Origin: Acidimicrobiales bacterium
GTDB lineage: Bacteria > Actinomycetota > Acidimicrobiia > Acidimicrobiales > SHLQ01
Direction: 5' to 3'
Length of the DNA: 64,000 nt
Assembly (NCBI GenBank): GCA_020629635.1
Contig: JAHDCX010000001.1
Location: forward strand, 77,043 to 141,042
Below, in pieces: positions 1-64,000 of the stretch. The position numbers and the translations under genes were made by a program. How positions within the stretch are numbered: the stretch's first letter is position 1; each line of letters begins with the position of its first letter. Under the pieces are notes generated by a model, which made no database searches, was not told where the DNA came from, and worked only from the letters and a program-made list of their open reading frames with translations.

Positions 1-172
1 GCTGCGGATTGCCGGAGGCCGGTGTCCGCACCGACCGGCGGAGCCGGCTCGGTGCTGGTTTGTCGCCGCACGGCGGGATCCGTCGTCGAACCCTGCGGGT
101 TCGCCTCCTCGACCCGCGCTGCGGATTGCCGGAGGCCGGTGTCCGCACCGACCGGCGGAGCCGGCTCGGTGC
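1..172. repeat. Two 55-bp direct repeats with hairpin
   Basis: Positions 1-55 and 118-172 are identical, a 117-bp period. Each copy holds an imperfect hairpin (29-54 in the first copy) with arms CACCGACCGGC and GCCGGCTCGGTG around a GGA loop. The stretch precedes the permease gene and I see no coding signal in it. It could be tandem transcription terminators of an upstream gene outside the window, or an intergenic repeat. Confidence 0.7.
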
Positions 173-191
173 GCGCACGTAGGCTCTCGTC

Positions 192-992
192 GTGGAGGTG
201 TGGACGGCGTTTGGCCTTGTTGCGCTGGCGCTCGGTGTCGGGGTCTATGGGTCGGTCATCGGGGCAGGCGGTGGCTTCCTCATGGTGGCCGGCCTGACGC
301 TGGTGTTCGGACTCGACGGCGCGGTGGCCGTCGGTACAAGCGTGCTCACCACGCTGTTCATTCAGGCGTCGGGTGCCGTGACCTACAGCCGTCAGGGCTT
401 GGTCGACTGGGTGTCGGCCCGATGGTTCGTCCTCGGGTCGGTACCCGTCGCGTTTGCCACCGGAGCCTGGGTGGCGGATCGCATCCCCCAGCGCAGCTTC
501 GATCTGATCGTCGGGGTCCTCCTCGTTGCCCTGGCCGCCTTCGTCGTGACCGTTCGATCGCCCGATGAGGAGGGCGGCTCTTCTCGTCCACCGAACCGTC
601 CGGGACTCACCGGATCTGGCGCCGTGATCGGCGTGCTCTCCGGTGGGCTTGGCGTTGGAGCGGGGCTGGTCACCGTGCCGCTGCTGACGTGGATGCAGCG
701 ATTGTCTGCCCATCGGGCCGCAGCGACCACTACGGCGACGGGCACGATCGCCGGCCTCGCCGCCTCGACCGGGCACAGCCTCGCCGGAAACCCGCAATGG
801 TCGTACCTGCCGATGCTCGTCCTCGGCGCCGTCGTCGGCGGCCGAATCGGGGCCAGAAAGGCCGCCGATCTCGCCCCCCCGAGTCGTCCTGGGCCTGCTG
901 GCCGCCGGCCTCGTGACCGCGGGTGTGCCCTTGCTCGTCCGCGGCGTCGCGGGCCTGTTCTGATGGTGTCCGGCGTGGCCGCTGGTCGGTGA
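192..992 (+). CDS. Sulfite exporter TauE/SafE family permease, C-terminus frameshifted
   Basis: Integral membrane permease of the TauE/SafE (DUF81) family, which exports small organic sulfonates, sulfite or related anions. The N-terminal half shows the family's glycine-rich first helix (SVIGAGGGFLMVAGL) and the second half repeats it (GVLSGGLGVGAGLVTVPLL), the usual internal duplication. Translation is convincing up to about residue 228 and then becomes Arg/Pro-rich. The switch lies in a run of seven C at 874-880. With one C fewer, the frame continues as a normal hydrophobic helix (VVLGLLAAGLVTAGVPLL) and stops at TGA 961-963. The intact protein would be about 256 residues. The substrate cannot be told from sequence. 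Confidence 0.8.
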   Translation: MEVWTAFGLVALALGVGVYGSVIGAGGGFLMVAGLTLVFGLDGAVAVGTSVLTTLFIQASGAVTYSRQGLVDWVSARWFVLGSVPVAFATGAWVADRIPQRSFDLIVGVLLVALAAFVVTVRSPDEEGGSSRPPNRPGLTGSGAVIGVLSGGLGVGAGLVTVPLLTWMQRLSAHRAAATTTATGTIAGLAASTGHSLAGNPQWSYLPMLVLGAVVGGRIGARKAADLAPPSRPGPAGRRPRDRGCALARPRRRGPVLMVSGVAAGR

Positions 993-1040
993 GCGAAACG
1001 ACCTGTTTCGCCACGACGGGTGGTGAGGGATCATGGAGAT

Positions 1041-3494
1041 GTGTCTTTCGTCGTCCGTCGAACTCCACTGATCCCCGCCGCGCTTCTCGTTGCGTTCATC
1101 GCCGGGCTTCTCGGGACCCTCAGCACCTCTGCTTCCGCCGCCACCACGTGTGAACAGGCGGCCGAGCCGACGATGACCGAGGTCCTGGTCCTCGAGATCG
1201 GCCATGACGCCATGTTCGAGGACGAACCGGTTTACGAGGTCGATCGACGCGATGGTCTCTCGTCGGTCGGCCGGGTCACCTACTGCCTCGAGCTCGACGG
1301 GACGTTCGCCGCAGCGACCTTCGAAGCGCCGTCGTTGGATCCTGCGCTCTTGGGCGTTCCGGTATCCGACGCTGCGGCCGCGCAAGAAAGAATCGCCGTC
1401 ACCGTTACCTCGAACGCCGACGGTGTGCCGACCGGACACGATCTCTCGGGGTCGATCGAGTTCTACCCGAACAACTACGGCACGGCTCGGGCAATGGGCG
1501 TCCCAGGGGCATCGCCGGACGCCTTCGACGCCGACGACTTGCCCGGAACGCTGCGCCACGGAGCGATGCAGATCCATGTGGCCGACCCGGCGACCGACAC
1601 CCCCGTGGCGGTGTTCGCCTACAACCGCTGGGCACTCACGGGTGTCGATGATCTCGGCATCGGGCCAAATGACGGAGTCCACCCCGACTGGACGTTCGAG
1701 CAGAACGCCGATCAATACAACACGGCTCGGCTGCGGGTGTTCGCATCCGAAGCTGCCGGATGGGTCACCGATCCCGGCGCCATGCAGACCGGGGCAATCG
1801 TCCCCCGAGTTCCCGGAGCGACCGCCGGACGGACCGTTGTGGAGGGAATGGCACCAGGCGCAGATCTCGTGCGCGCCAGCAGCTTCTTCGACGGTGTCCA
1901 GAAACGTTCACGCGAGCGTGTGGTCGCCGCCGACGGCAGCTTCTCCATTCCGATCGACGTGCCGGCACGGCTCCGGAGCCATACCGCCACCATTGAGGCC
2001 CGAATCAATGGCGAGTGGCGACGAGTGCACACCGTCGCGGACATCGCCGGTGGGGATGTGTATCTGATCCAGGGGCAATCGAACTCCGTGGCTCGCATCT
2101 TCGGTGGCGGAGCGGGCCTCGAACCCGAGCTCGCCTCGCCGTGGATCCGGTCGTTCGGTTCGACAGAACGAACGCACGCACCAGCGTCGATGTCCTGGAA
2201 CCAGGCCGTCGCTGGCAACGGGTACGCCGTTGCGGAGGTGGGGCAGTGGGGTCTGACCCTCGGCGCCGAACTCGTCGAGACGACCGGCGTCCCGGTGGCG
2301 ATCATCAACGGCGCCGATGGAGGCAAGCCAGCCTCGTTCTTCCAACGCAACGACGCGGACCCACTCGACACGGACACGAACTACGGCCGATTCTTGCAGC
2401 GACTCCGGGCCGCCGGTGTCGACGAGTCCGCGATGGTGATCGGCTGGTACCAGGGCGAGGCCGACCATCTCAACGCCGAGGGCCATCGCGCCGGCGTGAA
2501 CGGGCTGTTCGACTCGTGGAAGCTCGATCTCCCTGCCCTCGACACCATCCACCTGATCCAGATTCACAATGGATGTCGGGCGCGAGACGTTCCGGAGGGG
2601 GATCTGGACGTCCGTGAGGTCCAACGCCAGATCGCGCTTGCACGCGACGAGGTCGATCTCGTGAGCACTGTGGCTCTGCCGGGGCACGATGGTTGCCACT
2701 ACACCCCCGACGGCTACCGAGCCCTGGGTGTGCAGATCGCCCGGCTCACCGAACGGGACGTGCTCGGTGTCGCCGTACCCGCCGGTATCGACAGTCCGGT
2801 CGCCATCGCCGCGAAACTCGCAACCGCCGATGGCCGCGTCGTGCGGATTCGGTTCGACGCGCTCGACGTGATTGACCCAAGCGGGACAACCGAGTTCTCG
2901 ATCAGCGACGGCACCCAGGTATTGGAGGTTCGTGGCGGTCCCGGCCACGTCGACCTCGTTCTGGCCGGCACCCCTGCGCCTGATGCCACGGTCCGCTATC
3001 TCGGCGTCGCGGCACCATGGCCGACAACCACCTGGGGAGCGGCGCTCGCTGCGTTCGACGGTCTGGCAATCGAGGGTCAGACGCCACCTCCCGAGGTCGA
3101 GGGTTGTATCGCTGATGGCAATGGGCTCCGGTGGGAGGCCGTCGACGGCGTCGACCTTTTCCAGATCCGCCGGGATGGCCGTTGGCTGGCGAGCACTACA
3201 GGCACGAGCTACGAAACGACGACCGCCGGAGCGGACTTCGTGATTCGGTATCGGCTCGCTGGCGTCACGGTCGATGTGCCGTGTCGAGATGACGTGGAAA
3301 CGCCCGCGTGTGAGGTTCTGAATGGGTCGCTCGAGTGGGACCCCGTCGGCGGCGTGACGGAATACCAGGTACGCCGTGATGGTCGGTGGTTGGCAACGAC
3401 CGGCGGCACCACGTTCATCACCAACACGGCGGGCCATGACTTCGTGATTCGCCATCGACTCGCTGGTCAGGTGGTCGACGTCAGCTGCGAGTGA
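1041..3494 (+). CDS. Secreted SASA-type carbohydrate esterase
   Basis: Secreted SGNH-fold esterase of the sialate O-acetylesterase/SASA family, which removes acetyl groups from glycans. The GTG at 1041 gives a classical signal peptide (hydrophobic core about residues 10-28, Ala-rich cleavage site) with a GAGGGA Shine-Dalgarno 11 nt upstream. Catalytic landmarks are the GQSN block (Ser about 347), the WYQGEADH block, and GHDGCHYTPDGY with the likely catalytic His about 553. After the esterase come two tandem modules of about 58 residues, each with paired cysteines and the motif RRDGRWLA, probably fibronectin-like or sugar-binding. It stands alone, between the permease and a convergent HNH gene. 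The natural substrate is unknown. Confidence 0.8.
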   Translation: MSFVVRRTPLIPAALLVAFIAGLLGTLSTSASAATTCEQAAEPTMTEVLVLEIGHDAMFEDEPVYEVDRRDGLSSVGRVTYCLELDGTFAAATFEAPSLDPALLGVPVSDAAAAQERIAVTVTSNADGVPTGHDLSGSIEFYPNNYGTARAMGVPGASPDAFDADDLPGTLRHGAMQIHVADPATDTPVAVFAYNRWALTGVDDLGIGPNDGVHPDWTFEQNADQYNTARLRVFASEAAGWVTDPGAMQTGAIVPRVPGATAGRTVVEGMAPGADLVRASSFFDGVQKRSRERVVAADGSFSIPIDVPARLRSHTATIEARINGEWRRVHTVADIAGGDVYLIQGQSNSVARIFGGGAGLEPELASPWIRSFGSTERTHAPASMSWNQAVAGNGYAVAEVGQWGLTLGAELVETTGVPVAIINGADGGKPASFFQRNDADPLDTDTNYGRFLQRLRAAGVDESAMVIGWYQGEADHLNAEGHRAGVNGLFDSWKLDLPALDTIHLIQIHNGCRARDVPEGDLDVREVQRQIALARDEVDLVSTVALPGHDGCHYTPDGYRALGVQIARLTERDVLGVAVPAGIDSPVAIAAKLATADGRVVRIRFDALDVIDPSGTTEFSISDGTQVLEVRGGPGHVDLVLAGTPAPDATVRYLGVAAPWPTTTWGAALAAFDGLAIEGQTPPPEVEGCIADGNGLRWEAVDGVDLFQIRRDGRWLASTTGTSYETTTAGADFVIRYRLAGVTVDVPCRDDVETPACEVLNGSLEWDPVGGVTEYQVRRDGRWLATTGGTTFITNTAGHDFVIRHRLAGQVVDVSCE

Positions 3495-3506
3495 TCTGCG
3501 CTCTGC

Positions 3507-4724
3507 TCAGCGGTCGCCTTTGGCGCGGTTGTCTGGGCCGCAGCAGGCGTCGCTGTTGGTGATGCTGGTGTCGTGGGTTTTGGTCCAGGGGATTTTGTGG
3601 TCGATTTGGAGCCAGGAGAGTGGGGCATCGCATCCGGGGTTTCGGCATCGGCCGCGGGCTGCGGCGATGACCATGGTTCGGGCGGGTTCGGGGAGCGTTC
3701 TCGTGGTGTTGCCGTAGTCGTGGATCCCGCCGTCGGGTTCGAGGACGAGTCTTCGGAATTCGGCAACGGCGGCGATCTGCATTGCGAGGTGCGGGTGGAT
3801 GGGGGTGCCGTCGAGCAGTTCGCAGCGCCGATCAGGGTCATCAAACGATGAGATCAGCGGAAGGTCGGCGTGGTCGGGGTTGGTGGCTGTGCGGATCATG
3901 TCTTCGAACAGTGCCTGTCCGATGGTGACGACGACCTGCGGCTTCGGGATGACGGTGTCGGATCGTTCGGCGCCGCGGGCGGCGATCCGGCAGAGGGCGT
4001 CGGCGGTGCGTTGACTGCTCGTGCGTTCGATGGGTTCGCCTGCGTCTGCGGCTGCGGTTTCTTCGTCGAGGAGCCGGGTTTGTTCGCGTTCGAGGATGTG
4101 GATGAGTGCCGCGCCAGAGACGGGGTCGAGTTGGAATCGGCCGACAACGGTCCCGTCGCCACGCCGGTGGATGTTGCAGTAGCGGGATTCGTGTTGTTCG
4201 CGCGGGGCGTCTCCGTCCGGGTCGACGTTGTCGAGCCAATAGGAGAACAGTTTTTGGAAGTCGGTCCAGTCGACGGTGCGGGCGAACTCGACGAACATGT
4301 CTTGGGCGTCGTGGAGTTGGTCGGCGAAGCGAGGACGTACAGCCTTGCGGATGAGTTCGATGTGGGCTCGGCTGAGCCAGCCTTTGCCGAAGGCGTCATC
4401 GAAGACCGGATGCGCCGCGAGGAACCGGCCGATGCGGAGATCCGCGCGGGTGTCGGCGGGGTTGGTGCCGGTGCGTGCGGCGACGTGTTGGTCGATGGTG
4501 CGTGACCCGGATTGGGTCGGGGCGACACCGGCGTGGTCGGCTTCGGCCACCAACCGGGCCCGCAGCGTGTCGACCCGCGAACTCAGGGCAGTGTTCGCCC
4601 AGCAGACGAGCTGGTCGAGGGTTTCGGTCGACAGCATCGTGACGGGCAGATCGAGGAGTTCATCGAGGGCGTTCTGCGCGTTCTTGGCCAGTGTTTCTGG
4701 GTCTTGCGCGAGGCCGAACTCCAT
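3507..4724 (-). CDS. DUF222 / HNH endonuclease domain protein (13E12 family)
   Basis: Actinobacterial protein with an N-terminal DUF222 helical region and a C-terminal HNH nuclease motif: CRNPGCDAPLSW, then LQIDHKIPW, then a terminal Asn (DNRAKGD). Such 13E12-type genes are multicopy in mycobacteria and some are LexA-controlled. The ATG at 4724 is preferred over longer versions: a -10 hexamer TATACT lies 7 nt upstream, which would make the mRNA leaderless, and a LexA-type box sits just beyond it. About 405 residues, ending shortly after the HNH Asn. It converges on the esterase gene with a 12-bp gap and diverges from comF. Its biological role is not established. Confidence 0.85.
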   Translation of the reverse strand: MEFGLAQDPETLAKNAQNALDELLDLPVTMLSTETLDQLVCWANTALSSRVDTLRARLVAEADHAGVAPTQSGSRTIDQHVAARTGTNPADTRADLRIGRFLAAHPVFDDAFGKGWLSRAHIELIRKAVRPRFADQLHDAQDMFVEFARTVDWTDFQKLFSYWLDNVDPDGDAPREQHESRYCNIHRRGDGTVVGRFQLDPVSGAALIHILEREQTRLLDEETAAADAGEPIERTSSQRTADALCRIAARGAERSDTVIPKPQVVVTIGQALFEDMIRTATNPDHADLPLISSFDDPDRRCELLDGTPIHPHLAMQIAAVAEFRRLVLEPDGGIHDYGNTTRTLPEPARTMVIAAARGRCRNPGCDAPLSWLQIDHKIPWTKTHDTSITNSDACCGPDNRAKGDR

Positions 4725-4731
4725 AGGCACA

Positions 4732-4753
4732 AGTATAGCGAACGGACGTTCGA
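4732..4753 (-). promoter_or_regulatory. LexA/SOS box overlapping a leaderless promoter
   Basis: GCGAAC-GGAC-GTTCGA at 4738-4753 matches 11 of the 12 defined bases of the mycobacterial/actinobacterial LexA consensus TCGAAC-N4-GTTCGA. Immediately 3' on the minus strand lies TATACT (4737-4732), then 7 nt to the ATG at 4724. The layout predicts DNA-damage induction of the DUF222-HNH gene. LexA binding is inference; the motif is directly visible. Confidence 0.7.
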
Positions 4754-4824
4754 CAGGCCACTCAAAACCGTTGAATTTCGGGGGATTTCGACGGTGCGCT
4801 CGTGAGCTGTCAGACCGCCGCCAT

Positions 4825-5460
4825 ATGGTCGAGGACATGACAGTGTTGACGGTGCGGCGGTGGATCGACGCGGCGATTTCCGTCGACCATCCCTGCGTTC
4901 TCTGCGGCGCTCCGTCGCGAGGCCTCTGTGAGGCCTGCGCCCAGGATCTCGACCGAGTCGAGGTTGCGACTCCCGCTGGGCTCGACCAGCTCGTCGTGCT
5001 GACGGGCTACGCAGACGTTGGGCGCGAACTCGTTCGGCAGGTCAAGTTGGTCGGGCGTCGTGCACCGCTGGTCCCGATCGCCACCGCGTTGGCGGGGGCG
5101 GTCCAGACGCCGATCGACGCGGTTGTGCCAATTCCGTCGAGTCGCAGTGGCCTCCGCACCCGAGGTTGGGAGCCACCAGCTCACCTCGCCGCGCTGATCG
5201 CTCGGCAGCTTCCCGGTCGTCCCGCAGTACGTACTGCGTTGGTCCGCCGGGACCGAGGTACACAACACGGGCAGTCCCGGGTGCACCGTCTTGAAGGCCC
5301 CGACCTCCGATGGCAGCCCGGCTCGCGCTCGATCGGTGCTCGGGTGTTGCTCGTCGACGACGTCATGACGACAGGGAGCACGCTCGCGAACGCCGCAGCG
5401 ACCCTCCGGGCGCACGGAGTCTCCGACGTGCGGGCGGTCGTCATCGCGGCGGCGCCGTGA
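4825..5460 (+). CDS. ComF family phosphoribosyltransferase-like protein
   Basis: ComF/GntX-like protein, implicated in DNA uptake or nucleotide salvage in other bacteria. The N-terminus has the paired-cysteine zinc site (CVLCGAPSRGLCEAC) and the C-terminus a PRTase PRPP-binding loop (VLLVDDVMTTGSTL). Length (211 aa) is normal. ATG 4825 and ATG 4837 are both possible starts; neither has a well-spaced Shine-Dalgarno, so the start is uncertain. It diverges from the SOS-type HNH gene and is followed by the hpf gene, a common pairing in bacteria. Confidence 0.85.
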   Translation: MVEDMTVLTVRRWIDAAISVDHPCVLCGAPSRGLCEACAQDLDRVEVATPAGLDQLVVLTGYADVGRELVRQVKLVGRRAPLVPIATALAGAVQTPIDAVVPIPSSRSGLRTRGWEPPAHLAALIARQLPGRPAVRTALVRRDRGTQHGQSRVHRLEGPDLRWQPGSRSIGARVLLVDDVMTTGSTLANAAATLRAHGVSDVRAVVIAAAP

Positions 5461-5540
5461 CGCATCGAGCTCGAAGCTTTCGCCCCTCAGGTCCGGAGCG
5501 ATTAGTGTCGAATGTCACATACGCCGTTCAACGACGAGCG

Positions 5541-5625
5541 GCGACAAATCCGCAGTGTGAGCCTTTTGCGAGCCTGCGGCGACAAATCCGCAGTGTGAGC
5601 CTTTTGCGAGCCTGCGGCGACAAAA
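5541..5625. repeat. 38-bp tandem repeat upstream of hpf
   Basis: Two identical 38-bp units (5541-5578, 5579-5616) and the first eight bases of a third (5617-5624) end just before the hpf Shine-Dalgarno. Each unit holds inverted arms CCGCAG and CTGCGG around an 18-nt loop. There are no unique spacers, so this is not a CRISPR. The position in the 5' leader of hpf suggests a regulatory or recombination-generated element. Confidence 0.8.
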
Positions 5626-5637
5626 CGGAGGATGCCC

Positions 5638-6195
5638 ATGCAGGTGAACATCAGCTCTCGGCGAACGGTGGTGAGCGACCGCCTCTCGGATCTGACTCGA
5701 TCGAAGATCAACCGCCTCGAGAAATACGTTCCCGGCCTCGAACGTGCTGATGTCCACTTCTCCGAAGAACGAAATCCTCGGATCGCGGAGAAAGAGACCT
5801 GCGAGGTGATGCTCGAGGGCGACGGTCATCGAGTCCGAACGAAGGTGACGGCTGCCGACCCCTATACGGCGATCGACCTTGCGACGGGCAAGCTCGAACA
5901 CCAACTGCACAAGCTCAAGACGAAGATGCATCGCCACGAAGCCAACGGCGAGCATTCGATCCGGATGGACGGCGCACCCGCGCCCGCAGCCCCCGAGCCG
6001 CAAGTCGACGACAACACGTCGAAGATCGTGAAGAAGAAGCAGTTCGCGATCGACCCGATGATGCCCGACGATGCGGTGCTGCAGATGGAGTTGCTCGGCC
6101 ACGACTTCTTCCTCTTCACCAACGCAGAGACGAACAAGTCCGCCGTCGTGTACTTGCGCGACGACGGCGACATCGGCCTCATCGACGCCGAGTAG
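5638..6195 (+). CDS. hpf: Ribosome hibernation promoting factor, long form
   Basis: Cytosolic stress factor that binds the 30S decoding region and, in its long form, dimerises 70S ribosomes into inactive 100S particles. Residues about 1-100 are the S30AE/RaiA fold (MQVNISSRR start, HFSEERNP, acidic C-strand). A variable linker leads to the C-terminal dimerisation domain (KKKQFAIDPMMPDDAVLQME through VYLRDDGDIGLI). 185 residues is typical of the long form. The second ATG (5638) is chosen because GGAGG at 5627-5631 is spaced 6 nt from it but only 0-1 nt from the ATG at 5632. The 5' leader carries the 38-bp tandem repeat. Confidence 0.93.
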   Translation: MQVNISSRRTVVSDRLSDLTRSKINRLEKYVPGLERADVHFSEERNPRIAEKETCEVMLEGDGHRVRTKVTAADPYTAIDLATGKLEHQLHKLKTKMHRHEANGEHSIRMDGAPAPAAPEPQVDDNTSKIVKKKQFAIDPMMPDDAVLQMELLGHDFFLFTNAETNKSAVVYLRDDGDIGLIDAE

Positions 6196-6218
6196 CCCGC
6201 CTGCCCCGGGGTCTGTCT

Positions 6219-6297
6219 GGGGTCAAGTCTTTCCAATCGACAACTTCTCCAGGGTCGCCACCGGCGCGGCAGTTGTCGATTGGAAAGACTTGACCCC
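6219..6297. repeat. 27-bp perfect inverted repeat (GGGGTCA-type palindromic element)
   Basis: Arms 6219-6245 and 6271-6297 are perfectly complementary over 27 bp with a 25-nt loop. The outer ends read GGGGTCAAGTCT / AGACTTGACCCC. It lies between hpf and secA. There is no U-tract, so it is not a classic intrinsic terminator, though such a stem would stabilise a 3' end. It belongs with related palindromes at 11.8, 29.9, 51.7 and 52.96 kb. Confidence 0.85.
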
Positions 6298-6398
6298 GGG
6301 GGATGATCTGCTTGGGTTGGCGTGTTGATCGCCGACATGCACCACGTGGATCATCCCTACCCCGGCAACACCCCTCGCGCCGATAGCCTTGGCTCGCC

Positions 6399-9089
<2,691 letters not shown>

Positions 9090-9095
9090 GGACCC

Positions 9096-10211
9096 ATGGA
9101 CGACTACTCCGACGCCTTCAGGGCCCTGCGCGCCCGCCTCGACGAGGCCGACCAGTACCTCCGGATCCCCGAGTTGCGCGCCCGCCAGCCCCAGCTCGAG
9201 GCCGAGATGTCGCGCCCCGATTTGTGGGACGACGCCGAGGCGGCCCGGAAGGTGCAAACGGAGCTGTCGTCGGTCAATGACGACATTTCGCTCTTCGACC
9301 GACTGACCGGCAGCCTCGACGATGCCGAGGTCCTGGCCGAACTCGCCGCTGAAGAAGACGACGCATCGCTCGGCGAGGAGATCGAGTCGACGATCGCCTC
9401 GCTCGATGCTGAGCTCGAAGCCCTCGAGCTTCGCGCGCTGTTCACCGGCGAGTTCGACGAACGTGATGCCGTCTGCCAAGTCAAGTCCGGCGAGGGTGGC
9501 ACCGACGCCCAGGACTGGGCGGAGATGTTGCTCCGGATGTATGAGCGCTGGGCCAAGGTGCGGGGCCTCGACTACGAGCTCGTGTCCGCAAACGATGGCA
9601 CCGAGGCCGGCATCTCGCAGGCCGAGTTCATGGTCAAGGGACGCCACGCCTACGGCCTGTTGCAGGGCGAGCACGGCGTGCATCGGCTGGTGCGGATCTC
9701 GCCATTCAACAACGAAGGCAAGCGCCAGACGGCGTTTGCCAGCGTGCAGGTGGCGCCGTTCTTCGAGGCGATGGCTGACGAGGTCGACATCGATGAGAAG
9801 GACCTGCGCATCGACACGTACCGTTCGTCGGGTGCTGGGGGACAGCACGTCAACGTGACCGATTCGGCGGTTCGGATCACCCACCTGCCGACCGGTGTGG
9901 TCACCAGCTGTCAGAACGAACGCAGCCAGCACCAGAACAAGGACCGGGCGATGCAGATGCTCGCCGCCAAGTTGCTCGACCTCGAACGGAAGAAGCGTGC
10001 CGAGGAGATCGCGGCGATCACCGGCGAGCAGAGCAACGTCGGGTTCGGATCCCAGATCCGGTCGTACGTCCTCCAGCCGTATCAGATGGTGAAAGACCTC
10101 CGCACCGAACACGAGACCGGTAATGTCGACTCGGTGCTGGGCGGCGCGCTCGACCCCTTCATGGAGTCGTACTTGCGTTGGAATCGTGCAGAAGGTGAAT
10201 CCGCCTCGTGA
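9096..10211 (+). CDS. prfB: Peptide chain release factor 2
   Basis: Class I release factor that reads UAA and UGA and triggers peptidyl-tRNA hydrolysis. The anticodon-like tripeptide SPF ([10 protein letters not shown]) marks RF2 rather than RF1, and the catalytic GGQ loop is present ([10 protein letters not shown]). 371 residues, full length. The frame is continuous: the programmed +1 frameshift of E. coli prfB is absent. ftsE starts at GTG 10208 and overlaps the stop codon, indicating translational coupling. Confidence 0.97.
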
Positions 10212-10885
10212 TCAAACTCGAGAATGTCTCGAAGGCCTACAGTCCAGACTCGCCTGCGCTGATCGACGCCAACGTCGAGATCGAGAAAGGCGAGTTCGTC
10301 TTCTTGGTTGGCGCCTCGGGGTCCGGGAAGTCGACCTTCATTCGTCTCCTCAATCGTGAGGAGAAGCCCTCGCAGGGTCAGGTGTATGTGGCCGGCAAGG
10401 ACATCGTGAAGCTGTCGAGCTGGAAGGTCCCGTACCTGCGCCGCAACATCGGCTGCATCTTTCAGGACTTTCGGCTCCTACCGAAGCGAACGGTCGCCGA
10501 GAACGTGGCGTTCGCCCTCGAAGTCATCGGTCGTCCGAAACACGTCGTCGACCAGCAGGTGCCGGCCATCCTCGACCTCGTCGGCCTCGCCGAGAAGACA
10601 CACCGGATGCCCAACGAGCTTTCCGGCGGCGAGCAACAGCGGGTCTCGATCGCCCGGGCGTTCGTCAATCGGCCGCTGATCCTTCTTGCCGATGAGCCCA
10701 CCGGCAATCTCGATCCGGACACCGCCGTCGGCATCATGCGTCTCCTCGACCGGATCAACCGAACCGGCACAACCGTCGTCATGGCCACTCACGATCGAGG
10801 CATCGTCGACACGATGCGCCGCCGGGTGATCGAGTTGAGCGACGGACGGATCGTGCGCGACCAGTCGGGTGGCCAGTACCGGTGA
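10208..10885 (+). CDS. ftsE: Cell division ATP-binding protein FtsE
   Basis: ABC-type ATPase that pairs with FtsX at the septum and activates peptidoglycan hydrolases. Walker A is GASGSGKST (about 36-44), the signature is LSGGEQQR, and Walker B is [12 protein letters not shown]. The Q-loop (IFQDFRLLP) is typical of FtsE. 225 residues. The GTG start overlaps prfB by 4 nt and its stop overlaps ftsX by 4 nt, so prfB-ftsE-ftsX are coupled. Confidence 0.96.
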
Positions 10886-11784
10886 TCGCAAAGACCCGTT
10901 TTCTCCTTGCAGAGACCGCGCAGAACATCTGGCGGAACTTTGCCCTCACCGTCGCGTCGATCCTCGTCGTCGGTGTGTCCTTGGCGCTCTTCGGTGCCTC
11001 TCAGCTCGTCGCTCGTGGCGTCGACAACGCGACCGCCCGGTGGGAAGGCGGCATCGAGTTCGTGGTCTTCATGCGTTCCGATGCGGAGCCGAGCCAGCTC
11101 GATGCAATCGAATCGCTGCTCGACCAGAGCCGCGGCGGCGAGATCGACGAATGGGTGTTCGTCGACAAGGAGGCCACCTTCCAGGAGTTCACCGAGTTCT
11201 TCGCTGGCGACGAAGAGCTGTTGTCGACGATCTCGGTCGACACGATGCCGCCGTCGTATCGAATTCGTCCGACCGATACCGACGCCGGCGCTGTGGAGGC
11301 GCTCGGCGAGACATTCGAGTCGCGTCCAGGCGTGCGATCCGTGGTCTTTGCGTCCGAGGTGATCCGCGAGATCCAGGACAACGCCGCCCGGATCTCCCAG
11401 CTGATGCTTGGTGTCAGCGCGGCGCTGATCGTGGCGTCGGTGATCGTGATCCTGACCACATTGAGCATCGCCATCTCGTCTCGCCGCAATGAGATCGAGA
11501 TCATGAAGTTGGTGGGTGCCTCCAATTGGTTCATCCGCATCCCGTTCATGATCGAAGGCATGGTCCAGGGGGTGGTGGGCGCGCTGCTCGCGTTGCCCGG
11601 CCTCGCATGGGTACGGAGCCAGGTCATCGAAGAGTTCTCGGAGTCGGACAACTTGCGACTTCTCGAAGGCTTTCGGGTCACCGACGACGAGTTCCTCCTG
11701 ATCTCCCTCGCCGTCGTCGCGATCGGCACCCTCGTCGCCACGGTCGGCTCCATCGTCGCCGTCTCGCGCTATCTGAACGTTTAA
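10882..11784 (+). CDS. ftsX: Cell division protein FtsX
   Basis: Membrane partner of FtsE. One N-terminal helix (about 20-40) is followed by an extracellular domain of about 130 residues that contacts cell-wall hydrolases or their adaptors. Three helices then follow, with the conserved cytoplasmic [12 protein letters not shown] coupling segment. 300 residues, usual size for Gram-positive FtsX. A 20-bp-arm palindrome begins 8 bp after the stop. The hydrolase and smpB genes often found downstream in actinobacteria are not here. Confidence 0.96.
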
Positions 11785-11847
11785 GTCACTTTGGGGTCAG
11801 ACACCAACATGACTTGCAGTCACGTTGGTGTCTGACCCCGATGTGAC
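11785..11847. repeat. GGGGTCA-type palindromic element after ftsX
   Basis: Arms 11793-11812 and 11820-11839 pair over 20 bp with one mismatch and a 7-nt loop; GTCAC/GTGAC (11785-11789, 11843-11847) extend the outer stem. The termini read GGGGTCAGACACC / GGTGTCTGACCCC, related to the elements at 6.2, 29.9 and 51.7 kb. Placed right after ftsX, it may also end the operon transcript. Confidence 0.8.
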
Positions 11848-11911
11848 CGGAAGCGCGGTGTGGTTTGTCGCTGGGCTACGTTCTGCGTGTTGCCGAACAG
11901 GGGAGTATCTG

Positions 11912-12994
11912 GTGGGTCAGACAGTGAAGGCCGTGGTCGCTCGTGAGAAGGGGGCTCCCGTCGAGGTCGTCGACATCGAGGTCCCTGATCCCGGTCCCGG
12001 TGAAGCGCTCGTCGCCATCCAGGCGTGCGGGGTCTGCCACACCGACCTGCACTACCGCGAAGGGGCGATCAACGACGAGTTCCCCTTCCTGCTCGGACAC
12101 GAAGCCGCAGGCGTGGTCGAAGCGGTCGGGCCCGATGTCACCGATGTCGCTCCGGGAGACTTCGTCATCCTCAATTGGCGTGCCGTCTGCGGAGAGTGCC
12201 GGTCGTGCAAGCGTGGCAACCCCCACATTTGCTTCAACACCCACAACGCGACCCAGAAGATGACCCTCGACGGTGTCGAGCTGTCACCGGCGCTCGGCAT
12301 TGGTGCCTTCGCCGAGAAGACGCTCGTGGCAGCCGGGCAGGCCACCAAAGTCGATCCGTCGGTCAAGCCCGAGGTCGCCGGCCTCATCGGCTGCGGCGTG
12401 ATGGCCGGCCTCGGTGCCGCGCTCAACACCGGCAACGTGTCTCGGGGCGACTCCGTCGCGGTGTTCGGCTGCGGTGGGGTCGGTGACGCGGCGATCGAAG
12501 GCGCCCGCATCGCCGGTGCCTCGACGATCATCGCGGTCGACATCGACCCCACCAAGCTCGAGTGGGCGAAGGACTTCGGTGCCACTCACACGATCAACTC
12601 CGCAGAGACCGACCCTGTCGAGGCCATCCGCGAGATCACCGGCGGGAACGGGGTCGACGTTGCGATCGAAGCCGTCGGTCTCCCGGTCACCTACGAACAG
12701 GCCTTTTACGCCCGCGACCTGGCCGGCACGGTCGTGCTCGTCGGGGTCCCGAACCCCGAGATGAAGATCGAGCTGCCGTTGATCGAGGTCTTCGGCCGCG
12801 GCGGTTCGCTGAAGTCGAGTTGGTACGGCGATTGCCTCCCGAGCCGGGACTTCCCGATGCTGATCGACCTGTACCTCCAGGGCCGCCTCAACCTCGACGG
12901 TTTCGTGTCCGAGACGATTGACATCGAGGGTGTCGAGGAGGCCTTCCACAAGATGGAGGCCGGCGAGGTGCTCCGATCCGTCGTCGTTATCTGA
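11912..12994 (+). CDS. mscR: S-(hydroxymethyl)mycothiol dehydrogenase
   Basis: Zinc- and NAD-dependent medium-chain dehydrogenase that oxidises the formaldehyde-mycothiol adduct. It is the actinobacterial counterpart of glutathione-dependent formaldehyde dehydrogenase and also acts as S-nitrosomycothiol reductase. Catalytic zinc ligands lie in [14 protein letters not shown] and GHEAAG; the structural zinc cysteines in [15 protein letters not shown]. The Rossmann motif is [11 protein letters not shown]. The segments [22 protein letters not shown] and [15 protein letters not shown] are characteristic of the mycothiol enzyme. GTG 11912 is chosen for a GGGAG Shine-Dalgarno 6 nt upstream. The MBL-fold hydrolase that often follows is replaced by an MFS gene. 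Confidence 0.93.
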
Positions 12995-13004
12995 CCGGGG
13001 ACGG

Positions 13005-14222
13005 GTGATCGGCCGGGGCCTCATCGCCCTTCTCCTCACGAACTTCTTCAACACGGTTGCCTACATCGGCCTGATCACCTTCGCTGGCGATCAGGTGTTC
13101 CGGATCACCGGACGCGAGCTCGACCTCGGCCTTCTGGCGTTGTGCGCCTTCGTCCCGATCTTTTTCCTCGCTCCTGCCGGGGGAACCGTGGCGGATCGCT
13201 TCGACAAACGGGTCGTCTATGGCCTGGCGAGCAGCGTGATGCTCGCCGTTGCGGTGACCCTCGTCTTCGTCGTTCGCAACGATCCGACGACTCCGGCGCC
13301 CTTCTTCGTGCTGATTGCGGTCTACGGCGGAGCGAGGGCCTTTGCGGCCCCGTCCGGTCGGACACTCCCCATCGACCTCGCCCCGCCAGACATCCTTCCG
13401 CGAGTCATCGCGCTCAAGGCGGTCGCGTTTCAGGCCGGCATCATCATCGGTCCCGTCGCCGCCGGCTTCGCTGCGGTCGTCGACCGGTCCCTGCCGTACG
13501 TGGTGAGTGCCACGGGGTTGGTCATCGCCATCGGACTCCTGGTGGTCGTGCCCGCTCCCACGACGGAGCGGTTGGAGGGTGGGAAAGGCTTCCGCGGAGC
13601 CTTCTCCGATGCGCTCGACGGCCTCCGCTACATCCGGACGAACCGCATCGTGCTCGCCGCGATCGGCCTGGACCTGTTTGCGGTCCTCCTCGGCGGGGCG
13701 ACGGCGCTGCTCCCGGCAATCGCCGAGAAGCGCCTCGGCGTCGGCGAGATTGGGTTGGGCTGGCTTCGAGCCGCCGACGGCATCGGCGCAACGGCGATGA
13801 GCCTCACCTTGTCGATCTGGGCGATCACGCGTGGCGTCGGCAAGATCTTGCTGTGGTCGGTGGCCGTGTTCGGCGTTGCCACGATCGTGCTCGGGCTGAC
13901 GAGCAACTTCGCGGTGGCGTTCGCGGCGATCGTCGTGCTCTCCGCTGCCGATGCGGTGAGCGTGTTCATCCGGTCAACCCTCGTGCCGCTCGCAACGCCC
14001 GAAGCGATGCGAGGTCGGGTCATCGCCGTCGAGAACGTCTTCATTGGCGGATCGAATGAGCTTGGGGCCCTCGAGTCCGGCATCGCGGCACAACTCCTGG
14101 GGCTTGTCGGGGCCGTCGTGACCGGCGGCATCGGCACGCTGATGGTGGTCGCCACGTGGTGGAAGGTGTTCCCGCGTCTGCGAGAGGTCGACCGATTCGA
14201 GGACGTACGCGTCGACCGCTGA
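13005..14222 (+). CDS. MFS transporter (EntS/MFS_3-like)
   Basis: Twelve-helix major facilitator. The loop between helices 2 and 3 has the conserved GGTVADRFDKR motif, and the protein resembles the MFS_3/enterobactin-exporter-like group of drug or siderophore exporters. The GTG at 13005 follows a GGGGA box and lies 10 bp after the dehydrogenase stop, so the two may be co-transcribed. About 405 residues. Substrate unknown. Confidence 0.85.
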   Translation: MIGRGLIALLLTNFFNTVAYIGLITFAGDQVFRITGRELDLGLLALCAFVPIFFLAPAGGTVADRFDKRVVYGLASSVMLAVAVTLVFVVRNDPTTPAPFFVLIAVYGGARAFAAPSGRTLPIDLAPPDILPRVIALKAVAFQAGIIIGPVAAGFAAVVDRSLPYVVSATGLVIAIGLLVVVPAPTTERLEGGKGFRGAFSDALDGLRYIRTNRIVLAAIGLDLFAVLLGGATALLPAIAEKRLGVGEIGLGWLRAADGIGATAMSLTLSIWAITRGVGKILLWSVAVFGVATIVLGLTSNFAVAFAAIVVLSAADAVSVFIRSTLVPLATPEAMRGRVIAVENVFIGGSNELGALESGIAAQLLGLVGAVVTGGIGTLMVVATWWKVFPRLREVDRFEDVRVDR

Positions 14223-14326
14223 AAAATTCTTGCGCATCGCGCATCCGTGTGCCCCCAACCCGGCGTAAGGACCCACGACGCCGCCGTTGAGGCGGGAACT
14301 TCAACGCTCACGAAATGGAGCCCCCA

Positions 14327-15124
14327 ATGTCCAAGCGCCTGCTGGTCGCCTTCGTTGCGATCCTCGCCATCCTTCTGCCAGCCACGGCAGCGAACGCCCA
14401 AGACGACGTTCGTGTCCATCTGATTCACGGCATTCCCGACACCGACGTCGATGTCGCCGCTGGCGGCGCCGTCGTGATCCCCGGGTTCAGCTTCGGTGAC
14501 ACCCAGGATCTCTCTGGCTTCGCTGGCCAGACGCTCGAAGGCCTGCAGGTCCTGCTGGCCGGTACCGACACCGTCGCCATCGATGTTGGTGACCTCGACG
14601 TGCCCGCAAGCGGCAATTTCACCCTCATCGCTCACCTCGACGCTGAGGGAACCCCCACCGTGAGCGTCTTCGAGAACGACACCAGCACGATCGACGCCGG
14701 CAACGGCCGCCTCGTCGTCCGCCACACCGCCGCAGCGCCTGAGGTCGACATCCTCGCCAACGGTTCGGCCGCGTTCACCAACGTGGCGAACGGCGCCGAG
14801 GGTTCCGCAGACCTTGGTGCAGGCACCATCAGCGCCGAGGTCGTCCCGACCGGCGCAACCGAGCCGGTCGTCATCGGCCCGGCGGATCTTCCGATCACCG
14901 AGGGCAACTCGCTCATCGTCTACGCCGTCGGCAGCCTCGATGGTGACTCGCTGACCGTGCTCACCGAGGTCATTTCGGGTCTCGGCGCCGTGCCGAACGT
15001 CGTCAACACCGGCAACAGCCCCGTTTCGGACTCCTCGAACACGAGCCTCGTCATCCTCGCGGTCGCCCTCGCTGGTGGCCTCGCACTGACGACCGGCCGG
15101 CTGGCCAAGGCCACCACTCGCTGA
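14327..15124 (+). CDS. DUF4397 surface protein with C-terminal anchor
   Basis: Signal peptide (MSKRLLVAFVAILAILLPAT, cleavage near ANA-QDD), then a region of about 200 residues matching DUF4397: DDVRVHLIHGIPDTDVDV and a second related segment VRHTAAAPEVDILANG. The C-terminus reads VVNTGNSPV, a Ser-rich linker, a hydrophobic helix (LVILAVALAGGLALT) and a basic tail, the layout of a sortase sorting signal with a non-canonical NTG motif. ATG 14327 is preferred because GGAG is spaced 6 nt upstream. The next gene is a class F-like sortase, supporting cell-wall anchoring. Function unknown. Confidence 0.75.
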   Translation: MSKRLLVAFVAILAILLPATAANAQDDVRVHLIHGIPDTDVDVAAGGAVVIPGFSFGDTQDLSGFAGQTLEGLQVLLAGTDTVAIDVGDLDVPASGNFTLIAHLDAEGTPTVSVFENDTSTIDAGNGRLVVRHTAAAPEVDILANGSAAFTNVANGAEGSADLGAGTISAEVVPTGATEPVVIGPADLPITEGNSLIVYAVGSLDGDSLTVLTEVISGLGAVPNVVNTGNSPVSDSSNTSLVILAVALAGGLALTTGRLAKATTR

Positions 15125-15170
15125 GTCGACACGTCACGTGATGGTCTGCGCCGATTCGATCACCCCCCGA

Positions 15171-15908
15171 ATGAATCTGCGCCGCACCATCGCCATCGTT
15201 GCGTTGAGCTGGGCCGCCGCATCATGCGGCGGCCCAGCCGCGTCCGCCGACACACCATCCGCCACCACTGAGCCCGCCCGCACCGTCGTCGACACGGACC
15301 GTGCAGACGGCCCTGGAACCGAGCCGTCGACATCGACGGTGGCGTCCGAGGATGGCGACGAACCCGTGTCGGACGCCGTCGAACCACTGTCCGACACCCT
15401 CGGCGAACGCATCGGTTCGGCGCTGCCCGATCAGGTCCTCACCGAACTCGCAGAGCCCTTGGGTGTCGAGCCGATCTCGGTGTCGCTGCCTGCGCTCGGT
15501 GTGAACCAAGCCCCGATCCAACAAGTCGGCCTCGAACCGAACGGCGAGCTCGAGGTGCCCGGCGCCGACGCGGTCGGTTGGTACCGGTTCGGGGTTGGCG
15601 TCGATGCAGGACGGGGTTCGGCAGTCCTCGCCGCGCACATCGCATACAACGGACGCGATGGAGTCTTTCGGGACCTCGTGGACTCCGCCATCGGCGACGT
15701 GGTGGAGGTCGGCGTCGCCGGAGAGACGCGCCAATACCAGGTCGTGTCGATCGACCAGTACGGCAAGTACGACCTGCCGATCGACGATCTCTTCCGCGAG
15801 GACGGCGACGAACGCCTCGTGCTGATCACCTGCGGCGGAGACTTCAACCCGAATCTGCGGAGCTACGACGACAACGTCGTCGTGATCGCCGTTCCTGTTG
15901 GCGGCTGA
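15171..15908 (+). CDS. Class F-type sortase, lipoprotein-like
   Basis: Sortase-fold transpeptidase. ATG 15171 gives a short signal with a lipobox-like AASC, so the enzyme may be lipid-anchored; an upstream GTG at 15138 is in frame. After an acidic Ser/Thr/Pro-rich linker come the sortase landmarks: catalytic His in LAAHIAYNG, catalytic Cys in RLVLITCGGDFN, and the Arg in NLRSYDDNVVV. This arrangement fits class F sortases. The gene sits between two predicted surface proteins with C-terminal anchoring signals, its likely substrates. Confidence 0.85.
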   Translation: MNLRRTIAIVALSWAAASCGGPAASADTPSATTEPARTVVDTDRADGPGTEPSTSTVASEDGDEPVSDAVEPLSDTLGERIGSALPDQVLTELAEPLGVEPISVSLPALGVNQAPIQQVGLEPNGELEVPGADAVGWYRFGVGVDAGRGSAVLAAHIAYNGRDGVFRDLVDSAIGDVVEVGVAGETRQYQVVSIDQYGKYDLPIDDLFREDGDERLVLITCGGDFNPNLRSYDDNVVVIAVPVGG

Positions 15909-15990
15909 CACCCCTCAGTTTTTCACCGGAAACGCCGATCAGGGACTCATCGGACGAGACACGTCCATTTGTCAACTCCAAGGAGTCCCC

Positions 15991-16653
15991 ATGATCAGTG
16001 CAGCGCCGCGGCGTTTCGCAGGTGCCGCGATGGTCTTCATCGCTGCGCTCGCCGCTTCGATTCTCTTCGCCGTTCCCGCCGGAGCCCAGAGCTCGGGCGG
16101 TTGCACGAACGGCCCACATGCTGGTGCCACCGCGACCGACAGCGACGGCGACGGCGCCTCGGATGCCGCAGAGGCATCCGCCGGCACCGACGAGTGCGAC
16201 CCGAACGACACCCCGTCGACGGGTCCGTGCAACGGTGCAACGTTTGCTGGCGCCACGGCGTCCGACAGCGACGGTGACGGCGTCAGCGATGCCGTCGAGA
16301 CCCAGACCGGGACCAACGTGTGTGACCCGAACAGCACGCCCACCCTCGTGTGCGGCGAGTACGTGCAGAACTACTCCGCCACCGCATTCGACTCCGACAA
16401 CGACGGCTTCACCGACGCCGACGAGGACGCTGCTGGTTCTGACAAGTGCGACTCGAGCTCGGTCGTCAGTGCTGGCGCCGCCAACAACGGTGGAGCCACG
16501 ACGAACACTGGCAATGCCGGTGCAACGACTGGTGCGGCGCCGCAGCTCGCGCTGACCGGTCCCAGCACGGCGACGGTGACGGCGCTGCTCGGCGTTGCGC
16601 TCCTTCTCTTGGGTGCAGCCTCGATGGCTCTCGGACGTCGCCAAGAAATCTGA
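15991..16653 (+). CDS. Calcium-binding repeat surface protein with LALTG sorting signal
   Basis: Signal peptide (cleavage near AGA-QSS), then three thrombospondin-type-3-like calcium-binding repeats (DSDGDGASDAAE, DSDGDGVSDAVE, DSDNDGFTDADE), each ending in a Cys-Asp pair. A Gly/Asn/Thr-rich spacer leads to LALTG, a hydrophobic helix and the tail RRQEI, a textbook LAxTG signal of class E sortases. ATG 15991 has AAGGAG 5 nt upstream. 220 residues. An intrinsic terminator follows. A class E sortase is encoded at 30.5 kb. Confidence 0.8.
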   Translation: MISAAPRRFAGAAMVFIAALAASILFAVPAGAQSSGGCTNGPHAGATATDSDGDGASDAAEASAGTDECDPNDTPSTGPCNGATFAGATASDSDGDGVSDAVETQTGTNVCDPNSTPTLVCGEYVQNYSATAFDSDNDGFTDADEDAAGSDKCDSSSVVSAGAANNGGATTNTGNAGATTGAAPQLALTGPSTATVTALLGVALLLLGAASMALGRRQEI

Positions 16654-16683
16654 GCGACGTCGACGCTCATCGAGCGATTGCTG

Positions 16684-16724
16684 GAGGCCTCCGGGGACAC
16701 GTCCTCGGAGGCCTCAGTCGTTTT
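16684..16724. terminator. Intrinsic terminator
   Basis: Perfect 10-bp stem (GAGGCCTCCG at 16684-16693, CGGAGGCCTC at 16706-16715) with a 12-nt loop, followed by AGTCGTTTT on the plus strand. It ends the LALTG-protein gene and lies 4 bp from the end of the convergent HNH gene. Confidence 0.8.
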
Positions 16725-16728
16725 CAGG

Positions 16729-17256
16729 TCAGGCGGCCGGGACCCGTTCGACGACATGGCGAGGAAGCCATGTCGCCCACATCGGGTGCATCGACACCCG
16801 CCCGAGCAGGAGCGCGTTGGCATCCGGGGTGGTCGGGCGGTTCTTGAGCGACCACCCGATCTCCTCGAGCGTCCGGTCGGCCTTCTCGTTGTTGTGGCGA
16901 GTGCACATCAACGCAACGTTGTCCCAGGCGTGCTGACCACCGCGCGAACGCGGGAGCAGGTGGTCGATCGTCGTCCCCCGGTTGCGGCATCCCGCCTTCT
17001 GGCATTGGCCGTTGTCGCGAGCCACCAGCGCCCGCCGGGTGATGGGTACTCCGCCTCTCCGAAAAGGCACGTGCACCCGCGAGCGGAGGCGAACGACAAC
17101 CGGGTAGGGAAACTCGCGACCTCCGGCCGACCGGAGCGTGCGTTCGTCGAGCGACTCCAACACGTCCACCCGATCCTCGAACCAGAGACCGATGGCGCGC
17201 TGCCACGAGATGATTCGGAGCGGTTCGTAGGTCGCGTTCAGGAGGAGAACCGCCAT
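16729..17256 (-). CDS. HNH endonuclease
   Basis: 175-residue HNH protein of the widespread family beginning M(A/S)VLLLNATYEPL. The nuclease core is GQCQKAGCRNRGTTIDH, LLPRSRGG, NVALMCTRHNNEK: two zinc cysteines, the catalytic His and the final Asn/His. The ATG at 17256 follows the family start. Its downstream end abuts the terminator and it diverges from tRNA-Leu(UAA). A clear paralogue sits at 53.9 kb beside a tRNA cluster. No target is known for this family. Confidence 0.88.
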   Translation of the reverse strand: MAVLLLNATYEPLRIISWQRAIGLWFEDRVDVLESLDERTLRSAGGREFPYPVVVRLRSRVHVPFRRGGVPITRRALVARDNGQCQKAGCRNRGTTIDHLLPRSRGGQHAWDNVALMCTRHNNEKADRTLEEIGWSLKNRPTTPDANALLLGRVSMHPMWATWLPRHVVERVPAA

Positions 17257-17340
17257 GAATCAACCATAGTCAGTTCTCGAGTGGCGGTGTCGGGCCCACA
17301 CGAGCGTCATCGCACACAACTACCATCGGCGCAGACATCA

Positions 17341-17429
17341 GCCCGGGTGGCGTAACTGGCAGACGCGGGGGGCTTAAACCCCCCTGGCCCGAAAGGGTCG
17401 TGCGGGTTCGAACCCCGCCCCGGGCACCA
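17341..17429 (+). tRNA. tRNA-Leu (anticodon UAA)
   Basis: Complete class II cloverleaf: acceptor GCCCGGG/CCCGGGC, five-pair anticodon stem GGGGG/CCCCC with loop CTTAAAC (anticodon TAA at 17375-17377), long variable arm, T-arm GCGGG-TTCGAAC-CCCGC, discriminator A and encoded CCA ending at 17429. Confidence 0.95.
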
Positions 17430-17444
17430 GCGGGCGTGGCCCCA

Positions 17445-18098
17445 TTAGCTTGCGATCCGGGTCACCCGGTCCGCCGTCGTGAGCACGATCTCGGAGACGA
17501 CGTCGGGCGTGACCCCGAGGCCGGTGCCGAGCAGTTCGATCGCGGACACGTCCGTCATTGTGGTGTTTCCGGTCGCGGTCGCGACCTCGGCAGCCAGGCG
17601 GACGAGGTCTTGCCGGATGTGGGGCTCCGCCCACTGTTGGAGCACGCTCAGCCGTTCGCCCAGATCGATTGTCTGGATCCACTGGAGGTCGGAGTGGAGG
17701 TCCTCGGCCACGTAGTTCTCCCGAAGCCGGCGACGGATGGCCCGCACGGCGACAACCTGACGAACGGCGTCCTCGAGGTCGTGAGAGGCGATCCACGCGC
17801 CGATCTCGCGGCTCGCCGCGATCGCCTGAGCTCGGATCTGTTTCGCCGTCGGCCGTTCGAGCGCAGCCACCGGGTGTTCGGTGTCGCTCGAGACGCACCG
17901 AACGACCATGTGGGGCGCGACGTTGCGGCTACGACGCTCGAGAAGTTCGTACGGGCCGTCGGCATCGAGTGCAGGGGAGAAGAACTCGCCGGTCTCGAGG
18001 ACCGTCGATGTGACTCGACTGCCGAACATGTTCATCTGATCGTCTGGCAGCGTGAACCTCTTGAGGTCTCCGTCATGACAACGGTCCGTGAGACTCAA
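17445..18098 (-). CDS. Hypothetical protein
   Basis: Not recognised. The reading frame is clean for up to 217 residues, predicted mostly helical and soluble, with a basic stretch RAIRRRLRENY in the middle. TTG 18098 opens the frame; an ATG at 18035 (MNMFGSRVTS) is an equally plausible start. It lies on the strand opposite its neighbours, between tRNA-Leu and the SH3 lipoprotein gene, with which it would share a short divergent promoter region. Confidence 0.55.
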   Translation of the reverse strand: MSLTDRCHDGDLKRFTLPDDQMNMFGSRVTSTVLETGEFFSPALDADGPYELLERRSRNVAPHMVVRCVSSDTEHPVAALERPTAKQIRAQAIAASREIGAWIASHDLEDAVRQVVAVRAIRRRLRENYVAEDLHSDLQWIQTIDLGERLSVLQQWAEPHIRQDLVRLAAEVATATGNTTMTDVSAIELLGTGLGVTPDVVSEIVLTTADRVTRIAS

Positions 18099-18127
18099 TT
18101 GCGAGCGTGATGGGCCGAAAGGCCCAT

Positions 18128-18895
18128 ATGCCCCGTCTGCAACTGTTGGACATGCGCCCCCGATCCGTGCTGTTGGCCGTCGTGCTCGTCGCGCTGGTGA
18201 CCTCCTGCGGGCTCGAGTCGCCGATCCGAACGACGGATCGCCCGCTCAGCGAGCGTCTCGAGACACGCCGACAGCTCGCCGAGGAGCAGGCCGCCGAGGC
18301 GGCGGCGACCTCGACCACGACCACGACCTCGACGACAGTCCTGGAGACAGCGCAGGCCGTCGAAGACGAGGCGCCTGCCGTTGCGGCCGACGGCGCCGAG
18401 GACGAAGACACGCCAGATGGACTTGCGTTCGCCGATCCGCAGGAGCGGGTGGTGACGATCACCGGATCGCCACTCGGGCTCAGTATGCGTGCCGGTCCGG
18501 GCCAGGGGTACGACCTCCTGGTGGCGATCCCGAGCGACTCGGTCTTCGTGGCGACAGGCAACCGAACCGGTGAGTGGGATCACGTCCGCTACGGGACGCT
18601 CGAAGGTTGGGTAAAGCATCGCAATCTGGTCGACGCTCCCGAAGGGGCGACGCCCGGCGCCGGCTCGAATGACGTCTCCATCCGGAGTCGAGGTGTGCCC
18701 TATGTGGTCATCGGCAAGGGATCTGGCGGTGGCGTCAACGTGCGAGAAGAACCGAGCGTGAGTGCGAAGCTGGTGTCCTCACTCGTCCGTGGCACCGAGG
18801 TCCGTGCCACGGGATCCACGTCGGGACCATGGATCGAGATCACCCACGACGACGTCACCGGATGGTCATGGGCCGCCTACCTGGAGCCAAAATGA
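18128..18895 (+). CDS. SH3-domain lipoprotein
   Basis: Exported lipoprotein: basic N-terminus, hydrophobic core and lipobox LVTSC. A coiled, Ala/Glu-rich and Thr-rich linker follows (TSTTTTTSTT). Two bacterial SH3 domains then appear, with cores SMRAGPGQGYDLLV / GWVKHRNL and NVREEPSVSAKLVSS / GWSWAAYL. Such domains bind peptidoglycan or wall components. ATG 18128 and ATG 18152 are both reasonable starts; the latter gives the tighter signal peptide. The stop overlaps the next ATG (ATGA), so the downstream membrane protein is translationally coupled. Confidence 0.8.
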   Translation: MPRLQLLDMRPRSVLLAVVLVALVTSCGLESPIRTTDRPLSERLETRRQLAEEQAAEAAATSTTTTTSTTVLETAQAVEDEAPAVAADGAEDEDTPDGLAFADPQERVVTITGSPLGLSMRAGPGQGYDLLVAIPSDSVFVATGNRTGEWDHVRYGTLEGWVKHRNLVDAPEGATPGAGSNDVSIRSRGVPYVVIGKGSGGGVNVREEPSVSAKLVSSLVRGTEVRATGSTSGPWIEITHDDVTGWSWAAYLEPK

Positions 18896-19488
18896 GTCAC
18901 GTTCTCGAGCTCGATCGCACCCCATGGGTACGGATCGTCAACTACACGATCAAGGCGGCCCTGTTCGCCGCATTCTTCGTCGCCATCGTGATCGAACCAT
19001 CCACCGTCGAAGGCAAGGCGATGGGCTTTCGTGCGCCGCTGTTTCTGGCATCGGCTGTGCTGGTTCCGGTCATCGCCAAGCTCCGTGGCTGGGAGCCCTA
19101 CCCCCACACGGCCGACGCGCTCGCCGCAGCGCCGTTTCTCCTCGACACGCTCGGCAACCTGTTCGGGTTCTACGACGACTACCCGGTCACCGACGACATC
19201 CTCCACGCCCTCAACTGGGTTCTGCTGGTGATGGCGTACCACGCCTTCCGGTTCCGCAACGTCCATGAACGTCGCGACGCCGTCATGCTCGGCTACGGGT
19301 TCGGGGCGTTGTTGATCATTTGGTGGGAGGTCATGGAGTGGGCGGTCTCCGAAGACGGTTTCGGCGGCGCTGGAAATCTGTCGCTCACCTACGAAGACAC
19401 GGTGTTCGACCTCTTCTTGTCGAGTACCGGCGGTCTCGTCGGATCCGTGATTGCGGTCTACCTCTTGGGTCCGCGGTCGAGCGCCTGA
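18892..19488 (+). CDS. Integral membrane protein, DUF2238/YjdF-like
   Basis: 198 residues with about five hydrophobic segments. The conserved-looking stretch YDDYPVTDDILHALNWVLL, with further acidic and His residues inside membrane segments, resembles the DUF2238 (YjdF-like) family, whose function is unknown. It overlaps the SH3 lipoprotein gene by 4 nt and its 3' end overlaps the convergent glcF gene by 31 nt. The family assignment is tentative. Confidence 0.6.
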   Translation: MSHVLELDRTPWVRIVNYTIKAALFAAFFVAIVIEPSTVEGKAMGFRAPLFLASAVLVPVIAKLRGWEPYPHTADALAAAPFLLDTLGNLFGFYDDYPVTDDILHALNWVLLVMAYHAFRFRNVHERRDAVMLGYGFGALLIIWWEVMEWAVSEDGFGGAGNLSLTYEDTVFDLFLSSTGGLVGSVIAVYLLGPRSSA

Positions 19489-20618
19489 GCGACCAACTCC
19501 ATCGGATGAATGGTCGGGACGCCAGCCGCACCGAGGTGCATGGAGCAGCCCGGATTCGCTGACGCCACGGCATCGGGAGTGACCCGATCGATGGCGGCAA
19601 CCTTGCGGTCTCGGATGTCACCGGCGAGCTCGGGCTGGAGCACTGAGTAGGCGCCGCCTGCTCCGCAGCAGAGCCCGTCGTCGTCGAGCTCGACGAGCTC
19701 TCGCACGAAGGGGGCGAGCACCGTTCTCGTCGCCTGATGGACCCGTTGGACATGACGGAGGTGACAGGGGTCTTGGACCGCCACACGCAGGTCGAGCGGT
19801 TCGACCTCCGGAAGCGAGTCGACGTGGTCGGCGAGGTACTCCTGGATGTCGAATACCCGGGCCGAGAAGGCCTTCGCCTCGTCGGTCCCCAACAGGTGGC
19901 CGTAGTCCTTCATCGCCGCGCCGCACCCGGCCGAATCGACGAGGATCGGCTTGTCCGGGTCGAGGTTGGCCATCATCGTGCCGGCGAGGTTGCGGGTGTC
20001 CTCGGCCATTCCGGCGTGGGCGTGCAAGGCGCCACAACAGGGGGCGAGCTCGTTGGTCGGGATCGACCCGATTCCTGCGGCTTCGAGCACCCGCATACCC
20101 GCAGCATGGACGTCTCGTTGCCAGGCGTCCATCACGCACCCCGTGAAGAAGTAGACGTCGTTGCCTGTGGGGGTCAGCGGCTTGCGGCGGATCGGGAGCT
20201 CTTCGCTGATGCCTAGGCGCTTCGGGACCAGCTTGAATCGCTGGGCGACGGCCAGCGCCGACGAGCCGGCTTGGAGCATGGTGGGGTTGGCGAGTGGCTT
20301 GAAGGCGAGACGTTGCCACGTCGGGGTCATCTCACCCGCATCGGCGAGCGTCTCTCGTGCCTGTTCCATCAGGTGGCCGTACGGCACGTTCGAGGGGCAT
20401 GCAGGTTCGCATCCTCGGCACTGCACGCAGGTCTCGAACGAGTCGATCACCTCATCGGTGAGTGGCGCATCGTTGTTCTGCACCTCCCTCATGAGGTGGA
20501 TGCGTCCACGCGGTGACTTGGCTTCGTCGCCCGTCACCCGAAAGGTGGGGCAGTGGGGGAGACACAGTCCGCATTGCACGCAGGTGTTGAGATCGTCGGC
20601 GTCGAGTTTCAGGTCCAT
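19458..20618 (-). CDS. glcF: Glycolate oxidase iron-sulfur subunit GlcF
   Basis: Electron-transfer subunit of glycolate dehydrogenase. Two [4Fe-4S] motifs at the N-terminus (CVQCGLCLPHCP and CVQCRGCEPACP) and two CCG-type motifs (LAPCCGALH, LCCGAGGAY) are those of GlcF/heterodisulfide-reductase-like subunits. 386 residues. Its ATG overlaps the glcE stop by one base (TGATG). Last gene of the glcB-glcD-glcE-glcF operon. Confidence 0.94.
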   Translation of the reverse strand: MDLKLDADDLNTCVQCGLCLPHCPTFRVTGDEAKSPRGRIHLMREVQNNDAPLTDEVIDSFETCVQCRGCEPACPSNVPYGHLMEQARETLADAGEMTPTWQRLAFKPLANPTMLQAGSSALAVAQRFKLVPKRLGISEELPIRRKPLTPTGNDVYFFTGCVMDAWQRDVHAAGMRVLEAAGIGSIPTNELAPCCGALHAHAGMAEDTRNLAGTMMANLDPDKPILVDSAGCGAAMKDYGHLLGTDEAKAFSARVFDIQEYLADHVDSLPEVEPLDLRVAVQDPCHLRHVQRVHQATRTVLAPFVRELVELDDDGLCCGAGGAYSVLQPELAGDIRDRKVAAIDRVTPDAVASANPGCSMHLGAAGVPTIHPMELVAQALDRGPKR

Positions 20619-21547
20619 CAGTGGGCTCCCACGACTCGGCCGGGGTTGAGGCGACCCGCCGGATCGAATTCGTTCTTCATGCGTTCGTGGATGAGTCGGA
20701 CACCGGGGTCGAGTGGTTCCCGGACCTGTGGCGTTGCGGCGTGCACGATGCCGACGCCTACCTCCGCAACAAAGGGACCGATCCCCAGTTCCGGAACGGC
20801 CGGAAGGTCGGCAGGGGCGAGCGACCAGCGTTCGCCCGACGGCGCCTCCGGCGGTTCGACCTCCACGAACGAACCGTGGCTGGTGAGGACGGTGACGTCA
20901 GCGTCGACATCGACTCCATGGCCGACGAGCTGCACCGTCGTCGTCGTTCCGTCCCAGAGGATCGCTCCCGGAGCCAACAACGCGGCATGTACGGCGAAGG
21001 GGTCCGTGTCGTCGCTCGCGAACCAGCGCTCGATTGCAGGAATCGGATTCGTTCGAAGAATCACCTCGGCGATGCAGCCGAGCGTGCCGAGCGACCCGGT
21101 GATCAGCCGCGGGATGTCGAAACCCGAGACGTTCTTCACGGTCGGTCCGCCACCAGACACGATGCGTCCTTCGGCCGAGACATAGCGAACTTGGAGGACA
21201 GACGTGCGCACTTCGCCGCGTGCGGGTCGGCGAAAGTCGTTCTGTCCGACAGCCACCGCGCCACCCACCGTGCCCCCACGTTCGGGGAGCGCCGTCCACT
21301 GCCCCTTCGTCGCAAGCTCGCTGTGGAGGTCGGCGACCGTGGTGCCCGCTCGCACGGTCACGATCATCTCTTCGGGGGTGTACTCGACCACTCCGGTCGG
21401 TGCGGTGAGGATCCGCGCCGAATCGTCGAGCGGACCGCCGAGCGACCATCGCGTGCGAGCACCCTCGATGGCCACGGGTCCGTCGGTGCCGACATCGTCG
21501 GCGAACGCGGTCAGCACGGGATCGCTCGTGTGGAGAACGGCGGTCAT
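20618..21547 (-). CDS. glcE: Glycolate oxidase FAD-binding subunit GlcE
   Basis: FAD-linked oxidase-fold subunit, shorter than GlcD, required for the GlcDEF complex. Recognisable FAD-binding segments are RAGTTVADLHSELA and ERGGTVGGAVAVGQND, and the C-terminus ends in the family motif FDPAGRLNPGR. ATG 21547 is chosen because it overlaps the glcD stop as ATGA; a GTG six bases upstream is in frame. About 309 residues. Confidence 0.92.
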   Translation of the reverse strand: MTAVLHTSDPVLTAFADDVGTDGPVAIEGARTRWSLGGPLDDSARILTAPTGVVEYTPEEMIVTVRAGTTVADLHSELATKGQWTALPERGGTVGGAVAVGQNDFRRPARGEVRTSVLQVRYVSAEGRIVSGGGPTVKNVSGFDIPRLITGSLGTLGCIAEVILRTNPIPAIERWFASDDTDPFAVHAALLAPGAILWDGTTTTVQLVGHGVDVDADVTVLTSHGSFVEVEPPEAPSGERWSLAPADLPAVPELGIGPFVAEVGVGIVHAATPQVREPLDPGVRLIHERMKNEFDPAGRLNPGRVVGAH

Positions 21548-23031
21548 CCCCACACCTCCGCCGGCACGGACCGCAGATGCTGAATGTCCGCGCAGCTGTG
21601 GCCCATCGGGAGCACCTTGCCGGGGTTCGCCCGGCAGACCGGATCGAACGCGCGACGCAAGCGATTCTGATGGTCGAGGTCGTCGTCGGTGAACAGCCGA
21701 TCCATGTACTTCTGCTTCTCGACGCCGATGCCGTGCTCACCGGACAAGACTCCGCCGGCATCGAGCGAGGCGGTGATGATGTCGCCACCTGCGGCGTGAA
21801 TTCGATCGAGGACCCCGGGTTCGCGGCCGTCGAAGATGAGTAACGGATGCAGGTTGCCGTCGCCGGCGTGGAACACGTTCATGACGAGGACATCGTGGCG
21901 ATCGGCGATCGCGTAGATCTCGTCGAGTACGTCCGCGAGCTTGGAGCGGGGGACGACGGTGTCGTGCAGGTAGTAGTCGGGAGCGATCTGGGCGACCGCC
22001 CCGAAGGCCGTCTTGCGGCCCTTCCACAGCGCCGCCCGTTCGGCGTCGTCCTGGGCGAAGCGGACGTCGGTCGCGTTGTTCTCGAGCCCGATGTCTCGAA
22101 TGCGTTCGGCGTCGATGTCGATGCCGGCTTCGGGGCCGTCGACCTCGGCCAGCAGAACGGCTCCGGCGTCTGTTGGATAGCCGGCGTTGACGTAGTTCTC
22201 GACGGCCTGGGTGATGCGTTGATCCATCACCTCCATGGCTGCCGGAACGATGCCGGCAGCGACCACACCCGACACGGTGTTGGCGGCGTCGCGGGTGGAT
22301 TCGAATGACAGCAGCAACGTCCGAACGGCGGGGCGGTTCCGGGTCAGGGTGACCGCGATCTTGGTGGTGATGCCGAGGGTGCCTTCGCTCCCGACGAAGA
22401 CCCCCCGCAGGTCGTAGCCGTCGGGTTCGGCATCGAGGCCACCCAACATCACGATCTCGCCTTCGGCGGTGACGATCTCGAGCGCCGCGACGTGGGCGTT
22501 CGTCACGCCGTAGGCGAGGCAGTGCGGGCCCCCCGAATTGTTGGCGACATTCCCTCCGATGGTGCACACCTGCTGACTGGATGGATCCGGAGCGAAGTGA
22601 TAGCCGAGCGGTTGAAGGTGCCGAGTCAGATCGAGGTTGATCACCCCGGGCTCGACCCACGCAACCCCGTTTTCTTCGTCGATCTCGAGGATCTTGTTCA
22701 TCTTCGTGACGGCGATCACCACGGGCCCACCGAGGGGAATCGCTCCTCCAGCGAGCCCGGTGCCGGCACCGCGCGGAACCACGGCTCGCCCGTGGGCCTC
22801 GGCGATGCGCATGATCGCGGCGACTTCGTCCGTGGAGGTCGGGTAGCAGATCGGGCCCGAGTTGCCGCCGTCGAAGACCGACGCGTCCTTGCCGAGCAAC
22901 GATCGCTGGGCGCCGTCCACCTTCACCCGATCAGGCGACAGCGCAACCCGGAGCTCGTCGAGCAGCGGATCACCGCTTGGCGCGGGCGGTCCGCCCGGAA
23001 GCGTGGATCGCAGACGCTCGATCAGGCTCAT
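21544..23031 (-). CDS. glcD: Glycolate oxidase subunit GlcD (FAD-dependent)
   Basis: Catalytic flavoprotein that oxidises glycolate to glyoxylate. The FAD-binding-4 domain shows [14 protein letters not shown] and [11 protein letters not shown]; the C-terminal FAD-oxidase domain ends in [15 protein letters not shown] and [13 protein letters not shown] 23031 (MSLIERLR) overlaps the glcB stop as ATGA, which fixes the start against a longer in-frame extension. 495 residues. Confidence 0.94.
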
Positions 23032-25196
23032 TGGTTGGAGGCCTTCCACTCGAGGCGTCGAGCGTGGAGGATTGGTTCGGTGTAACCGCTCGGTTGCTCG
23101 ACCCCGGACAACACGAGGTCGCATGCCGCCCGAAACGCTGGACCGTCAAAGTTCGGGGCCATCGGGGAGTAGATCGGGTCGCCCGCGTTCTGCGCGTCGA
23201 CCTTCTCGGCCATGGCCTTCATCGTCGCCATCACCCGATCGGCATCGACGACGCCGTGATGGAGCCAGTTGGCCATGTGCTGAGACGAGATCCGACACGT
23301 CGCTCGATCTTCCATCAACCCGACGTCATGGATGTCGGGCACCTTGGAGCAACCGACGCCCTGGTCGACCCACCGGACGACGTAACCAAGGATTCCCTGG
23401 GCGTTGTTGTCGAGCTCGGCCTGGATCTGCTCGTCGGTCCAGGCGGTGTCTGGCGCAACCGGGATGGTCAAGATGTCGCCGAGCTGGGCACGTCGACCGC
23501 CCCCGGCGATCTCGTCCTGTCGGGCCAACACGTCGACGTGGTGATAGTGCGTGGCGTGCAGGGTGGCGGCGGTCGGGGAGGGGACCCAGGCACAGTTGGC
23601 TCCCGATCGCGGGTGGCCGATTTTCTGCTCGAGCATGGAGGCCATGAGATCTGGAGCAGCCCACATGCCCTTGCCGATCTGTGCTTTGCCTCGCAGGCCA
23701 CAGGCGAGGCCGACGTCGACGTTCCAGTCTTCGTACGCCCCGATCCAGGGCTGAGCCTTCATCTCGCTCTTCGGGACCATGGCGCCGGCCTGCATCGACG
23801 TGTGGATCTCGTCGCCGGTGCGGTCGAGGAAGCCGGTGTTGATGAAGGCGACCCGGTGACGGGCCTCGCGGATGCACTCAGCCAGATTGACGGTCGTGCG
23901 ACGCTCTTCGTCCATGATGCCGAGCTTGACGGTGTACTCCGGTAGGCCGAGGGCGGCTTCGACCCGGCCAAAGGTCTCGTTTGCGAAGGCGACCTCGGTC
24001 GGACCGTGCATCTTGGGCTTCACGACATAGACCGATCCGGTTCGGCTGTTGCCGGCTCCCGCTCGGGCGAGGTCATGCATGGCGCACAACGTCGTCGCCA
24101 TCGCGTCGAGGAGTCCTTCGGGGATTTCGTTGCCGTCCGCGTCCAGAACCGCTGGTGTCGTCATCAGGTGTCCGACGTTGCGAACCAGCAGAACCGCTCG
24201 GCCCGGGAGCGTGATCTCACCGCCGCCGGGGGCCGAGTAGGTGCGGTCGTCGGCGAGGCGACGGGTGAAGGTCTGGTCGCCCTTGGTGACCTCCTCGGTC
24301 AGGTCGCCGGTCATCAGGCCGAGCCAGTTCCGGTAGGCGAGGGCCTTGTCGGGCGCGTCGACGGCGGCCACGGAGTCCTCGCAGTCCATGATGGCGGTCA
24401 TGGCGGACTCGAGAACGATGTCGCTCATGCCAGCCGTATCGGCGGCGCCCACAGGATGATCTCGGTCGAAGCGAAGATCGAGACCGAGGCCGTTGACGGT
24501 CAAGAGCACGGCGTCGGGGTCGTCGTCGGCCCCGGACCAGCCTGTGAACAGGGTCGGGTCGGCGAGGCTGGTGGTCGAGCCGTCGGCCAGCGTCACCTCG
24601 AGCGCATCGGACACGACTCGATAGGCGCTCGACCCGACGTGGCTGCCGGTTGCCAGGGGAGCGACGGCGTCGAGATGCTCGCGCGCCCAGCGAATCACGC
24701 GATCGCCACGAGCGGGGTCGTAGGGGCCGGGTGGAGCGGTGTCGCCGAGCGCATCGGTGCCGTACAGCGCGTCGTACAGGCTGCCCCATCGGGCGTTTGC
24801 GGCGTTGAGCGCGTACCGGGCGTTCATGACCGGAACGACGAGCTGGGGCCCGGGGATCGAGGCGAGCTCGGGGTCCACGTTCGTCGTCTCGATCGAGAAG
24901 TCCGAACCTGCGGGCACGAGGTAACCGAGCTCTTCGAGGAAGCTCTGGTACTCGAGCGGATCGATCTCGGAGTGGTCCCGGTGCCAGGCGTCGATCGCGG
25001 CTTGGATCGACTCGCGCTCCTCGAGGAGCGTCGCATTGCGCGGCGCGAAGTCGGCGATGAGCGAGGCCATCGCCGCGAAGAAGTCGTCGGGTTCGATCCC
25101 GGTCCCGGGGAGGGCCTCGTCGACGAAGAAGGTGTGAAGTTCGGCGCCGTAGTGGAGCCCATGGGCTTCGATGCGGGCGCTCTGGTCGTGGGACAC
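23028..25196 (-). CDS. glcB: Malate synthase G
   Basis: Condenses glyoxylate with acetyl-CoA to give malate. 722 residues is the size of the monomeric G isoform. Signature stretches include [41 protein letters not shown], and the C-terminal [15 protein letters not shown]. It begins at GTG 25196 with GGAG 6 nt upstream. First gene of the glycolate operon and divergent from the FCD regulator. Confidence 0.96.
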
Positions 25197-25253
25197 GGGA
25201 TTCTCCGGGGTTGGGAACGGGAGCTCTTTACAGGAACTCTCGACTGACCGTAA

Positions 25254-25265
25254 ACTGTTAACAGT
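25254..25265. promoter_or_regulatory. 12-bp palindrome, candidate GlcC/FCD operator
   Basis: ACTGTTAACAGT is a perfect palindrome in the 102-bp divergent region between glcB and the GntR regulator. A further ACAGTC half-site lies at 25269-25274, and TAAACT at 25252-25257, a possible -10 for the regulator, overlaps it. Autoregulation and control of glcB are inference. Confidence 0.45.
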
Positions 25266-25298
25266 CGACAGTCAACCGGTTTGTGAAGGGAGAACGCC

Positions 25299-25988
25299 AT
25301 GAGCGCCGTGCAACGCATCGAACTCGGCGACGCCGTCACCAATGCACTCCGTGATCTGATCTTCGACGGCACGTTCTCCCCCGGGGAGCGCCTCGTCGAG
25401 ACCGAGCTGGCCGAGCGGTTCGGGACGAGTCGCGGTCCTGTGCGTGACGCCCTCGCCGAACTCGAACAATCTGGCCTCGTGCAGTCGATCAACCGGCGGG
25501 GGTCGTTTGTGGCAACGATGACGCCGGTGGACATCGATGAGCTCTACACCCTCCGCGGGTCACTCGAAGCGCTCGCGGTCGAACGGGCCATCGACCGAGT
25601 CGGACCCGAGGAGGTTCGCCGGCTCGACGGGCTACTCGCCGAACTCGCCGCCGCCCTCGACTCGGGCGACCGGCGCGCCGTCGCCGCTGCCGACATGGCG
25701 TTCCATCGATCCATCGTCGAACTGGCTGATCATCGACGTCTCCTCGCCGCATGGGAGGGTCTCGCCGACCAGACCCGTCTTGTCATGCTCGAGTTGTCTG
25801 CGGTGTCGCCGGAGACCCAGGCGGACGTCGGAGGGCATCGCGAGATGCTCGACGCCCTTGCCGGCGACGAACCACAGCTCGCCGCTGCCGCAGTCAGACG
25901 GCATCTCGAGGCAGCGCGGCGCGTCATGGTCCGGCGCGTGGCGACCGGCGGCGACGATGCCGATCAGACGCGTGCGCGAAGGGGCTGA
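25299..25988 (+). CDS. GntR family regulator, FCD type (GlcC/FadR-like)
   Basis: N-terminal winged helix-turn-helix (LRDLIFDGTFSPGERL, ELAERFGTSRGPVRDALAELE) and C-terminal FCD ligand domain with the conserved Asp/His metal-type residues (DMAFHRSIVEL, GHREMLDAL). 229 residues. Divergent from the glycolate operon, so glycolate or glyoxylate is a natural ligand guess, as for E. coli GlcC. Its 3' end overlaps the convergent amidohydrolase gene by 25 bp. Confidence 0.85.
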   Translation: MSAVQRIELGDAVTNALRDLIFDGTFSPGERLVETELAERFGTSRGPVRDALAELEQSGLVQSINRRGSFVATMTPVDIDELYTLRGSLEALAVERAIDRVGPEEVRRLDGLLAELAAALDSGDRRAVAAADMAFHRSIVELADHRRLLAAWEGLADQTRLVMLELSAVSPETQADVGGHREMLDALAGDEPQLAAAAVRRHLEAARRVMVRRVATGGDDADQTRARRG

Positions 25989-27472
25989 GTCAGCGCAGAC
26001 AGGCGGCGAAGGGTCCGTTCGGGCCCGAGTGATTCGAGCAGCCAGCCAATCGCAATCGGCGCGTCGTCGGCTCCCAATGCGAGCTGGGTGGCTTCGATGC
26101 CGGTTCGAAGTCCGAGGCCCGCGTGTGCTCGTGCACGGTGCGCGAGCCGATGGAGGTCCTCTCCGCGCCATCGGTTGTCGTGCGAACCATGGTGGGCGAT
26201 CTCGGTGCGGAGACACTCGAGGAAACGACGGTCGTCGTCAGTCAGCTCGCGGCGACTCGGCGACTGCGGAGTGGCGTTCGTCGATGCGTCGTACCACGTT
26301 CCGTCCACGAGGCACCCGACTGGTTCGAAGTGCTGCCGCCCCCGGAGCGTCGATCCCGCTCCGTCGGAGTGGAACGACTCACCTTGGACCAGCCGCAAGA
26401 GCGACAACGTCGCATTTGCCCCGATGGTCGGGCGGCCGGTGCCGATCTGCAGCGCATCCGCTGGTCGGGTCGAAGCCCGGGCGATCACGTCCTCCGGCGA
26501 CATCCCGAGTGCCATGAACAGGTTCATGACCGTCAGCACACTGCGGTGTGGGGCGTCCCACGACCAGCGATGGAGATCCGAAGAGATCACGTCGGGCATC
26601 CAGCCCTGGCGCAAGCCGGCCGCGGCACGGCTGAGACGCAGGTTGAATGATCCCGGCGCCGGATCGAAGAGCACACCCCGATGGCGGGCCGCCCGGACCT
26701 CGGCGCTGATCCGGCCGGCAGCGTCGATCAGCGCACCCGGAAGCCCGGTGTAGCAATGGGTGACGATGTCGCCGGACTGCAGGCGATCCAACACGTCGCC
26801 GCTCGCTGCATCGGCAGGGGAGTGCAGTGCAACCGGTTGGTCCTGAGCGTCGACGTCGCCGATGTGGACGAGCAATCGAAGCGAGGTCATCTCGGCCAGT
26901 GATACGGCGTGATCCACCCAGGCAAGGCCGGCGGCGCCGCTCGCCCACACTTTGAGCCCGACGACGTGATTGGCGTGGCGTTCGATCGCGGGGAGGAAGT
27001 CCGCCAACGATGGCGTGTGCATCTCGGTGGTCCGGCGTCTCGTGTTGTGCGCAGGATGCGCCTCGACGATTCCGCCGGATTCGATGGACAAAAAGCTGAG
27101 AATGCGTGTCGCTGCGGGGTCGATCACCGTTGCCGCGAAATCGTCGATCGTGGCGGCCCCGGCGCCCCCCGCATCGACGATGGTGGGCACGGCGGACCGG
27201 ACGCCGATGACGTCGGGATCCGGGAGTCCGGCCGCGCCGAACACGTGCGTGTGAAGGTCGACGAGACCCGGGCAGACCGTGAGGCCGGGTTCATCGATGA
27301 TTCGGGTCGAGGCTGTCGATCCGACCCATGCGCTTCCCGACCCGACCGGACCCACGTGGATCACGGTCTCGCCGTCGACCACGAGGTCGACCATGTCGTT
27401 CAGCCCATTGTCCGGATCGACACGTCTCACCCCCAGGAAGACGGTTCGAGTCACTGGGAGAACCGTAGCCAT
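25964..27472 (-). CDS. Amidohydrolase/deacetylase-family metallohydrolase with C-terminal extension
   Basis: Cytosolic amidohydrolase of the dihydroorotase-like group containing Atu3266/EF0837 deacetylases. Metal-site elements in order: GLVDLHTHVFG (HxH), VVGLKVWASG (likely carboxylated Lys), LLVHIGD (His), VTHCYTG (His), ISSDLHRW (Asp). The hydrolase ends around residue 400. About 95 further residues (ELTDDDRRFLECLRTEI onward) form a helical extension not typical of the family. The upstream SelW-like gene ends 35 bp away on the same strand. Substrate unknown. Confidence 0.8.
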   Translation of the reverse strand: MATVLPVTRTVFLGVRRVDPDNGLNDMVDLVVDGETVIHVGPVGSGSAWVGSTASTRIIDEPGLTVCPGLVDLHTHVFGAAGLPDPDVIGVRSAVPTIVDAGGAGAATIDDFAATVIDPAATRILSFLSIESGGIVEAHPAHNTRRRTTEMHTPSLADFLPAIERHANHVVGLKVWASGAAGLAWVDHAVSLAEMTSLRLLVHIGDVDAQDQPVALHSPADAASGDVLDRLQSGDIVTHCYTGLPGALIDAAGRISAEVRAARHRGVLFDPAPGSFNLRLSRAAAGLRQGWMPDVISSDLHRWSWDAPHRSVLTVMNLFMALGMSPEDVIARASTRPADALQIGTGRPTIGANATLSLLRLVQGESFHSDGAGSTLRGRQHFEPVGCLVDGTWYDASTNATPQSPSRRELTDDDRRFLECLRTEIAHHGSHDNRWRGEDLHRLAHRARAHAGLGLRTGIEATQLALGADDAPIAIGWLLESLGPERTLRRLSALTQPLRARV

Positions 27473-27507
27473 CGGCCATCGTCGGAGAGTGATTCAACGG
27501 GTGGGGA

Positions 27508-27777
27508 TCACTCCCCGTATTTCGGCACTCCCTGGCCCCAGCGTTGCTCGAAGTGTTCGAGGACTTCGCCGTCGTCGGCGTGTCGACCGGTCTCGGACTT
27601 CGAGTAGAGCACCTCGCCGTCCACGACGACGTCGAACACCCCGGCGCCGCCCGTGTGGAGCGTCAGCGAAGAAATCACGTGCTGATAGTTGGACAGGAGA
27701 TCATTTACCGCGCTCACGGCGCGTGCGGAATAATCTCAAGGTACGCAGTAGGTCAGCTCGATCTGGTGTTTGTCCAT
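27508..27777 (-). CDS. SelW-like (Rdx family) selenoprotein with in-frame UGA
   Basis: From ATG 27777 the frame reads MDKHQIELTYCVP, then TGA (27738-27736), then DYSARAVSAVNDLLSNYQ and on to a stop at 27508: 89 residues with residue 14 encoded by UGA. The context CVP-U is the CxxC/CxxU redox motif that Rdx/SelT/SelW/SelH proteins carry at this position, directly after the first beta strand. The rest (GAGVFDVVVDGEVLYSKSE, LEHFEQRW) matches the family's thioredoxin-like fold. A stem-loop begins at the UGA. The ATG has a distant GGAGG about 15 nt upstream. The protein downstream of UGA alone would lack the active site. Alternatives are a nonsense mutation or stop-codon error. Confidence 0.75.
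27697..27738 (-). promoter_or_regulatory. Candidate bacterial SECIS stem-loop
   Basis: Starting at the UGA, 27737-27729 (GAGATTATT) pairs with 27705-27697 (AATGATCTC, one G-U). CCGC (27728-27725) then pairs with GCGG (27711-27708) across a 2-nt bulge, and GC/GC closes a 7-nt apical loop GCCGTGA (27720-27714). The loop G-U falls about 22-23 nt from the U of UGA, close to the spacing in E. coli fdhF. SelB binding is inference. Confidence 0.6.
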
Positions 27778-27806
27778 GACGAGACGATAGGGCCTCCGCC
27801 GCCCCG

Positions 27807-28415
27807 TCAGCTCGATCCGGCGCCCCGGAGACCTCGCCACACGAGGGTGCTGAGCAACGCTCCGGGATGTTCTCCGCCGTGTTCCAACCAGCGGCGGACG
27901 CCGTTTTCGAGTGCGCCCGTGATCGCGCGAGCGATGATGAGGCGTTCGTCGGTGGACAGCGACTCGATCGCGATGTGCTCGGCCGTGAAGGACGCCATCG
28001 AGACCTCGACGTTGTGGACCGCCTCGACGAAGTCGGGGTCGCTGCGTGCCCCTTCGCCGTACATGACGCGGAATCGACCGGGTTCGGCGCCGAAGAAGTC
28101 CACATAGGCATGGACGGCGCTCTCGAGCTCGAGGCGCCCCGACGTCGCGGCGTCGACGGCCTCGGTGGTCTTGGCGACAAGCTCATTCGCGGTGTCGGTC
28201 AGGACTTCGAGGAAGAGATCCTTCTTCGACTCGAAGTGTTGATACAGCACCGGTTTGGTGACCCCGGCGGACAACGCAATGTCGTTCATCGAGGTGGCCG
28301 TGTAGCCGAGCTCGCCGAACTGCGTGAGCGCTGCGTCGAGCAGCTGTCGACGACGCTGGGACGCCTCCATCCGAACGCCATGCGCGGGAGCGCGTCCCGA
28401 AACCGAACCAGCCAT
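27807..28415 (-). CDS. TetR family transcriptional regulator
   Basis: N-terminal TetR helix-turn-helix (RRRQLLDAALTQFGELGYTATSMNDIALSAGVTKPVLYQHFESK, read in pieces as AALTQFGELGYT and SAGVTKPVLYQHF) and a C-terminal ligand domain of about 130 residues. ATG 28415 and ATG 28370 are both possible starts; the HTH begins shortly after the latter. It lies 18 bp after a small membrane-protein gene and 29 bp before the SelW-like gene, all on the minus strand. Confidence 0.85.
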   Translation of the reverse strand: MAGSVSGRAPAHGVRMEASQRRRQLLDAALTQFGELGYTATSMNDIALSAGVTKPVLYQHFESKKDLFLEVLTDTANELVAKTTEAVDAATSGRLELESAVHAYVDFFGAEPGRFRVMYGEGARSDPDFVEAVHNVEVSMASFTAEHIAIESLSTDERLIIARAITGALENGVRRWLEHGGEHPGALLSTLVWRGLRGAGSS

Positions 28416-28432
28416 CGACACCACCGTAGCGC

Positions 28433-28729
28433 TCAGCGTCGGCGGCGCTGAGCGGCGGAGTCCTCTTCGTGGCGTTCGGCGCCGCGGATCGCGTAGCCGA
28501 GCTGGATGGCGACGGCGAGAATGATGCTGCCCACGATGAGCAGGGCGCCGATGGTCCAGACCAGGCCCGACGTCAGCTCGGTCACCAGCCCAAACACGAA
28601 GGCGACGGTCGCCACCGCGTAGCACGCATAGCCCGCCCGCTGTCCCTTCGAGGCGACCTCTCGCAACCGCGCTCGCTGCTCGAGTACGGGGTCGGAGGTC
28701 TCGGCGCCGTCGGACATCGTGGCCATCAT
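28433..28729 (-). CDS. Small two-helix membrane protein
   Basis: 98 residues with two hydrophobic helices (YACYAVATVAFVFGLVTEL and VWTIGALLIVGSIILAVAI), a charged N-terminus and an Arg-rich tail. No family recognised. In-frame ATGs at 28729, 28726 and 28717 leave the start open. Upstream of the TetR gene in the same direction. Confidence 0.6.
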   Translation of the reverse strand: MMATMSDGAETSDPVLEQRARLREVASKGQRAGYACYAVATVAFVFGLVTELTSGLVWTIGALLIVGSIILAVAIQLGYAIRGAERHEEDSAAQRRRR

Positions 28730-28774
28730 GGCGGATTTCGGGTCCGCCCGCCGAGCTGCGTCGACGATGGGCGT

Positions 28775-29812
28775 CTATTGGCTCTCGATCAGCTTCCGTC
28801 GACGGCGACGGATGCGGGGACCTGAGCGGTCGCGATCATCGATGTGGTCGTGGCCGGCCGAGCTGCGTCGGTCCGCTTCCCGACGGCGCCGCAAGAATTC
28901 GGCGAGCTGTTCGTCGCTCGGCGAAACCGTCAGGTCGATGATCGGGCGGCGATCGCGGAGGTCGATCATCTCGTCATCGCTGTCCGCTGCCACCGGATCG
29001 GTGGGACGAGTCGTGACCACGCGCCGTCGCAGCTTGACGGTCGGGTCGACGACGGGTGGACGCTGGTCGGGGGACACCTGGGCTGCGGGGATCGGCGCTG
29101 CGGGCGCCGGGTCCTGTTCGGTCGTTGTCTCAGACGGTGATGCTGCGTGGGCCGGAGTGGGCTCGTGCTCTTCAGGTGCATGGGCGGGAGGTGTCCGGAA
29201 GAGACTGAAGATGCCGAGATTGGCGATTCGTCCAGAGGCGTGGGCGTGCTTGGCTCCGGAGGTGTCGGCGATGTCGTCTTCGCGTCGACCGCCGGGACCG
29301 CGGCGACGTACGAGCAGATTGGTGATGATGTCTGCGGCGCCGACGAGCGCAATCAGATCGCCCAGGCTGACGACCGCACCGATCACGGGCACGGGGACGA
29401 CGTCGGCCAAGAACCCGAGTCGACGGGCCGTTTCGGTCGATTCGTGGGCGCCCTCGATGATGGCGGCGCCACGATCATCGACACGATCGACCGACGTCAG
29501 CGCCCGCTCGGAGACGGGCACTGCCCCGTTGGCGAGCAGGACGGCGAGGTTGCACAGCAGTCCGACCATGAACACGATCACGCCGGACATCGTCAGGTTG
29601 CTGGCCCCGAAGCCGATGAAGGCGACCAGAGCGACGGTGCTCCAGAGCACGGGCATGCTCGGGTCCAGGGTGGCGAGGACGAGCGAGGACGCGACTCCGG
29701 CGACGAGGAACGCCTTGCCCCGTACGGGAGCGGCGATGAGCGACGACCAGCGGCCACCTCGGAGGAGGCCGATGATCGCCCCGATGACGAGTGCGATCAG
29801 CCCGAGCAACAC
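28775..29812 (-). CDS. DUF5317-like membrane protein with long acidic/basic tail
   Basis: The N-terminal half (about 1-165) contains five or six hydrophobic segments and resembles actinobacterial DUF5317 proteins (LIALVIGAIIGLLRGG start, GVIVFMVGLLCNLAVLL, VVPVPVIGAVVSLGDLIA). From residue 170 onward is a soluble tail of about 175 residues, Pro/Ala-rich then highly basic (RIRRRRRKLIE end), probably cytoplasmic. GTG start at 29812. Function unknown. Confidence 0.6.
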   Translation of the reverse strand: MLLGLIALVIGAIIGLLRGGRWSSLIAAPVRGKAFLVAGVASSLVLATLDPSMPVLWSTVALVAFIGFGASNLTMSGVIVFMVGLLCNLAVLLANGAVPVSERALTSVDRVDDRGAAIIEGAHESTETARRLGFLADVVPVPVIGAVVSLGDLIALVGAADIITNLLVRRRGPGGRREDDIADTSGAKHAHASGRIANLGIFSLFRTPPAHAPEEHEPTPAHAASPSETTTEQDPAPAAPIPAAQVSPDQRPPVVDPTVKLRRRVVTTRPTDPVAADSDDEMIDLRDRRPIIDLTVSPSDEQLAEFLRRRREADRRSSAGHDHIDDRDRSGPRIRRRRRKLIESQ

Positions 29813-29900
29813 GGGCGAAACCCTAGCGATTCACGCGCGGTGAGTGGTGGAGTTTCGCGCGGGACGCGCGATCCCGGCCGGCTCGCCGAGGGCCGACCGA

Positions 29901-29913
29901 GGGGTCAGACCCC
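29901..29913. repeat. GGGGTCAGACCCC palindrome overlapping a stop codon
   Basis: A 13-bp perfect palindrome of the GGGGTCA family. It supplies the TGA stop of the lipoprotein gene that ends at 29905, so the element has become part of the coding end. Confidence 0.65.
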
Positions 29914-30474
29914 GATACCCGCCGCCGATTCTGAGGTCGGAGACCCGTCGAGGCGGTGGGTGAAGCACAGGATCCGCCGATGGCGCCCAACCGGATGTTC
30001 GAACGTCTCCTTGGTCGGATGAAGAAAGGACAGCTCGTATTCGCTGACCTCGTATTCGGTACCAATGAACGCTTCGAAGGCCTCGTAACAGAGCTCGGTG
30101 GAGAACTCCGCCATCGGTCCGACGCCGGGATACGGAGCGCCGGCGCCCGCAGGAAACTCGGCCGCGAAGTAGACCTCACGATCGTGAACGGTGTCGCAAC
30201 CGACGACCGTGGTCAGGTTGATCCGCTGGTCGAGGTCGACGTCGATCCACGAGTACTCGTTGAAGCAATCGCCGATCTGGAGATCGAAGGGATTGAGTGG
30301 GGCCCCGGTCCAGTCCGGCTCACCGTCGGTTTCGACGACCTCGTCGACGCCGTCGCCATCGCCCGGGTTCCCACCTCCGGTGAGTTCGTCCTCCGGCGAC
30401 GACGAACATGCGCTCAGAAGAACACTCAGAAGAACAGGGAGTGCGAACAGGACGGTCGACCAGCGTTTCGGCAT
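29905..30474 (-). CDS. Septum-formation-type lipoprotein
   Basis: Lipoprotein (lipobox LLSAC after a hydrophobic core) with an acidic Gly/Asp linker. The domain resembles the actinobacterial septum formation family: FDLQIGDCFN, VVGCDTVHDREVYFAAEFPAG, ELCYEAFEAFIGTEYE, and a final cysteine in RRILCF. Four spaced cysteines suggest two disulfides. ATG 30474. It lies 20 bp downstream of the class E sortase gene, so the two are likely one transcript. A second family member is at 47.2 kb. Confidence 0.72.
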   Translation of the reverse strand: MPKRWSTVLFALPVLLSVLLSACSSSPEDELTGGGNPGDGDGVDEVVETDGEPDWTGAPLNPFDLQIGDCFNEYSWIDVDLDQRINLTTVVGCDTVHDREVYFAAEFPAGAGAPYPGVGPMAEFSTELCYEAFEAFIGTEYEVSEYELSFLHPTKETFEHPVGRHRRILCFTHRLDGSPTSESAAGIGV

Positions 30475-30494
30475 CGACCAAAACGGTAGCGGGG

Positions 30495-31685
30495 TCAGCC
30501 CGCGGGCAGGGCTCGGTCGATCTTCTCGAAGGCCAGTCCCATGAGGATCACGACCGGCACGACACCGAGGGCGATCGCCGGCCAACGGCGCCACCTGGAT
30601 GCGAGGGTCTTGAACCCGAGGTAGGTCGCGATGGCTGCGAGCCCCCAGAGAATGCCGGGGAGAATCGCCGAACGGTCACCGTTGAGACCCTCGTCGAGCG
30701 AGACTTCATCCGCGAACGCCGCCGCCTCGGGGGTGGGGTCGCCGCCGGCCGGTTCGCCGACGATCTGTCCAAAGTCCTCTTCGGTCCCCGCCGCCTCGGC
30801 TGCATCGATCTGCTCGTTGGCGAGGGTTTCGTCGGCGAGGTCGTAGTCGTCGGGCGGCGGGGGCGCGTCGACGGCTTGGCTAACGAGTTCGGCGGTCACG
30901 ATGATGCGCTGCCGGGCGGAGAACTTCGGGTGGCACGCCGTGAGGGTGATGCGATTGTCGCCGAAGTCGGAGAGCACCCAGGTGGCTTCGGGCCCAACGA
31001 TGATGTGCCCCAGGCCTTCGCCTCCTTCCGGGATGGCGAAGTCGACGCCGGTCGGCAGAACGTCTTGTCCATAGGCGTCCTCGGCGGAGAGCACGCGGTA
31101 TTCATGAAAGCCCTGGACCGTTCGGACGTTGACCTCGTCGCCAGGGACGAGCTCGTCGATGCGATTGAACGGGGCGCCGTACGTCGTGCGGTGTCCGGCG
31201 ATACCAGAGTTGCCCTCTTGGCCCGGAAAGACGGTGGCGCGGTAGTGGCCGGGGCCGTTGCGCAGATCCTCGACCTGCACGCCCTGGACGACCACCTTCG
31301 AAACGCCGATCGCGGGGATGTTGATTCTCGCGATCGCTTCGCCGCCCTGGCGATACAACGCGTCGGCGAGCTCGTCATCGAAGACGGGAATCGTTCCCCC
31401 TGCCGCCGGCAGCGTGGTGGTCGTCGTGGTCACCGTCTCGGCAACCGTCGTGGTGGTCGAGGGAGCCGTCGTGGACGGGGCCGTCGTCGACGGAACCTTT
31501 GTCGACACGTCTTCGAGCAGGGCGTCGAAGTCGTCGCCGAGCGAGTTCTGCGCCGAGGCCTCCTGGATGCCAGTGCCCCACAGTTGGTAGCCGACGAAGA
31601 GCAGCACGACGATCCCTGATGTGATCAGGAAACGTCCGATCGAGCCGAGGACCTGCGAAAGCACCACGAAAGAACGTATCGGCAC
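30495..31685 (-). CDS. Class E sortase
   Basis: Membrane-anchored cysteine transpeptidase that attaches LAxTG-type proteins to the cell wall. One N-terminal helix (FLITSGIVVLLFVGYQLW), a Thr/Ser/Pro linker (TTAPSTTTTVAETVTTTTTT) and the sortase barrel. Catalytic His is in GIAGHRTTYGAPF, Cys in RITLTACHPKFSARQR, with Arg at the end of that motif. The TLTxCxPxFSAxxR signature is typical of class E. A C-terminal acidic linker is followed by two more helices, an extension seen in some actinobacterial members. GTG 31685, or a nearer in-frame GTG (VVLSQVLG), starts it. Likely substrate in this window: the LALTG protein at 16.0 kb. Confidence 0.88.
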   Translation of the reverse strand: MPIRSFVVLSQVLGSIGRFLITSGIVVLLFVGYQLWGTGIQEASAQNSLGDDFDALLEDVSTKVPSTTAPSTTAPSTTTTVAETVTTTTTTLPAAGGTIPVFDDELADALYRQGGEAIARINIPAIGVSKVVVQGVQVEDLRNGPGHYRATVFPGQEGNSGIAGHRTTYGAPFNRIDELVPGDEVNVRTVQGFHEYRVLSAEDAYGQDVLPTGVDFAIPEGGEGLGHIIVGPEATWVLSDFGDNRITLTACHPKFSARQRIIVTAELVSQAVDAPPPPDDYDLADETLANEQIDAAEAAGTEEDFGQIVGEPAGGDPTPEAAAFADEVSLDEGLNGDRSAILPGILWGLAAIATYLGFKTLASRWRRWPAIALGVVPVVILMGLAFEKIDRALPAG

Positions 31686-31813
31686 GAACCGGGTGGTCGG
31701 GGAGCGCGCGAACCGAAGAATCGGACAAACCCCGGTGAGAATCCGACAAGAAGGGTCGTTGCCCGGTCACTCGACCGGTGGCCGAGACCGGTCTCCCAGT
31801 AGCGTCGATTCTC

Positions 31814-32467
31814 ATGGATTCCGTCGTTTCGCTGCGGCAGGCGATCGTGCTGCTCGGGGGCTTTCCGGCGCTCGCGGGGGCCGATCTCGACGTGCGATCC
31901 GGCGAGGCCGTCCTGCTGCAGGGCCCCAATGGTGCGGGCAAGACCACCATCTTGCGCTTGTGCGCCGGACTGGCTCGCCTCGAGAGCGGTACCGCCGAGG
32001 TGCTCGGTGTCGATCTGGCCACTGACCGGGTCGCGGTGCGGCCCCACGTCGCGTACGCCGGCCATCGCTCGATGCTCTACGACGAACTGACGGTCGCCGA
32101 GAACATCGACTTCTGGGGTGCCGCGAGTGCGGTGAACGACGACGAGCGATGGGCGGCAGCCGATCGACTGGCTGTCGATGAGCGTCTCCACGACGTGGAG
32201 GTCCGGCGGCTCTCCGCCGGTCAGCGGCGGCGAGTGTCGCTCGCCGTGGCCGCCGCGCGGCGGCCATCGCTGTGGCTGCTCGACGAGCCCCACGCTGGCC
32301 TCGATCAAGCCGGTCGTGACGTCGTCGACCAGCTCATCGCCGATGCGACCGATGCCGGTGCGAGCGTGTTGATCGCCTCGCACGAGCTCGATCGCGTCCG
32401 ACGTTCGGCGGGTCGGACGGTGACCGTCGCCGGCGGACGGGTCCTCGAGGCGGTGGCTCGTGGTTGA
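31814..32467 (+). CDS. ccmA: Heme exporter ATP-binding protein CcmA
   Basis: ABC ATPase of the CcmABCD machinery that frees holo-CcmE from CcmC. Walker A QGPNGAGKTT, signature RLSAGQRRRVSLA, Walker B LWLLDEPHAGLD. ATG 31814 is used; an in-frame GTG/ATG extension upstream is possible. Opens the ccm operon and diverges from the class E sortase gene. Stop overlaps ccmB by 8 nt. Confidence 0.9.
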   Translation: MDSVVSLRQAIVLLGGFPALAGADLDVRSGEAVLLQGPNGAGKTTILRLCAGLARLESGTAEVLGVDLATDRVAVRPHVAYAGHRSMLYDELTVAENIDFWGAASAVNDDERWAAADRLAVDERLHDVEVRRLSAGQRRRVSLAVAAARRPSLWLLDEPHAGLDQAGRDVVDQLIADATDAGASVLIASHELDRVRRSAGRTVTVAGGRVLEAVARG

Positions 32468-33161
32468 GGCGCGGCCACGTGTCGGTGGCGCTGCCCAAGC
32501 GGTTCTCGTCGCAAAGAAGGACCTGCGGATCGAGGCGCGATCGCGGGTGGCGATCAACCAGGTCGTGCCATTTGCGCTGCTCGTCCTGGTGCTGTTCGGG
32601 TTTGCACTCGACGCAGACACCGCGGCGTTGCGGAACTTTGCGCCCGGCCTCTTCTGGCTTGCCGTCCTCTTGGCCGCCGTCCTTGCCGTCCATCGATCGG
32701 TCTCGGTCGAGTCGGGCGACGGTGTCGGCGACGCGCTGTTGCTCGCCGGCCTGCGCCCCGACGCCGTGTTCGTCGGCAAGACCCTTGCGCTCGGCGGGCA
32801 ACTCCTTGCCCTCGCCGTCGTCCTGCTGGGCGGCATCGTCGTTCTCTACGGCGCCTCGATCGAAGATGCCGGGCTCCTCGTGATCACCCTGATTGCGGCG
32901 GTCATCGGCATCGCTTCGACCGGTACCGTCTACGGAGCGCTTCTCGCCGGTCAACAAGCCCGCGAAACCGTCTTGCCAATGCTTCTGCTCCCGGTCCTTT
33001 CTCCCGTCCTCATCGCCGCGACACGCGCGTGGGGAGACGCCATGGGAACCGTTGCGACCGACGGGTGGGCGTGGCTGGCGCTCCTCGCCGGGTTCGCGGC
33101 GATCTACTCGCTCGTGGGTGCCATGAGTTACGGCACGCTTCTGGAGGCTGCACATGTCTGA
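32460..33161 (+). CDS. ccmB: Heme exporter protein CcmB
   Basis: Six-helix membrane subunit of the CcmAB transporter. The sequence shows the family's N-terminal charged segment (VAKKDLRIEARSR), hydrophobic helices throughout and no periplasmic domain of size. 233 residues. GTG 32460 overlaps ccmA, and its end overlaps ccmC by 8 nt. Confidence 0.88.
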   Translation: MVEARPRVGGAAQAVLVAKKDLRIEARSRVAINQVVPFALLVLVLFGFALDADTAALRNFAPGLFWLAVLLAAVLAVHRSVSVESGDGVGDALLLAGLRPDAVFVGKTLALGGQLLALAVVLLGGIVVLYGASIEDAGLLVITLIAAVIGIASTGTVYGALLAGQQARETVLPMLLLPVLSPVLIAATRAWGDAMGTVATDGWAWLALLAGFAAIYSLVGAMSYGTLLEAAHV

Positions 33162-33960
33162 ATCCCCGACGAGTTCGAAAACCTCGCGCCTGCTCGGTGT
33201 CGCGGTCGCGCTTGGCGCCATCGCCCTCGTCCTGTTGGCCTTCATCGCCGTCGAACCCGATGTGCGCATCAACGCCGAGACCGGCCAGGAGATTGGTCAG
33301 TTCGACGCGGTCCGGCTGTTGTTCGTGCATGTGCCGGCAGCGTTGATTGCCTACCTGGCGTTCACGGTGACGACGGTCGGGTCGGCGGTCGTGCTCTGGA
33401 AGCGGAGCGTCTGGTGGGACGTTGTTGCGGGCGCGTCCGCCGAGATCGGCGCACTGTGTGCGGCACTCACGCTGATCACTGGTTCGATCTGGGGGCGCCC
33501 CATCTGGAACACCTGGTGGGAGTGGGGCGACGTGCGACTGCTCACCACGCTGGTGCTGTTCATGTTGTCGCTCGGCTATCTCGCCGTCCGTCGACTCGAG
33601 GGGACGGCCACCGAACGGGCTCGGCGGTCGGCGATCGTCGGGTTGTTGCTGTTTCTCAACGTCGTCATCGTCAACCGGTCAGTCGAGTGGTGGGCATCGC
33701 AGACGCTTCACCAGAAGTCGACCATTGCCGACGCCACCATCGAGGGGAACACGCTCTTCACGTTGTTCTTCGCCATGGTCGTCGGCGTCGGGGCCTACGT
33801 GTGGATGATGATCCACCGGTTCAGGCTGGCGTGGCTCGAACGCATGTCGGATCGATTCGGGACCGACGACCTGCTCGCTGCTCGTCGTGCCGAGGCAGAC
33901 GATCACGCCCGAATCGCAAGCGCCGTCGGCGGAACCTCACCTGAAGGAGAATCATCATGA
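33154..33960 (+). CDS. ccmC: Cytochrome c biogenesis heme-handling protein CcmC
   Basis: Membrane protein that presents heme to CcmE through a tryptophan-rich WWD loop, here SIWGRPIWNTWWEWGDVRL. Flanking histidines for heme (LLFVHVPAALIAY, QTLHQKSTI) are in place. 268 residues. Starts at ATG 33154; stop overlaps ccmD as ATGA. Confidence 0.92.
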   Translation: MSESPTSSKTSRLLGVAVALGAIALVLLAFIAVEPDVRINAETGQEIGQFDAVRLLFVHVPAALIAYLAFTVTTVGSAVVLWKRSVWWDVVAGASAEIGALCAALTLITGSIWGRPIWNTWWEWGDVRLLTTLVLFMLSLGYLAVRRLEGTATERARRSAIVGLLLFLNVVIVNRSVEWWASQTLHQKSTIADATIEGNTLFTLFFAMVVGVGAYVWMMIHRFRLAWLERMSDRFGTDDLLAARRAEADDHARIASAVGGTSPEGESS

Positions 33961-34124
33961 CGCATCTCGTGTATCTGATCGCCGGCTGGGGGATCACCTT
34001 CGTGGCGTGCGGGGTCTATGCGATGTCGGTGATGCGTCGGAGCCGGCGAGTCGCAGCTCGTGTGCCGGTTGATCGCCGCCGGTGGATGACGGCCAAGGAC
34101 GCCGATCAGTTGGGCGAGTCGTGA
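33957..34124 (+). CDS. ccmD: CcmD-like small membrane protein
   Basis: 55-residue frame: MTHLVYLIAGWGITFVACG, one transmembrane helix, then a basic tail (MRRSRRVAARV). Position between ccmC and ccmE, one helix plus positive cytoplasmic end, AAGGAGA 6-12 nt before the ATG, and 4-nt overlaps with both neighbours identify it as CcmD, which helps release holo-CcmE. Confidence 0.85.
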   Translation: MTHLVYLIAGWGITFVACGVYAMSVMRRSRRVAARVPVDRRRWMTAKDADQLGES

Positions 34125-34714
34125 CCATCGAGCCGAACAGCATCGACGCAGACGACGTCGATCCTGAGAGCAGCGACGCCGCGCCGCTCGACCTGACGCC
34201 GCGCGCCCGCGACGACGTCCGTCGGGGATCTCGGACCATGCCGCTGGTCGTGCTGGGCGTGGTTGTCGCCGTCGTCGGGTTCGTGCTGTTCCAGGGACTC
34301 TCCGGGGCGACGCTCTTCCTCCGCGAGGCCGACGCCGCCGTCGCGGATCGAGACGATCTTGGCGAGCGTCGCTTCCGGCTCCTCGGGTCACCCGTGGCGG
34401 TGACCGACGACGAGCTCGACGTCGACGGCAATCTGGCGGTTCGGTTCACGGTGGCCTGTGACGGCACCGCCGTCGATGTCGTACACATCGGCAACGTCGC
34501 CGAGTCCTTCCAGATGGGCGTCCCCGTCGTACTCGAGGGCCAATGGCAGTCGTCGTCGGAGCTCAGCGTTGATGCGTGGAGCGAGGGAGCGAACGACGGC
34601 TGGTACTTCGAGAGCGACCGCATGCTGGTCAAACACGACAACGAGTACCGCACCGACCGGATCGAAGAAGCTGCGTCGTGCGGATCCGATCTGGCCGACG
34701 CGCCGGAAAGCTGA
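34121..34714 (+). CDS. ccmE: Cytochrome c maturation heme chaperone CcmE
   Basis: Membrane-anchored heme chaperone. One N-terminal helix (MPLVVLGVVVAVVGFVLFQG), then an OB-fold domain. The covalent heme ligand motif HxxxY is present as LVKHDNEYR. This is the usual bacterial His form rather than the CxxxY variant. GTG 34121 overlaps the ccmD stop (GTGA). 197 residues. Confidence 0.9.
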   Translation: MTIEPNSIDADDVDPESSDAAPLDLTPRARDDVRRGSRTMPLVVLGVVVAVVGFVLFQGLSGATLFLREADAAVADRDDLGERRFRLLGSPVAVTDDELDVDGNLAVRFTVACDGTAVDVVHIGNVAESFQMGVPVVLEGQWQSSSELSVDAWSEGANDGWYFESDRMLVKHDNEYRTDRIEEAASCGSDLADAPES

Positions 34715-34720
34715 GCACCG

Positions 34721-36666
<1,946 letters not shown>

Positions 36667-36670
<4 letters not shown>

Positions 36671-37254
36671 ACGACGTCATCGAGCTTCCGGATCAGCGCG
36701 GGAATCGTCGGCTCGGTCTCGCGCTCTCGCTCGGTGTCGCGGTGATACTCGGCGCGCTCATCGCGGTTCTGGCAACGAGCGACGGCGAACGTGGCCTCGG
36801 ACCGTCGCCGCTCATCGGCGAGGTTGCCCCGGCGATTGCTGGTCCGACGACGGACGGCGACACCTTCGACCTCGACGACCATCGGGGGCGATGGGTCGTC
36901 GTCAACTTCTTCAGCACGACGTGCATCCCCTGCATCGTCGAACACCCCGAGCTCGTCGCATTCGACGAGGCGCATGAGGCGATCGGCGACGCCGAAGTCG
37001 TGAGCATCGCCTTCAGCGACACCGCCGCAAATGTCGAGGAGTTCTTCTCGGAGAACGGCGGGGACTGGGACGTGCTCGCAGCCGACACCGGCCGTCATGC
37101 GATCGCGTACGGTGTCGCCGCCGTACCCGAGACGTACCTCGTGGCGCCGAGCGGAATCGTGACCTCCAAGTTCACTGGCGGCATCACGCGTGCCGACCTC
37201 GAGACCGAGATCGCTCGGCTGTCCGGTACGCCGGCGACCGGACTGGGGGGCTGA
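36667..37254 (+). CDS. ccmG: Thioredoxin-like CcmG/DsbE protein
   Basis: Membrane-tethered thiol-disulfide reductant for apocytochrome c. One N-terminal helix, then a thioredoxin fold with active site FFSTTCIPCIVEHPEL (CIPC), cis-Pro region VAAVPETYLV. 195 residues. Coupled to ccmF by an ATGA overlap and followed immediately by ccmH. Confidence 0.9.
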
Positions 37255-37255
37255 C

Positions 37256-37726
37256 ATGAACGTCGCGTCGAAACCCGCGTGGTTGTTGGTCGTGGGACTT
37301 GCCGTGTCGGCTCTGGTGCTCGCCTCGATCGCCGAGGGTCCGCCGAAGACCAACGAGGATCGAGTCCGGTCGTTGTCGGAGGACTTCGCGTGTCCGACAT
37401 GTGACGGTCAGAGCGTCGCGGAGTCGAACGCCGTGGTGGCACAGGAGATCCGTCGAGAGATTCGTCGACAGGTCGACGCTGGAGCCTCCGACGAGGCGAT
37501 CACCGAGCTATTGATCTCGTCCTACGACGAATCGATCGATCTCCGCCCACGGTCCTCCGGCGTGGTCGGACTCGTGTGGATCCTGCCGATCGTGGCAACG
37601 GTGTTCGCCTTTGCTGGTCTCGCCTCGGTCTTTCAGCGATGGCGCAACGAGGCGACCCTCGAGGCGACGGAGGCTGATGAGGTGATCGTCGCCGAGCTGT
37701 TACGGGATCGGGGCGACACGCAGTGA
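37256..37726 (+). CDS. ccmH: Cytochrome c biogenesis protein CcmH (CcmL type)
   Basis: Reduces the apocytochrome heme-binding cysteines. Redox motif FACPTCDGQSVAESNA (CPTC), helical region with RREIRRQVDAGASDEAI, and a C-terminal transmembrane helix (GLVWILPIVATVFAFAGL). 156 residues, with a signal-like N-terminal helix. Overlaps the ccmI-like gene as GTGA. Confidence 0.9.
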   Translation: MNVASKPAWLLVVGLAVSALVLASIAEGPPKTNEDRVRSLSEDFACPTCDGQSVAESNAVVAQEIRREIRRQVDAGASDEAITELLISSYDESIDLRPRSSGVVGLVWILPIVATVFAFAGLASVFQRWRNEATLEATEADEVIVAELLRDRGDTQ

Positions 37727-38877
37727 GCGCGCTCAGCGCAGCGGAGCGGAGCCGGCTGGTCGACGAGCGAGAACACCTGCTCGCGTCGCTCGTCGATCTC
37801 GACGCGGAGCTCGCGGCGGGGGACATCGAGCCCGACGACCACGTGGCCCTTCGAGACGACTACACGGCGAGGGCGGCACGAATCACCCGGGCCCTCGACG
37901 GCGCGGCGATTCGTCGAACCTCCGCCGCGTCAACGTCGGGGTGGGGGCGTCGACTCGCCTGGGTGGCCGCGGTGGCAGTCGTCGCCGGCGCCAGCGCATG
38001 GGCCATGGTCTCCTTCTCCGGTGCGCGCGGTGGCGCTGATGTCGCCAGCGGGGAGATCCGCCAATCGACCACCACGTTGCTCGCGGATGCCGCTCGAGCC
38101 TTCGGTGAGGGCCGACCGGACCGCTCGATCGAGCTCTACGGCGAAGTGCTCGAACTTCAGCCGACCAACGTCGAGGCACTCACGTATCGGGGTTGGATTC
38201 AGTATCAGATGGGTGAGCGCGCGGCGGCACAGGCCGACTTCGACGAGGCGGTCGCGTTCGATCCGGAGTACGCCGACGTTCGCGTGTTTCGAGCGGTCGC
38301 GGCGCTCGACGCCGAACGATACGGCGACGCCGCTGACGAACTCGCTGCGTTCGATCAGGCAGAGCCGACGGCCGTGGCGCTTCAGCTGGTTGCCGAGCGG
38401 CAACTCCGAGAGCGCATCTCGGTTGCGCAGATGGCCCAGCTGCTGGCCGCGACCGACGCCGTCCCGGATCTGGCGGAAGCCGGCGTCGACCCCAACAGCG
38501 CACAGCTTGCCGGGGAGACCTACGTGCAGCTCGAGCGGCCCGCCGATGCCCTCCGAACCTTCGATGCGGTCCTCGCCGCCGACCCCGGACGGGCCGACAC
38601 CATGGCCTGGCGCGGCTGGACCCTTGCACTCACCGCCGAGTCCGGGGTGACCGAGTTGTTTGCCGATGCGTTGGACTGGCTCGACCAGGCGGTGGCCGCC
38701 GACGCCAACAACCCCCATGCCCGCGTGTTTCGGGCGTTCGTGCTGCGGCGTCTCGAACGACCCGCCGATGCGGCGCAGGATCTTTCGGCGTTTGATGCGC
38801 TCGACCAGCAGCCGCCGGAATTGCTCGGGCTCATCGAGCAGTTCGGACTCCGCGAGGCGCTCTCGGCCGGATCATGA
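37723..38877 (+). CDS. ccmI: CcmI-like TPR protein
   Basis: An N-terminal soluble segment with a conserved AERSRLVDEREHLLASL helix is followed by one transmembrane helix (LAWVAAVAVVAGASAWAMV) and TPR repeats (NVEALTYRGWIQYQMGERAAA and a second block ADTMAWRGWTLAL). This fits the apocytochrome chaperone CcmI. 384 residues. GTG 37723 overlaps ccmH and its end overlaps the ligase gene as ATGA. Confidence 0.75.
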   Translation: MSALSAAERSRLVDEREHLLASLVDLDAELAAGDIEPDDHVALRDDYTARAARITRALDGAAIRRTSAASTSGWGRRLAWVAAVAVVAGASAWAMVSFSGARGGADVASGEIRQSTTTLLADAARAFGEGRPDRSIELYGEVLELQPTNVEALTYRGWIQYQMGERAAAQADFDEAVAFDPEYADVRVFRAVAALDAERYGDAADELAAFDQAEPTAVALQLVAERQLRERISVAQMAQLLAATDAVPDLAEAGVDPNSAQLAGETYVQLERPADALRTFDAVLAADPGRADTMAWRGWTLALTAESGVTELFADALDWLDQAVAADANNPHARVFRAFVLRRLERPADAAQDLSAFDALDQQPPELLGLIEQFGLREALSAGS

Positions 38878-40379
38878 GCTTGTTGCTTGCCACCGTGGTC
38901 TCCGCGGCGGAGACGGTGGCCGCATCGCCGGCGCGCAACGACAAGGTTGCGGCGCTCGCCACCGTGCTGAGCGAAGCTGCTCCCGACGAGGTTCCGATCG
39001 TCGTCGGGCTGATGGTCGGGGAGCCTCGTCAGGGCCGGATCGGGGTCGGGTGGTCTGCAGTGGGTTCGTTGGACGTCACGCCGATCGCGCAGGGCACGCT
39101 CACCGCGGTCGGGCTCGACGACGCGCTCACCGAGATCGCCGCGATGTCTGGCGACGGGTCGAGTACCGCACGTCGCGTCCGGCTCGCGGAGCTCTGGGGC
39201 GAGATGACGTCGAGTGAGCAGGCGTTCGTGGGCGCGGTCCTCACCGGCGGGCTTCGCCAGGGCGCACTTGCGGGCGTGATGGTGACCGCGGTCGCCAAGG
39301 CAAGCGCAATGCCGGTGGCTGCGGTGAGGCGTGGCGCGATGCTCTCGGGCGACCTCGGCGAGACGGCGCGGATTGCGTTGTCCGGCGGGCGCGAAGCCGT
39401 CGAGGCGATCGGGCTTCGGCCCGGTCGCGGCGTCGAGCCGATGCTTGCGTCGACGTCGGCATCGGTCGCTGAGGCCATGGCGGAGTTCGATCGCTCGGTC
39501 GTGCAAGCGAAGCTCGATGGGATTCGGCTTCAGGTGCATCGCAACGGCGACGACATTCGTCTGTTCACCCGCAACCTCAACGACGTGACCGACCGGCTGC
39601 CCGGTGTCGTCGAGACGGTCCGGGGTTTTGAAGGCGACCCTTTCGTGCTCGACGGCGAGTTGATCGGCGTCGGCACGGACCAGCCCGAGATGTTCCAGGA
39701 CACCGCATCGACCTTCAGTAGTGGCGGTGATTCGGGTCGGGTCGAACTCGAACTTTCGATCTTCGACGTGTTGCACCTCGACGGCCGGGATCGCATCGAC
39801 GATCCGCTGGACTCCCGACTGGCAGCGCTGCGTGACGCGGTTGGCGATCGGCTGTTGCCGACGATCACGACGGCCGATGTTGACGAAGCCGAAGCGTTCG
39901 AGGCGGACGTCCTCGCCACCGGTCACGAAGGGGTGATGGTGAAAGACGTCGCGTCGTTGTACGCAGCGGGGCGTCGAGGCAAGGCCTGGCGGAAGGTCAA
40001 GCCGGTCCACACCTTTGACCTTGTCGTGTTGGCTGCCGAGTGGGGCCACGGGCGTCGCACGGGCTGGTTGTCCAACCTGCACCTGGGTGCTCGCGACGGA
40101 GACGAGTTCGTCATGGTCGGCAAGACGTTCAAGGGGATGACCGACGCGATGCTCGAGTGGCAGACGTCGGCGTTGCAGCAACTCGAGGTCGAGCGGCGCG
40201 GCATCGCAGTGTTGGTGCGACCCGAACTCGTGGTCGAGATCGCCATCGACGGCGTGCAACGTTCGACGACCTACCCCGGGGGTCTGGCGTTGCGCTTCGC
40301 CCGGGTGAAGGCGCATCGGCCCGACAAGTCGGCCGCTGACGCGGACACGCTTGCGTCGCTGCGAGCGCGCCTGGCGTGA
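38874..40379 (+). CDS. ATP-dependent DNA ligase
   Basis: Seals nicks in duplex DNA using ATP. The N-terminal DNA-binding domain spans about 1-190. Adenylation motif I is AKLDGIRLQVH with the nucleophile Lys213, motif III FVLDGELIG, motif IV EVMVKD-like (EGVMVKDVAS), motif V KAWRKVKPVHTFDL. An OB-fold C-terminal domain follows. 501 residues, similar in layout to mycobacterial LigB. Its coupling to a cytochrome c operon by ATGA is unexpected. Confidence 0.92.
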   Translation: MSLLLATVVSAAETVAASPARNDKVAALATVLSEAAPDEVPIVVGLMVGEPRQGRIGVGWSAVGSLDVTPIAQGTLTAVGLDDALTEIAAMSGDGSSTARRVRLAELWGEMTSSEQAFVGAVLTGGLRQGALAGVMVTAVAKASAMPVAAVRRGAMLSGDLGETARIALSGGREAVEAIGLRPGRGVEPMLASTSASVAEAMAEFDRSVVQAKLDGIRLQVHRNGDDIRLFTRNLNDVTDRLPGVVETVRGFEGDPFVLDGELIGVGTDQPEMFQDTASTFSSGGDSGRVELELSIFDVLHLDGRDRIDDPLDSRLAALRDAVGDRLLPTITTADVDEAEAFEADVLATGHEGVMVKDVASLYAAGRRGKAWRKVKPVHTFDLVVLAAEWGHGRRTGWLSNLHLGARDGDEFVMVGKTFKGMTDAMLEWQTSALQQLEVERRGIAVLVRPELVVEIAIDGVQRSTTYPGGLALRFARVKAHRPDKSAADADTLASLRARLA

Positions 40380-40382
40380 GCG

Positions 40383-40847
40383 TCAGAAGGGTCCGAGGAA
40401 GCTCGCCCGAACGAGGTCGGTCCCTCGCACCTCGATCTCCCAGGTCGAGCCCTTCGCCCACCCGCGGACGCCGGCGATCACCATGCCCTCCCGTGCGAGC
40501 CGTTCGATGGCGTCCGGGATGATGTCGCCGTGGCTGCACAGTGCCGCGACGGTTCCGTTCGCTGCGAGGTGGCGGAGCAGCGCGATCGCGGCCACCGCCG
40601 ACTGGCCTTCGACGAGCGCGGGGTGGACCTCGACGCCGGCCCCGATCGCCTCCGCGAGTGGCGAGACCGTCTCGATGCACCGAGTCGCGCGACTCGCATA
40701 GACGGCAGTCACGCCACGCTCTGCGAGCATGGCCGCAATCGCGGTGGCCTGATCATGGCCGATCGCATCGAGTGGACGATCGAGATCGTCTCCACCAAAC
40801 ACGCCTCTCGTCCCGGCGGAGGCATGGCGAATCAGAAACAACGACAT
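40383..40847 (-). CDS. Histidine phosphatase family protein (SixA-like)
   Basis: Small phosphatase with the RHG-type catalytic motif LIRHASAG and a second catalytic His in LCSHGDIIPD. 154 residues from ATG 40847 is the size of SixA-like phosphohistidine phosphatases. It converges on the ligase gene with a 3-bp gap. Substrate not predictable. Confidence 0.82.
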   Translation of the reverse strand: MSLFLIRHASAGTRGVFGGDDLDRPLDAIGHDQATAIAAMLAERGVTAVYASRATRCIETVSPLAEAIGAGVEVHPALVEGQSAVAAIALLRHLAANGTVAALCSHGDIIPDAIERLAREGMVIAGVRGWAKGSTWEIEVRGTDLVRASFLGPF

Positions 40848-40905
40848 GGCAAGGGGAGACGGTAGGCCATCTCGCCGCACGAGTCGATGATCTGGCAGCC
40901 GCGGT

Positions 40906-41214
40906 TCAGGCGGCCTGCTCGAGCGTTTCGTCGTCGTCGATCACGGCAAACATCGGCGAGAGTTGGGGCAGCTCTTCGAGCGGGCCGTCGTGACTCCAGG
41001 CCGGGGTCTTTGCCCCAATGGGGGTCAACCACACTCGAACCACGTCGGTTCGGCCGAGAAGCTGTTTCAGATGCTGCATGGTGGTTCGTTCGGAGCCGCT
41101 CGCCACGGTCTCCGCGAGGTACGAGCGGGTGGTTTCGATGCCGATACCGACGCCGTCGGAGAAGACCCCGATGGTGTCGTCATCGACGAGTGTGAGCCGT
41201 GCCATGGCGGTCAT
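40906..41214 (-). CDS. Hypothetical protein
   Basis: About 102 residues, soluble, beginning MTAMARLTLVDDDTIGVFSDGV and rich in acidic residues. No family recognised. An in-frame GTG at 41259 would overlap the dehydratase gene just upstream on the same strand; ATG 41214 avoids that. Confidence 0.55.
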   Translation of the reverse strand: MTAMARLTLVDDDTIGVFSDGVGIGIETTRSYLAETVASGSERTTMQHLKQLLGRTDVVRVWLTPIGAKTPAWSHDGPLEELPQLSPMFAVIDDDETLEQAA

Positions 41215-41230
41215 GTTCGGATCGCCCGGA

Positions 41231-42196
41231 TCAGAGTTGAGGGTTCGGGGAAGATTCACCTCGGTCGATGTTCGAACCGGTTACCACCGCCACGACGGTC
41301 TGGTCGGAGCCGGGCGGGTGCTCCAACAGCGCGGCCACTCCTGCTGCGCCGGACGGTTCGGTGACGAGGCCAGTGTGTTCGAGCACGAGTGACTGGGCTG
41401 CTCGGAGTCGGGCGTCGTTCACGAGCATCGACCGGTCGACGCCATGTCGCATGTCGTCGAGCGCCTCGGGGACGGGGGTGCGAACGGCGAGTCCATCGGC
41501 GACCGTGTCGACCGACGCTGTCTCGATGACTCGTCCTGTGGTGAAGGAGTCGTGCATGGCGGGAGCGCCCGAGGCCGAGACCGCGATGATCTCCACCTGT
41601 GGGTTGGTGTCTGCGAACCAGGCGCCGATCCCGTTGACCAGGGCACCGTTGCCGAGCGGAACAACGATCGAGTCGACATCGGCTTGCTCGGCGATCTCGA
41701 TGGCGCAGGTGCCGTGGCCGGCCGTCACCTCTGTGTGGGCGCCGTCCTCGGCGAGGCGGCCGCCGACCGCGGCGGCGTGACGACGTGCCTCCGCCTTGGC
41801 GGCGTCGAAGTCGTCGCCGTGAAGGATGACCTCGGCCCCCAGCGCACGCATGCGTTCGATCTTGGTCGGGTTTGCGGTGGTCGCGGCGTAGACGGTGACC
41901 GGTATCCCTGCGTCGGTTCCGGCGAGGGCGAGGGCTTGTCCCCAGTTGCCCGCGCTTGCGGCGACCAGCGGGGTGTCGGGCTGGTCGAGGGCGTGCGTCC
42001 GCACGAACGCGCTTGCCCCACGACCTTTGAAGCAGCGGATTGGATTGAGCGTCTCGATCTTGAGCAGCATCCGGCAGCTGAGCGCCTCGTTGAGCGAATC
42101 GAATTCGGCGAGCGGAGTCTGGGTGAAGCGAGTATCGACGAGAGGCGCGATCGAGCGGATGGTTTCGGCGGTGACGCGAGGTGCAACAGAACGCAT
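41231..42196 (-). CDS. Threonine/serine dehydratase-like PLP enzyme
   Basis: Fold-type II PLP enzyme. The Schiff-base lysine is in NPIRCFKGRGAS, the cofactor phosphate loop is VPLGNGALVNGIG, and the substrate-carboxylate loop is AASAGNWGQALA. 321 residues, lacking the C-terminal ACT domain, so a catabolic-type threonine or serine deaminase or a related racemase is likely. ATG 42196. It diverges from an Lrp/AsnC regulator across a perfect palindrome, suggesting amino-acid-responsive control. Confidence 0.82.
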   Translation of the reverse strand: MRSVAPRVTAETIRSIAPLVDTRFTQTPLAEFDSLNEALSCRMLLKIETLNPIRCFKGRGASAFVRTHALDQPDTPLVAASAGNWGQALALAGTDAGIPVTVYAATTANPTKIERMRALGAEVILHGDDFDAAKAEARRHAAAVGGRLAEDGAHTEVTAGHGTCAIEIAEQADVDSIVVPLGNGALVNGIGAWFADTNPQVEIIAVSASGAPAMHDSFTTGRVIETASVDTVADGLAVRTPVPEALDDMRHGVDRSMLVNDARLRAAQSLVLEHTGLVTEPSGAAGVAALLEHPPGSDQTVVAVVTGSNIDRGESSPNPQL

Positions 42197-42251
42197 GGGG
42201 TGCACCTTGACGGAGGTCGGGAGCGGTGTGTGCGCGATGTTCAGACTGGCG

Positions 42252-42270
42252 ACGCGCAATTTGCGCGTCC
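42252..42270. promoter_or_regulatory. 19-bp palindrome, candidate Lrp/AsnC operator
   Basis: GACGCGCAA-T-TTGCGCGTC is a perfect inverted repeat centred at 42261, in the 118-bp divergent region between the dehydratase and the Lrp/AsnC gene. Its length and AT centre fit Lrp-family sites. Confidence 0.65.
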
Positions 42271-42314
42271 ACACTTGTCCGGTGGAATCCGACCGGCGGG
42301 CACACGAGGCGAAG

Positions 42315-42800
42315 ATGGAACTCGACGACATCGATCTTGCGCTGCTCGCTCAGCTGCAGATGGATGCACTCGTCCCGGCTCGTGTGCTCGGCGATGCGGT
42401 GGGGTTGTCGACGGCGGCGGCGCAGCGACGTATCAATCGGTTGCGGGCATCGGGGGTGTTGGTCGAAACGAGCGCCGTGGTGTCGCCCGCCGCCGTCGGC
42501 CTCGACGTGTCGTGTGTGGTGGAGGTGCGACTCGAACGTGATGGCGCAGACGTGGTGGATCGGCTCCGGCAGCGATTCGTGGACGAGCCCTCCGTGCAGC
42601 AGTGCTACTACGTCACGGGAGGCGCCGACTTCGTGCTGATCGTGCTGTGTGAAGACTTCGTCGCCTATGAGGCGCTGACCAAGACGCTGTTCTTGGACGA
42701 TCCCGACGTGCGGTCCTTCACGACGATGGTGGTCCTCGACGCCGTCACGACCACCCGACGCGTCCCCCTGGATCCGGAGCACCGACACCGACACGAGTGA
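42315..42800 (+). CDS. Lrp/AsnC family transcriptional regulator
   Basis: N-terminal AsnC-type HTH (MELDDIDLALLAQLQMDALVP, then GLSTAAAQRRINRLRASGVL) and C-terminal RAM ligand domain (VQQCYYVTGGADFVLIVLCED). 161 residues from ATG 42315. Probably regulates the adjacent dehydratase and itself in response to an amino acid. Confidence 0.87.
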   Translation: MELDDIDLALLAQLQMDALVPARVLGDAVGLSTAAAQRRINRLRASGVLVETSAVVSPAAVGLDVSCVVEVRLERDGADVVDRLRQRFVDEPSVQQCYYVTGGADFVLIVLCEDFVAYEALTKTLFLDDPDVRSFTTMVVLDAVTTTRRVPLDPEHRHRHE

Positions 42801-42808
42801 CGGTGATC

Positions 42809-42935
42809 TGTCGCCGGCCTGGCGGTCTTGAGCGGTCCGGCGAACGGGGTGGGCCGTCTTCACTCGGACCCGAGCTGCAGATCAACAGGTAGTGAGTGGC
42901 GTGTGTCGCCGGCCTGGCGGTCCTGAGCGGTCCGG
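42809..42935. repeat. 32-bp direct repeat before the Lhr gene
   Basis: Copies at 42809-42840 and 42904-42935 differ at one base, on a 95-bp period, and begin TGTCGCCGGCCTGGCGGTC. They fill the 171-bp gap between the Lrp/AsnC gene and the helicase. No coding signal is seen. Confidence 0.7.
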
Positions 42936-42971
42936 AAAGCACTGTCACACCCCCCTGGCAATGATGGCCGC

Positions 42972-45900
42972 ATGGCCATCATTGATCTTCCGGAGTCGGC
43001 GCCGGAACCGCTGACGTTGTTTGAGCATCCGGGTCTGGAGTGGTTTCATCCTGCGGTGCGGACGTGGTTTGGTCGACGTTTCCCGGACGGCCCGACGCCA
43101 CCGCAGGAGGGGGCGTGGCCCTCGATTGCGTCGGGGGAGGACACGCTGGTTGCGGCACCAACGGGTTCGGGCAAGACCCTTTCGGCGTTCCTGGTGTCGA
43201 TCGATCAGCTCTATCGGGCGCATGAACGAGGTGAGCCGACCGATGGGGTGGCTCGGGTCGTGTACGTGTCGCCGCTCAAGGCCTTGGCGGTGGACATCGC
43301 GGAGAACCTCGAGCGTCCGTTGGCCGAGATCGCGCAGATCGCCAAGGAGTTGGGATATTCGGCACCGGATCTGCGGGTCGGGGTTCGTTCGGGTGACACG
43401 TCGACGGCGGCACGAGCGAACATGGTCAAGAAGCCGCCGGCGTTCATCGTGACCACCCCGGAGTCGCTGTACCTGATGTGTACGTCGAGTCGGGCACGTG
43501 GAGCGCTGTCGACCGTGCGCACGGTGATCGTCGACGAGATTCATGCGCTGGCGCGGGACAAGCGCGGTTCGCACCTTGCACTGACGATGGAGCGCCTCGA
43601 ACAGGTTTGTGTGTCGGCCCGTGGTGGGGTCCGGCCTGTCCGGATCGGCCTTTCGGCCACGCAGAAGCCGATCTCGACCGTTGCCCGGCTTCTGGTCGGT
43701 GCTCGCGTCGATCACGACGGCCAGCCTCGGTGTCGAGTGGTCGATGGCGGCCACGTCCGCGAGCTCGACCTGGCGCTCGAGATGCCGCCGTCGGAGCTCG
43801 AGGCGTTGGCGCCGGCGGAGCAGTCTGACGAGATCGTGGCTCGTGTCGCCGAGCTGGTGCACGACCACACGACGACGCTCGTGTTCGTGAACACCCGTCG
43901 GATGGCCGAGCGTGTCGCCCACCAGCTGGGGGAGCGCCTCGCCGTTGAGGACGAAGACGCCGAAGCACACGTGGTCGCCCATCACGGCAGTCTCTCGAAG
44001 GAGCGCCGCCTGATGGTCGAGCGGCGGCTCCGTGCGGGTGATCTGAAGGCGCTGGTGGCGACGGCGTCGCTCGAGCTCGGCATCGATGTCGGCCCGGTCG
44101 ATCTCGTCTGCCAGCTCGGCTCGCCGCGCAACATCGCGACGTTCCTCCAGCGAGTGGGCCGCGCCAATCACCATCGCTACGGGACGCCCAAGGGGCGCTT
44201 GTTCCCCTACACCCGAGACGATCTGGTCGAATGCTGCGCACTGCTGTCGGCGGTGCACGGCGAGCGGCTCGATGCCTTGCTTCCGCCGGTGGCGCCGCTC
44301 GACATCCTCGTTCAACAGCTCGTGGCGGAGGTCTCTGCCGACGAGTGGGAGGTCGACGAGCTCTTCGAGATGGTGCGCCGAGCGGGACCGTATCGAGATC
44401 TCGACCGGCGCGATTTCGATCTGTGCCTCGAGCTCGCGTCCGAGGGTGTGCGGACCGGACGAGGGGTTCGATCGCACTGGATCCATCACGACGACGTCAA
44501 CGACGTCGTCCGGGGCCGGCGAGGTGCCCGGATGGCTGCGTTGACGAGCGGTGGGGCGATCCCCGAACTGGGCGACTATCGCGTCCTGCTCGACCCCGAC
44601 GACACCTTCATCGGGACGGTCAACGAGGACTGGGCGACCGAGTCGATGCCTGGAGACATCTTCACGCTGGGCACGCACTCGTGGCGGATCCGCCGGATCG
44701 AGCCCGGTGTGGTCCGCGTGGTCGACGCCGAGGGCCTGCCACCCACCATCCCGGTCTGGTTCGGGGAAGCGCCGGGGCGGACCGTCGAGTTGTCCGAGGA
44801 GGTCTGCCGGATCCGTTCGGGGGTCGAAGCGCGGCTCCGTGAAGGGGACCCGAACGGAGCGATTGCGTGGGTTGGCGAGGTCGCCGGCGTGGCGGCCGAG
44901 GCCGCGGAGCAGCTGGTGCGCTACCTGGCTGCGTCACTCGCAATCCTCGGCACGCTCCCGCTCCGGAATCGGCTGGTGATTGAACGGTTCTTCGACGAGA
45001 CCGGGGGTATGCAGCTGGTGGTGCATTCGCCACACGGGGCCCGTCTCAATCGGGGATTCGGGCTGGCGCTGCGAAAGAAGTTCTGCAAGAACTTCGACTT
45101 CGAGCTGCAGGCAGCGGCCTCTGATGACGCCGTCGTGTTGTCGCTCGGTCCGCAGCACAGTTTTCCGCTCGCCGATGTGAGCGGGTTCCTGAAGTCGAAT
45201 TCGGTGGAGCAGACGCTCACCCAGGCGACGTTGGTGCCGCCGTCACCGATGTTCTTGAGTCGTTGGCGCTGGAACCTCAACCGAAGCCTGCTGGTGCTGC
45301 GCTGGAAAGGGGGCCGAAAGAATCCGCCGCCGATTCAGCGCATGGAAGCCGACGACGTCATGGCGGCGTTGTTCCCGGTCGCCGCTGCCTGTCAGGAGAA
45401 CGTGTCGGGGCCGATCGAGTTGCCCGACCACGTGATCGTTCGCCAGACGATGGACGACACCTTGCGGGAGGCGATGGACGTCGACGGGCTTCGTGAGCTC
45501 GTGGCCGGCATCGAGAAGGGGGACGTCGAGATCGTCTGCGTCGACTCGACCGAACCCTCCCCGTTGTGCCACGAGCTGCTCGTCGGCAAACCCTTCACGT
45601 TCCTCGACGATGCCGAAGCGATCGACCGGCGGACTCGTTCGGTCCCGTTGCGTCGTGGGCTACCGGTCGACCTGTCCGAGATCGGGGTCGTGAGCGCCGA
45701 TGCGATTGCGGAGATCGAGACTCAGGTCGTGCCATCGCCGGCCACTTCGGACGAGTTGTACGAGCTGATCGAGAACCTCGTGATCATCGAGGCACGCGAC
45801 GACTGGCGTCCGCTGTTCGAGCAGCTCAATGCGGCCGGTCGCGTCGTCGAGTGGGCCGACGGCGAACGCACCCGCTGGGCGTGCGGACAGAAGAAGAACG

Positions 45901-47195
45901 TCATCGATCACCTGGAGCAGGCAGTCCGTGGGCGGCTCGACACTCGCGCGATCTGGACGGTCACTGACTTGGCGGCCGAACTCGGCGCGCCGACCTCGTC
46001 GGTCGAGTTCGTGGTCGTGGGGCTCGAGAACGAAGGCACGGCGATTCGGGGACGGTGGCGCGACCGACGACCGGAGGCGCCAGAGGAGTGGGCGGCGCGG
46101 CGGTTCTTGGCCCGCATGCACCGCCTCTCGCAACGCGGGCACCGCGAGCGGGTCAAGACGGCGACGGCGCAAGACTTCATGCGCTTCCTTTTTGCGTGGC
46201 ACCACGTCACTCCGGGGACGCACCGCCAGGGTCCGACCGGGCTGATCGACGCCGTGGCGCAGCTGCAGGGATGGCATGCGGCAGCATCCACGTGGGAAGG
46301 CGACATTCTTGCCGCTCGTGTGGCGGAGCTGGACCCGGCCGACGTCGATCGGCGGTCGTTGGCGGGGGAGCTGACGTGGGGGCGGCTCGCTCTGCCGGAT
46401 GCGGCTGGTGATCGTCCGACGCTCGGCAAGGCGAGCCCGATCACGATGGTGCTCCGCGACGACCTGTTCTGGCTGATGGCTGCGGCGCGGGGTGAGGCAT
46501 CGCCGGAGCGTCCGGTCGAACAGACGACGCTCGGCGTCCTCGAAGCGCTCGAGCGGGAGGGAGCGTTGTTTCATCACGACCTCGTCCGACTGGTCGGCGC
46601 AAAGCCGCGCGCCGTCGAGGCGGCCTTGTGGGAGCTGGTGTGGCGGGGGCTGATTCACGCCGACAGCGTGCATGCGATCCGGTCGCTGTTCGCGGCTCGA
46701 GACCGAACCAGCGAGGCTCGTCCGAGAGCGAGGGGTCTCCGGCGGGGGGCGGCCCGACGCGAGGGTGGTGAGGGTCGCTGGACACGTCTCATCGGGGAGA
46801 CGGCCGACTTCGATCCGTCAGGCGTCGACGCCGATGAGCTGGCCGAGGCGGTGGCAGAACAACTGCTTGCGCGGTGGGGCGTCGTCTTCGGTGATCTGGC
46901 GGCCCGCGAACAACTGGCGCTGCCGTGGCGCGAGATTCTGTGGGCACTGCGCCGGCTCGAGGCGCGCGGCCTGATCCGTGGTGGCCGATTCGTGTCGGGT
47001 TTTGGGGGCGAGCAGTACGCGTCCAACGAGGCCGCGGGCATGCTCGAGCGCACGATGTCGGCGCCTCGGACGGGTCAGGCGATCGAGTTGTCGGCGTGCG
47101 ATCCCCTGAATCTCACGGGCATCGTGACCCCCGGCGATCGTGTGCCGGCTCGGCGCGGACAGCGGGTGCGCTGGATCGACGGGTTGCCGGAGTGA
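42972..47195 (+). CDS. lhr: Large Lhr-type ATP-dependent helicase
   Basis: Superfamily 2 DNA/RNA helicase of the long bacterial Lhr type, linked to DNA repair in mycobacteria. Motif I APTGSGKTLSAF, II VDEIHAL, III LSATQKP, VI LQRVGRANHH, then Lhr winged-helix and beta-barrel regions and a C-terminal extension of about 600 residues. 1,407 residues is near the usual length. ATG 42972 is the only good start. It stands as a single gene, converging on a lipoprotein gene. Confidence 0.93.
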   Translation: MAIIDLPESAPEPLTLFEHPGLEWFHPAVRTWFGRRFPDGPTPPQEGAWPSIASGEDTLVAAPTGSGKTLSAFLVSIDQLYRAHERGEPTDGVARVVYVSPLKALAVDIAENLERPLAEIAQIAKELGYSAPDLRVGVRSGDTSTAARANMVKKPPAFIVTTPESLYLMCTSSRARGALSTVRTVIVDEIHALARDKRGSHLALTMERLEQVCVSARGGVRPVRIGLSATQKPISTVARLLVGARVDHDGQPRCRVVDGGHVRELDLALEMPPSELEALAPAEQSDEIVARVAELVHDHTTTLVFVNTRRMAERVAHQLGERLAVEDEDAEAHVVAHHGSLSKERRLMVERRLRAGDLKALVATASLELGIDVGPVDLVCQLGSPRNIATFLQRVGRANHHRYGTPKGRLFPYTRDDLVECCALLSAVHGERLDALLPPVAPLDILVQQLVAEVSADEWEVDELFEMVRRAGPYRDLDRRDFDLCLELASEGVRTGRGVRSHWIHHDDVNDVVRGRRGARMAALTSGGAIPELGDYRVLLDPDDTFIGTVNEDWATESMPGDIFTLGTHSWRIRRIEPGVVRVVDAEGLPPTIPVWFGEAPGRTVELSEEVCRIRSGVEARLREGDPNGAIAWVGEVAGVAAEAAEQLVRYLAASLAILGTLPLRNRLVIERFFDETGGMQLVVHSPHGARLNRGFGLALRKKFCKNFDFELQAAASDDAVVLSLGPQHSFPLADVSGFLKSNSVEQTLTQATLVPPSPMFLSRWRWNLNRSLLVLRWKGGRKNPPPIQRMEADDVMAALFPVAAACQENVSGPIELPDHVIVRQTMDDTLREAMDVDGLRELVAGIEKGDVEIVCVDSTEPSPLCHELLVGKPFTFLDDAEAIDRRTRSVPLRRGLPVDLSEIGVVSADAIAEIETQVVPSPATSDELYELIENLVIIEARDDWRPLFEQLNAAGRVVEWADGERTRWACGQKKNVIDHLEQAVRGRLDTRAIWTVTDLAAELGAPTSSVEFVVVGLENEGTAIRGRWRDRRPEAPEEWAARRFLARMHRLSQRGHRERVKTATAQDFMRFLFAWHHVTPGTHRQGPTGLIDAVAQLQGWHAAASTWEGDILAARVAELDPADVDRRSLAGELTWGRLALPDAAGDRPTLGKASPITMVLRDDLFWLMAAARGEASPERPVEQTTLGVLEALEREGALFHHDLVRLVGAKPRAVEAALWELVWRGLIHADSVHAIRSLFAARDRTSEARPRARGLRRGAARREGGEGRWTRLIGETADFDPSGVDADELAEAVAEQLLARWGVVFGDLAAREQLALPWREILWALRRLEARGLIRGGRFVSGFGGEQYASNEAAGMLERTMSAPRTGQAIELSACDPLNLTGIVTPGDRVPARRGQRVRWIDGLPE

Positions 47196-47207
47196 CCGGC
47201 CCGTCGA

Positions 47208-47678
47208 TCACTGGGCGATGTTCTGGAGATCCTGGGTCAGTTGGCCGCCTTCGGGGCCCGGCACGGCGAGGCACAGTACTTCCCGGTCGTCCTGTTGGTT
47301 CCACGTGTCTTCGGTCGGGTAGATGGTGGTCAGGTAGTACTGCGATTCCATGTAGTCGATGCCGATGAACCCTTCGAAGCGGTCGATGCAGCCAAGCTCG
47401 GAGACCTCGCTGACGTCGTTGTCGCCGGGATAGTCGCTGCCGTCGAGGTCGAACGCCGCAAACACCTGAGCGTCGTGGGGCTGGTCGCAGGGGATTCCTT
47501 CGAAACCGACGACCTGGTCGCCGTCGGGCACGTTGAGGCAGTCGCCGGTACGCGCGTCGAAGAGGCCCACGTCGCCCTCTTCGACGATGGCGCCGGAGTC
47601 GTCGCGCTCGGCGCCGCAGCCAGCGGCCAGAAGCGCAGCGAAGGTGATCAAGGTGACAAGTCGTGTGAGCCGCCGCAT
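47208..47678 (-). CDS. Septum-formation-type lipoprotein
   Basis: Lipobox LLAAGC after a hydrophobic core, short acidic linker, then a domain like that of the lipoprotein at 29.9 kb: DARTGDCLNVPDG, GIPCDQPHDAQVFAAFDLDG, ELGCIDRFEGFIGIDY, EVLCLAV. Four cysteines are spaced as in that paralogue. ATG 47678 has AAAGGA about 8 nt upstream. 156 residues. Confidence 0.75.
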   Translation of the reverse strand: MRRLTRLVTLITFAALLAAGCGAERDDSGAIVEEGDVGLFDARTGDCLNVPDGDQVVGFEGIPCDQPHDAQVFAAFDLDGSDYPGDNDVSEVSELGCIDRFEGFIGIDYMESQYYLTTIYPTEDTWNQQDDREVLCLAVPGPEGGQLTQDLQNIAQ

Positions 47679-47818
47679 CGGAACGGTCCTTTCGATGGTC
47701 GAACCCGAGAGGAATCGACACGTCGACGCGGCGACCTGAGACGAAAGTTGATCGCGCTGCATGCGCCCGAGCGAGTGATTGACTTGACCCTTGACACGCG
47801 GCGACCCAAGGTGAGCAG

Positions 47819-48967
47819 GTGACCCTCCAACCGGCCGACCGGACGCTGATGGCGTCGGCGGCGCTGGTCACCATTTCGACCGTGCTGCCGGGCTTCTTGG
47901 TCGGGGCGCTGTCGGTGCAGGTGCAGGACGACTTCGGGCTCTCTGAGGCGGTCTATGGCTGGGGTACGGCGTCGTTCTTCCTTGCCGCGACGGCGGGATC
48001 GTTCTTTCTCGGCACGGTCGCGCAACGAATCGGGCCGCGCCGGCAGGTGTCGATCAGCGTCGGTGTGTCGTTGTTCGCGCAAGTGTGTCTCGCTGCCTTC
48101 GCCGAGTCGTTCGGCGTCATGCTGGTGTGCCTTGCGGTCTGCGGGATCGCGAACGCCGCAAACCAGACCGGCATCAATCTGCTCCTCACGCGAGCGCAGC
48201 TCCCGCGGTTGGGACTGGCGATCGCGCTCAAGCAATCGGGAATGCCCACGGCGTCGATGCTGGCGGGACTGGGAGTGCCCCTCATCGCGCTGACCGTCGG
48301 TTGGCGGTGGGCATACGTTGCCTCCGCGGTCTTTGGCACGGCCGCGATCCTGTGGCTTCGGCGACGGGTTGCCCCGATCGGGCCGATGGCGTCGTCGTCG
48401 ACGGGCGCCTCAACGGAGACGCCGACCAGAACGCTGGTCATCGCCGCAACCGCCTTCGTCTTCTTGGCGGCGGGGGCAGGAACGCTCGTGTCCTGGCTGG
48501 TGGCGTCGGCTGTCGACGCCGGAATGGGGGAGGGGACCGCCGGGCTGCTACTCAGCGCATCTGCGCTCTGCGGAGTGATCGTGCGCCTGAGCTGGGGCGT
48601 TCGCCTCGACTCGATGCGACTCAGGCCTTTCCGCGTGGCCGCGGCGATGTGCGTCGGCGGCGCGGCCGGGATTGCGCTGCTCGCCTTCCGAGCACCGTCG
48701 GTGCACGTGGCCGCCGCGCTCCTCGCGTTCGGCTCTGGATGGATCTGGCCGGTCTTCACCAATTTCGGAATCGTGCGAGCCAATCAGGCTGCGGCAGCCA
48801 CGGCGACCGGCATCACCCAGACCGGGGTCTATGTGGGCATCGTCGTTGCCCCACTTGCCTCTGGATGGCTCATCGAATCACAGGGCTACCCGACGATGTG
48901 GCTGGCGACCGCCGTCTGCATGCTGATCGGCTCTGCGCTGACGTTCACGGTCGCCGACGACTTCTGA
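47819..48967 (+). CDS. MFS transporter
   Basis: Major facilitator with 12 predicted helices over 382 residues. The helix 2-3 loop (FLGTVAQRIGPRRQ) and the second-half counterpart (SWGVRLDSMRLRP) carry MFS-type basic motifs. GTG 47819. Divergent from the lipoprotein gene. Substrate unknown. Confidence 0.82.
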   Translation: MTLQPADRTLMASAALVTISTVLPGFLVGALSVQVQDDFGLSEAVYGWGTASFFLAATAGSFFLGTVAQRIGPRRQVSISVGVSLFAQVCLAAFAESFGVMLVCLAVCGIANAANQTGINLLLTRAQLPRLGLAIALKQSGMPTASMLAGLGVPLIALTVGWRWAYVASAVFGTAAILWLRRRVAPIGPMASSSTGASTETPTRTLVIAATAFVFLAAGAGTLVSWLVASAVDAGMGEGTAGLLLSASALCGVIVRLSWGVRLDSMRLRPFRVAAAMCVGGAAGIALLAFRAPSVHVAAALLAFGSGWIWPVFTNFGIVRANQAAAATATGITQTGVYVGIVVAPLASGWLIESQGYPTMWLATAVCMLIGSALTFTVADDF

Positions 48968-49024
48968 GCCGCCGAGGACGGGTCGTGCCGCGTTTTGGTT
49001 TCGGGCGGGCTCTACGGTGGAGAA

Positions 49025-49468
49025 ATGCGTGATCCCGCCCGAGAGGTGCAGTCTGTCCCCGGCGACTTCGATCAGGACGGCGACCGTGATCTTCGGGATG
49101 CGATCATCGAGACGGAGATCAACGTCGGCCATCCGGAGGACACGCCAACGCAGGCGTGGCGGCACGCACTCCTTCGGATTGGCCGAATGATCGCCGGCTT
49201 TGCGCTGATGTTGGCGGGTCTCGCCATGATGGTGCTGCCGGGGCCGGGTGCGATCGTGCTGGCGTCAGGGCTGGTGATCCTGTCTCGCGACGTCAAGTGG
49301 GCGGATCGCCTGTTGCGGACGCTTCGGCGTCGGATGCCGGGGCTCGACGAAGAGGGCCCGATCCCGAAGACCACGATCGTGATCTCGGTGATGTTGATGG
49401 TGGCCGGCGGCCTTGCGGCGTGGTGGTGGACGACGGGTGGCGAGGAGACCGTGCGCGGCTGGTTCTGA
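49025..49468 (+). CDS. PGPGW-family membrane protein
   Basis: 147 residues. An acidic N-terminus is followed by a hydrophobic hairpin containing the family motif MMVLPGPGAIVLASGLVILS (the PGPG turn), a basic cytoplasmic loop and a last helix. Resembles the TIGR02611/PGPGW putative transmembrane proteins, of unknown role. ATG 49025. Confidence 0.7.
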   Translation: MRDPAREVQSVPGDFDQDGDRDLRDAIIETEINVGHPEDTPTQAWRHALLRIGRMIAGFALMLAGLAMMVLPGPGAIVLASGLVILSRDVKWADRLLRTLRRRMPGLDEEGPIPKTTIVISVMLMVAGGLAAWWWTTGGEETVRGWF

Positions 49469-49483
49469 TCCCAACCCCGACTC

Positions 49484-51589
49484 CTACTGGCAGAAGTCGA
49501 TGGTTGCCTGGCCATTCCACCGGCCGGACTCGCCCGGGATCCCTTGGAACTCGGTATTGGCGTACAGCGTCAGGACCGTGCCGCACTGGCCAGCGACGGA
49601 CATGATCCGGTCGTTCATGTTGGGTTCGAGATCCGGGAAGCGGGCGACGTCCTCGCACAATGTCCGGTTGAACACCTCGGGGTCCCCGCGTTCGCCATAG
49701 AAGTCGACGCAGCCGTTGGTCTGCATCGACGACGAGATGCGGGCGATGGTGCTGTCGAGATAGACGCGGACCTTCGGGCCGTCTGGGTCGGCACGGACGA
49801 AGCGCCATTGATCGAGATCGACCGGGTCACTTCCGCCGACGAAGATTCGCACGACGTGCTCGGCGCCTTCTCGCCGGATCGTGAGCGGGATCGCCCGCTG
49901 AAGGAAGCGACCGCTGTCGCCGGTTGTCTCGAGCGCCCCAACCCTTGCCGCCAAGGTGCCGTCGACGAAGACGAGGATGCCGGTCACGGGTTCGTCCGGT
50001 GCCAAGGAGTACCTCAGCTGAAACACGTAGTCGCCCGGCTCGAGATTTGTGACCGTGTACTCGAGCCATTCGCCATCCTGGGCGCCGGCGACGACGAGAC
50101 CGGGGCCGCTGTCCGCTCGTGCGTCGGCTCGCGTTGCGATGTCGACAGCGTCGTCCGGGCGGAAGTCCACTGCGTCGCCGGTCCGCTCGTCGACAACGTT
50201 GTAGGCAACGCCTGCGCCACCGATGTCGAAGGCTTCGGCCTGAACCCAGGATTGGGCGTCGTGTGCCGATTCGCCGAAGTGGCGGGCCTCGACCGGGATC
50301 AGGGCTTCGGTTGTGGTGGAGGGGGCGGCAACCGTGGTCGTCGTGACGGGCGTCTGCCAGCCGGTATCGATCGGCTCTTCGGGGGCGGCGGACGCCGCGA
50401 CCTCTTCGACGGCGACCACCGGCTCGGTGAAGGCCACGGCGTCGGGTTCGGACTCGACGGGAGGAGCGAGCGCGGCCACACCGATGGCGGCTGCCGCCAT
50501 CTGCGCGCCCGCCAACGCCGCGGTTGCCGTGCTGGTCGTGAGCGCAGTGGTCGCGGTGGATCCGGCTTCGGTCGCAACGGCGACAGACGCCGAACGTTCG
50601 ACGCCAACGAGGTAGCCGAGCCACGACACCGAACCGGCCACCTTGTTGAGGCGGTCGGTGCCGACCTCGAGCATCGCTCGGACCGCGATGGGATCGAAGT
50701 GATCACCGGCACATCGAAGGAGCTCTTTGAGGGCGACCTCGGTAGACAGCGCCTCCTTGTAGGAGCGCTTGCTGGTCATGACGTCGAAGGCGTCGGCGAC
50801 GGCCACGATTCGGCCCGCCAGAGAGATGTCTCTTCCCTCGGTGGATTCGGGATAGCCCGACCCGTCGAATCGGCAATGATGCTCTGTGGCTGCCCCGGTC
50901 CATTCACCAAGCCAGGGTTTCAGCGGCGCAAGGTATCGGGCTCCCGCACCGGGGTGGGTCTGCAGGACACGCCATTCGGCGTCGGAAGGCCGGCCCGGCT
51001 TGTTCAGCAGTGTTGACGGAACGTCGAGCTTGCCGATGTCGTGGAGTAGCGCCGCCCAATGGAGCTTTTCGAGCTCGGTGTCACTCAGTCCCATCTGTTC
51101 GCCGATCAGGACGCTGTACGCGCGGACTCGTTCGGAATGACCGCGGGTTCGCGGGTCGTGTTCGGTGAGCCGCTGGACGAGCGTGACCAACCATTCGGAT
51201 TGTGAGTCGACGCCGTTCGCCTCGGCCTCAGCAAGGTCTCGTTCGAGCTGACGGGCCGATGGCCGGCGAAGTGCGACGGAGAACCGATTGGGGGCCTTGT
51301 CGGGAAACGCCAGATTGAGTGTGAGCAGCGAGGACAGCGGAATGAGCCGTCGTACCGCTCGGTCCGTCAGCCGGACCGTGGCGATGCTGAGTCCGGCCAG
51401 GCCGATGAACCACAGGAGCCTCGGTATGCCGAGCCGGTCGTGAGGCAGCAGGCGGGCGACGAGGAAGGAGACCGCGATTCCGGCGGCGATGGGTGCGACG
51501 AGCACCGTGGCCTGAACGGCGCGTGCAAGTACCGCCCGACGTTGCCAGCGACCGGCATCCGTCTTCGTGTCGACTGTTTCCGGGACCAC
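49484..51589 (-). CDS. HD-GYP protein with extracellular CBM6-like and crystallin-like domains
   Basis: Two N-terminal helices (about 18-45, 55-75) lead to a cytoplasmic HD-GYP domain (about 135-320). Its key motifs are TRGHSERVRAY, LLHDIGKLDVP, THPGAGARYL, EHHCRFDGSGYP and GRIVAVADAFDVMTSKRSY, so the metal site looks intact and c-di-GMP hydrolysis is plausible. An Ala/Thr-rich membrane segment (about 345-370) and a Pro/Thr linker follow. Next is a CBM6-like module (about 455-610: WVQAEAFDIGGAGVAYNV, GEWLEYTVTNLEPGDYVFQL). The last 75 residues are Cys-containing with a beta/gamma-crystallin-like strand (VLTLYANTEFQG). 701 residues, GTG start. This architecture suggests a receptor in which an external sugar or wall ligand controls a cytoplasmic phosphodiesterase. 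Confidence 0.82.
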   Translation of the reverse strand: MVPETVDTKTDAGRWQRRAVLARAVQATVLVAPIAAGIAVSFLVARLLPHDRLGIPRLLWFIGLAGLSIATVRLTDRAVRRLIPLSSLLTLNLAFPDKAPNRFSVALRRPSARQLERDLAEAEANGVDSQSEWLVTLVQRLTEHDPRTRGHSERVRAYSVLIGEQMGLSDTELEKLHWAALLHDIGKLDVPSTLLNKPGRPSDAEWRVLQTHPGAGARYLAPLKPWLGEWTGAATEHHCRFDGSGYPESTEGRDISLAGRIVAVADAFDVMTSKRSYKEALSTEVALKELLRCAGDHFDPIAVRAMLEVGTDRLNKVAGSVSWLGYLVGVERSASVAVATEAGSTATTALTTSTATAALAGAQMAAAAIGVAALAPPVESEPDAVAFTEPVVAVEEVAASAAPEEPIDTGWQTPVTTTTVAAPSTTTEALIPVEARHFGESAHDAQSWVQAEAFDIGGAGVAYNVVDERTGDAVDFRPDDAVDIATRADARADSGPGLVVAGAQDGEWLEYTVTNLEPGDYVFQLRYSLAPDEPVTGILVFVDGTLAARVGALETTGDSGRFLQRAIPLTIRREGAEHVVRIFVGGSDPVDLDQWRFVRADPDGPKVRVYLDSTIARISSSMQTNGCVDFYGERGDPEVFNRTLCEDVARFPDLEPNMNDRIMSVAGQCGTVLTLYANTEFQGIPGESGRWNGQATIDFCQ

Positions 51590-51660
51590 CTGTTGGTTTT
51601 CGGCAGCCTTGCACGGACGCCCGTATGGGTCTTCAGGCCTTGCTGGCCGTGTCGACCGCC

Positions 51661-51695
51661 CCGGTCACGTTGGGGTCAGACCCCAACGTGACCGG
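51661..51695. repeat. 35-bp perfect palindrome, GGGGTCA family
   Basis: CCGGTCACGTTGGGGTC - A - GACCCCAACGTGACCGG, 17-bp arms without mismatch, between the end of rtcB and the start of the HD-GYP gene. Likely also a 3' boundary for the rtcB transcript. Confidence 0.85.
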
Positions 51696-51713
51696 CGGCG
51701 ATAACCACGCATC

Positions 51714-52949
51714 TCACGTGCCCTTGTAGTTGAGGATCGTCTCGAGGCGATGCTCGATCGTCACCAGGTCGGTCTGGTTGTCCATGACCTCGCCGATGTC
51801 CTTGTAGGCATCGGGGTGCTCGTCGAGCAGGCCGTGAGCGTCCTCGTTCCAGGCGATCCCGTCCATCGCCGCAACGAGGGTGTCCTCGCTCAGCTGCTTG
51901 CGGGCCGCAGTCCGCGACAGCTTTCGGCCGGCACCATGGCTGGCCGACCGGTACGAGGACGGGTTGCCCTTGCCCGAGACGATGAACGAACCCGTCGCCA
52001 TCGAACCCGGGATGATGCCCCACCGGCCCTCGGATGCGTCGATCGCTCCCTTTCGGGTGATCCACATCTCGATGCCGTGGTGCGTTTCGCACGAGGCGTA
52101 GTTGTGGTGGCACTGGATCTTCTTGCCCTCGGTGACGAACCCTTTGGTGTCCATCACCCTCGCCACGACCGCAACGATGGCGTCCATCATCGCGGCGCGG
52201 TTCTCGAGCGCGTAGTCCTGCGCCCACAACATCCCGTCGATGTAGGCCTCGAACGAGTCGGTGCCCTGGACGAAGTGCGCGAGATCGGGATCCTCGAGCG
52301 GCTGCTCGATGACCCGCTTCAGCTCGTTCTTCGCCCGTCCGATGTGCTCCTGCGCGAACAGGTTGCCCGGGCCACGCGAGCCCGAGTGCAGCACGATCCA
52401 GACGCGATCGTCCTCGTCGACGGTCAGCTCGACGAAGTGGTTTCCTCCGCCGAGCGTCCCGAACTGCGACGCGATCTTCTTCGCGTTGAACCGATCCGAC
52501 TTCACGTCGGGTGCGGTGCGGATCAGCCGGTCGAGGACCTTGGTGTCGTGTCCCTTGCCTCGGTCGAGGTCGTGGGATCCATTGCCTCGACGGCCTGCCT
52601 TGGGCTGACCCGACGGCACGGCCTTCGCGATGCCGGTGTGGATCGTGCTCAGGTGCTCGTCGACCTGGTCGCGGGTGAAGATCGTCTTCTGCGCGACCAT
52701 GCCACACCCGATGTCGACGCCGACCGCGGCCGGGATGATCGAGTCCTTGGTGGCCACGACCGAACCGACGGTTGCGCCCATGCCCAGGTGGGCGTCGGGC
52801 ATGAGGGCGAGCGGCTTGTGGACAAAGTTGAGCGACGCGGTCCGATGCGCCTGCGCCATGGTCTGCGCGTCGAGGTCGGTCGCCCAGCTCCGCACGTTGC
52901 CGTGCTCGATCGGGGTGGTGATGTTTGGAGAGATGTTGTTGGTATCCAT
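51714..52949 (-). CDS. rtcB: RNA-splicing ligase RtcB
   Basis: GTP- and Mn-dependent ligase that joins RNA 2',3'-cyclic phosphate to 5'-OH ends, repairing or splicing tRNAs. Metal and catalytic motifs are all present: VGVDIGCGM (Cys), GGGNHFVEL, LHSGSRGPG, QCHHNYASCE, and SHGAGRKLSR containing the guanylylated His. About 411 residues from ATG 52949, with GGAGGGG 5-11 nt upstream. It is the last gene of the leftward island that holds the RlaP-like transferase, an HNH gene and tRNAs, so tRNA repair is the obvious role. Confidence 0.95.
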   Translation of the reverse strand: MDTNNISPNITTPIEHGNVRSWATDLDAQTMAQAHRTASLNFVHKPLALMPDAHLGMGATVGSVVATKDSIIPAAVGVDIGCGMVAQKTIFTRDQVDEHLSTIHTGIAKAVPSGQPKAGRRGNGSHDLDRGKGHDTKVLDRLIRTAPDVKSDRFNAKKIASQFGTLGGGNHFVELTVDEDDRVWIVLHSGSRGPGNLFAQEHIGRAKNELKRVIEQPLEDPDLAHFVQGTDSFEAYIDGMLWAQDYALENRAAMMDAIVAVVARVMDTKGFVTEGKKIQCHHNYASCETHHGIEMWITRKGAIDASEGRWGIIPGSMATGSFIVSGKGNPSSYRSASHGAGRKLSRTAARKQLSEDTLVAAMDGIAWNEDAHGLLDEHPDAYKDIGEVMDNQTDLVTIEHRLETILNYKGT

Positions 52950-52961
52950 GTCGCCCCTCCT

Positions 52962-52973
52962 GGGGTCAAGTCT
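52962..52973. repeat. Half of a GGGGTCA-type element
   Basis: GGGGTCAAGTCT is identical to the outer 12 bases of the 6.2-kb inverted repeat, but the second arm is missing. It lies just upstream of the rtcB Shine-Dalgarno. Confidence 0.5.
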
Positions 52974-52999
52974 CAACAAGTAACAAGTTGGTGTGTGGT

Positions 53000-53766
53000 T
53001 CAGATGCCGAGTCGCTCCCACACCTTTTGGTGTGTGGCGATCGACCAGCTTTCGATTCGGTCCCGGTCGGCGCCGGGACGGATGGAGTCATCGTCGAGCA
53101 TCGACTCGAGCTGGGCGTCGAGCTCGAGCACCCGCTCCCACCACTCGTCGAAGTCGACCTCGCCATGGCGGACAGCACGAAGCCAATCGCCATCTGCGGT
53201 GAGCAGCGGAAGCTGGAGCGCGCCGGTGGTCAGGAGCTCGATGCACTGAAACCCGAGCCGGGCGCAATGCATTGCGTACTTCGTGTCGTAGCCGTACTGC
53301 GCGATCAGCTCGGGCCGGCCGCCGCTGCCTCGTTGACCGTGGCCACCTCCGTCAACGCCGAGCAGGCGTTTGGCCTGCGATTGCATGTACCCGCGGTACC
53401 GAGGGATCACGTGACGCCCAACGAAGGCCTCTCCCAGCGCCTGGAGCTCGCGCCCCTCTTCGGTCGCGTGTTCGATCGGCGCCCACATCGACATCAGAAT
53501 CGATGGGTTTCCCGATCCAGCGAGCCGAAGGAAACGGCGAAGCGAGTGCAGGGTCCGGTCGGTGTCACCGGTCCGGATCGAGCGCCCTCGGGCTGAGTGC
53601 GCTGCATGACAGTCTTGAAGCCGTGCTCGTCGAGCCCCATCAGCTGGACGGGGGATTCGACGACAACGCCAAGTTCGTCGTGGTCTTCGCCACCGGGGAT
53701 GCCAGTGCCGTGCGCGGTCGAGCCGACCTCGACGAGTAGCGGTGGTATGTCGAGTCGTTCAGTCAT
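53000..53766 (-). pseudogene. RlaP-type nucleotidyltransferase (RNA repair), frameshifted
   Basis: Two frames together make one protein of about 255 residues. The N-terminal part from ATG 53766 (GGAGGTGAG just upstream) has the polymerase-beta-type motif VEVGSTAHGTG...EDHDELGVVVE. The C-terminal part, in another frame, runs from DRTLHSLRRFLRLAGSGNPS through ARLGFQCIELLTTG to the stop at 53000. The frame is restored by adding one base near 53571-53573 (CCGGT on the minus strand). The family is the predicted nucleotidyltransferase linked to RNA repair, and rtcB follows 50 bp downstream. It may be an assembly indel rather than a dead gene. Confidence 0.78.
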
Positions 53767-53821
53767 CGGGCTCACCTCCGGTGATGCTCTTTCGGTTGTC
53801 GGACGGGTCGGGTGTACGGAT

Positions 53822-53864
53822 CTGTGGACCGCCTGCCCCTCTCTTTGAGGCTGGCGGTCCACAG
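53822..53864. other. 12-bp perfect hairpin between HNH and RlaP-like genes
   Basis: CTGTGGACCGCC (53822-53833) pairs perfectly with GGCGGTCCACAG (53853-53864), 19-nt loop. There is no U-tract on either strand, so it is more likely an RNA-processing or stability element, or a structured RNA, than an intrinsic terminator. Confidence 0.7.
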
Positions 53865-53930
53865 AAGCCGGGTTGTCAGAAGGGCCGGCGGTCGTGTTCC
53901 AAGAGGCACCTCGGGGCCGCCGCCCGAACT

Positions 53931-54437
53931 TCAGACGCCGGCGGTGGCGAACCACGCATCCCATTCGGGACGGCGGCTCGCCAGGACGAGTCGACCCGAC
54001 GGCACGGTCGGGCGCTGCTTGAGCGACCAGCCCATCTCGTCGAGGGTGCGGTCGTCCTTGGTTGCGTTGTGCACACGGCACATCAGCACGCAGTTGTGCC
54101 ACGACGTGTCACCGCCACGCGAGCTCGGAACGAGGTGATCGATCGTGTCGCCACGCTCGTCGCAATCGGAGACCTGGCACCGGCCACCGTCACGTGCACG
54201 CAGCGCCGCCTTCGAGAAGGCCACCCCGCTCGGGTCACGCATTCCGGCGAACGACACCATGCGCAGCAACCGCACGACGTCGGGGAACGGAAACTCGGTG
54301 CCGCCTGCTGAGCGGAGCACTCGGTCGTCGTCCTGGGTCACGAGTTCGGCTCGTCCGGTGAGGATCAGGGTCATCGCTCGCTTCCACGACACGACGGCCA
54401 ACGGCTCGTAGGAGGCGTTGAGAAGTAACACGGACAT
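53931..54437 (-). CDS. HNH endonuclease
   Basis: 168 residues starting MSVLLLNASYEPLAVVSW, paralogous to the HNH gene at 16.7 kb over its whole length. Nuclease core: GRCQVSDCDERGDTIDH, LVPSSRGG, CVLMCRVHNATK. ATG 54437 has AAGGAGG 6 nt upstream, a strong ribosome site. It lies directly downstream of the tRNA cluster on the same strand and 164 bp upstream of the RlaP-like gene. Whether it nicks DNA for mobility or acts in the repair system is unknown. Confidence 0.88.
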   Translation of the reverse strand: MSVLLLNASYEPLAVVSWKRAMTLILTGRAELVTQDDDRVLRSAGGTEFPFPDVVRLLRMVSFAGMRDPSGVAFSKAALRARDGGRCQVSDCDERGDTIDHLVPSSRGGDTSWHNCVLMCRVHNATKDDRTLDEMGWSLKQRPTVPSGRLVLASRRPEWDAWFATAGV

Positions 54438-54487
54438 CGCAGCCTCCTTTCGTTGGGGTGAATGGCGGATGGGTGTGTTGAGCAAGG

Positions 54488-54572
54488 GTGATCGATCGGA
54501 ATCGAACCGACGCGTCCCGGGGGACACCAGGGTCACGACCTGGCGCAACGAACCAACAGTCGCCTCGACCAC
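54488..54572 (-). tRNA. tRNA-like gene, class II, anticodon uncertain (degenerate)
   Basis: 85-nt cloverleaf: acceptor GTGGTCG/CGATCAC (one G-U), D-arm GCGAC/GTTGC, anticodon stem CCAGG/CCTGG, long variable arm (GTCC-CCCG-GGAC), T-arm GTCGG-TTCGATT-CCGAT. The anticodon loop is TCGTGAC: position 33 is C, not U, so the formal anticodon GUG is doubtful, and the class II arm fits Ser/Leu better than His. No CCA, discriminator C. Probably a decayed or non-decoding tRNA. Confidence 0.5.
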
Positions 54573-54574
54573 CA

Positions 54575-54651
54575 TGGCGCCATCGATGGGATTCGAACCC
54601 ACGACCTTCTCCTCGACAGGGAGCTGCTCTGACCAACTGAGCTACGACGGC
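54575..54651 (-). tRNA. tRNA-Asp (anticodon GUC)
   Basis: Acceptor GCCGTCG/CGATGGC with one G-U pair, D-arm GCTC/GAGC, anticodon loop CTGTCGA (GTC), T-arm GTGGG-TTCGAAT-CCCAT, discriminator G as required for Asp, and encoded CCA. The outer anticodon-stem pair is a G-A mismatch. Confidence 0.82.
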
Positions 54652-54663
54652 AAGACACAAGTG

Positions 54664-54735
54664 AGCCCCCGGCAGGATTCGAACCTGCGACCACCTGGTT
54701 CGAAGCCAGGTGCTCTTCCGCTGAGCTACGGAGGC
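54664..54735 (-). tRNA. tRNA-Arg (anticodon UCG)
   Basis: Acceptor GCCTCCG/CGGGGGC (one G-U), D-arm GCTC/GAGC, anticodon stem CCTGG/CCAGG with loop CTTCGAA (anticodon TCG), T-arm GCAGG-TTCGAAT-CCTGC. Discriminator is U and CCA is not encoded. Bacteria normally read CGA with an ICG tRNA, so a UCG tRNA is unusual. Confidence 0.8.
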
Positions 54736-54739
54736 GAAG

Positions 54740-54821
54740 TACTTCCCGTGGGAGTCGAACCCACATGCCCGAAGGCCACGGCTTCTGAGGCCGCTGCGTC
54801 TGCCATTTCCGCCAGGGAAGC
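54740..54821 (-). tRNA. tRNA-Leu (anticodon CAG)
   Basis: Class II cloverleaf: acceptor GCTTCCC/GGGAAGT (first pair G-U), Leu-type D-arm, anticodon loop CTCAGAA (CAG), long variable arm, T-arm GTGGG-TTCGACT-CCCAC, discriminator A; CCA not encoded. First tRNA of the leftward cluster. Confidence 0.85.
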
Positions 54822-54837
54822 AAAGTTCGGTGTGAGA

Positions 54838-54894
54838 GCCCGGGGGATGGCGAGTCTCGATCGTGGATCGAGCGAGTGCCGGCATCCCCCGGGC
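54838..54894 (-). ncRNA. Long structured element upstream of the tRNA cluster
   Basis: Outer arms GCCCGGGGGATG (54838-54849) and CATCCCCCGGGC (54883-54894) pair over 12 bp; an inner hairpin CTCGATC-GTG-GATCGAG (54856-54872) fills the loop, separated by GCGAGT and CGAGTGCCGG. Two coaxial stems separated by an internal loop suggest a folded RNA. Identity unknown; the strand is assumed from the island's direction. Confidence 0.45.
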
Positions 54895-55023
54895 ACGTGT
54901 GTGCCTCTTGGAACTGAACACTGCGTGGCTGACCTCATCGCCGAGACATTCGCGGGGTCCGTCTCTGAACCGGCATGCACCATGCAGCTATGTGAACGTG
55001 TACCTCGAGCCCGAAAAGCACGA

Positions 55024-55055
55024 AAGCCGCCGACTCGTTCAGCGAGCGGCGGCTT
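55024..55055 (-). terminator. Hairpin terminator after the 47-aa ORF
   Basis: AAGCCGCCG-A-CTCG / CGAG-CGGCGGCTT: a 13-bp stem with one bulge and a 5-nt loop. On the minus strand it is followed by TCGTGCTTTTC. It lies 36 nt after the stop of the small ORF, separating it from the tRNA cluster, possibly as an attenuator. Confidence 0.6.
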
Positions 55056-55090
55056 CGGAAGCCAGAGGATCGGATCTGTTTAGTGCGATG

Positions 55091-55234
55091 TCATCGCAAG
55101 ATCTCGATCACCTCCGAAGCCGGGGTCCCGGGGATATGGCGCTCGGCGTCCGGCAGGACGACGCACGCCAACGCATCGACCGAAAGGTCGAATTTTTGGG
55201 TATTCAGTTGTTCTGAATAGCTCGTGTAGGTCAT
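55091..55234 (-). CDS. Small hypothetical protein, first frame of the RNA-repair island
   Basis: 47 residues, MTYTSYSEQLNTQKFDLSVD ending SEVIEILR. The frame is preceded by AAGGCAG 5 nt before the ATG and by a near-consensus promoter about 50 bp upstream, and followed by a hairpin. Codon use is less GC-biased than in neighbouring genes. No family recognised; a leader peptide or a small regulatory partner of the island are options. Confidence 0.5.
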   Translation of the reverse strand: MTYTSYSEQLNTQKFDLSVDALACVVLPDAERHIPGTPASEVIEILR

Positions 55235-55280
55235 CGTTCTGCCTTGATGGCCGCGGCGGGGTCGCCGGGGCAGGAGGTTC

Positions 55281-55309
55281 GTTGTACTGAGTCCTTCGGC
55301 GAATGTCAA
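55281..55309 (-). promoter_or_regulatory. Sigma-70-type promoter of the RNA-repair island
   Basis: On the minus strand TTGACA (55309-55304), a 17-bp spacer and TACAAC (55286-55281). The perfect -35 and ideal spacing are rare in such GC-rich DNA. It points at the 47-aa ORF and the tRNA-HNH-RlaP-RtcB genes beyond. Confidence 0.6.
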
Positions 55310-55487
55310 CACCCCAATCGTGGATGGCGGGGCGCAGTTTGAGCGCTCCCCCCATCGGGATCCTCCTGTCGTCGACGTGCTGAAGACCCTGAAAATTCAA
55401 CACCTGCTCACGGCATTGCGACGGGAGCCCAGGCCGTCTTTCTGGCCGCCGAGCGGAGTTGAGAAAATTCTGTGAAAGACTCGAGCG

Positions 55488-55853
55488 ATGTCTCTCTCAG
55501 CTGATGACATCGAACAGATCCGAACGCTCGAAGTGGCTCTATGGGTCGCTGAAACGCGTGGTGATCCGCAATGGATGGAGCGAAATCTGGCGCCCGCTTT
55601 CCATGAATTCGGTGCTTCGGGGCGGCGATGGACTCGTGAGGAGATCGTCACACTGCCGATCTCATCGCCCATTCCTGTCGAGCTTCCATTGAGTGATTTG
55701 GTCGTCCGGGAAATCGACGAGCGAGTCGCGCTCGTGACCTACACGTCGGTTCTTGACGGCGCCATCGCAAATAGAGCGTCGCTCTGGCGGAAGGAAGGCG
55801 GACGATGGCGGCTCGAGTTCCATCAGGGCACACCGGCCGCCGGTGGTCTGTGA
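55488..55853 (+). CDS. DUF4440 / NTF2-like protein
   Basis: 121-residue protein of the SnoaL/NTF2-like fold (DUF4440): N-terminal helix LSADDIEQIRTLEVALWVAE, then HEFGASGRRWTREEIV and a final strand GGRWRLEFHQGTPA. ATG 55488. Such proteins are small-ligand binding or associative domains; no specific role can be given. It diverges from the RNA-repair island promoter. Confidence 0.72.
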   Translation: MSLSADDIEQIRTLEVALWVAETRGDPQWMERNLAPAFHEFGASGRRWTREEIVTLPISSPIPVELPLSDLVVREIDERVALVTYTSVLDGAIANRASLWRKEGGRWRLEFHQGTPAAGGL

Positions 55854-55942
55854 GTGCCGAAGTGCAACCGTCCCCCGAGCACCCGCCGCCGGGATTGGCT
55901 CCTTCGCGTGATCACGACCGCACCCTCCTGCTGAAGGGCCCG

Positions 55943-56541
55943 TCAATCCGAGGCGAGCAACCGCTCGTAGTCCTCCCACGTGTCGACGTCGAGGGGTACG
56001 TCGTCGTCGATCGGCACGTGCGCGGCGGTGAAGTCACCGGACTCGAGCAGCTTCCAGACCGCCTTGTCGCCATGCAACCCGCGCAACGCCTCGAACATCG
56101 AGCGGGAGAGCCAGAACGGGTGTCCCGTGCCATCGCGGTAGTCGACCACCGCGATCTCTGCACCCGTCGATGCCGCCGCCAGCAACGCGTCCACGGCGTC
56201 GACCGGCACGTTGGGCTGATCTCCCAAGAAGAGCAAGAACCCGGCCATGGTCGAGTCGACGCGATCGAGGGCGGACACGATGGACGACGAGCACCCGTCG
56301 GTGTGATGGAGGGAGTCGACGACCTCGGCGGCGCTCAGGTCGACACCGGCGCGGACGTCGTCGCCCGCTCCACCGACGGTCACGAGCGTTTGGCCGAACC
56401 CGAGCCCCGGACGTGGCCGACCGTGGCGTCGAGCAGCGTCGCCCCACGAAACGGCAACAACTGCTTGGGTTGTCCCAGCCGTCTCGACGAACCGGCGGCG
56501 AGGACCAGTGCCGCGACGTCGGTGCGCGAGAGGGAGGCCAT
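55943..56541 (-). pseudogene. MocA/MobA-like nucleotidyltransferase, frameshifted
   Basis: The N-terminal part from ATG 56541 has the GT-A nucleotide-binding motif ALVLAAGSSRRLGQPKQLLP, typical of molybdenum cofactor cytidylyl/guanylyltransferases, but soon stops. The second frame continues FGQTLVTVGGAGDDV, then LLFLGDQPNVPVDAV and GTGHPFWLSRSMF to the stop at 55943. One extra G in the GGG run at about 56397-56403 would join them into about 199 residues, the normal size. Indel in assembly or a recent pseudogene. No other molybdenum gene is nearby. Confidence 0.75.
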
Positions 56542-56614
56542 GGACGCACGATACTCAGCTCGACCTCCTCGACGTCGACGGGAACCGAATGACGCCTTCT
56601 GACGTCCAAACACC

Positions 56615-57736
56615 ATGAAGCTCGATCCACACGTCCTTCGGCCGTTCGTCTTGGCCGGCGTGATCGCCGTGGCGGTTGCCTGCGGCTCCGACACGCCCCC
56701 ACAGGCCACTGCACCCGAGAGCGAGGCAGCGAATGAGGTCGTCGACCTCGGCCAATCGTTCGACGAACGAGACATCGTCGCTGCGCGGGCCGCCTACAAC
56801 GAAGCGTGGGAGCTCTGGAACGCTCGAGAGCACGGGCGCTACGAGATGACCATCAAGATGGGAACCTTCGCAGAAGTCCGGGTGACGGTCGGCGTCGACG
56901 GAGTCGTCGCGAACGAGAAGATCACCGTCGGGACTGAGGGTGATGTTGCCGGGCTCCCGAGGACGGTCGACCGCGCATTCGGTGTGATCGACGAACTGCT
57001 CACCCGTTTCGAGGAGGGTTCGGCGGTGGTCGCCCCCGAAGGCGAGTGTGGCGAACACCTCAATGTGCGGTTCTCGACAACGCTCGGGCACCCGTCGTCC
57101 TATGACCGGCTCGGTCCGTGCGACGACGGTGTCGGAATCGAGATCTCCGTCGAGCTGCTCACGAATGACGGTGAATCCGCGGCAGGCTCCGCAGATGATT
57201 CGGCGTCAGCCCAAGCGGCTGGAGCAGAACCCGAGCTTGTCGCGGAAGGCTTCGAAGCGATCGACGTCGCCTGGCAGGACGCGCTCGACAATGCGGCGCC
57301 GCTCGACACCGTCGAGCTCGGCGCGATCGACGGCTTCGAGGCGTTCCGCACCGTCTGGGAACTCCCCGATGGGCGACTGCTCGCGACGGGCCGCTGGGAC
57401 GGTGACGAGCCGATCGCTCGCTGGTATCAACCGAACCCCGACGCAGTGGCTCCGGGTGAGGAGGTCCGGCTGCCGACCGAAGTCATCGAGCCGCCGGTGC
57501 GTCTCTTCGTCATCGACCTGGCGGCCGACGCGCCAGACAGCAGGTTCGTGGCGATCAGCCACGTGCCCGAGGTTCGGCCGTTCAACACGGCGATCGCCCG
57601 TGGTGAGGCGCCCGATGTCGTGCTCGACATGCGACTCCAAAACGACGGCACCACCGTCGTCTACACCGCTGGCTTCAGCGGTGCCGCCTACGACATCGCC
57701 GAGGGTCTGTATGTGACAACCTTGCCCACGCGTTGA
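56615..57736 (+). CDS. Lipoprotein of unknown function, DUF6174-like N-terminus
   Basis: Signal with lipobox AVAVACGS; 373 residues. An N-terminal segment (AAYNEAWELWNAREHGRYEM, VRVTVGVDGVVANEKI) resembles DUF6174-type lipoproteins. The second half has a repeated beta-rich layout (FRTVWELPDGRLLATGRWDG, VRLFVIDLAADAP) with no family I can name. ATG 56615. Likely membrane-attached and extracytoplasmic. Confidence 0.65.
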   Translation: MKLDPHVLRPFVLAGVIAVAVACGSDTPPQATAPESEAANEVVDLGQSFDERDIVAARAAYNEAWELWNAREHGRYEMTIKMGTFAEVRVTVGVDGVVANEKITVGTEGDVAGLPRTVDRAFGVIDELLTRFEEGSAVVAPEGECGEHLNVRFSTTLGHPSSYDRLGPCDDGVGIEISVELLTNDGESAAGSADDSASAQAAGAEPELVAEGFEAIDVAWQDALDNAAPLDTVELGAIDGFEAFRTVWELPDGRLLATGRWDGDEPIARWYQPNPDAVAPGEEVRLPTEVIEPPVRLFVIDLAADAPDSRFVAISHVPEVRPFNTAIARGEAPDVVLDMRLQNDGTTVVYTAGFSGAAYDIAEGLYVTTLPTR

Positions 57737-58049
57737 TGTGGGCCTTCATCTCCACGGCGATCGCCACTCGGTCATCTCGCGCCTCCATCTCCGTAATGCC
57801 CTTGCCGCATCGCACCTCGCCGGTCGATGACACCACCGACCTCAACGCATGCCGCCTGCGATCGAGCCGGTTGTCGACCTGGGCGAAACGACGGTCCATG
57901 CCGGCGGCGAGTCATCGACTCAGTCCGCCGCCGTGACATCGACGGCGATCAGATGTGGTCCGGTTGCATCGCAGCGAGGGCGTCCGATGCCATTGACCAG
58001 TGAGACTAGGGGTGATGCTGCGCCTGTGGGTTTGCAGCCCAACAACGGG
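57737..58049. other. Gap without a recognisable gene
   Basis: About 310 bp between the lipoprotein gene and the NADAR-like tail. Short frames exist on both strands but none has a convincing start, length or family match. Considering the broken genes downstream, degraded coding sequence is likely. Confidence 0.4.
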
Positions 58050-58154
58050 ATGGGACGAAACAACGCAGCTGCCGAGAAGCCGTCGCAGTGGCGGGGCCGA
58101 AACCTACTCGGCTTCGCACTGATGCAAGCCCGTGCCGAGCTGGCGGCGGCATGA
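58050..58154 (+). pseudogene. NADAR-like C-terminal fragment
   Basis: The frame ends [19 protein letters not shown], which resembles the C-terminal helix of NADAR/YbiA-type proteins (N-ADP-ribosyl/riboflavin-biosynthesis-derived hydrolases). The conserved N-terminal blocks are not found upstream. Its stop overlaps the macrodomain ATG (ATGA), a natural pairing in ADP-ribose metabolism. Fragment assignment is tentative. Confidence 0.35.
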
Positions 58155-58654
58155 GCGGGCCGGCACTCTCCATCGTGCGGGGAGACATCACCCAACAAGA
58201 CGTCGATGCGATCGTGAATGCAGCGAACTCATCGCTGCTCGGCGGTGGGGGAGTTAACGGCGTCACCCATCGCGCCGCCGGTCCCGAGCTTGCGCAACAT
58301 TGTCGCGGCTTGGGCGGCTGCAAAACCGGCGAAGCGAAATCGACGCCGGGGCTTCCAGCTCGACGTCCCGTGGATCATCCACACCGTCGGTCCCGTCTGG
58401 CGAGGCGGCGACAACGGAGAGCCCGAGCTGCTTGCGGCTTGTTACACGAACTCACTCCGCCGCGCCGACGAGCTCGGTGTGCAGAGCATTGCGTTCCCGG
58501 CGATCTCGAAAGGAATCTTCGCCTATCCGCCTGAAGCTGCAGCACGGATCGCCGTGGAGGCGGTCAGGGCCGCAGACACCGAGGTGGATCACGTTCGATT
58601 CACTGCCTTCGACGACGGCACCGTCAATGCATACGAGATCGGCCTTGGGCCTGA
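58151..58654 (+). pseudogene. Macrodomain (ADP-ribose-binding/deacetylase) gene, frameshifted
   Basis: Starts [20 protein letters not shown] with the macrodomain signature [20 protein letters not shown], then breaks. Removing one G from the GGGG at 58348-58351 restores [16 protein letters not shown], the second signature, and [20 protein letters not shown], the third. After AYEIGLG the restored frame lacks a stop, while both other frames stop within 10 bp (58652-58659), so a second indel at the end is likely. Such proteins hydrolyse ADP-ribosyl esters or O-acetyl-ADP-ribose. End coordinate approximate. Confidence 0.72.
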
Positions 58655-58796
58655 GGTAGCGATCGGCCAACAGTTCGAGGAACTGCTCAAAGGGGGCCGC
58701 GCGGTGTCGCGCACGACGCCATCGGCGAGGTCGGCAGCCATCGAGTCGGTCTGGGCGAGCAAGTCGGTCGTCGAGTCCAACTCGCCGATTGCGGGG

Positions 58797-59264
58797 TCAG
58801 GCAGTGGCGAGTCGTTCGAGGTTGGCGAGGGTGTGTTCCATGCCTTGGGTGACGTTTGCTGCACGGTCGTGGACGCCGGCCTTGCGTTGTGCTCGGCGGA
58901 TGAACCAGGGCGATGGCTTGTCTTGGCGTACGGATTCGACGACTCGGGTGCCGTCTGGCGTTGGGTGGAATTCGTAGCGCCAGGTCGGTCCGAAGCCCAT
59001 TGGCACTTTGAACTCGAACACCTGACCGGGTTCGGCGGCGGTGACCTTGGGCTTGGTGCTCCATTTGCTGTCGCCGAGCTCGTTGGTGCCCTTGAAGCGG
59101 GCGCCCACGGCGGGGCCGTCGCTTTTGCCGACCCATTGGGCGCTGCGGCACTCGGGGCTGAGCTCGCCGATGCGGGTGATGTCGGTGATGATGTCGTAGA
59201 GGGCCTCGGGTGTTGCGGCGATGGTGCGTTCAACGGTGAGGTCGAGGGTCTGGTGCGTGGTCAT
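58797..59264 (-). CDS. SRPBCC family protein
   Basis: 155 residues, START/polyketide-cyclase fold: LDLTVERTIAATPEALYDII start, middle strand VGARFKGTNELGDSKW, and C-terminal helix NVTQGMEHTLANLERLA. AGGAG lies 6-10 nt before ATG 59264. Ligand-binding or toxin-like roles occur in the family; none can be chosen here. It converges on the broken macrodomain gene. Confidence 0.78.
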   Translation of the reverse strand: MTTHQTLDLTVERTIAATPEALYDIITDITRIGELSPECRSAQWVGKSDGPAVGARFKGTNELGDSKWSTKPKVTAAEPGQVFEFKVPMGFGPTWRYEFHPTPDGTRVVESVRQDKPSPWFIRRAQRKAGVHDRAANVTQGMEHTLANLERLATA

Positions 59265-59421
59265 GGCAGGTTCTCCTGTGTTCGGGACTGGGTTCGTTCC
59301 CGGTCTCTGCACTGGTGACGCACGCCCGCGACGGATTCGACAGGGACCCCAAAGAAATCTTGCGAAATCCTGGGCAGCAGCCCTTCGGGGCACGACGGTG
59401 CCGGCGATTACACTCGCCGCC

Positions 59422-59661
59422 ATGTCTGCGTCGGACACCACTCGTGACGCCCACGACGTCTACCGCGCGACATATGAGTCGCTGTCCGGTTCGCAACGCG
59501 TCGATCGAGCAATACAGATGTCCGAAGACGCCAAAGCCATCGCAATTGCAGGTATCCGGTTCCGAAACCCCGACATGACCGAACCCGACGTACATGCGGA
59601 GTGGCTCCGGTTGCTCCACGGCGACGACCTGTTGCCCAAGCTGCGACCTGATGCCTGCTGA
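59422..59661 (+). CDS. Small protein partnered with AbiEii-like nucleotidyltransferase
   Basis: 79 residues, helical, with the pattern IQMSEDAKAIAIAGIRFRNP then EWLRLLHGDDLLPKL. This matches the short proteins regularly encoded just upstream of DUF6036/AbiEii-like transferases, often called as toxin-antitoxin or abortive-infection pairs. It overlaps the next gene by 11 bp. Probable antitoxin-like partner; the function is inference from pairing. Confidence 0.6.
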   Translation: MSASDTTRDAHDVYRATYESLSGSQRVDRAIQMSEDAKAIAIAGIRFRNPDMTEPDVHAEWLRLLHGDDLLPKLRPDAC

Positions 59662-60200
59662 GCTTCTCCGGACGGTCGTCGGCCTGCTCGATGCCGCAGG
59701 TATCGACCATATGGTGACGGGCTCTTTTGCCAGCACCTTTCACGGTGAGCCGCGCATGACCCGCGACGTCGACGTCGTCATCGACCCTTCCGAGGACACC
59801 ATTGCGCTGTTCGTCGAGTCGATCGACCGTGAGCGCTTCTACCTCGGCGACGCCGTCGAGGCGACGCGGCGACGTGACATGGTCAATCTGATCGACACGT
59901 CATCAGGCTGGAAGGTGGCCCTGATCGTTCGAAAGGACCGGCCGTTCAGCGTGTCGGAGTTCGAACGCCGCATCCCAGCCGAGCTCGCGGGGGTTCCCGT
60001 CTTCGTCGCCACCGTTGAAGACACGATCCTTTCGAAGCTCGAATGGGCCTCGATGTCGGGCTCGACCCGCCAACTTGATGACGTCGACGCAATGCTCCGC
60101 GCACAGCAACCCGACAACGCGTACCTCGATGCGTGGGCCACCAGAGCTCGGCGTCACGGAGCTCCTGCGAGCCGCAGTCGAACGTGTTTCGAGACGGTAA
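59651..60200 (+). pseudogene. AbiEii/DUF6036-like nucleotidyltransferase, frameshifted near the end
   Basis: Minimal nucleotidyltransferase fold: MVTGSFASTFHGEPRMTRDV with DVDVVID supplying the metal-binding Asp pair. A strand-loop region follows (VFVATVEDTILSKLEWA, RQLDDVDAMLR). Around 60143 the frame shifts: dropping one base gives AWATELGVTELLRAAVERV and a stop at 60198-60200, the family's normal C-terminus. As it stands, the frame runs on into antisense of the next gene. ATG 59651. Likely an abortive-infection or toxin-type enzyme. Confidence 0.72.
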
Positions 60201-60258
60201 GGGTTTCGGGCGAGCGCTCAACGCCGATTGATCCGGCCCACGCTGCGGCCGGAGCGAG

Positions 60259-60594
60259 TCAGCCGCGGAGGATCTTGTCCATCGCCTTGCCTTTGGCGAG
60301 CTCGTCGATCAGCTTGTCGAGGTACCGAATCTCGCGCATCGTGTCTTCTTCGATTTCTTCGACACGAACGCCGCACACCACGCCGGTGATGAGCGACCGG
60401 TCGGCGGTCATCCGCGGTGCATCGGCGAAGAAGGTCTCGAAGTCGGTCTCGGCGTTGAGCTGAGCCTGCAGCTGCGCATCGCCGTAGCCGGTCAGCCAAT
60501 GGATGATCTCGTCCACTTCGGCTTTCGTGCGACCCTTCTTCTCCGCCTTGTTGACGTATAGCGGGTACACGTCGGCCACGGGCATCGCTGCCAT
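60259..60594 (-). CDS. DUF2200 domain protein
   Basis: 111 residues, [20 protein letters not shown] then [16 protein letters not shown], a direct match to the DUF2200 pattern, and a C-terminal helical segment [20 protein letters not shown] 60594. Function of the family unknown. Confidence 0.85.
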
Positions 60595-60664
60595 CGTTGG
60601 CCTCTCTGCATCGCTTCGACCCAACGTAGCGACCGCCACCGACAGGAGCGAGCGGGGCGCGCAC

Positions 60665-62050
60665 CTATCGCGATTCGGTGGCGCACTCCGACGTCCAGAC
60701 GTCGGCCACCTCGTCCGCGGCCAGGTCGCGATGCCACAGCCATCCTTGTCCGAGGTCGCATCCCATCTCCAGAAGTACCTCATGGTCATCGTCGGTCTCC
60801 ACACCTTCGGCAACGACGTGCATGCCGAACGTGTGCGCCAGGTCGATCGTCGTCTGTACAAGGGATCGAGCCCCGACGTCGGACGCGATTCCGGCGATCA
60901 TCGATCGATCCAGCTTCACGGTGTCCGCGGCGACATCGCGCAGCGACAGCAACGAAGAGAACCCCGCTCCGAAGTCGTCGATCGCCACGCGCACACCGAC
61001 GTCCCGGAGCGACTGCAGCGTGTCACGCCAAAGGCCGCTGGTATCGAGCACCGCAGATTCGGTCACTTCGAGCTCGAGTCGTGCGGGGTCGACTGCGTGG
61101 TCATCGAGCATCGTGGCGACCCGATCCGCCAGCTGTCGATCGGTCAACTGCACCGCCGAGACGTTCACATGGACCAGATCGATCATGGTTCCCGACGATC
61201 GCCACGCTGCGATCGCGGCGATCGCATCGGACAGCGCGTGGTCGCCGAGCGCATGAATGAGCGGAGAGCTCTCGGCGACCGCGACGAACTCGTCGGGACG
61301 GATGGGCCCCAAGATGTGGTGGCGCCAACGAGCGAGTGACTCGACAGCGATCGGCTGGGCATCGCCGATTCGCACAATCGGCTGATATCTGAAGGTGACA
61401 TCGCCACCCGCAATTGCGGAGGAAAGATCCGATTCGACCCGGACCCGACGCAGGCCACTCGACCGATGCTCCTCGTCCACGAAGACGACCCGCTCCTCCT
61501 CCGATGCGCTCGCCGTTCCCGTCTCGAAGTCGCGGAGGACCTGATCGACGTCGAGATGTCCCGGCGTCGTGTGCACGACCGCGCCAACGATGTCGGGCAC
61601 CCGCACCCAGCGCGCGAGGTCCACCGGTTCACGCAGATCTTCCAGGATCTCGGCTGCCTGCGAGATCGAATCATCAGCGGGCACGAGTTCCACGTAGAAG
61701 CGGCCCGGGGCCAGCATCCCGACCCACGCCACCTGGCGTTGCTCCTGAAGCCGTCGCGCAACGGTTGCCAAAAGCCGGTCCACAACCGAATGCCCCAGCG
61801 CGCTGTTCAGCGCTCGGAGCCGCCGAATCTCGAACATGACAAGCGCGGGTCCCGGGCCTGGAAGTTGGGTGGCGATCCTCTCGAGCGCTCCCCAACGCCG
61901 CGTCAGGCCCGTGGCGGTGTCGACGCGAGCGAGTTTCTCGAGCCTCGTCACGGTCTGGCCTCGGGCGTTGCTTTCAACTGCCCCAAGCTGCGGGCCGGTA
62001 CCGCGCGGCCATACAGGGAACGCAGAGTTGGCGGCGCGGTACGTACTCAC
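60665..62050 (-). CDS. EAL-domain protein with degenerate GGDEF domain
   Basis: The N-terminal half (about 35-190) is GGDEF-like ([17 protein letters not shown]) but lacks the GGDEF signature, so it is unlikely to synthesise c-di-GMP. The C-terminal half is an EAL phosphodiesterase domain: [10 protein letters not shown] (the EAL position reads ESL), [44 protein letters not shown]. Most metal and catalytic residues appear present. 461 residues from GTG 62050. Divergent from the FIST and GAF/PAS genes, suggesting a signalling cluster. Confidence 0.82.
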
Positions 62051-62149
62051 CTCGAACTCTTCGGCGCGATTTGGTGACGGATTCAGGAAGAAAGCTCAAG
62101 ACAAACTCAAGATCGCGCCGAGAGCGTTCAGTAGGGCGAGATCCCGCCG

Positions 62150-63304
62150 ATGCCTGTTCGAATCCTTCTTGCCTCTCTCCGGGGCCGCACCAGCAAGGAA
62201 CTTCACATGCACCTCCACGATCCGAACCCAAACGCTGTCGCTGACGCGGTCGACCAGCTCGGCATTGCGCCGGGTGACGGAGTCGTGGCGATGCTCTGCG
62301 ACGACGACCACGCACGACTCCCCGAAGTCCTCGACGGTCTCGGATCCACCCCGACGATCGGTGGCGTCTTCCCGGCGGTGATCTCGAGTGGTGAACGGCA
62401 GACATCGGGCTTGACGATCCGGCCGATCCGACTCGGAGGACTGGGTACGCACCTGGTTCCACTCAGCGGCGGAGACAACTCGCTTCCTGCTGGTACCCGC
62501 TCGGCGATGGTGTTCGTCGATGGCCTGGGAGCAGGCATCGCGGGCTACCTGCAGCGCCTTTTCACGGCGAACGGGACAGACGTTTCGGTCGTCGGCGGCG
62601 GAGCCGGTTCGCTCACCTTCGAGCGACGCCCGGCCGTGTTCACCGAGCACGGCGCAGCGATCGATCACGCCGTCGTGGCCTGCTCACCCGAAGCCGTCTC
62701 TCTCGGCGTCGGTCACGGCTGGGAGCGCTTTGCCGGACCGATGGTCGCGACGCGCACGGAGGGAAACACGATTCACGAACTCAACTGGCGTCCTGCTGGC
62801 GAGGTGTACCGCGCGCACGTCGAGCCCGATGCCGGTACGGAGGTCACCGTCGACGGCTTCTTCGACGTCGCCAAGGGGTACCCGTTCGGGATCGTCCGCG
62901 AAGGGGTCGAGGACGTCGTCCGAGATCCGATCGAGATGACACCGGAAGGCGCGCTCGTGTGCGTTGGAGACGTGCCGCCGAACTCCGTGCTCCACCTCCT
63001 TCGAGGTTCCGAAACTTCGCTCCTGGCCGCCGCGGAGTCTGCGTCGAAAGACGCGGTCGCTGGTGCAGTCGATGGTCCGATCGACACGTTCGTTGTCGAC
63101 TGCATTTCTCGAACACTGTTTCTCGCGGACGGTTTCGACGAGGAACTCGAACGCATTGTCGGGCCGCTCGGGTCAGACAGACGCCGCGTCGACGGCGTCC
63201 TGTCCCTCGGCGAGATCTCGTCATACGGGGCCGGCTTCATCGAGTTCTTCAACAAGACCACGGTCGTTTCGGTGGGTGCCTCGGTGGAGGCCATCAATGG
63301 CTGA
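62150..63304 (+). CDS. FIST-domain sensory protein
   Basis: Soluble FIST N/C protein, thought to bind small ligands such as amino acids for signal transduction. Typical elements: TIGGVFPAVISSGERQ, SVVGGGAGSLTF, AAIDHAVVACSPE, and the C-terminal VLSLGEISSYGAGFIEFFNK. 384 residues from ATG 62150; ATG 62207 with AAGGA upstream is an alternative. Overlaps the following sensor gene by 8 bp. Confidence 0.83.
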   Translation: MPVRILLASLRGRTSKELHMHLHDPNPNAVADAVDQLGIAPGDGVVAMLCDDDHARLPEVLDGLGSTPTIGGVFPAVISSGERQTSGLTIRPIRLGGLGTHLVPLSGGDNSLPAGTRSAMVFVDGLGAGIAGYLQRLFTANGTDVSVVGGGAGSLTFERRPAVFTEHGAAIDHAVVACSPEAVSLGVGHGWERFAGPMVATRTEGNTIHELNWRPAGEVYRAHVEPDAGTEVTVDGFFDVAKGYPFGIVREGVEDVVRDPIEMTPEGALVCVGDVPPNSVLHLLRGSETSLLAAAESASKDAVAGAVDGPIDTFVVDCISRTLFLADGFDEELERIVGPLGSDRRRVDGVLSLGEISSYGAGFIEFFNKTTVVSVGASVEAING

Positions 63305-64000
63305 TCCGGCCCCGGACACCCACGACGGCGATCTGATCGAGACGCTGTCGATTCTCTATGAGCTGTCGCTCACGATCGGTCGTTCGCTCGACTTCGATGG
63401 TGCGTGCCGCGACTTTCTCATCCCGCTCATGTCGCGCAAGAACCTCTCTCACGCTGCGGTGTGGCGCTGCGATGCCAACGACAACCGGCTCGCATGGGCG
63501 GTACCTCAAGCTCGCCCCGACGTCGGAGACTTCGCTCCAACGACTGCCGCGGAGACCGGGCGACCCGAGGCGACGACGGCAGGCGCGCCCGGTTGGGAGG
63601 TCATTGCGGCGGCCCACGATCTCGACGACGGCGAAGGCGCCATCTTCCCGCTCCCCGGGATTGGTGTGCTCGCCGTTCGACGCGGGGTGGAGGGGCGTCG
63701 CTTCGACTACGCCTCGCTCGCGCAGCTCCAACCACTCATGGACCAGTTCGCCATCTCCTTGCAGGCCGCAGACGCCTTCCGTCGAAGCCAGGAGGAGCGC
63801 GTCTGGCTCGACCTGCTCTTCGATGCGGTCACCGACGGCATCGTCGTCTGCGAGCCAGACGGACGAATCGTCCGCATGAACGACCGGATGACCACGTGGG
63901 CCAAGGCGGCACACGAGGCAACCTTCCTCTGTGACCTGGCCGGTGGCCCCGGCCCCGTCCGCGACGCCGTTGGTCGGCTCGGGCGCGCCGAGGAAGGGAG
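63297..64000 (+). CDS. GAF/PAS sensor protein, truncated by window end
   Basis: From ATG 63297 the frame stays open to the end of the window. Residues about 10-160 are GAF-like (LIETLSILYELSLTIGRSLD, AVWRCDANDNRLAWA, IGVLAVRRG); a PAS domain then starts (WLDLLFDAVTDGIVVCEPDG, RIVRMNDRM). The output domain, probably a histidine kinase or nucleotide cyclase/phosphatase, lies outside. Coupled to the FIST gene, so FIST may feed it a ligand signal. Confidence 0.78.
   Translation, partial: MADPAPDTHDGDLIETLSILYELSLTIGRSLDFDGACRDFLIPLMSRKNLSHAAVWRCDANDNRLAWAVPQARPDVGDFAPTTAAETGRPEATTAGAPGWEVIAAAHDLDDGEGAIFPLPGIGVLAVRRGVEGRRFDYASLAQLQPLMDQFAISLQAADAFRRSQEERVWLDLLFDAVTDGIVVCEPDGRIVRMNDRMTTWAKAAHEATFLCDLAGGPGPVRDAVGRLGRAEEG

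Follow-up and report, generated by a model that had tools for sequence, protein, structure and literature searches.

A conserved block of redundant tRNA and RNA-repair genes behind a candidate translation-sensing leader in an Acidimicrobiales bacterium

In the stretch of contig JAHDCX010000001.1 of an Acidimicrobiales bacterium analysed here (64,000 nucleotides, hereafter the window), a single block brings together a promoter, a short open reading frame (ORF), RNA hairpins, four tRNAs and three protein genes, all of them on one strand:

55309-51714, minus strand: the whole block (promoter, ORF, hairpins, four tRNAs, HNH, RlaP, rtcB)
55281..55309, minus strand: operon promoter TTGACA-17-TACAAC (-35 TTGACA, 55309-55304; -10 TACAAC, 55286-55281)
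55091..55234, minus strand: leader ORF of 47 aa (MTYTSYSEQLN...ASEVIEILR), with its stop codon 48 nt upstream of the loop of the terminator
55045..55132, minus strand: antiterminator hairpin; the last codons of the leader ORF supply its 5′ arm, and its 3′ arm doubles as the 5′ arm of the terminator
55017..55064, minus strand: terminator-like hairpin GCCGCC..CTGAACG..GGCGGC with an interrupted T tract
54910..54994, minus strand: module B, a conserved structured RNA of 85 nt, between the terminator and the first tRNA
54739..54821, minus strand: tRNA-Leu(CAG) (ARAGORN; Rfam 48.6 bits)
54663..54735, minus strand: tRNA-Arg(TCG) (Rfam 72.8 bits), its anticodon found nowhere else in the genome
54575..54651, minus strand: tRNA-Asp(GTC) with encoded CCA (Rfam 67.5 bits)
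54486..54572, minus strand: unusual tRNA-His(GTG), detected by ARAGORN only
53931..54437, minus strand: HNH endonuclease of the tRNA-array type (PF01844/PF13395)
53000..53766, minus strand: RlaP, RNA ligase-associated Pol-beta nucleotidyltransferase (PF10127, over the cut-off in the genome search)
51714..52949, minus strand: RtcB RNA 3′-phosphate ligase (PF01139, E=1e-103)

A preliminary description had placed the promoter, the 47-aa ORF, hairpins, tRNAs, HNH, an RlaP-like gene and rtcB on this strand, and all are present. What it called a tRNA-like gene does belong to the cluster, but is in fact the tRNA-His(GTG) (54572-54486), and the hairpins that it had noticed belong in part to a conserved attenuator, which it had missed, and in part to a new structured RNA.

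The four tRNAs are redundant in decoding, which is complete in this genome without them, and they are distinct from the housekeeping set, as had been proposed: they are 82-90% identical to the tRNAs that relatives carry in this block (71-81% for tRNA-His), against 59-71% to those of their own genome with the same anticodon, so that array tRNAs are closer across species than to their own housekeeping counterparts. Thus, tRNA-Leu(CAG) shares 89% identity with an array tRNA of locus L067 and 67% with its own housekeeping Leu(CAG), tRNA-Asp(GTC) 82-90% with array tRNA-Asp of relatives and 71% with its own, and tRNA-Arg(TCG) 82-86% with the array tRNA-Arg(TCG) of five relatives. The tRNA-His gene encodes both G-1 and C73, its variable arm is long, and position 33 is a C; its homologues take a 91-nt form in L122/L123 and a shorter C33 form in L068/L069. 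A tRNA array unit has been defined as at least 20 tRNAs at a density of at least 2 per kb (PMC5966550); the window, with four tRNAs in 336 bp, has the density but not the number, and relatives range from 3 (L068/L069) through 15 (L151) to 22 (L122) and 24 (L123). Such spare tRNAs would presumably be resistant to the agent that damages the ordinary ones.

With regard to the proteins, HNH is 62-67% identical to its counterparts in array relatives, and further homologues adjoin tRNA clusters on plasmids (L126, L130, L132, L134) and phages (L135, L136, L138). The RlaP-like gene of the preliminary description does hold a PF10127 region, but its frame is split near 53570, which had escaped notice: a one-base deletion breaks it by comparison with the four relatives where it is a single intact frame (L068, L069, L074, L109), the C-terminal part being otherwise conserved (54-71% identity) with no further stops. 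End repair may consequently be impaired in this organism, or the frameshift may be an assembly error. RtcB, the only copy in the whole genome, keeps the active-site Asp/Cys, His and Lys motifs and the C-terminal Lys when aligned to solved RtcB chains, and would in this system repair cleaved RNA. No Ro60/TROVE gene was found in a search of the same genome.

The arrangement is conserved, the opposite outcome having been named beforehand as its refutation: Acidimicrobiales relatives keep the order tRNAs, HNH, then RlaP, Ro60/TROVE or an RNA ligase, and finally RtcB, with up to 24 tRNAs, and rtcB closes the block in the array loci where this is complete. The idea that RNA ligase and end-processing genes belong together is thereby supported, and the RNA-repair reading is strengthened because relatives add Ro60/TROVE (L067, L071, L073, L109, L151) and an ATP-dependent RNA ligase (Pfam). 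The window RtcB falls within a clade of 13 (support 100/100), three members of which (L070, L072, L121) have neither tRNAs nor HNH, and thus RtcB also works alone. The presence of RtcB alone was discarded as a signal, as it is common (173/296 Actinomycetota genomes), and no tRNAs lie within 10 kb of the RtcB genes on Nostoc and M. branderi plasmids. Given that the tRNA-neighbourhood label showed no significant clustering on the whole RtcB tree (82/500 shuffles as low), a single origin of the association is not claimed.

The operon promoter is sigma-70-like and conserved, in agreement with the proposal of one functional locus under a single promoter. Its sequence and spacing are identical in L068 and L069, L122/L123 carry the variant TTGACA-17-TATACA/TATACC, and L150 has TTGACA plus a TATAAC-like -10; among the relatives' leaders inspected it was weak in L067 and not found in L071. 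In the relatives compared it lies about 490-540 nt upstream of the first tRNA, and the series from promoter and leader ORF through hairpins and tRNAs to HNH and RtcB is repeated there in the same order, more than chance would give. A scan of the minus strand from the tRNAs to rtcB gave no terminator-like site, and the transcript would be continuous from the leader to rtcB.

Each array locus that was read up to its start (n=11, near-copies included) has a leader ORF of 20-56 aa, most with an (S/A)xQLN-like motif at the N-terminus. The stop codon lies 48-51 nt upstream of the terminator loop in the eight leaders for which this was measured, that of the divergent L160 among them; L150-L152 have the same layout, as judged by inspection. 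In shuffled single leaders an ORF ends in this register by chance in about 4-5% of cases. As a conserved protein the 47-aa ORF was rejected: the best tblastn match has E=0.008, at the same place in L123, and it is for this reason that it is taken as a leader peptide. The terminator hairpin has energies of -20 to -27 kcal/mol and an invariant CTGAACG loop in all seven first loci, and in L160 the same layout with a different sequence; the T tract after the hairpin is interrupted, and a generic terminator scan did not pick it up. The antiterminator, whose minimum free energy in the window is -41.6 kcal/mol (z -5.1; -1.9 to -5.4 in relatives), includes three pairs with both sides changed between lineages, a covariation that draws on few independent lineages, and in L067 the hairpin still folds, yet the core arm sequence is not kept. 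In structure and conservation, then, the end of the leader ORF overlaps an arm of an antiterminator that excludes the terminator, as in an attenuator.

Between these hairpins and the tRNAs lies module B, in which six pairs have both sides changed (0/500 shuffles as high; slid controls 0-1). An inner helix proposed by RNAalifold (23-27/53-57) was dropped in favour of 32-36/50-54, which has two double changes. A covariance model (R1) built from module B of seven loci led by itself, in a search of about 400 genomes per rank, to four further loci, all immediately upstream of tRNAs and all equipped with a leader ORF and hairpins, one of them carrying an RtcB of another subfamily. Strong matches were confined to array loci, with none convincing in the plasmid and phage arrays or the tRNA-less RtcB loci searched; weak ones of 20-22 bits in G388, G396, G614, G641 and G947 were taken as chance. 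Since nothing in Rfam rose above chance at gathering or relaxed thresholds, module B appears, on sequence comparison, to be a structured RNA family new to that database.

The best reading of the leader would be a translation-sensing attenuator of the whiB7 style above a tRNA-replacement and RNA-repair operon, and the block as a whole is probably a stress-inducible operon of spare tRNAs and RNA repair under ribosome-mediated transcription attenuation. RNA polymerase would start at the conserved promoter and transcribe the leader ORF; a ribosome translating as far as the leader stop would mask the antiterminator's 5′ arm, so that the terminator would form and transcription end. When translation fails, with few intact tRNAs, an antibiotic or starvation, the antiterminator would form instead and allow read-through via module B into the tRNAs, HNH, the gene for end repair or Ro60, and rtcB, and the cell would thus gain sequence-divergent replacement tRNAs together with enzymes for mending and resealing cut RNA. 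Anticodon nucleases, the threat proposed in the preliminary description, may be a trigger, but such a leader points to the sensing of failing translation generally (antibiotics, starvation, tRNA loss), tRNA cleavage being one among several causes. Comparison of the loci shows (i) that the tRNAs are redundant and form a lineage of their own; (ii) that the gene order is conserved; (iii) that the leader ORF keeps its register; (iv) that the competing hairpins have compensatory changes; and (v) that module B is structured; from these we infer read-through under translational stress and the protection that it would bring.

Alternatively, the locus of the window could be a decaying remnant, which would be compatible with an inducible operon in the relatives; its four tRNAs against 22-24 in G016/G012, the deletion in RlaP and the C33 of tRNA-His would fit. 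This is unlikely, as the locus still has an intact promoter, leader, module B, HNH and RtcB and three intact tRNAs with good scores, the C-terminal part of RlaP is conserved, and L068/L069 combine three tRNAs with intact genes, which makes the small set a stable form. Structured leaders are frequent on tRNA precursors, and the hairpins could accordingly be RNase III or RNase P processing signals of a long tRNA precursor in a constitutive operon with no switch, as the imperfect T tract and the position of module B between hairpin and tRNA would also allow; however, processing requires neither a leader ORF conserved down to the position of its stop nor a second, mutually exclusive hairpin, and we consider this explanation rather improbable.

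It seems similarly improbable that the tRNAs and HNH are a selfish or horizontally acquired array of plasmid or phage origin, giving a mobile element codons or anti-defence tRNAs, with rtcB as a chance neighbour. Array-type HNH genes do adjoin tRNA clusters on such elements, mycobacterial HNH-bearing arrays occur on plasmids and phages (PMC5966550, PMC12803027), and some RtcB loci within the clade have no array. Chance, however, would hardly place rtcB at the end of the complete blocks, or, in L160, an RtcB of another subfamily (48% identity) after the tRNAs behind the same leader, when generic RtcB seldom has tRNA neighbours (1 tRNA in 296 kb over 27 loci) and the genes for Ro60, RNA ligase and RlaP all belong to RNA repair.

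To return to the inducible operon, the role of second tRNA sets in bacteria and phages has long been open, with codon-supply and anti-nuclease hypotheses in competition. Here the gene order ties the tRNAs to RNA-repair enzymes and the conserved leader ties them to how well translation proceeds, so that a replacement-and-repair hypothesis becomes directly testable; one structured RNA family and a new class of target for leader-peptide attenuation in actinobacteria would be added. It is possible, at somewhat short of an even chance, that this is an undescribed system, a chromosomal operon whose leader attenuator and module B sense failing translation and answer it with divergent tRNAs and repair by RtcB, RlaP, Ro60 or ATP-dependent ligase, and thereby a protection, encoded by the cell itself, against toxins that destroy tRNAs and against collateral damage from phage defence.

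The single parts are of known kinds, and for their combination no description was found. The preliminary description had named no precedent for exactly this composition, which stands for the combination; it is less isolated than was thought, because HNH tRNA arrays are known in mycobacteria, cyanobacteria and phages. The trn array of Anabaena sp. PCC 7120 (26 tRNA genes, on a megaplasmid) is likewise a redundant cluster, silent until translational stress and induced by translation inhibitors, and its RHH repressor TrcR also controls rtcB and an HNH gene, tied there to the tRNAs by co-regulation; in contrast, it is at the promoter that TrcR exerts its control, rtcB is a chromosomal gene apart from the array, and the parts of that account consulted describe no leader peptide, RlaP or Ro60 (PMC10272220). 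The array units of mycobacteria, which may be chromosomal or lie on plasmids and phages, share redundant, sequence-divergent tRNAs and HNH, their commonest gene, but need at least 20 tRNAs, with RtcB or ligase unmentioned and no attenuator described (PMC5966550, PMC12803027); R1 finds nothing convincing in L132. The rsr-yrlBA-rtcBA operon of Salmonella, with Ro60 (Rsr), a tRNA-like RNA and RtcB, is also an RNA-repair operon and is induced by damaged tRNAs, although Ro60 is shared only by some relatives of the window genome, control is by RtcR through tRNA fragments, Y RNAs take the place of real tRNAs, RtcA is present and HNH absent (PMC7790460). In the whiB7/wblC attenuators of actinomycetes, full translation of the leader favours the terminator and its failure the antiterminator, a likeness of layout, the target there being a transcription factor gene rather than tRNAs and RNA repair (PMC11550727). 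Finally, the RNA-repair sets of jumbo phages (PMC7824862) and the tRNA clusters of cluster C1 mycobacteriophages (PMC10264068), whose anticodon-loop changes have been proposed to evade host nucleases, combine tRNA genes with ligases (RtcB or Rnl), RlaP and TROVE, but these are genes of phages, not a conserved operon on a chromosome under a single attenuator.

The block studied here, in a draft genome of 4.45 Mb, is laid out as follows:

55309-55281, minus strand, promoter
55234-55091, minus strand, leader ORF
between the leader ORF and tRNA-Leu(CAG), minus strand, hairpins
after the hairpins, minus strand, tRNAs in the order Leu(CAG), Arg(TCG), Asp(GTC), His(GTG)
3′ of tRNA-His, minus strand, HNH, then RlaP, then RtcB, which ends at 51714

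The tRNAs are separated by 2-11 nt, HNH follows tRNA-His after 48 nt and RtcB follows RlaP after 50 nt; a terminator scan of the minus strand within the block scored no terminator-like sites. The next gene 3′ of rtcB on the same strand (49484-51589) encodes an HD-domain protein of 701 aa that also has a carbohydrate-binding module. Compared with four intact relatives, RlaP lacks one base near 53570, after which the frame is well conserved and without further stops; either the base was lost recently or the assembly is wrong there.

The main new result is the leader. Ahead of the first tRNA, the seven array loci compared have a conserved stretch in common. Most of them also share the promoter, which is exact in the window and in the small-set loci of two relatives (L068, L069), has −10 variants in the large arrays L122 and L123, is only weak upstream of L067, and was not found in the search upstream of L071. 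In each locus a leader ORF of 20-52 aa ends with its stop 48-51 nt 5′ of the loop of a terminator-like hairpin (−20 to −27 kcal/mol), the loop itself, CTGAACG, being invariant; an ORF of the same register arises in about 4-5% of leaders subjected to mononucleotide shuffling. A second hairpin (−30 to −42 kcal/mol) is formed by the 3′ end of the leader ORF and the 5′ arm of the terminator and, because this arm is common to both, the two structures are mutually exclusive. Its shuffle z-scores in six loci are −5.1, −1.9, −2.2, −5.4, −3.9, and −4.5, and three of nine core pairs are changed on both sides between lineages, as counted on core arms aligned end to end by hand with L067 excluded.

On the 3′ side of the terminator-like hairpin lies a structured RNA of 85 nt (54994-54910), here module B, in which six pairs show two-sided changes, a number reached by none of 500 shuffles and to be compared with 0-1 in slid controls. 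It had no match in an Rfam search, and it is a new RNA element. A covariance model built from the seven loci was searched in overlapping sets of genomes (19 from the family, 397 from the order, 395 from the class, and 396 from the phylum), and its strong matches (at least 52 bits) are single-copy and located at array leaders. Four of these are new (L150-L152, in G241, G013, and G015, and L160, in G566), all running directly into tRNAs and each with a leader ORF and hairpins; a further match, in G486, is probably L067 itself, judging by score and contig number. The most telling is G566 (52 bits), where the leader peptide and terminator sequences differ, the stop-to-loop distance is 49 nt, and the leader is followed by six tRNAs, an RtcB of 48% identity, and then HNH. 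The pairing of the same leader and block with an RtcB from a different subfamily speaks for selection there on RtcB function and not on one inherited gene. The terminator loop CTGAAC (55042-55037) is also an exact complement of GTTCAG in module B (about 54970-54964), and a contact between the two is possible; both are invariant, hence there is no covariation.

As regards the conservation of the block, a scan of 84,980 species genomes, confirmed by tblastn, gave 48 RtcB relatives, among which those at 74-81% identity are all Acidimicrobiales and the remainder, short partial matches aside, stand at about 50% or less. In the RtcB tree with added rows, 13 fall in one clade (support 100/100); tRNAs and HNH lie upstream on the same strand in seven of them and are missing from L070, L072, and L121, while the contigs of L074, L075, and L076 are too short to judge. 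The genes between HNH and RtcB vary: RlaP in L068, L069, and L109, Ro60/TROVE in L067, L071, L073, and L109, an RNA ligase (PF09414) in L109, and in some relatives a GNAT or LMW-phosphatase gene. Genes for GNAT acetyltransferase and the arsenate-reductase-like LMW-phosphatase occur repeatedly in the interval from the repair genes to RtcB (L073, 9213-9899; L109, 8685-9140; L151, 12341-13278). The arrays reach 22 tRNAs in G016 and 24 in G012. As controls, 27 generic RtcB loci (296 kb) hold one tRNA, and 3 of 30 further Actinomycetota RtcB loci have a single lone tRNA-Ile within 1.5 kb. RtcB also lies between or right after tRNAs (2-6 nearby) in other phyla, namely Dehalococcoidia (L077), Chloroflexi (L104, L105), and Bryobacterales (L110), apparently independently of the Acidimicrobiales clade. 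On the viral contig L119 (IMG/VR 3300010052_000154, 1701-6295), a homologue of Ro60/TROVE, RtcB, and three tRNAs line up on a single strand.

The whole genome has 48 tRNAs above the Rfam cut-off and, since Leu(CAG), Asp(GTC), His(GTG), and Arg(ACG, CCG, CCT, TCT) are present elsewhere, the cluster is redundant for decoding. The cluster tRNAs share 82-90% identity (His, 71-81%) with the same tRNAs in relatives' clusters, against 67% for Leu(CAG), 71% for Asp, and 59% for His with the genome's own counterparts; Arg(TCG) lacks such a counterpart and differs little between the two comparisons (82-86% with relatives, 82% with the genome's Arg(CCT)). The closer match to relatives makes them, for the most part, a separately inherited lineage rather than recent copies. 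The tRNA-His retains G-1 and C73, has a long variable arm, and carries C at position 33, as in G010 and G014, with U33 in G012 and G016, in every other window tRNA, and in all the genome's housekeeping tRNAs examined. This arm, unusual for histidine tRNAs, is seen in the array tRNA-His of the window (54486-54572), L122 (3668-3758), and L123 (6364-6454).

Of the HNH homologues examined, 4 of 11 on plasmids adjoin 17-31 tRNAs (Frondihabitans, Pseudarthrobacter, Mycolicibacterium, and Nostoc) and three of four on phages adjoin tRNAs, Mx1 additionally having a TROVE gene. No coding sequence of mycobacterial tRNA arrays is more widespread than HNH (PMC5966550), which in M. avium is embedded in four of four array types (PMC12803027). 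Beside the HNH, the array of the Pseudarthrobacter plasmid pACHL01 (L130) includes a tmRNA gene (5124-5511) among about 31 tRNAs.

In the open-access literature, a search for RtcB with a tRNA array or cluster led only to a paper on Anabaena and to one on CRISPR-associated transposons, and no description was found of an attenuator on such an array with RtcB, an absence that is not proof. The leader is laid out like the whiB7/wblC attenuator, in which the terminator is favored if the uORF is translated in full and the antiterminator if its translation is disturbed (PMC11550727). The content of the operon suits a signal of failing translation: the tRNAs would serve for replacement, RtcB would rejoin 3′-phosphate ends, RlaP would restore lost nucleotides, as has been proposed for it (PMC7824862), and Ro60 would be a platform for RNA quality. 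The spare tRNAs may, by analogy, have the anti-nuclease role proposed for those of phages (PMC10264068). In the Salmonella rsr-yrlBA-rtcBA operon, Ro60, a tRNA-like RNA, and RtcB respond to damaged tRNAs (PMC7790460), and in Anabaena the trn operon is a silent tRNA array inducible by translation inhibitors, whose repressor also governs rtcB and an HNH gene (PMC10272220).
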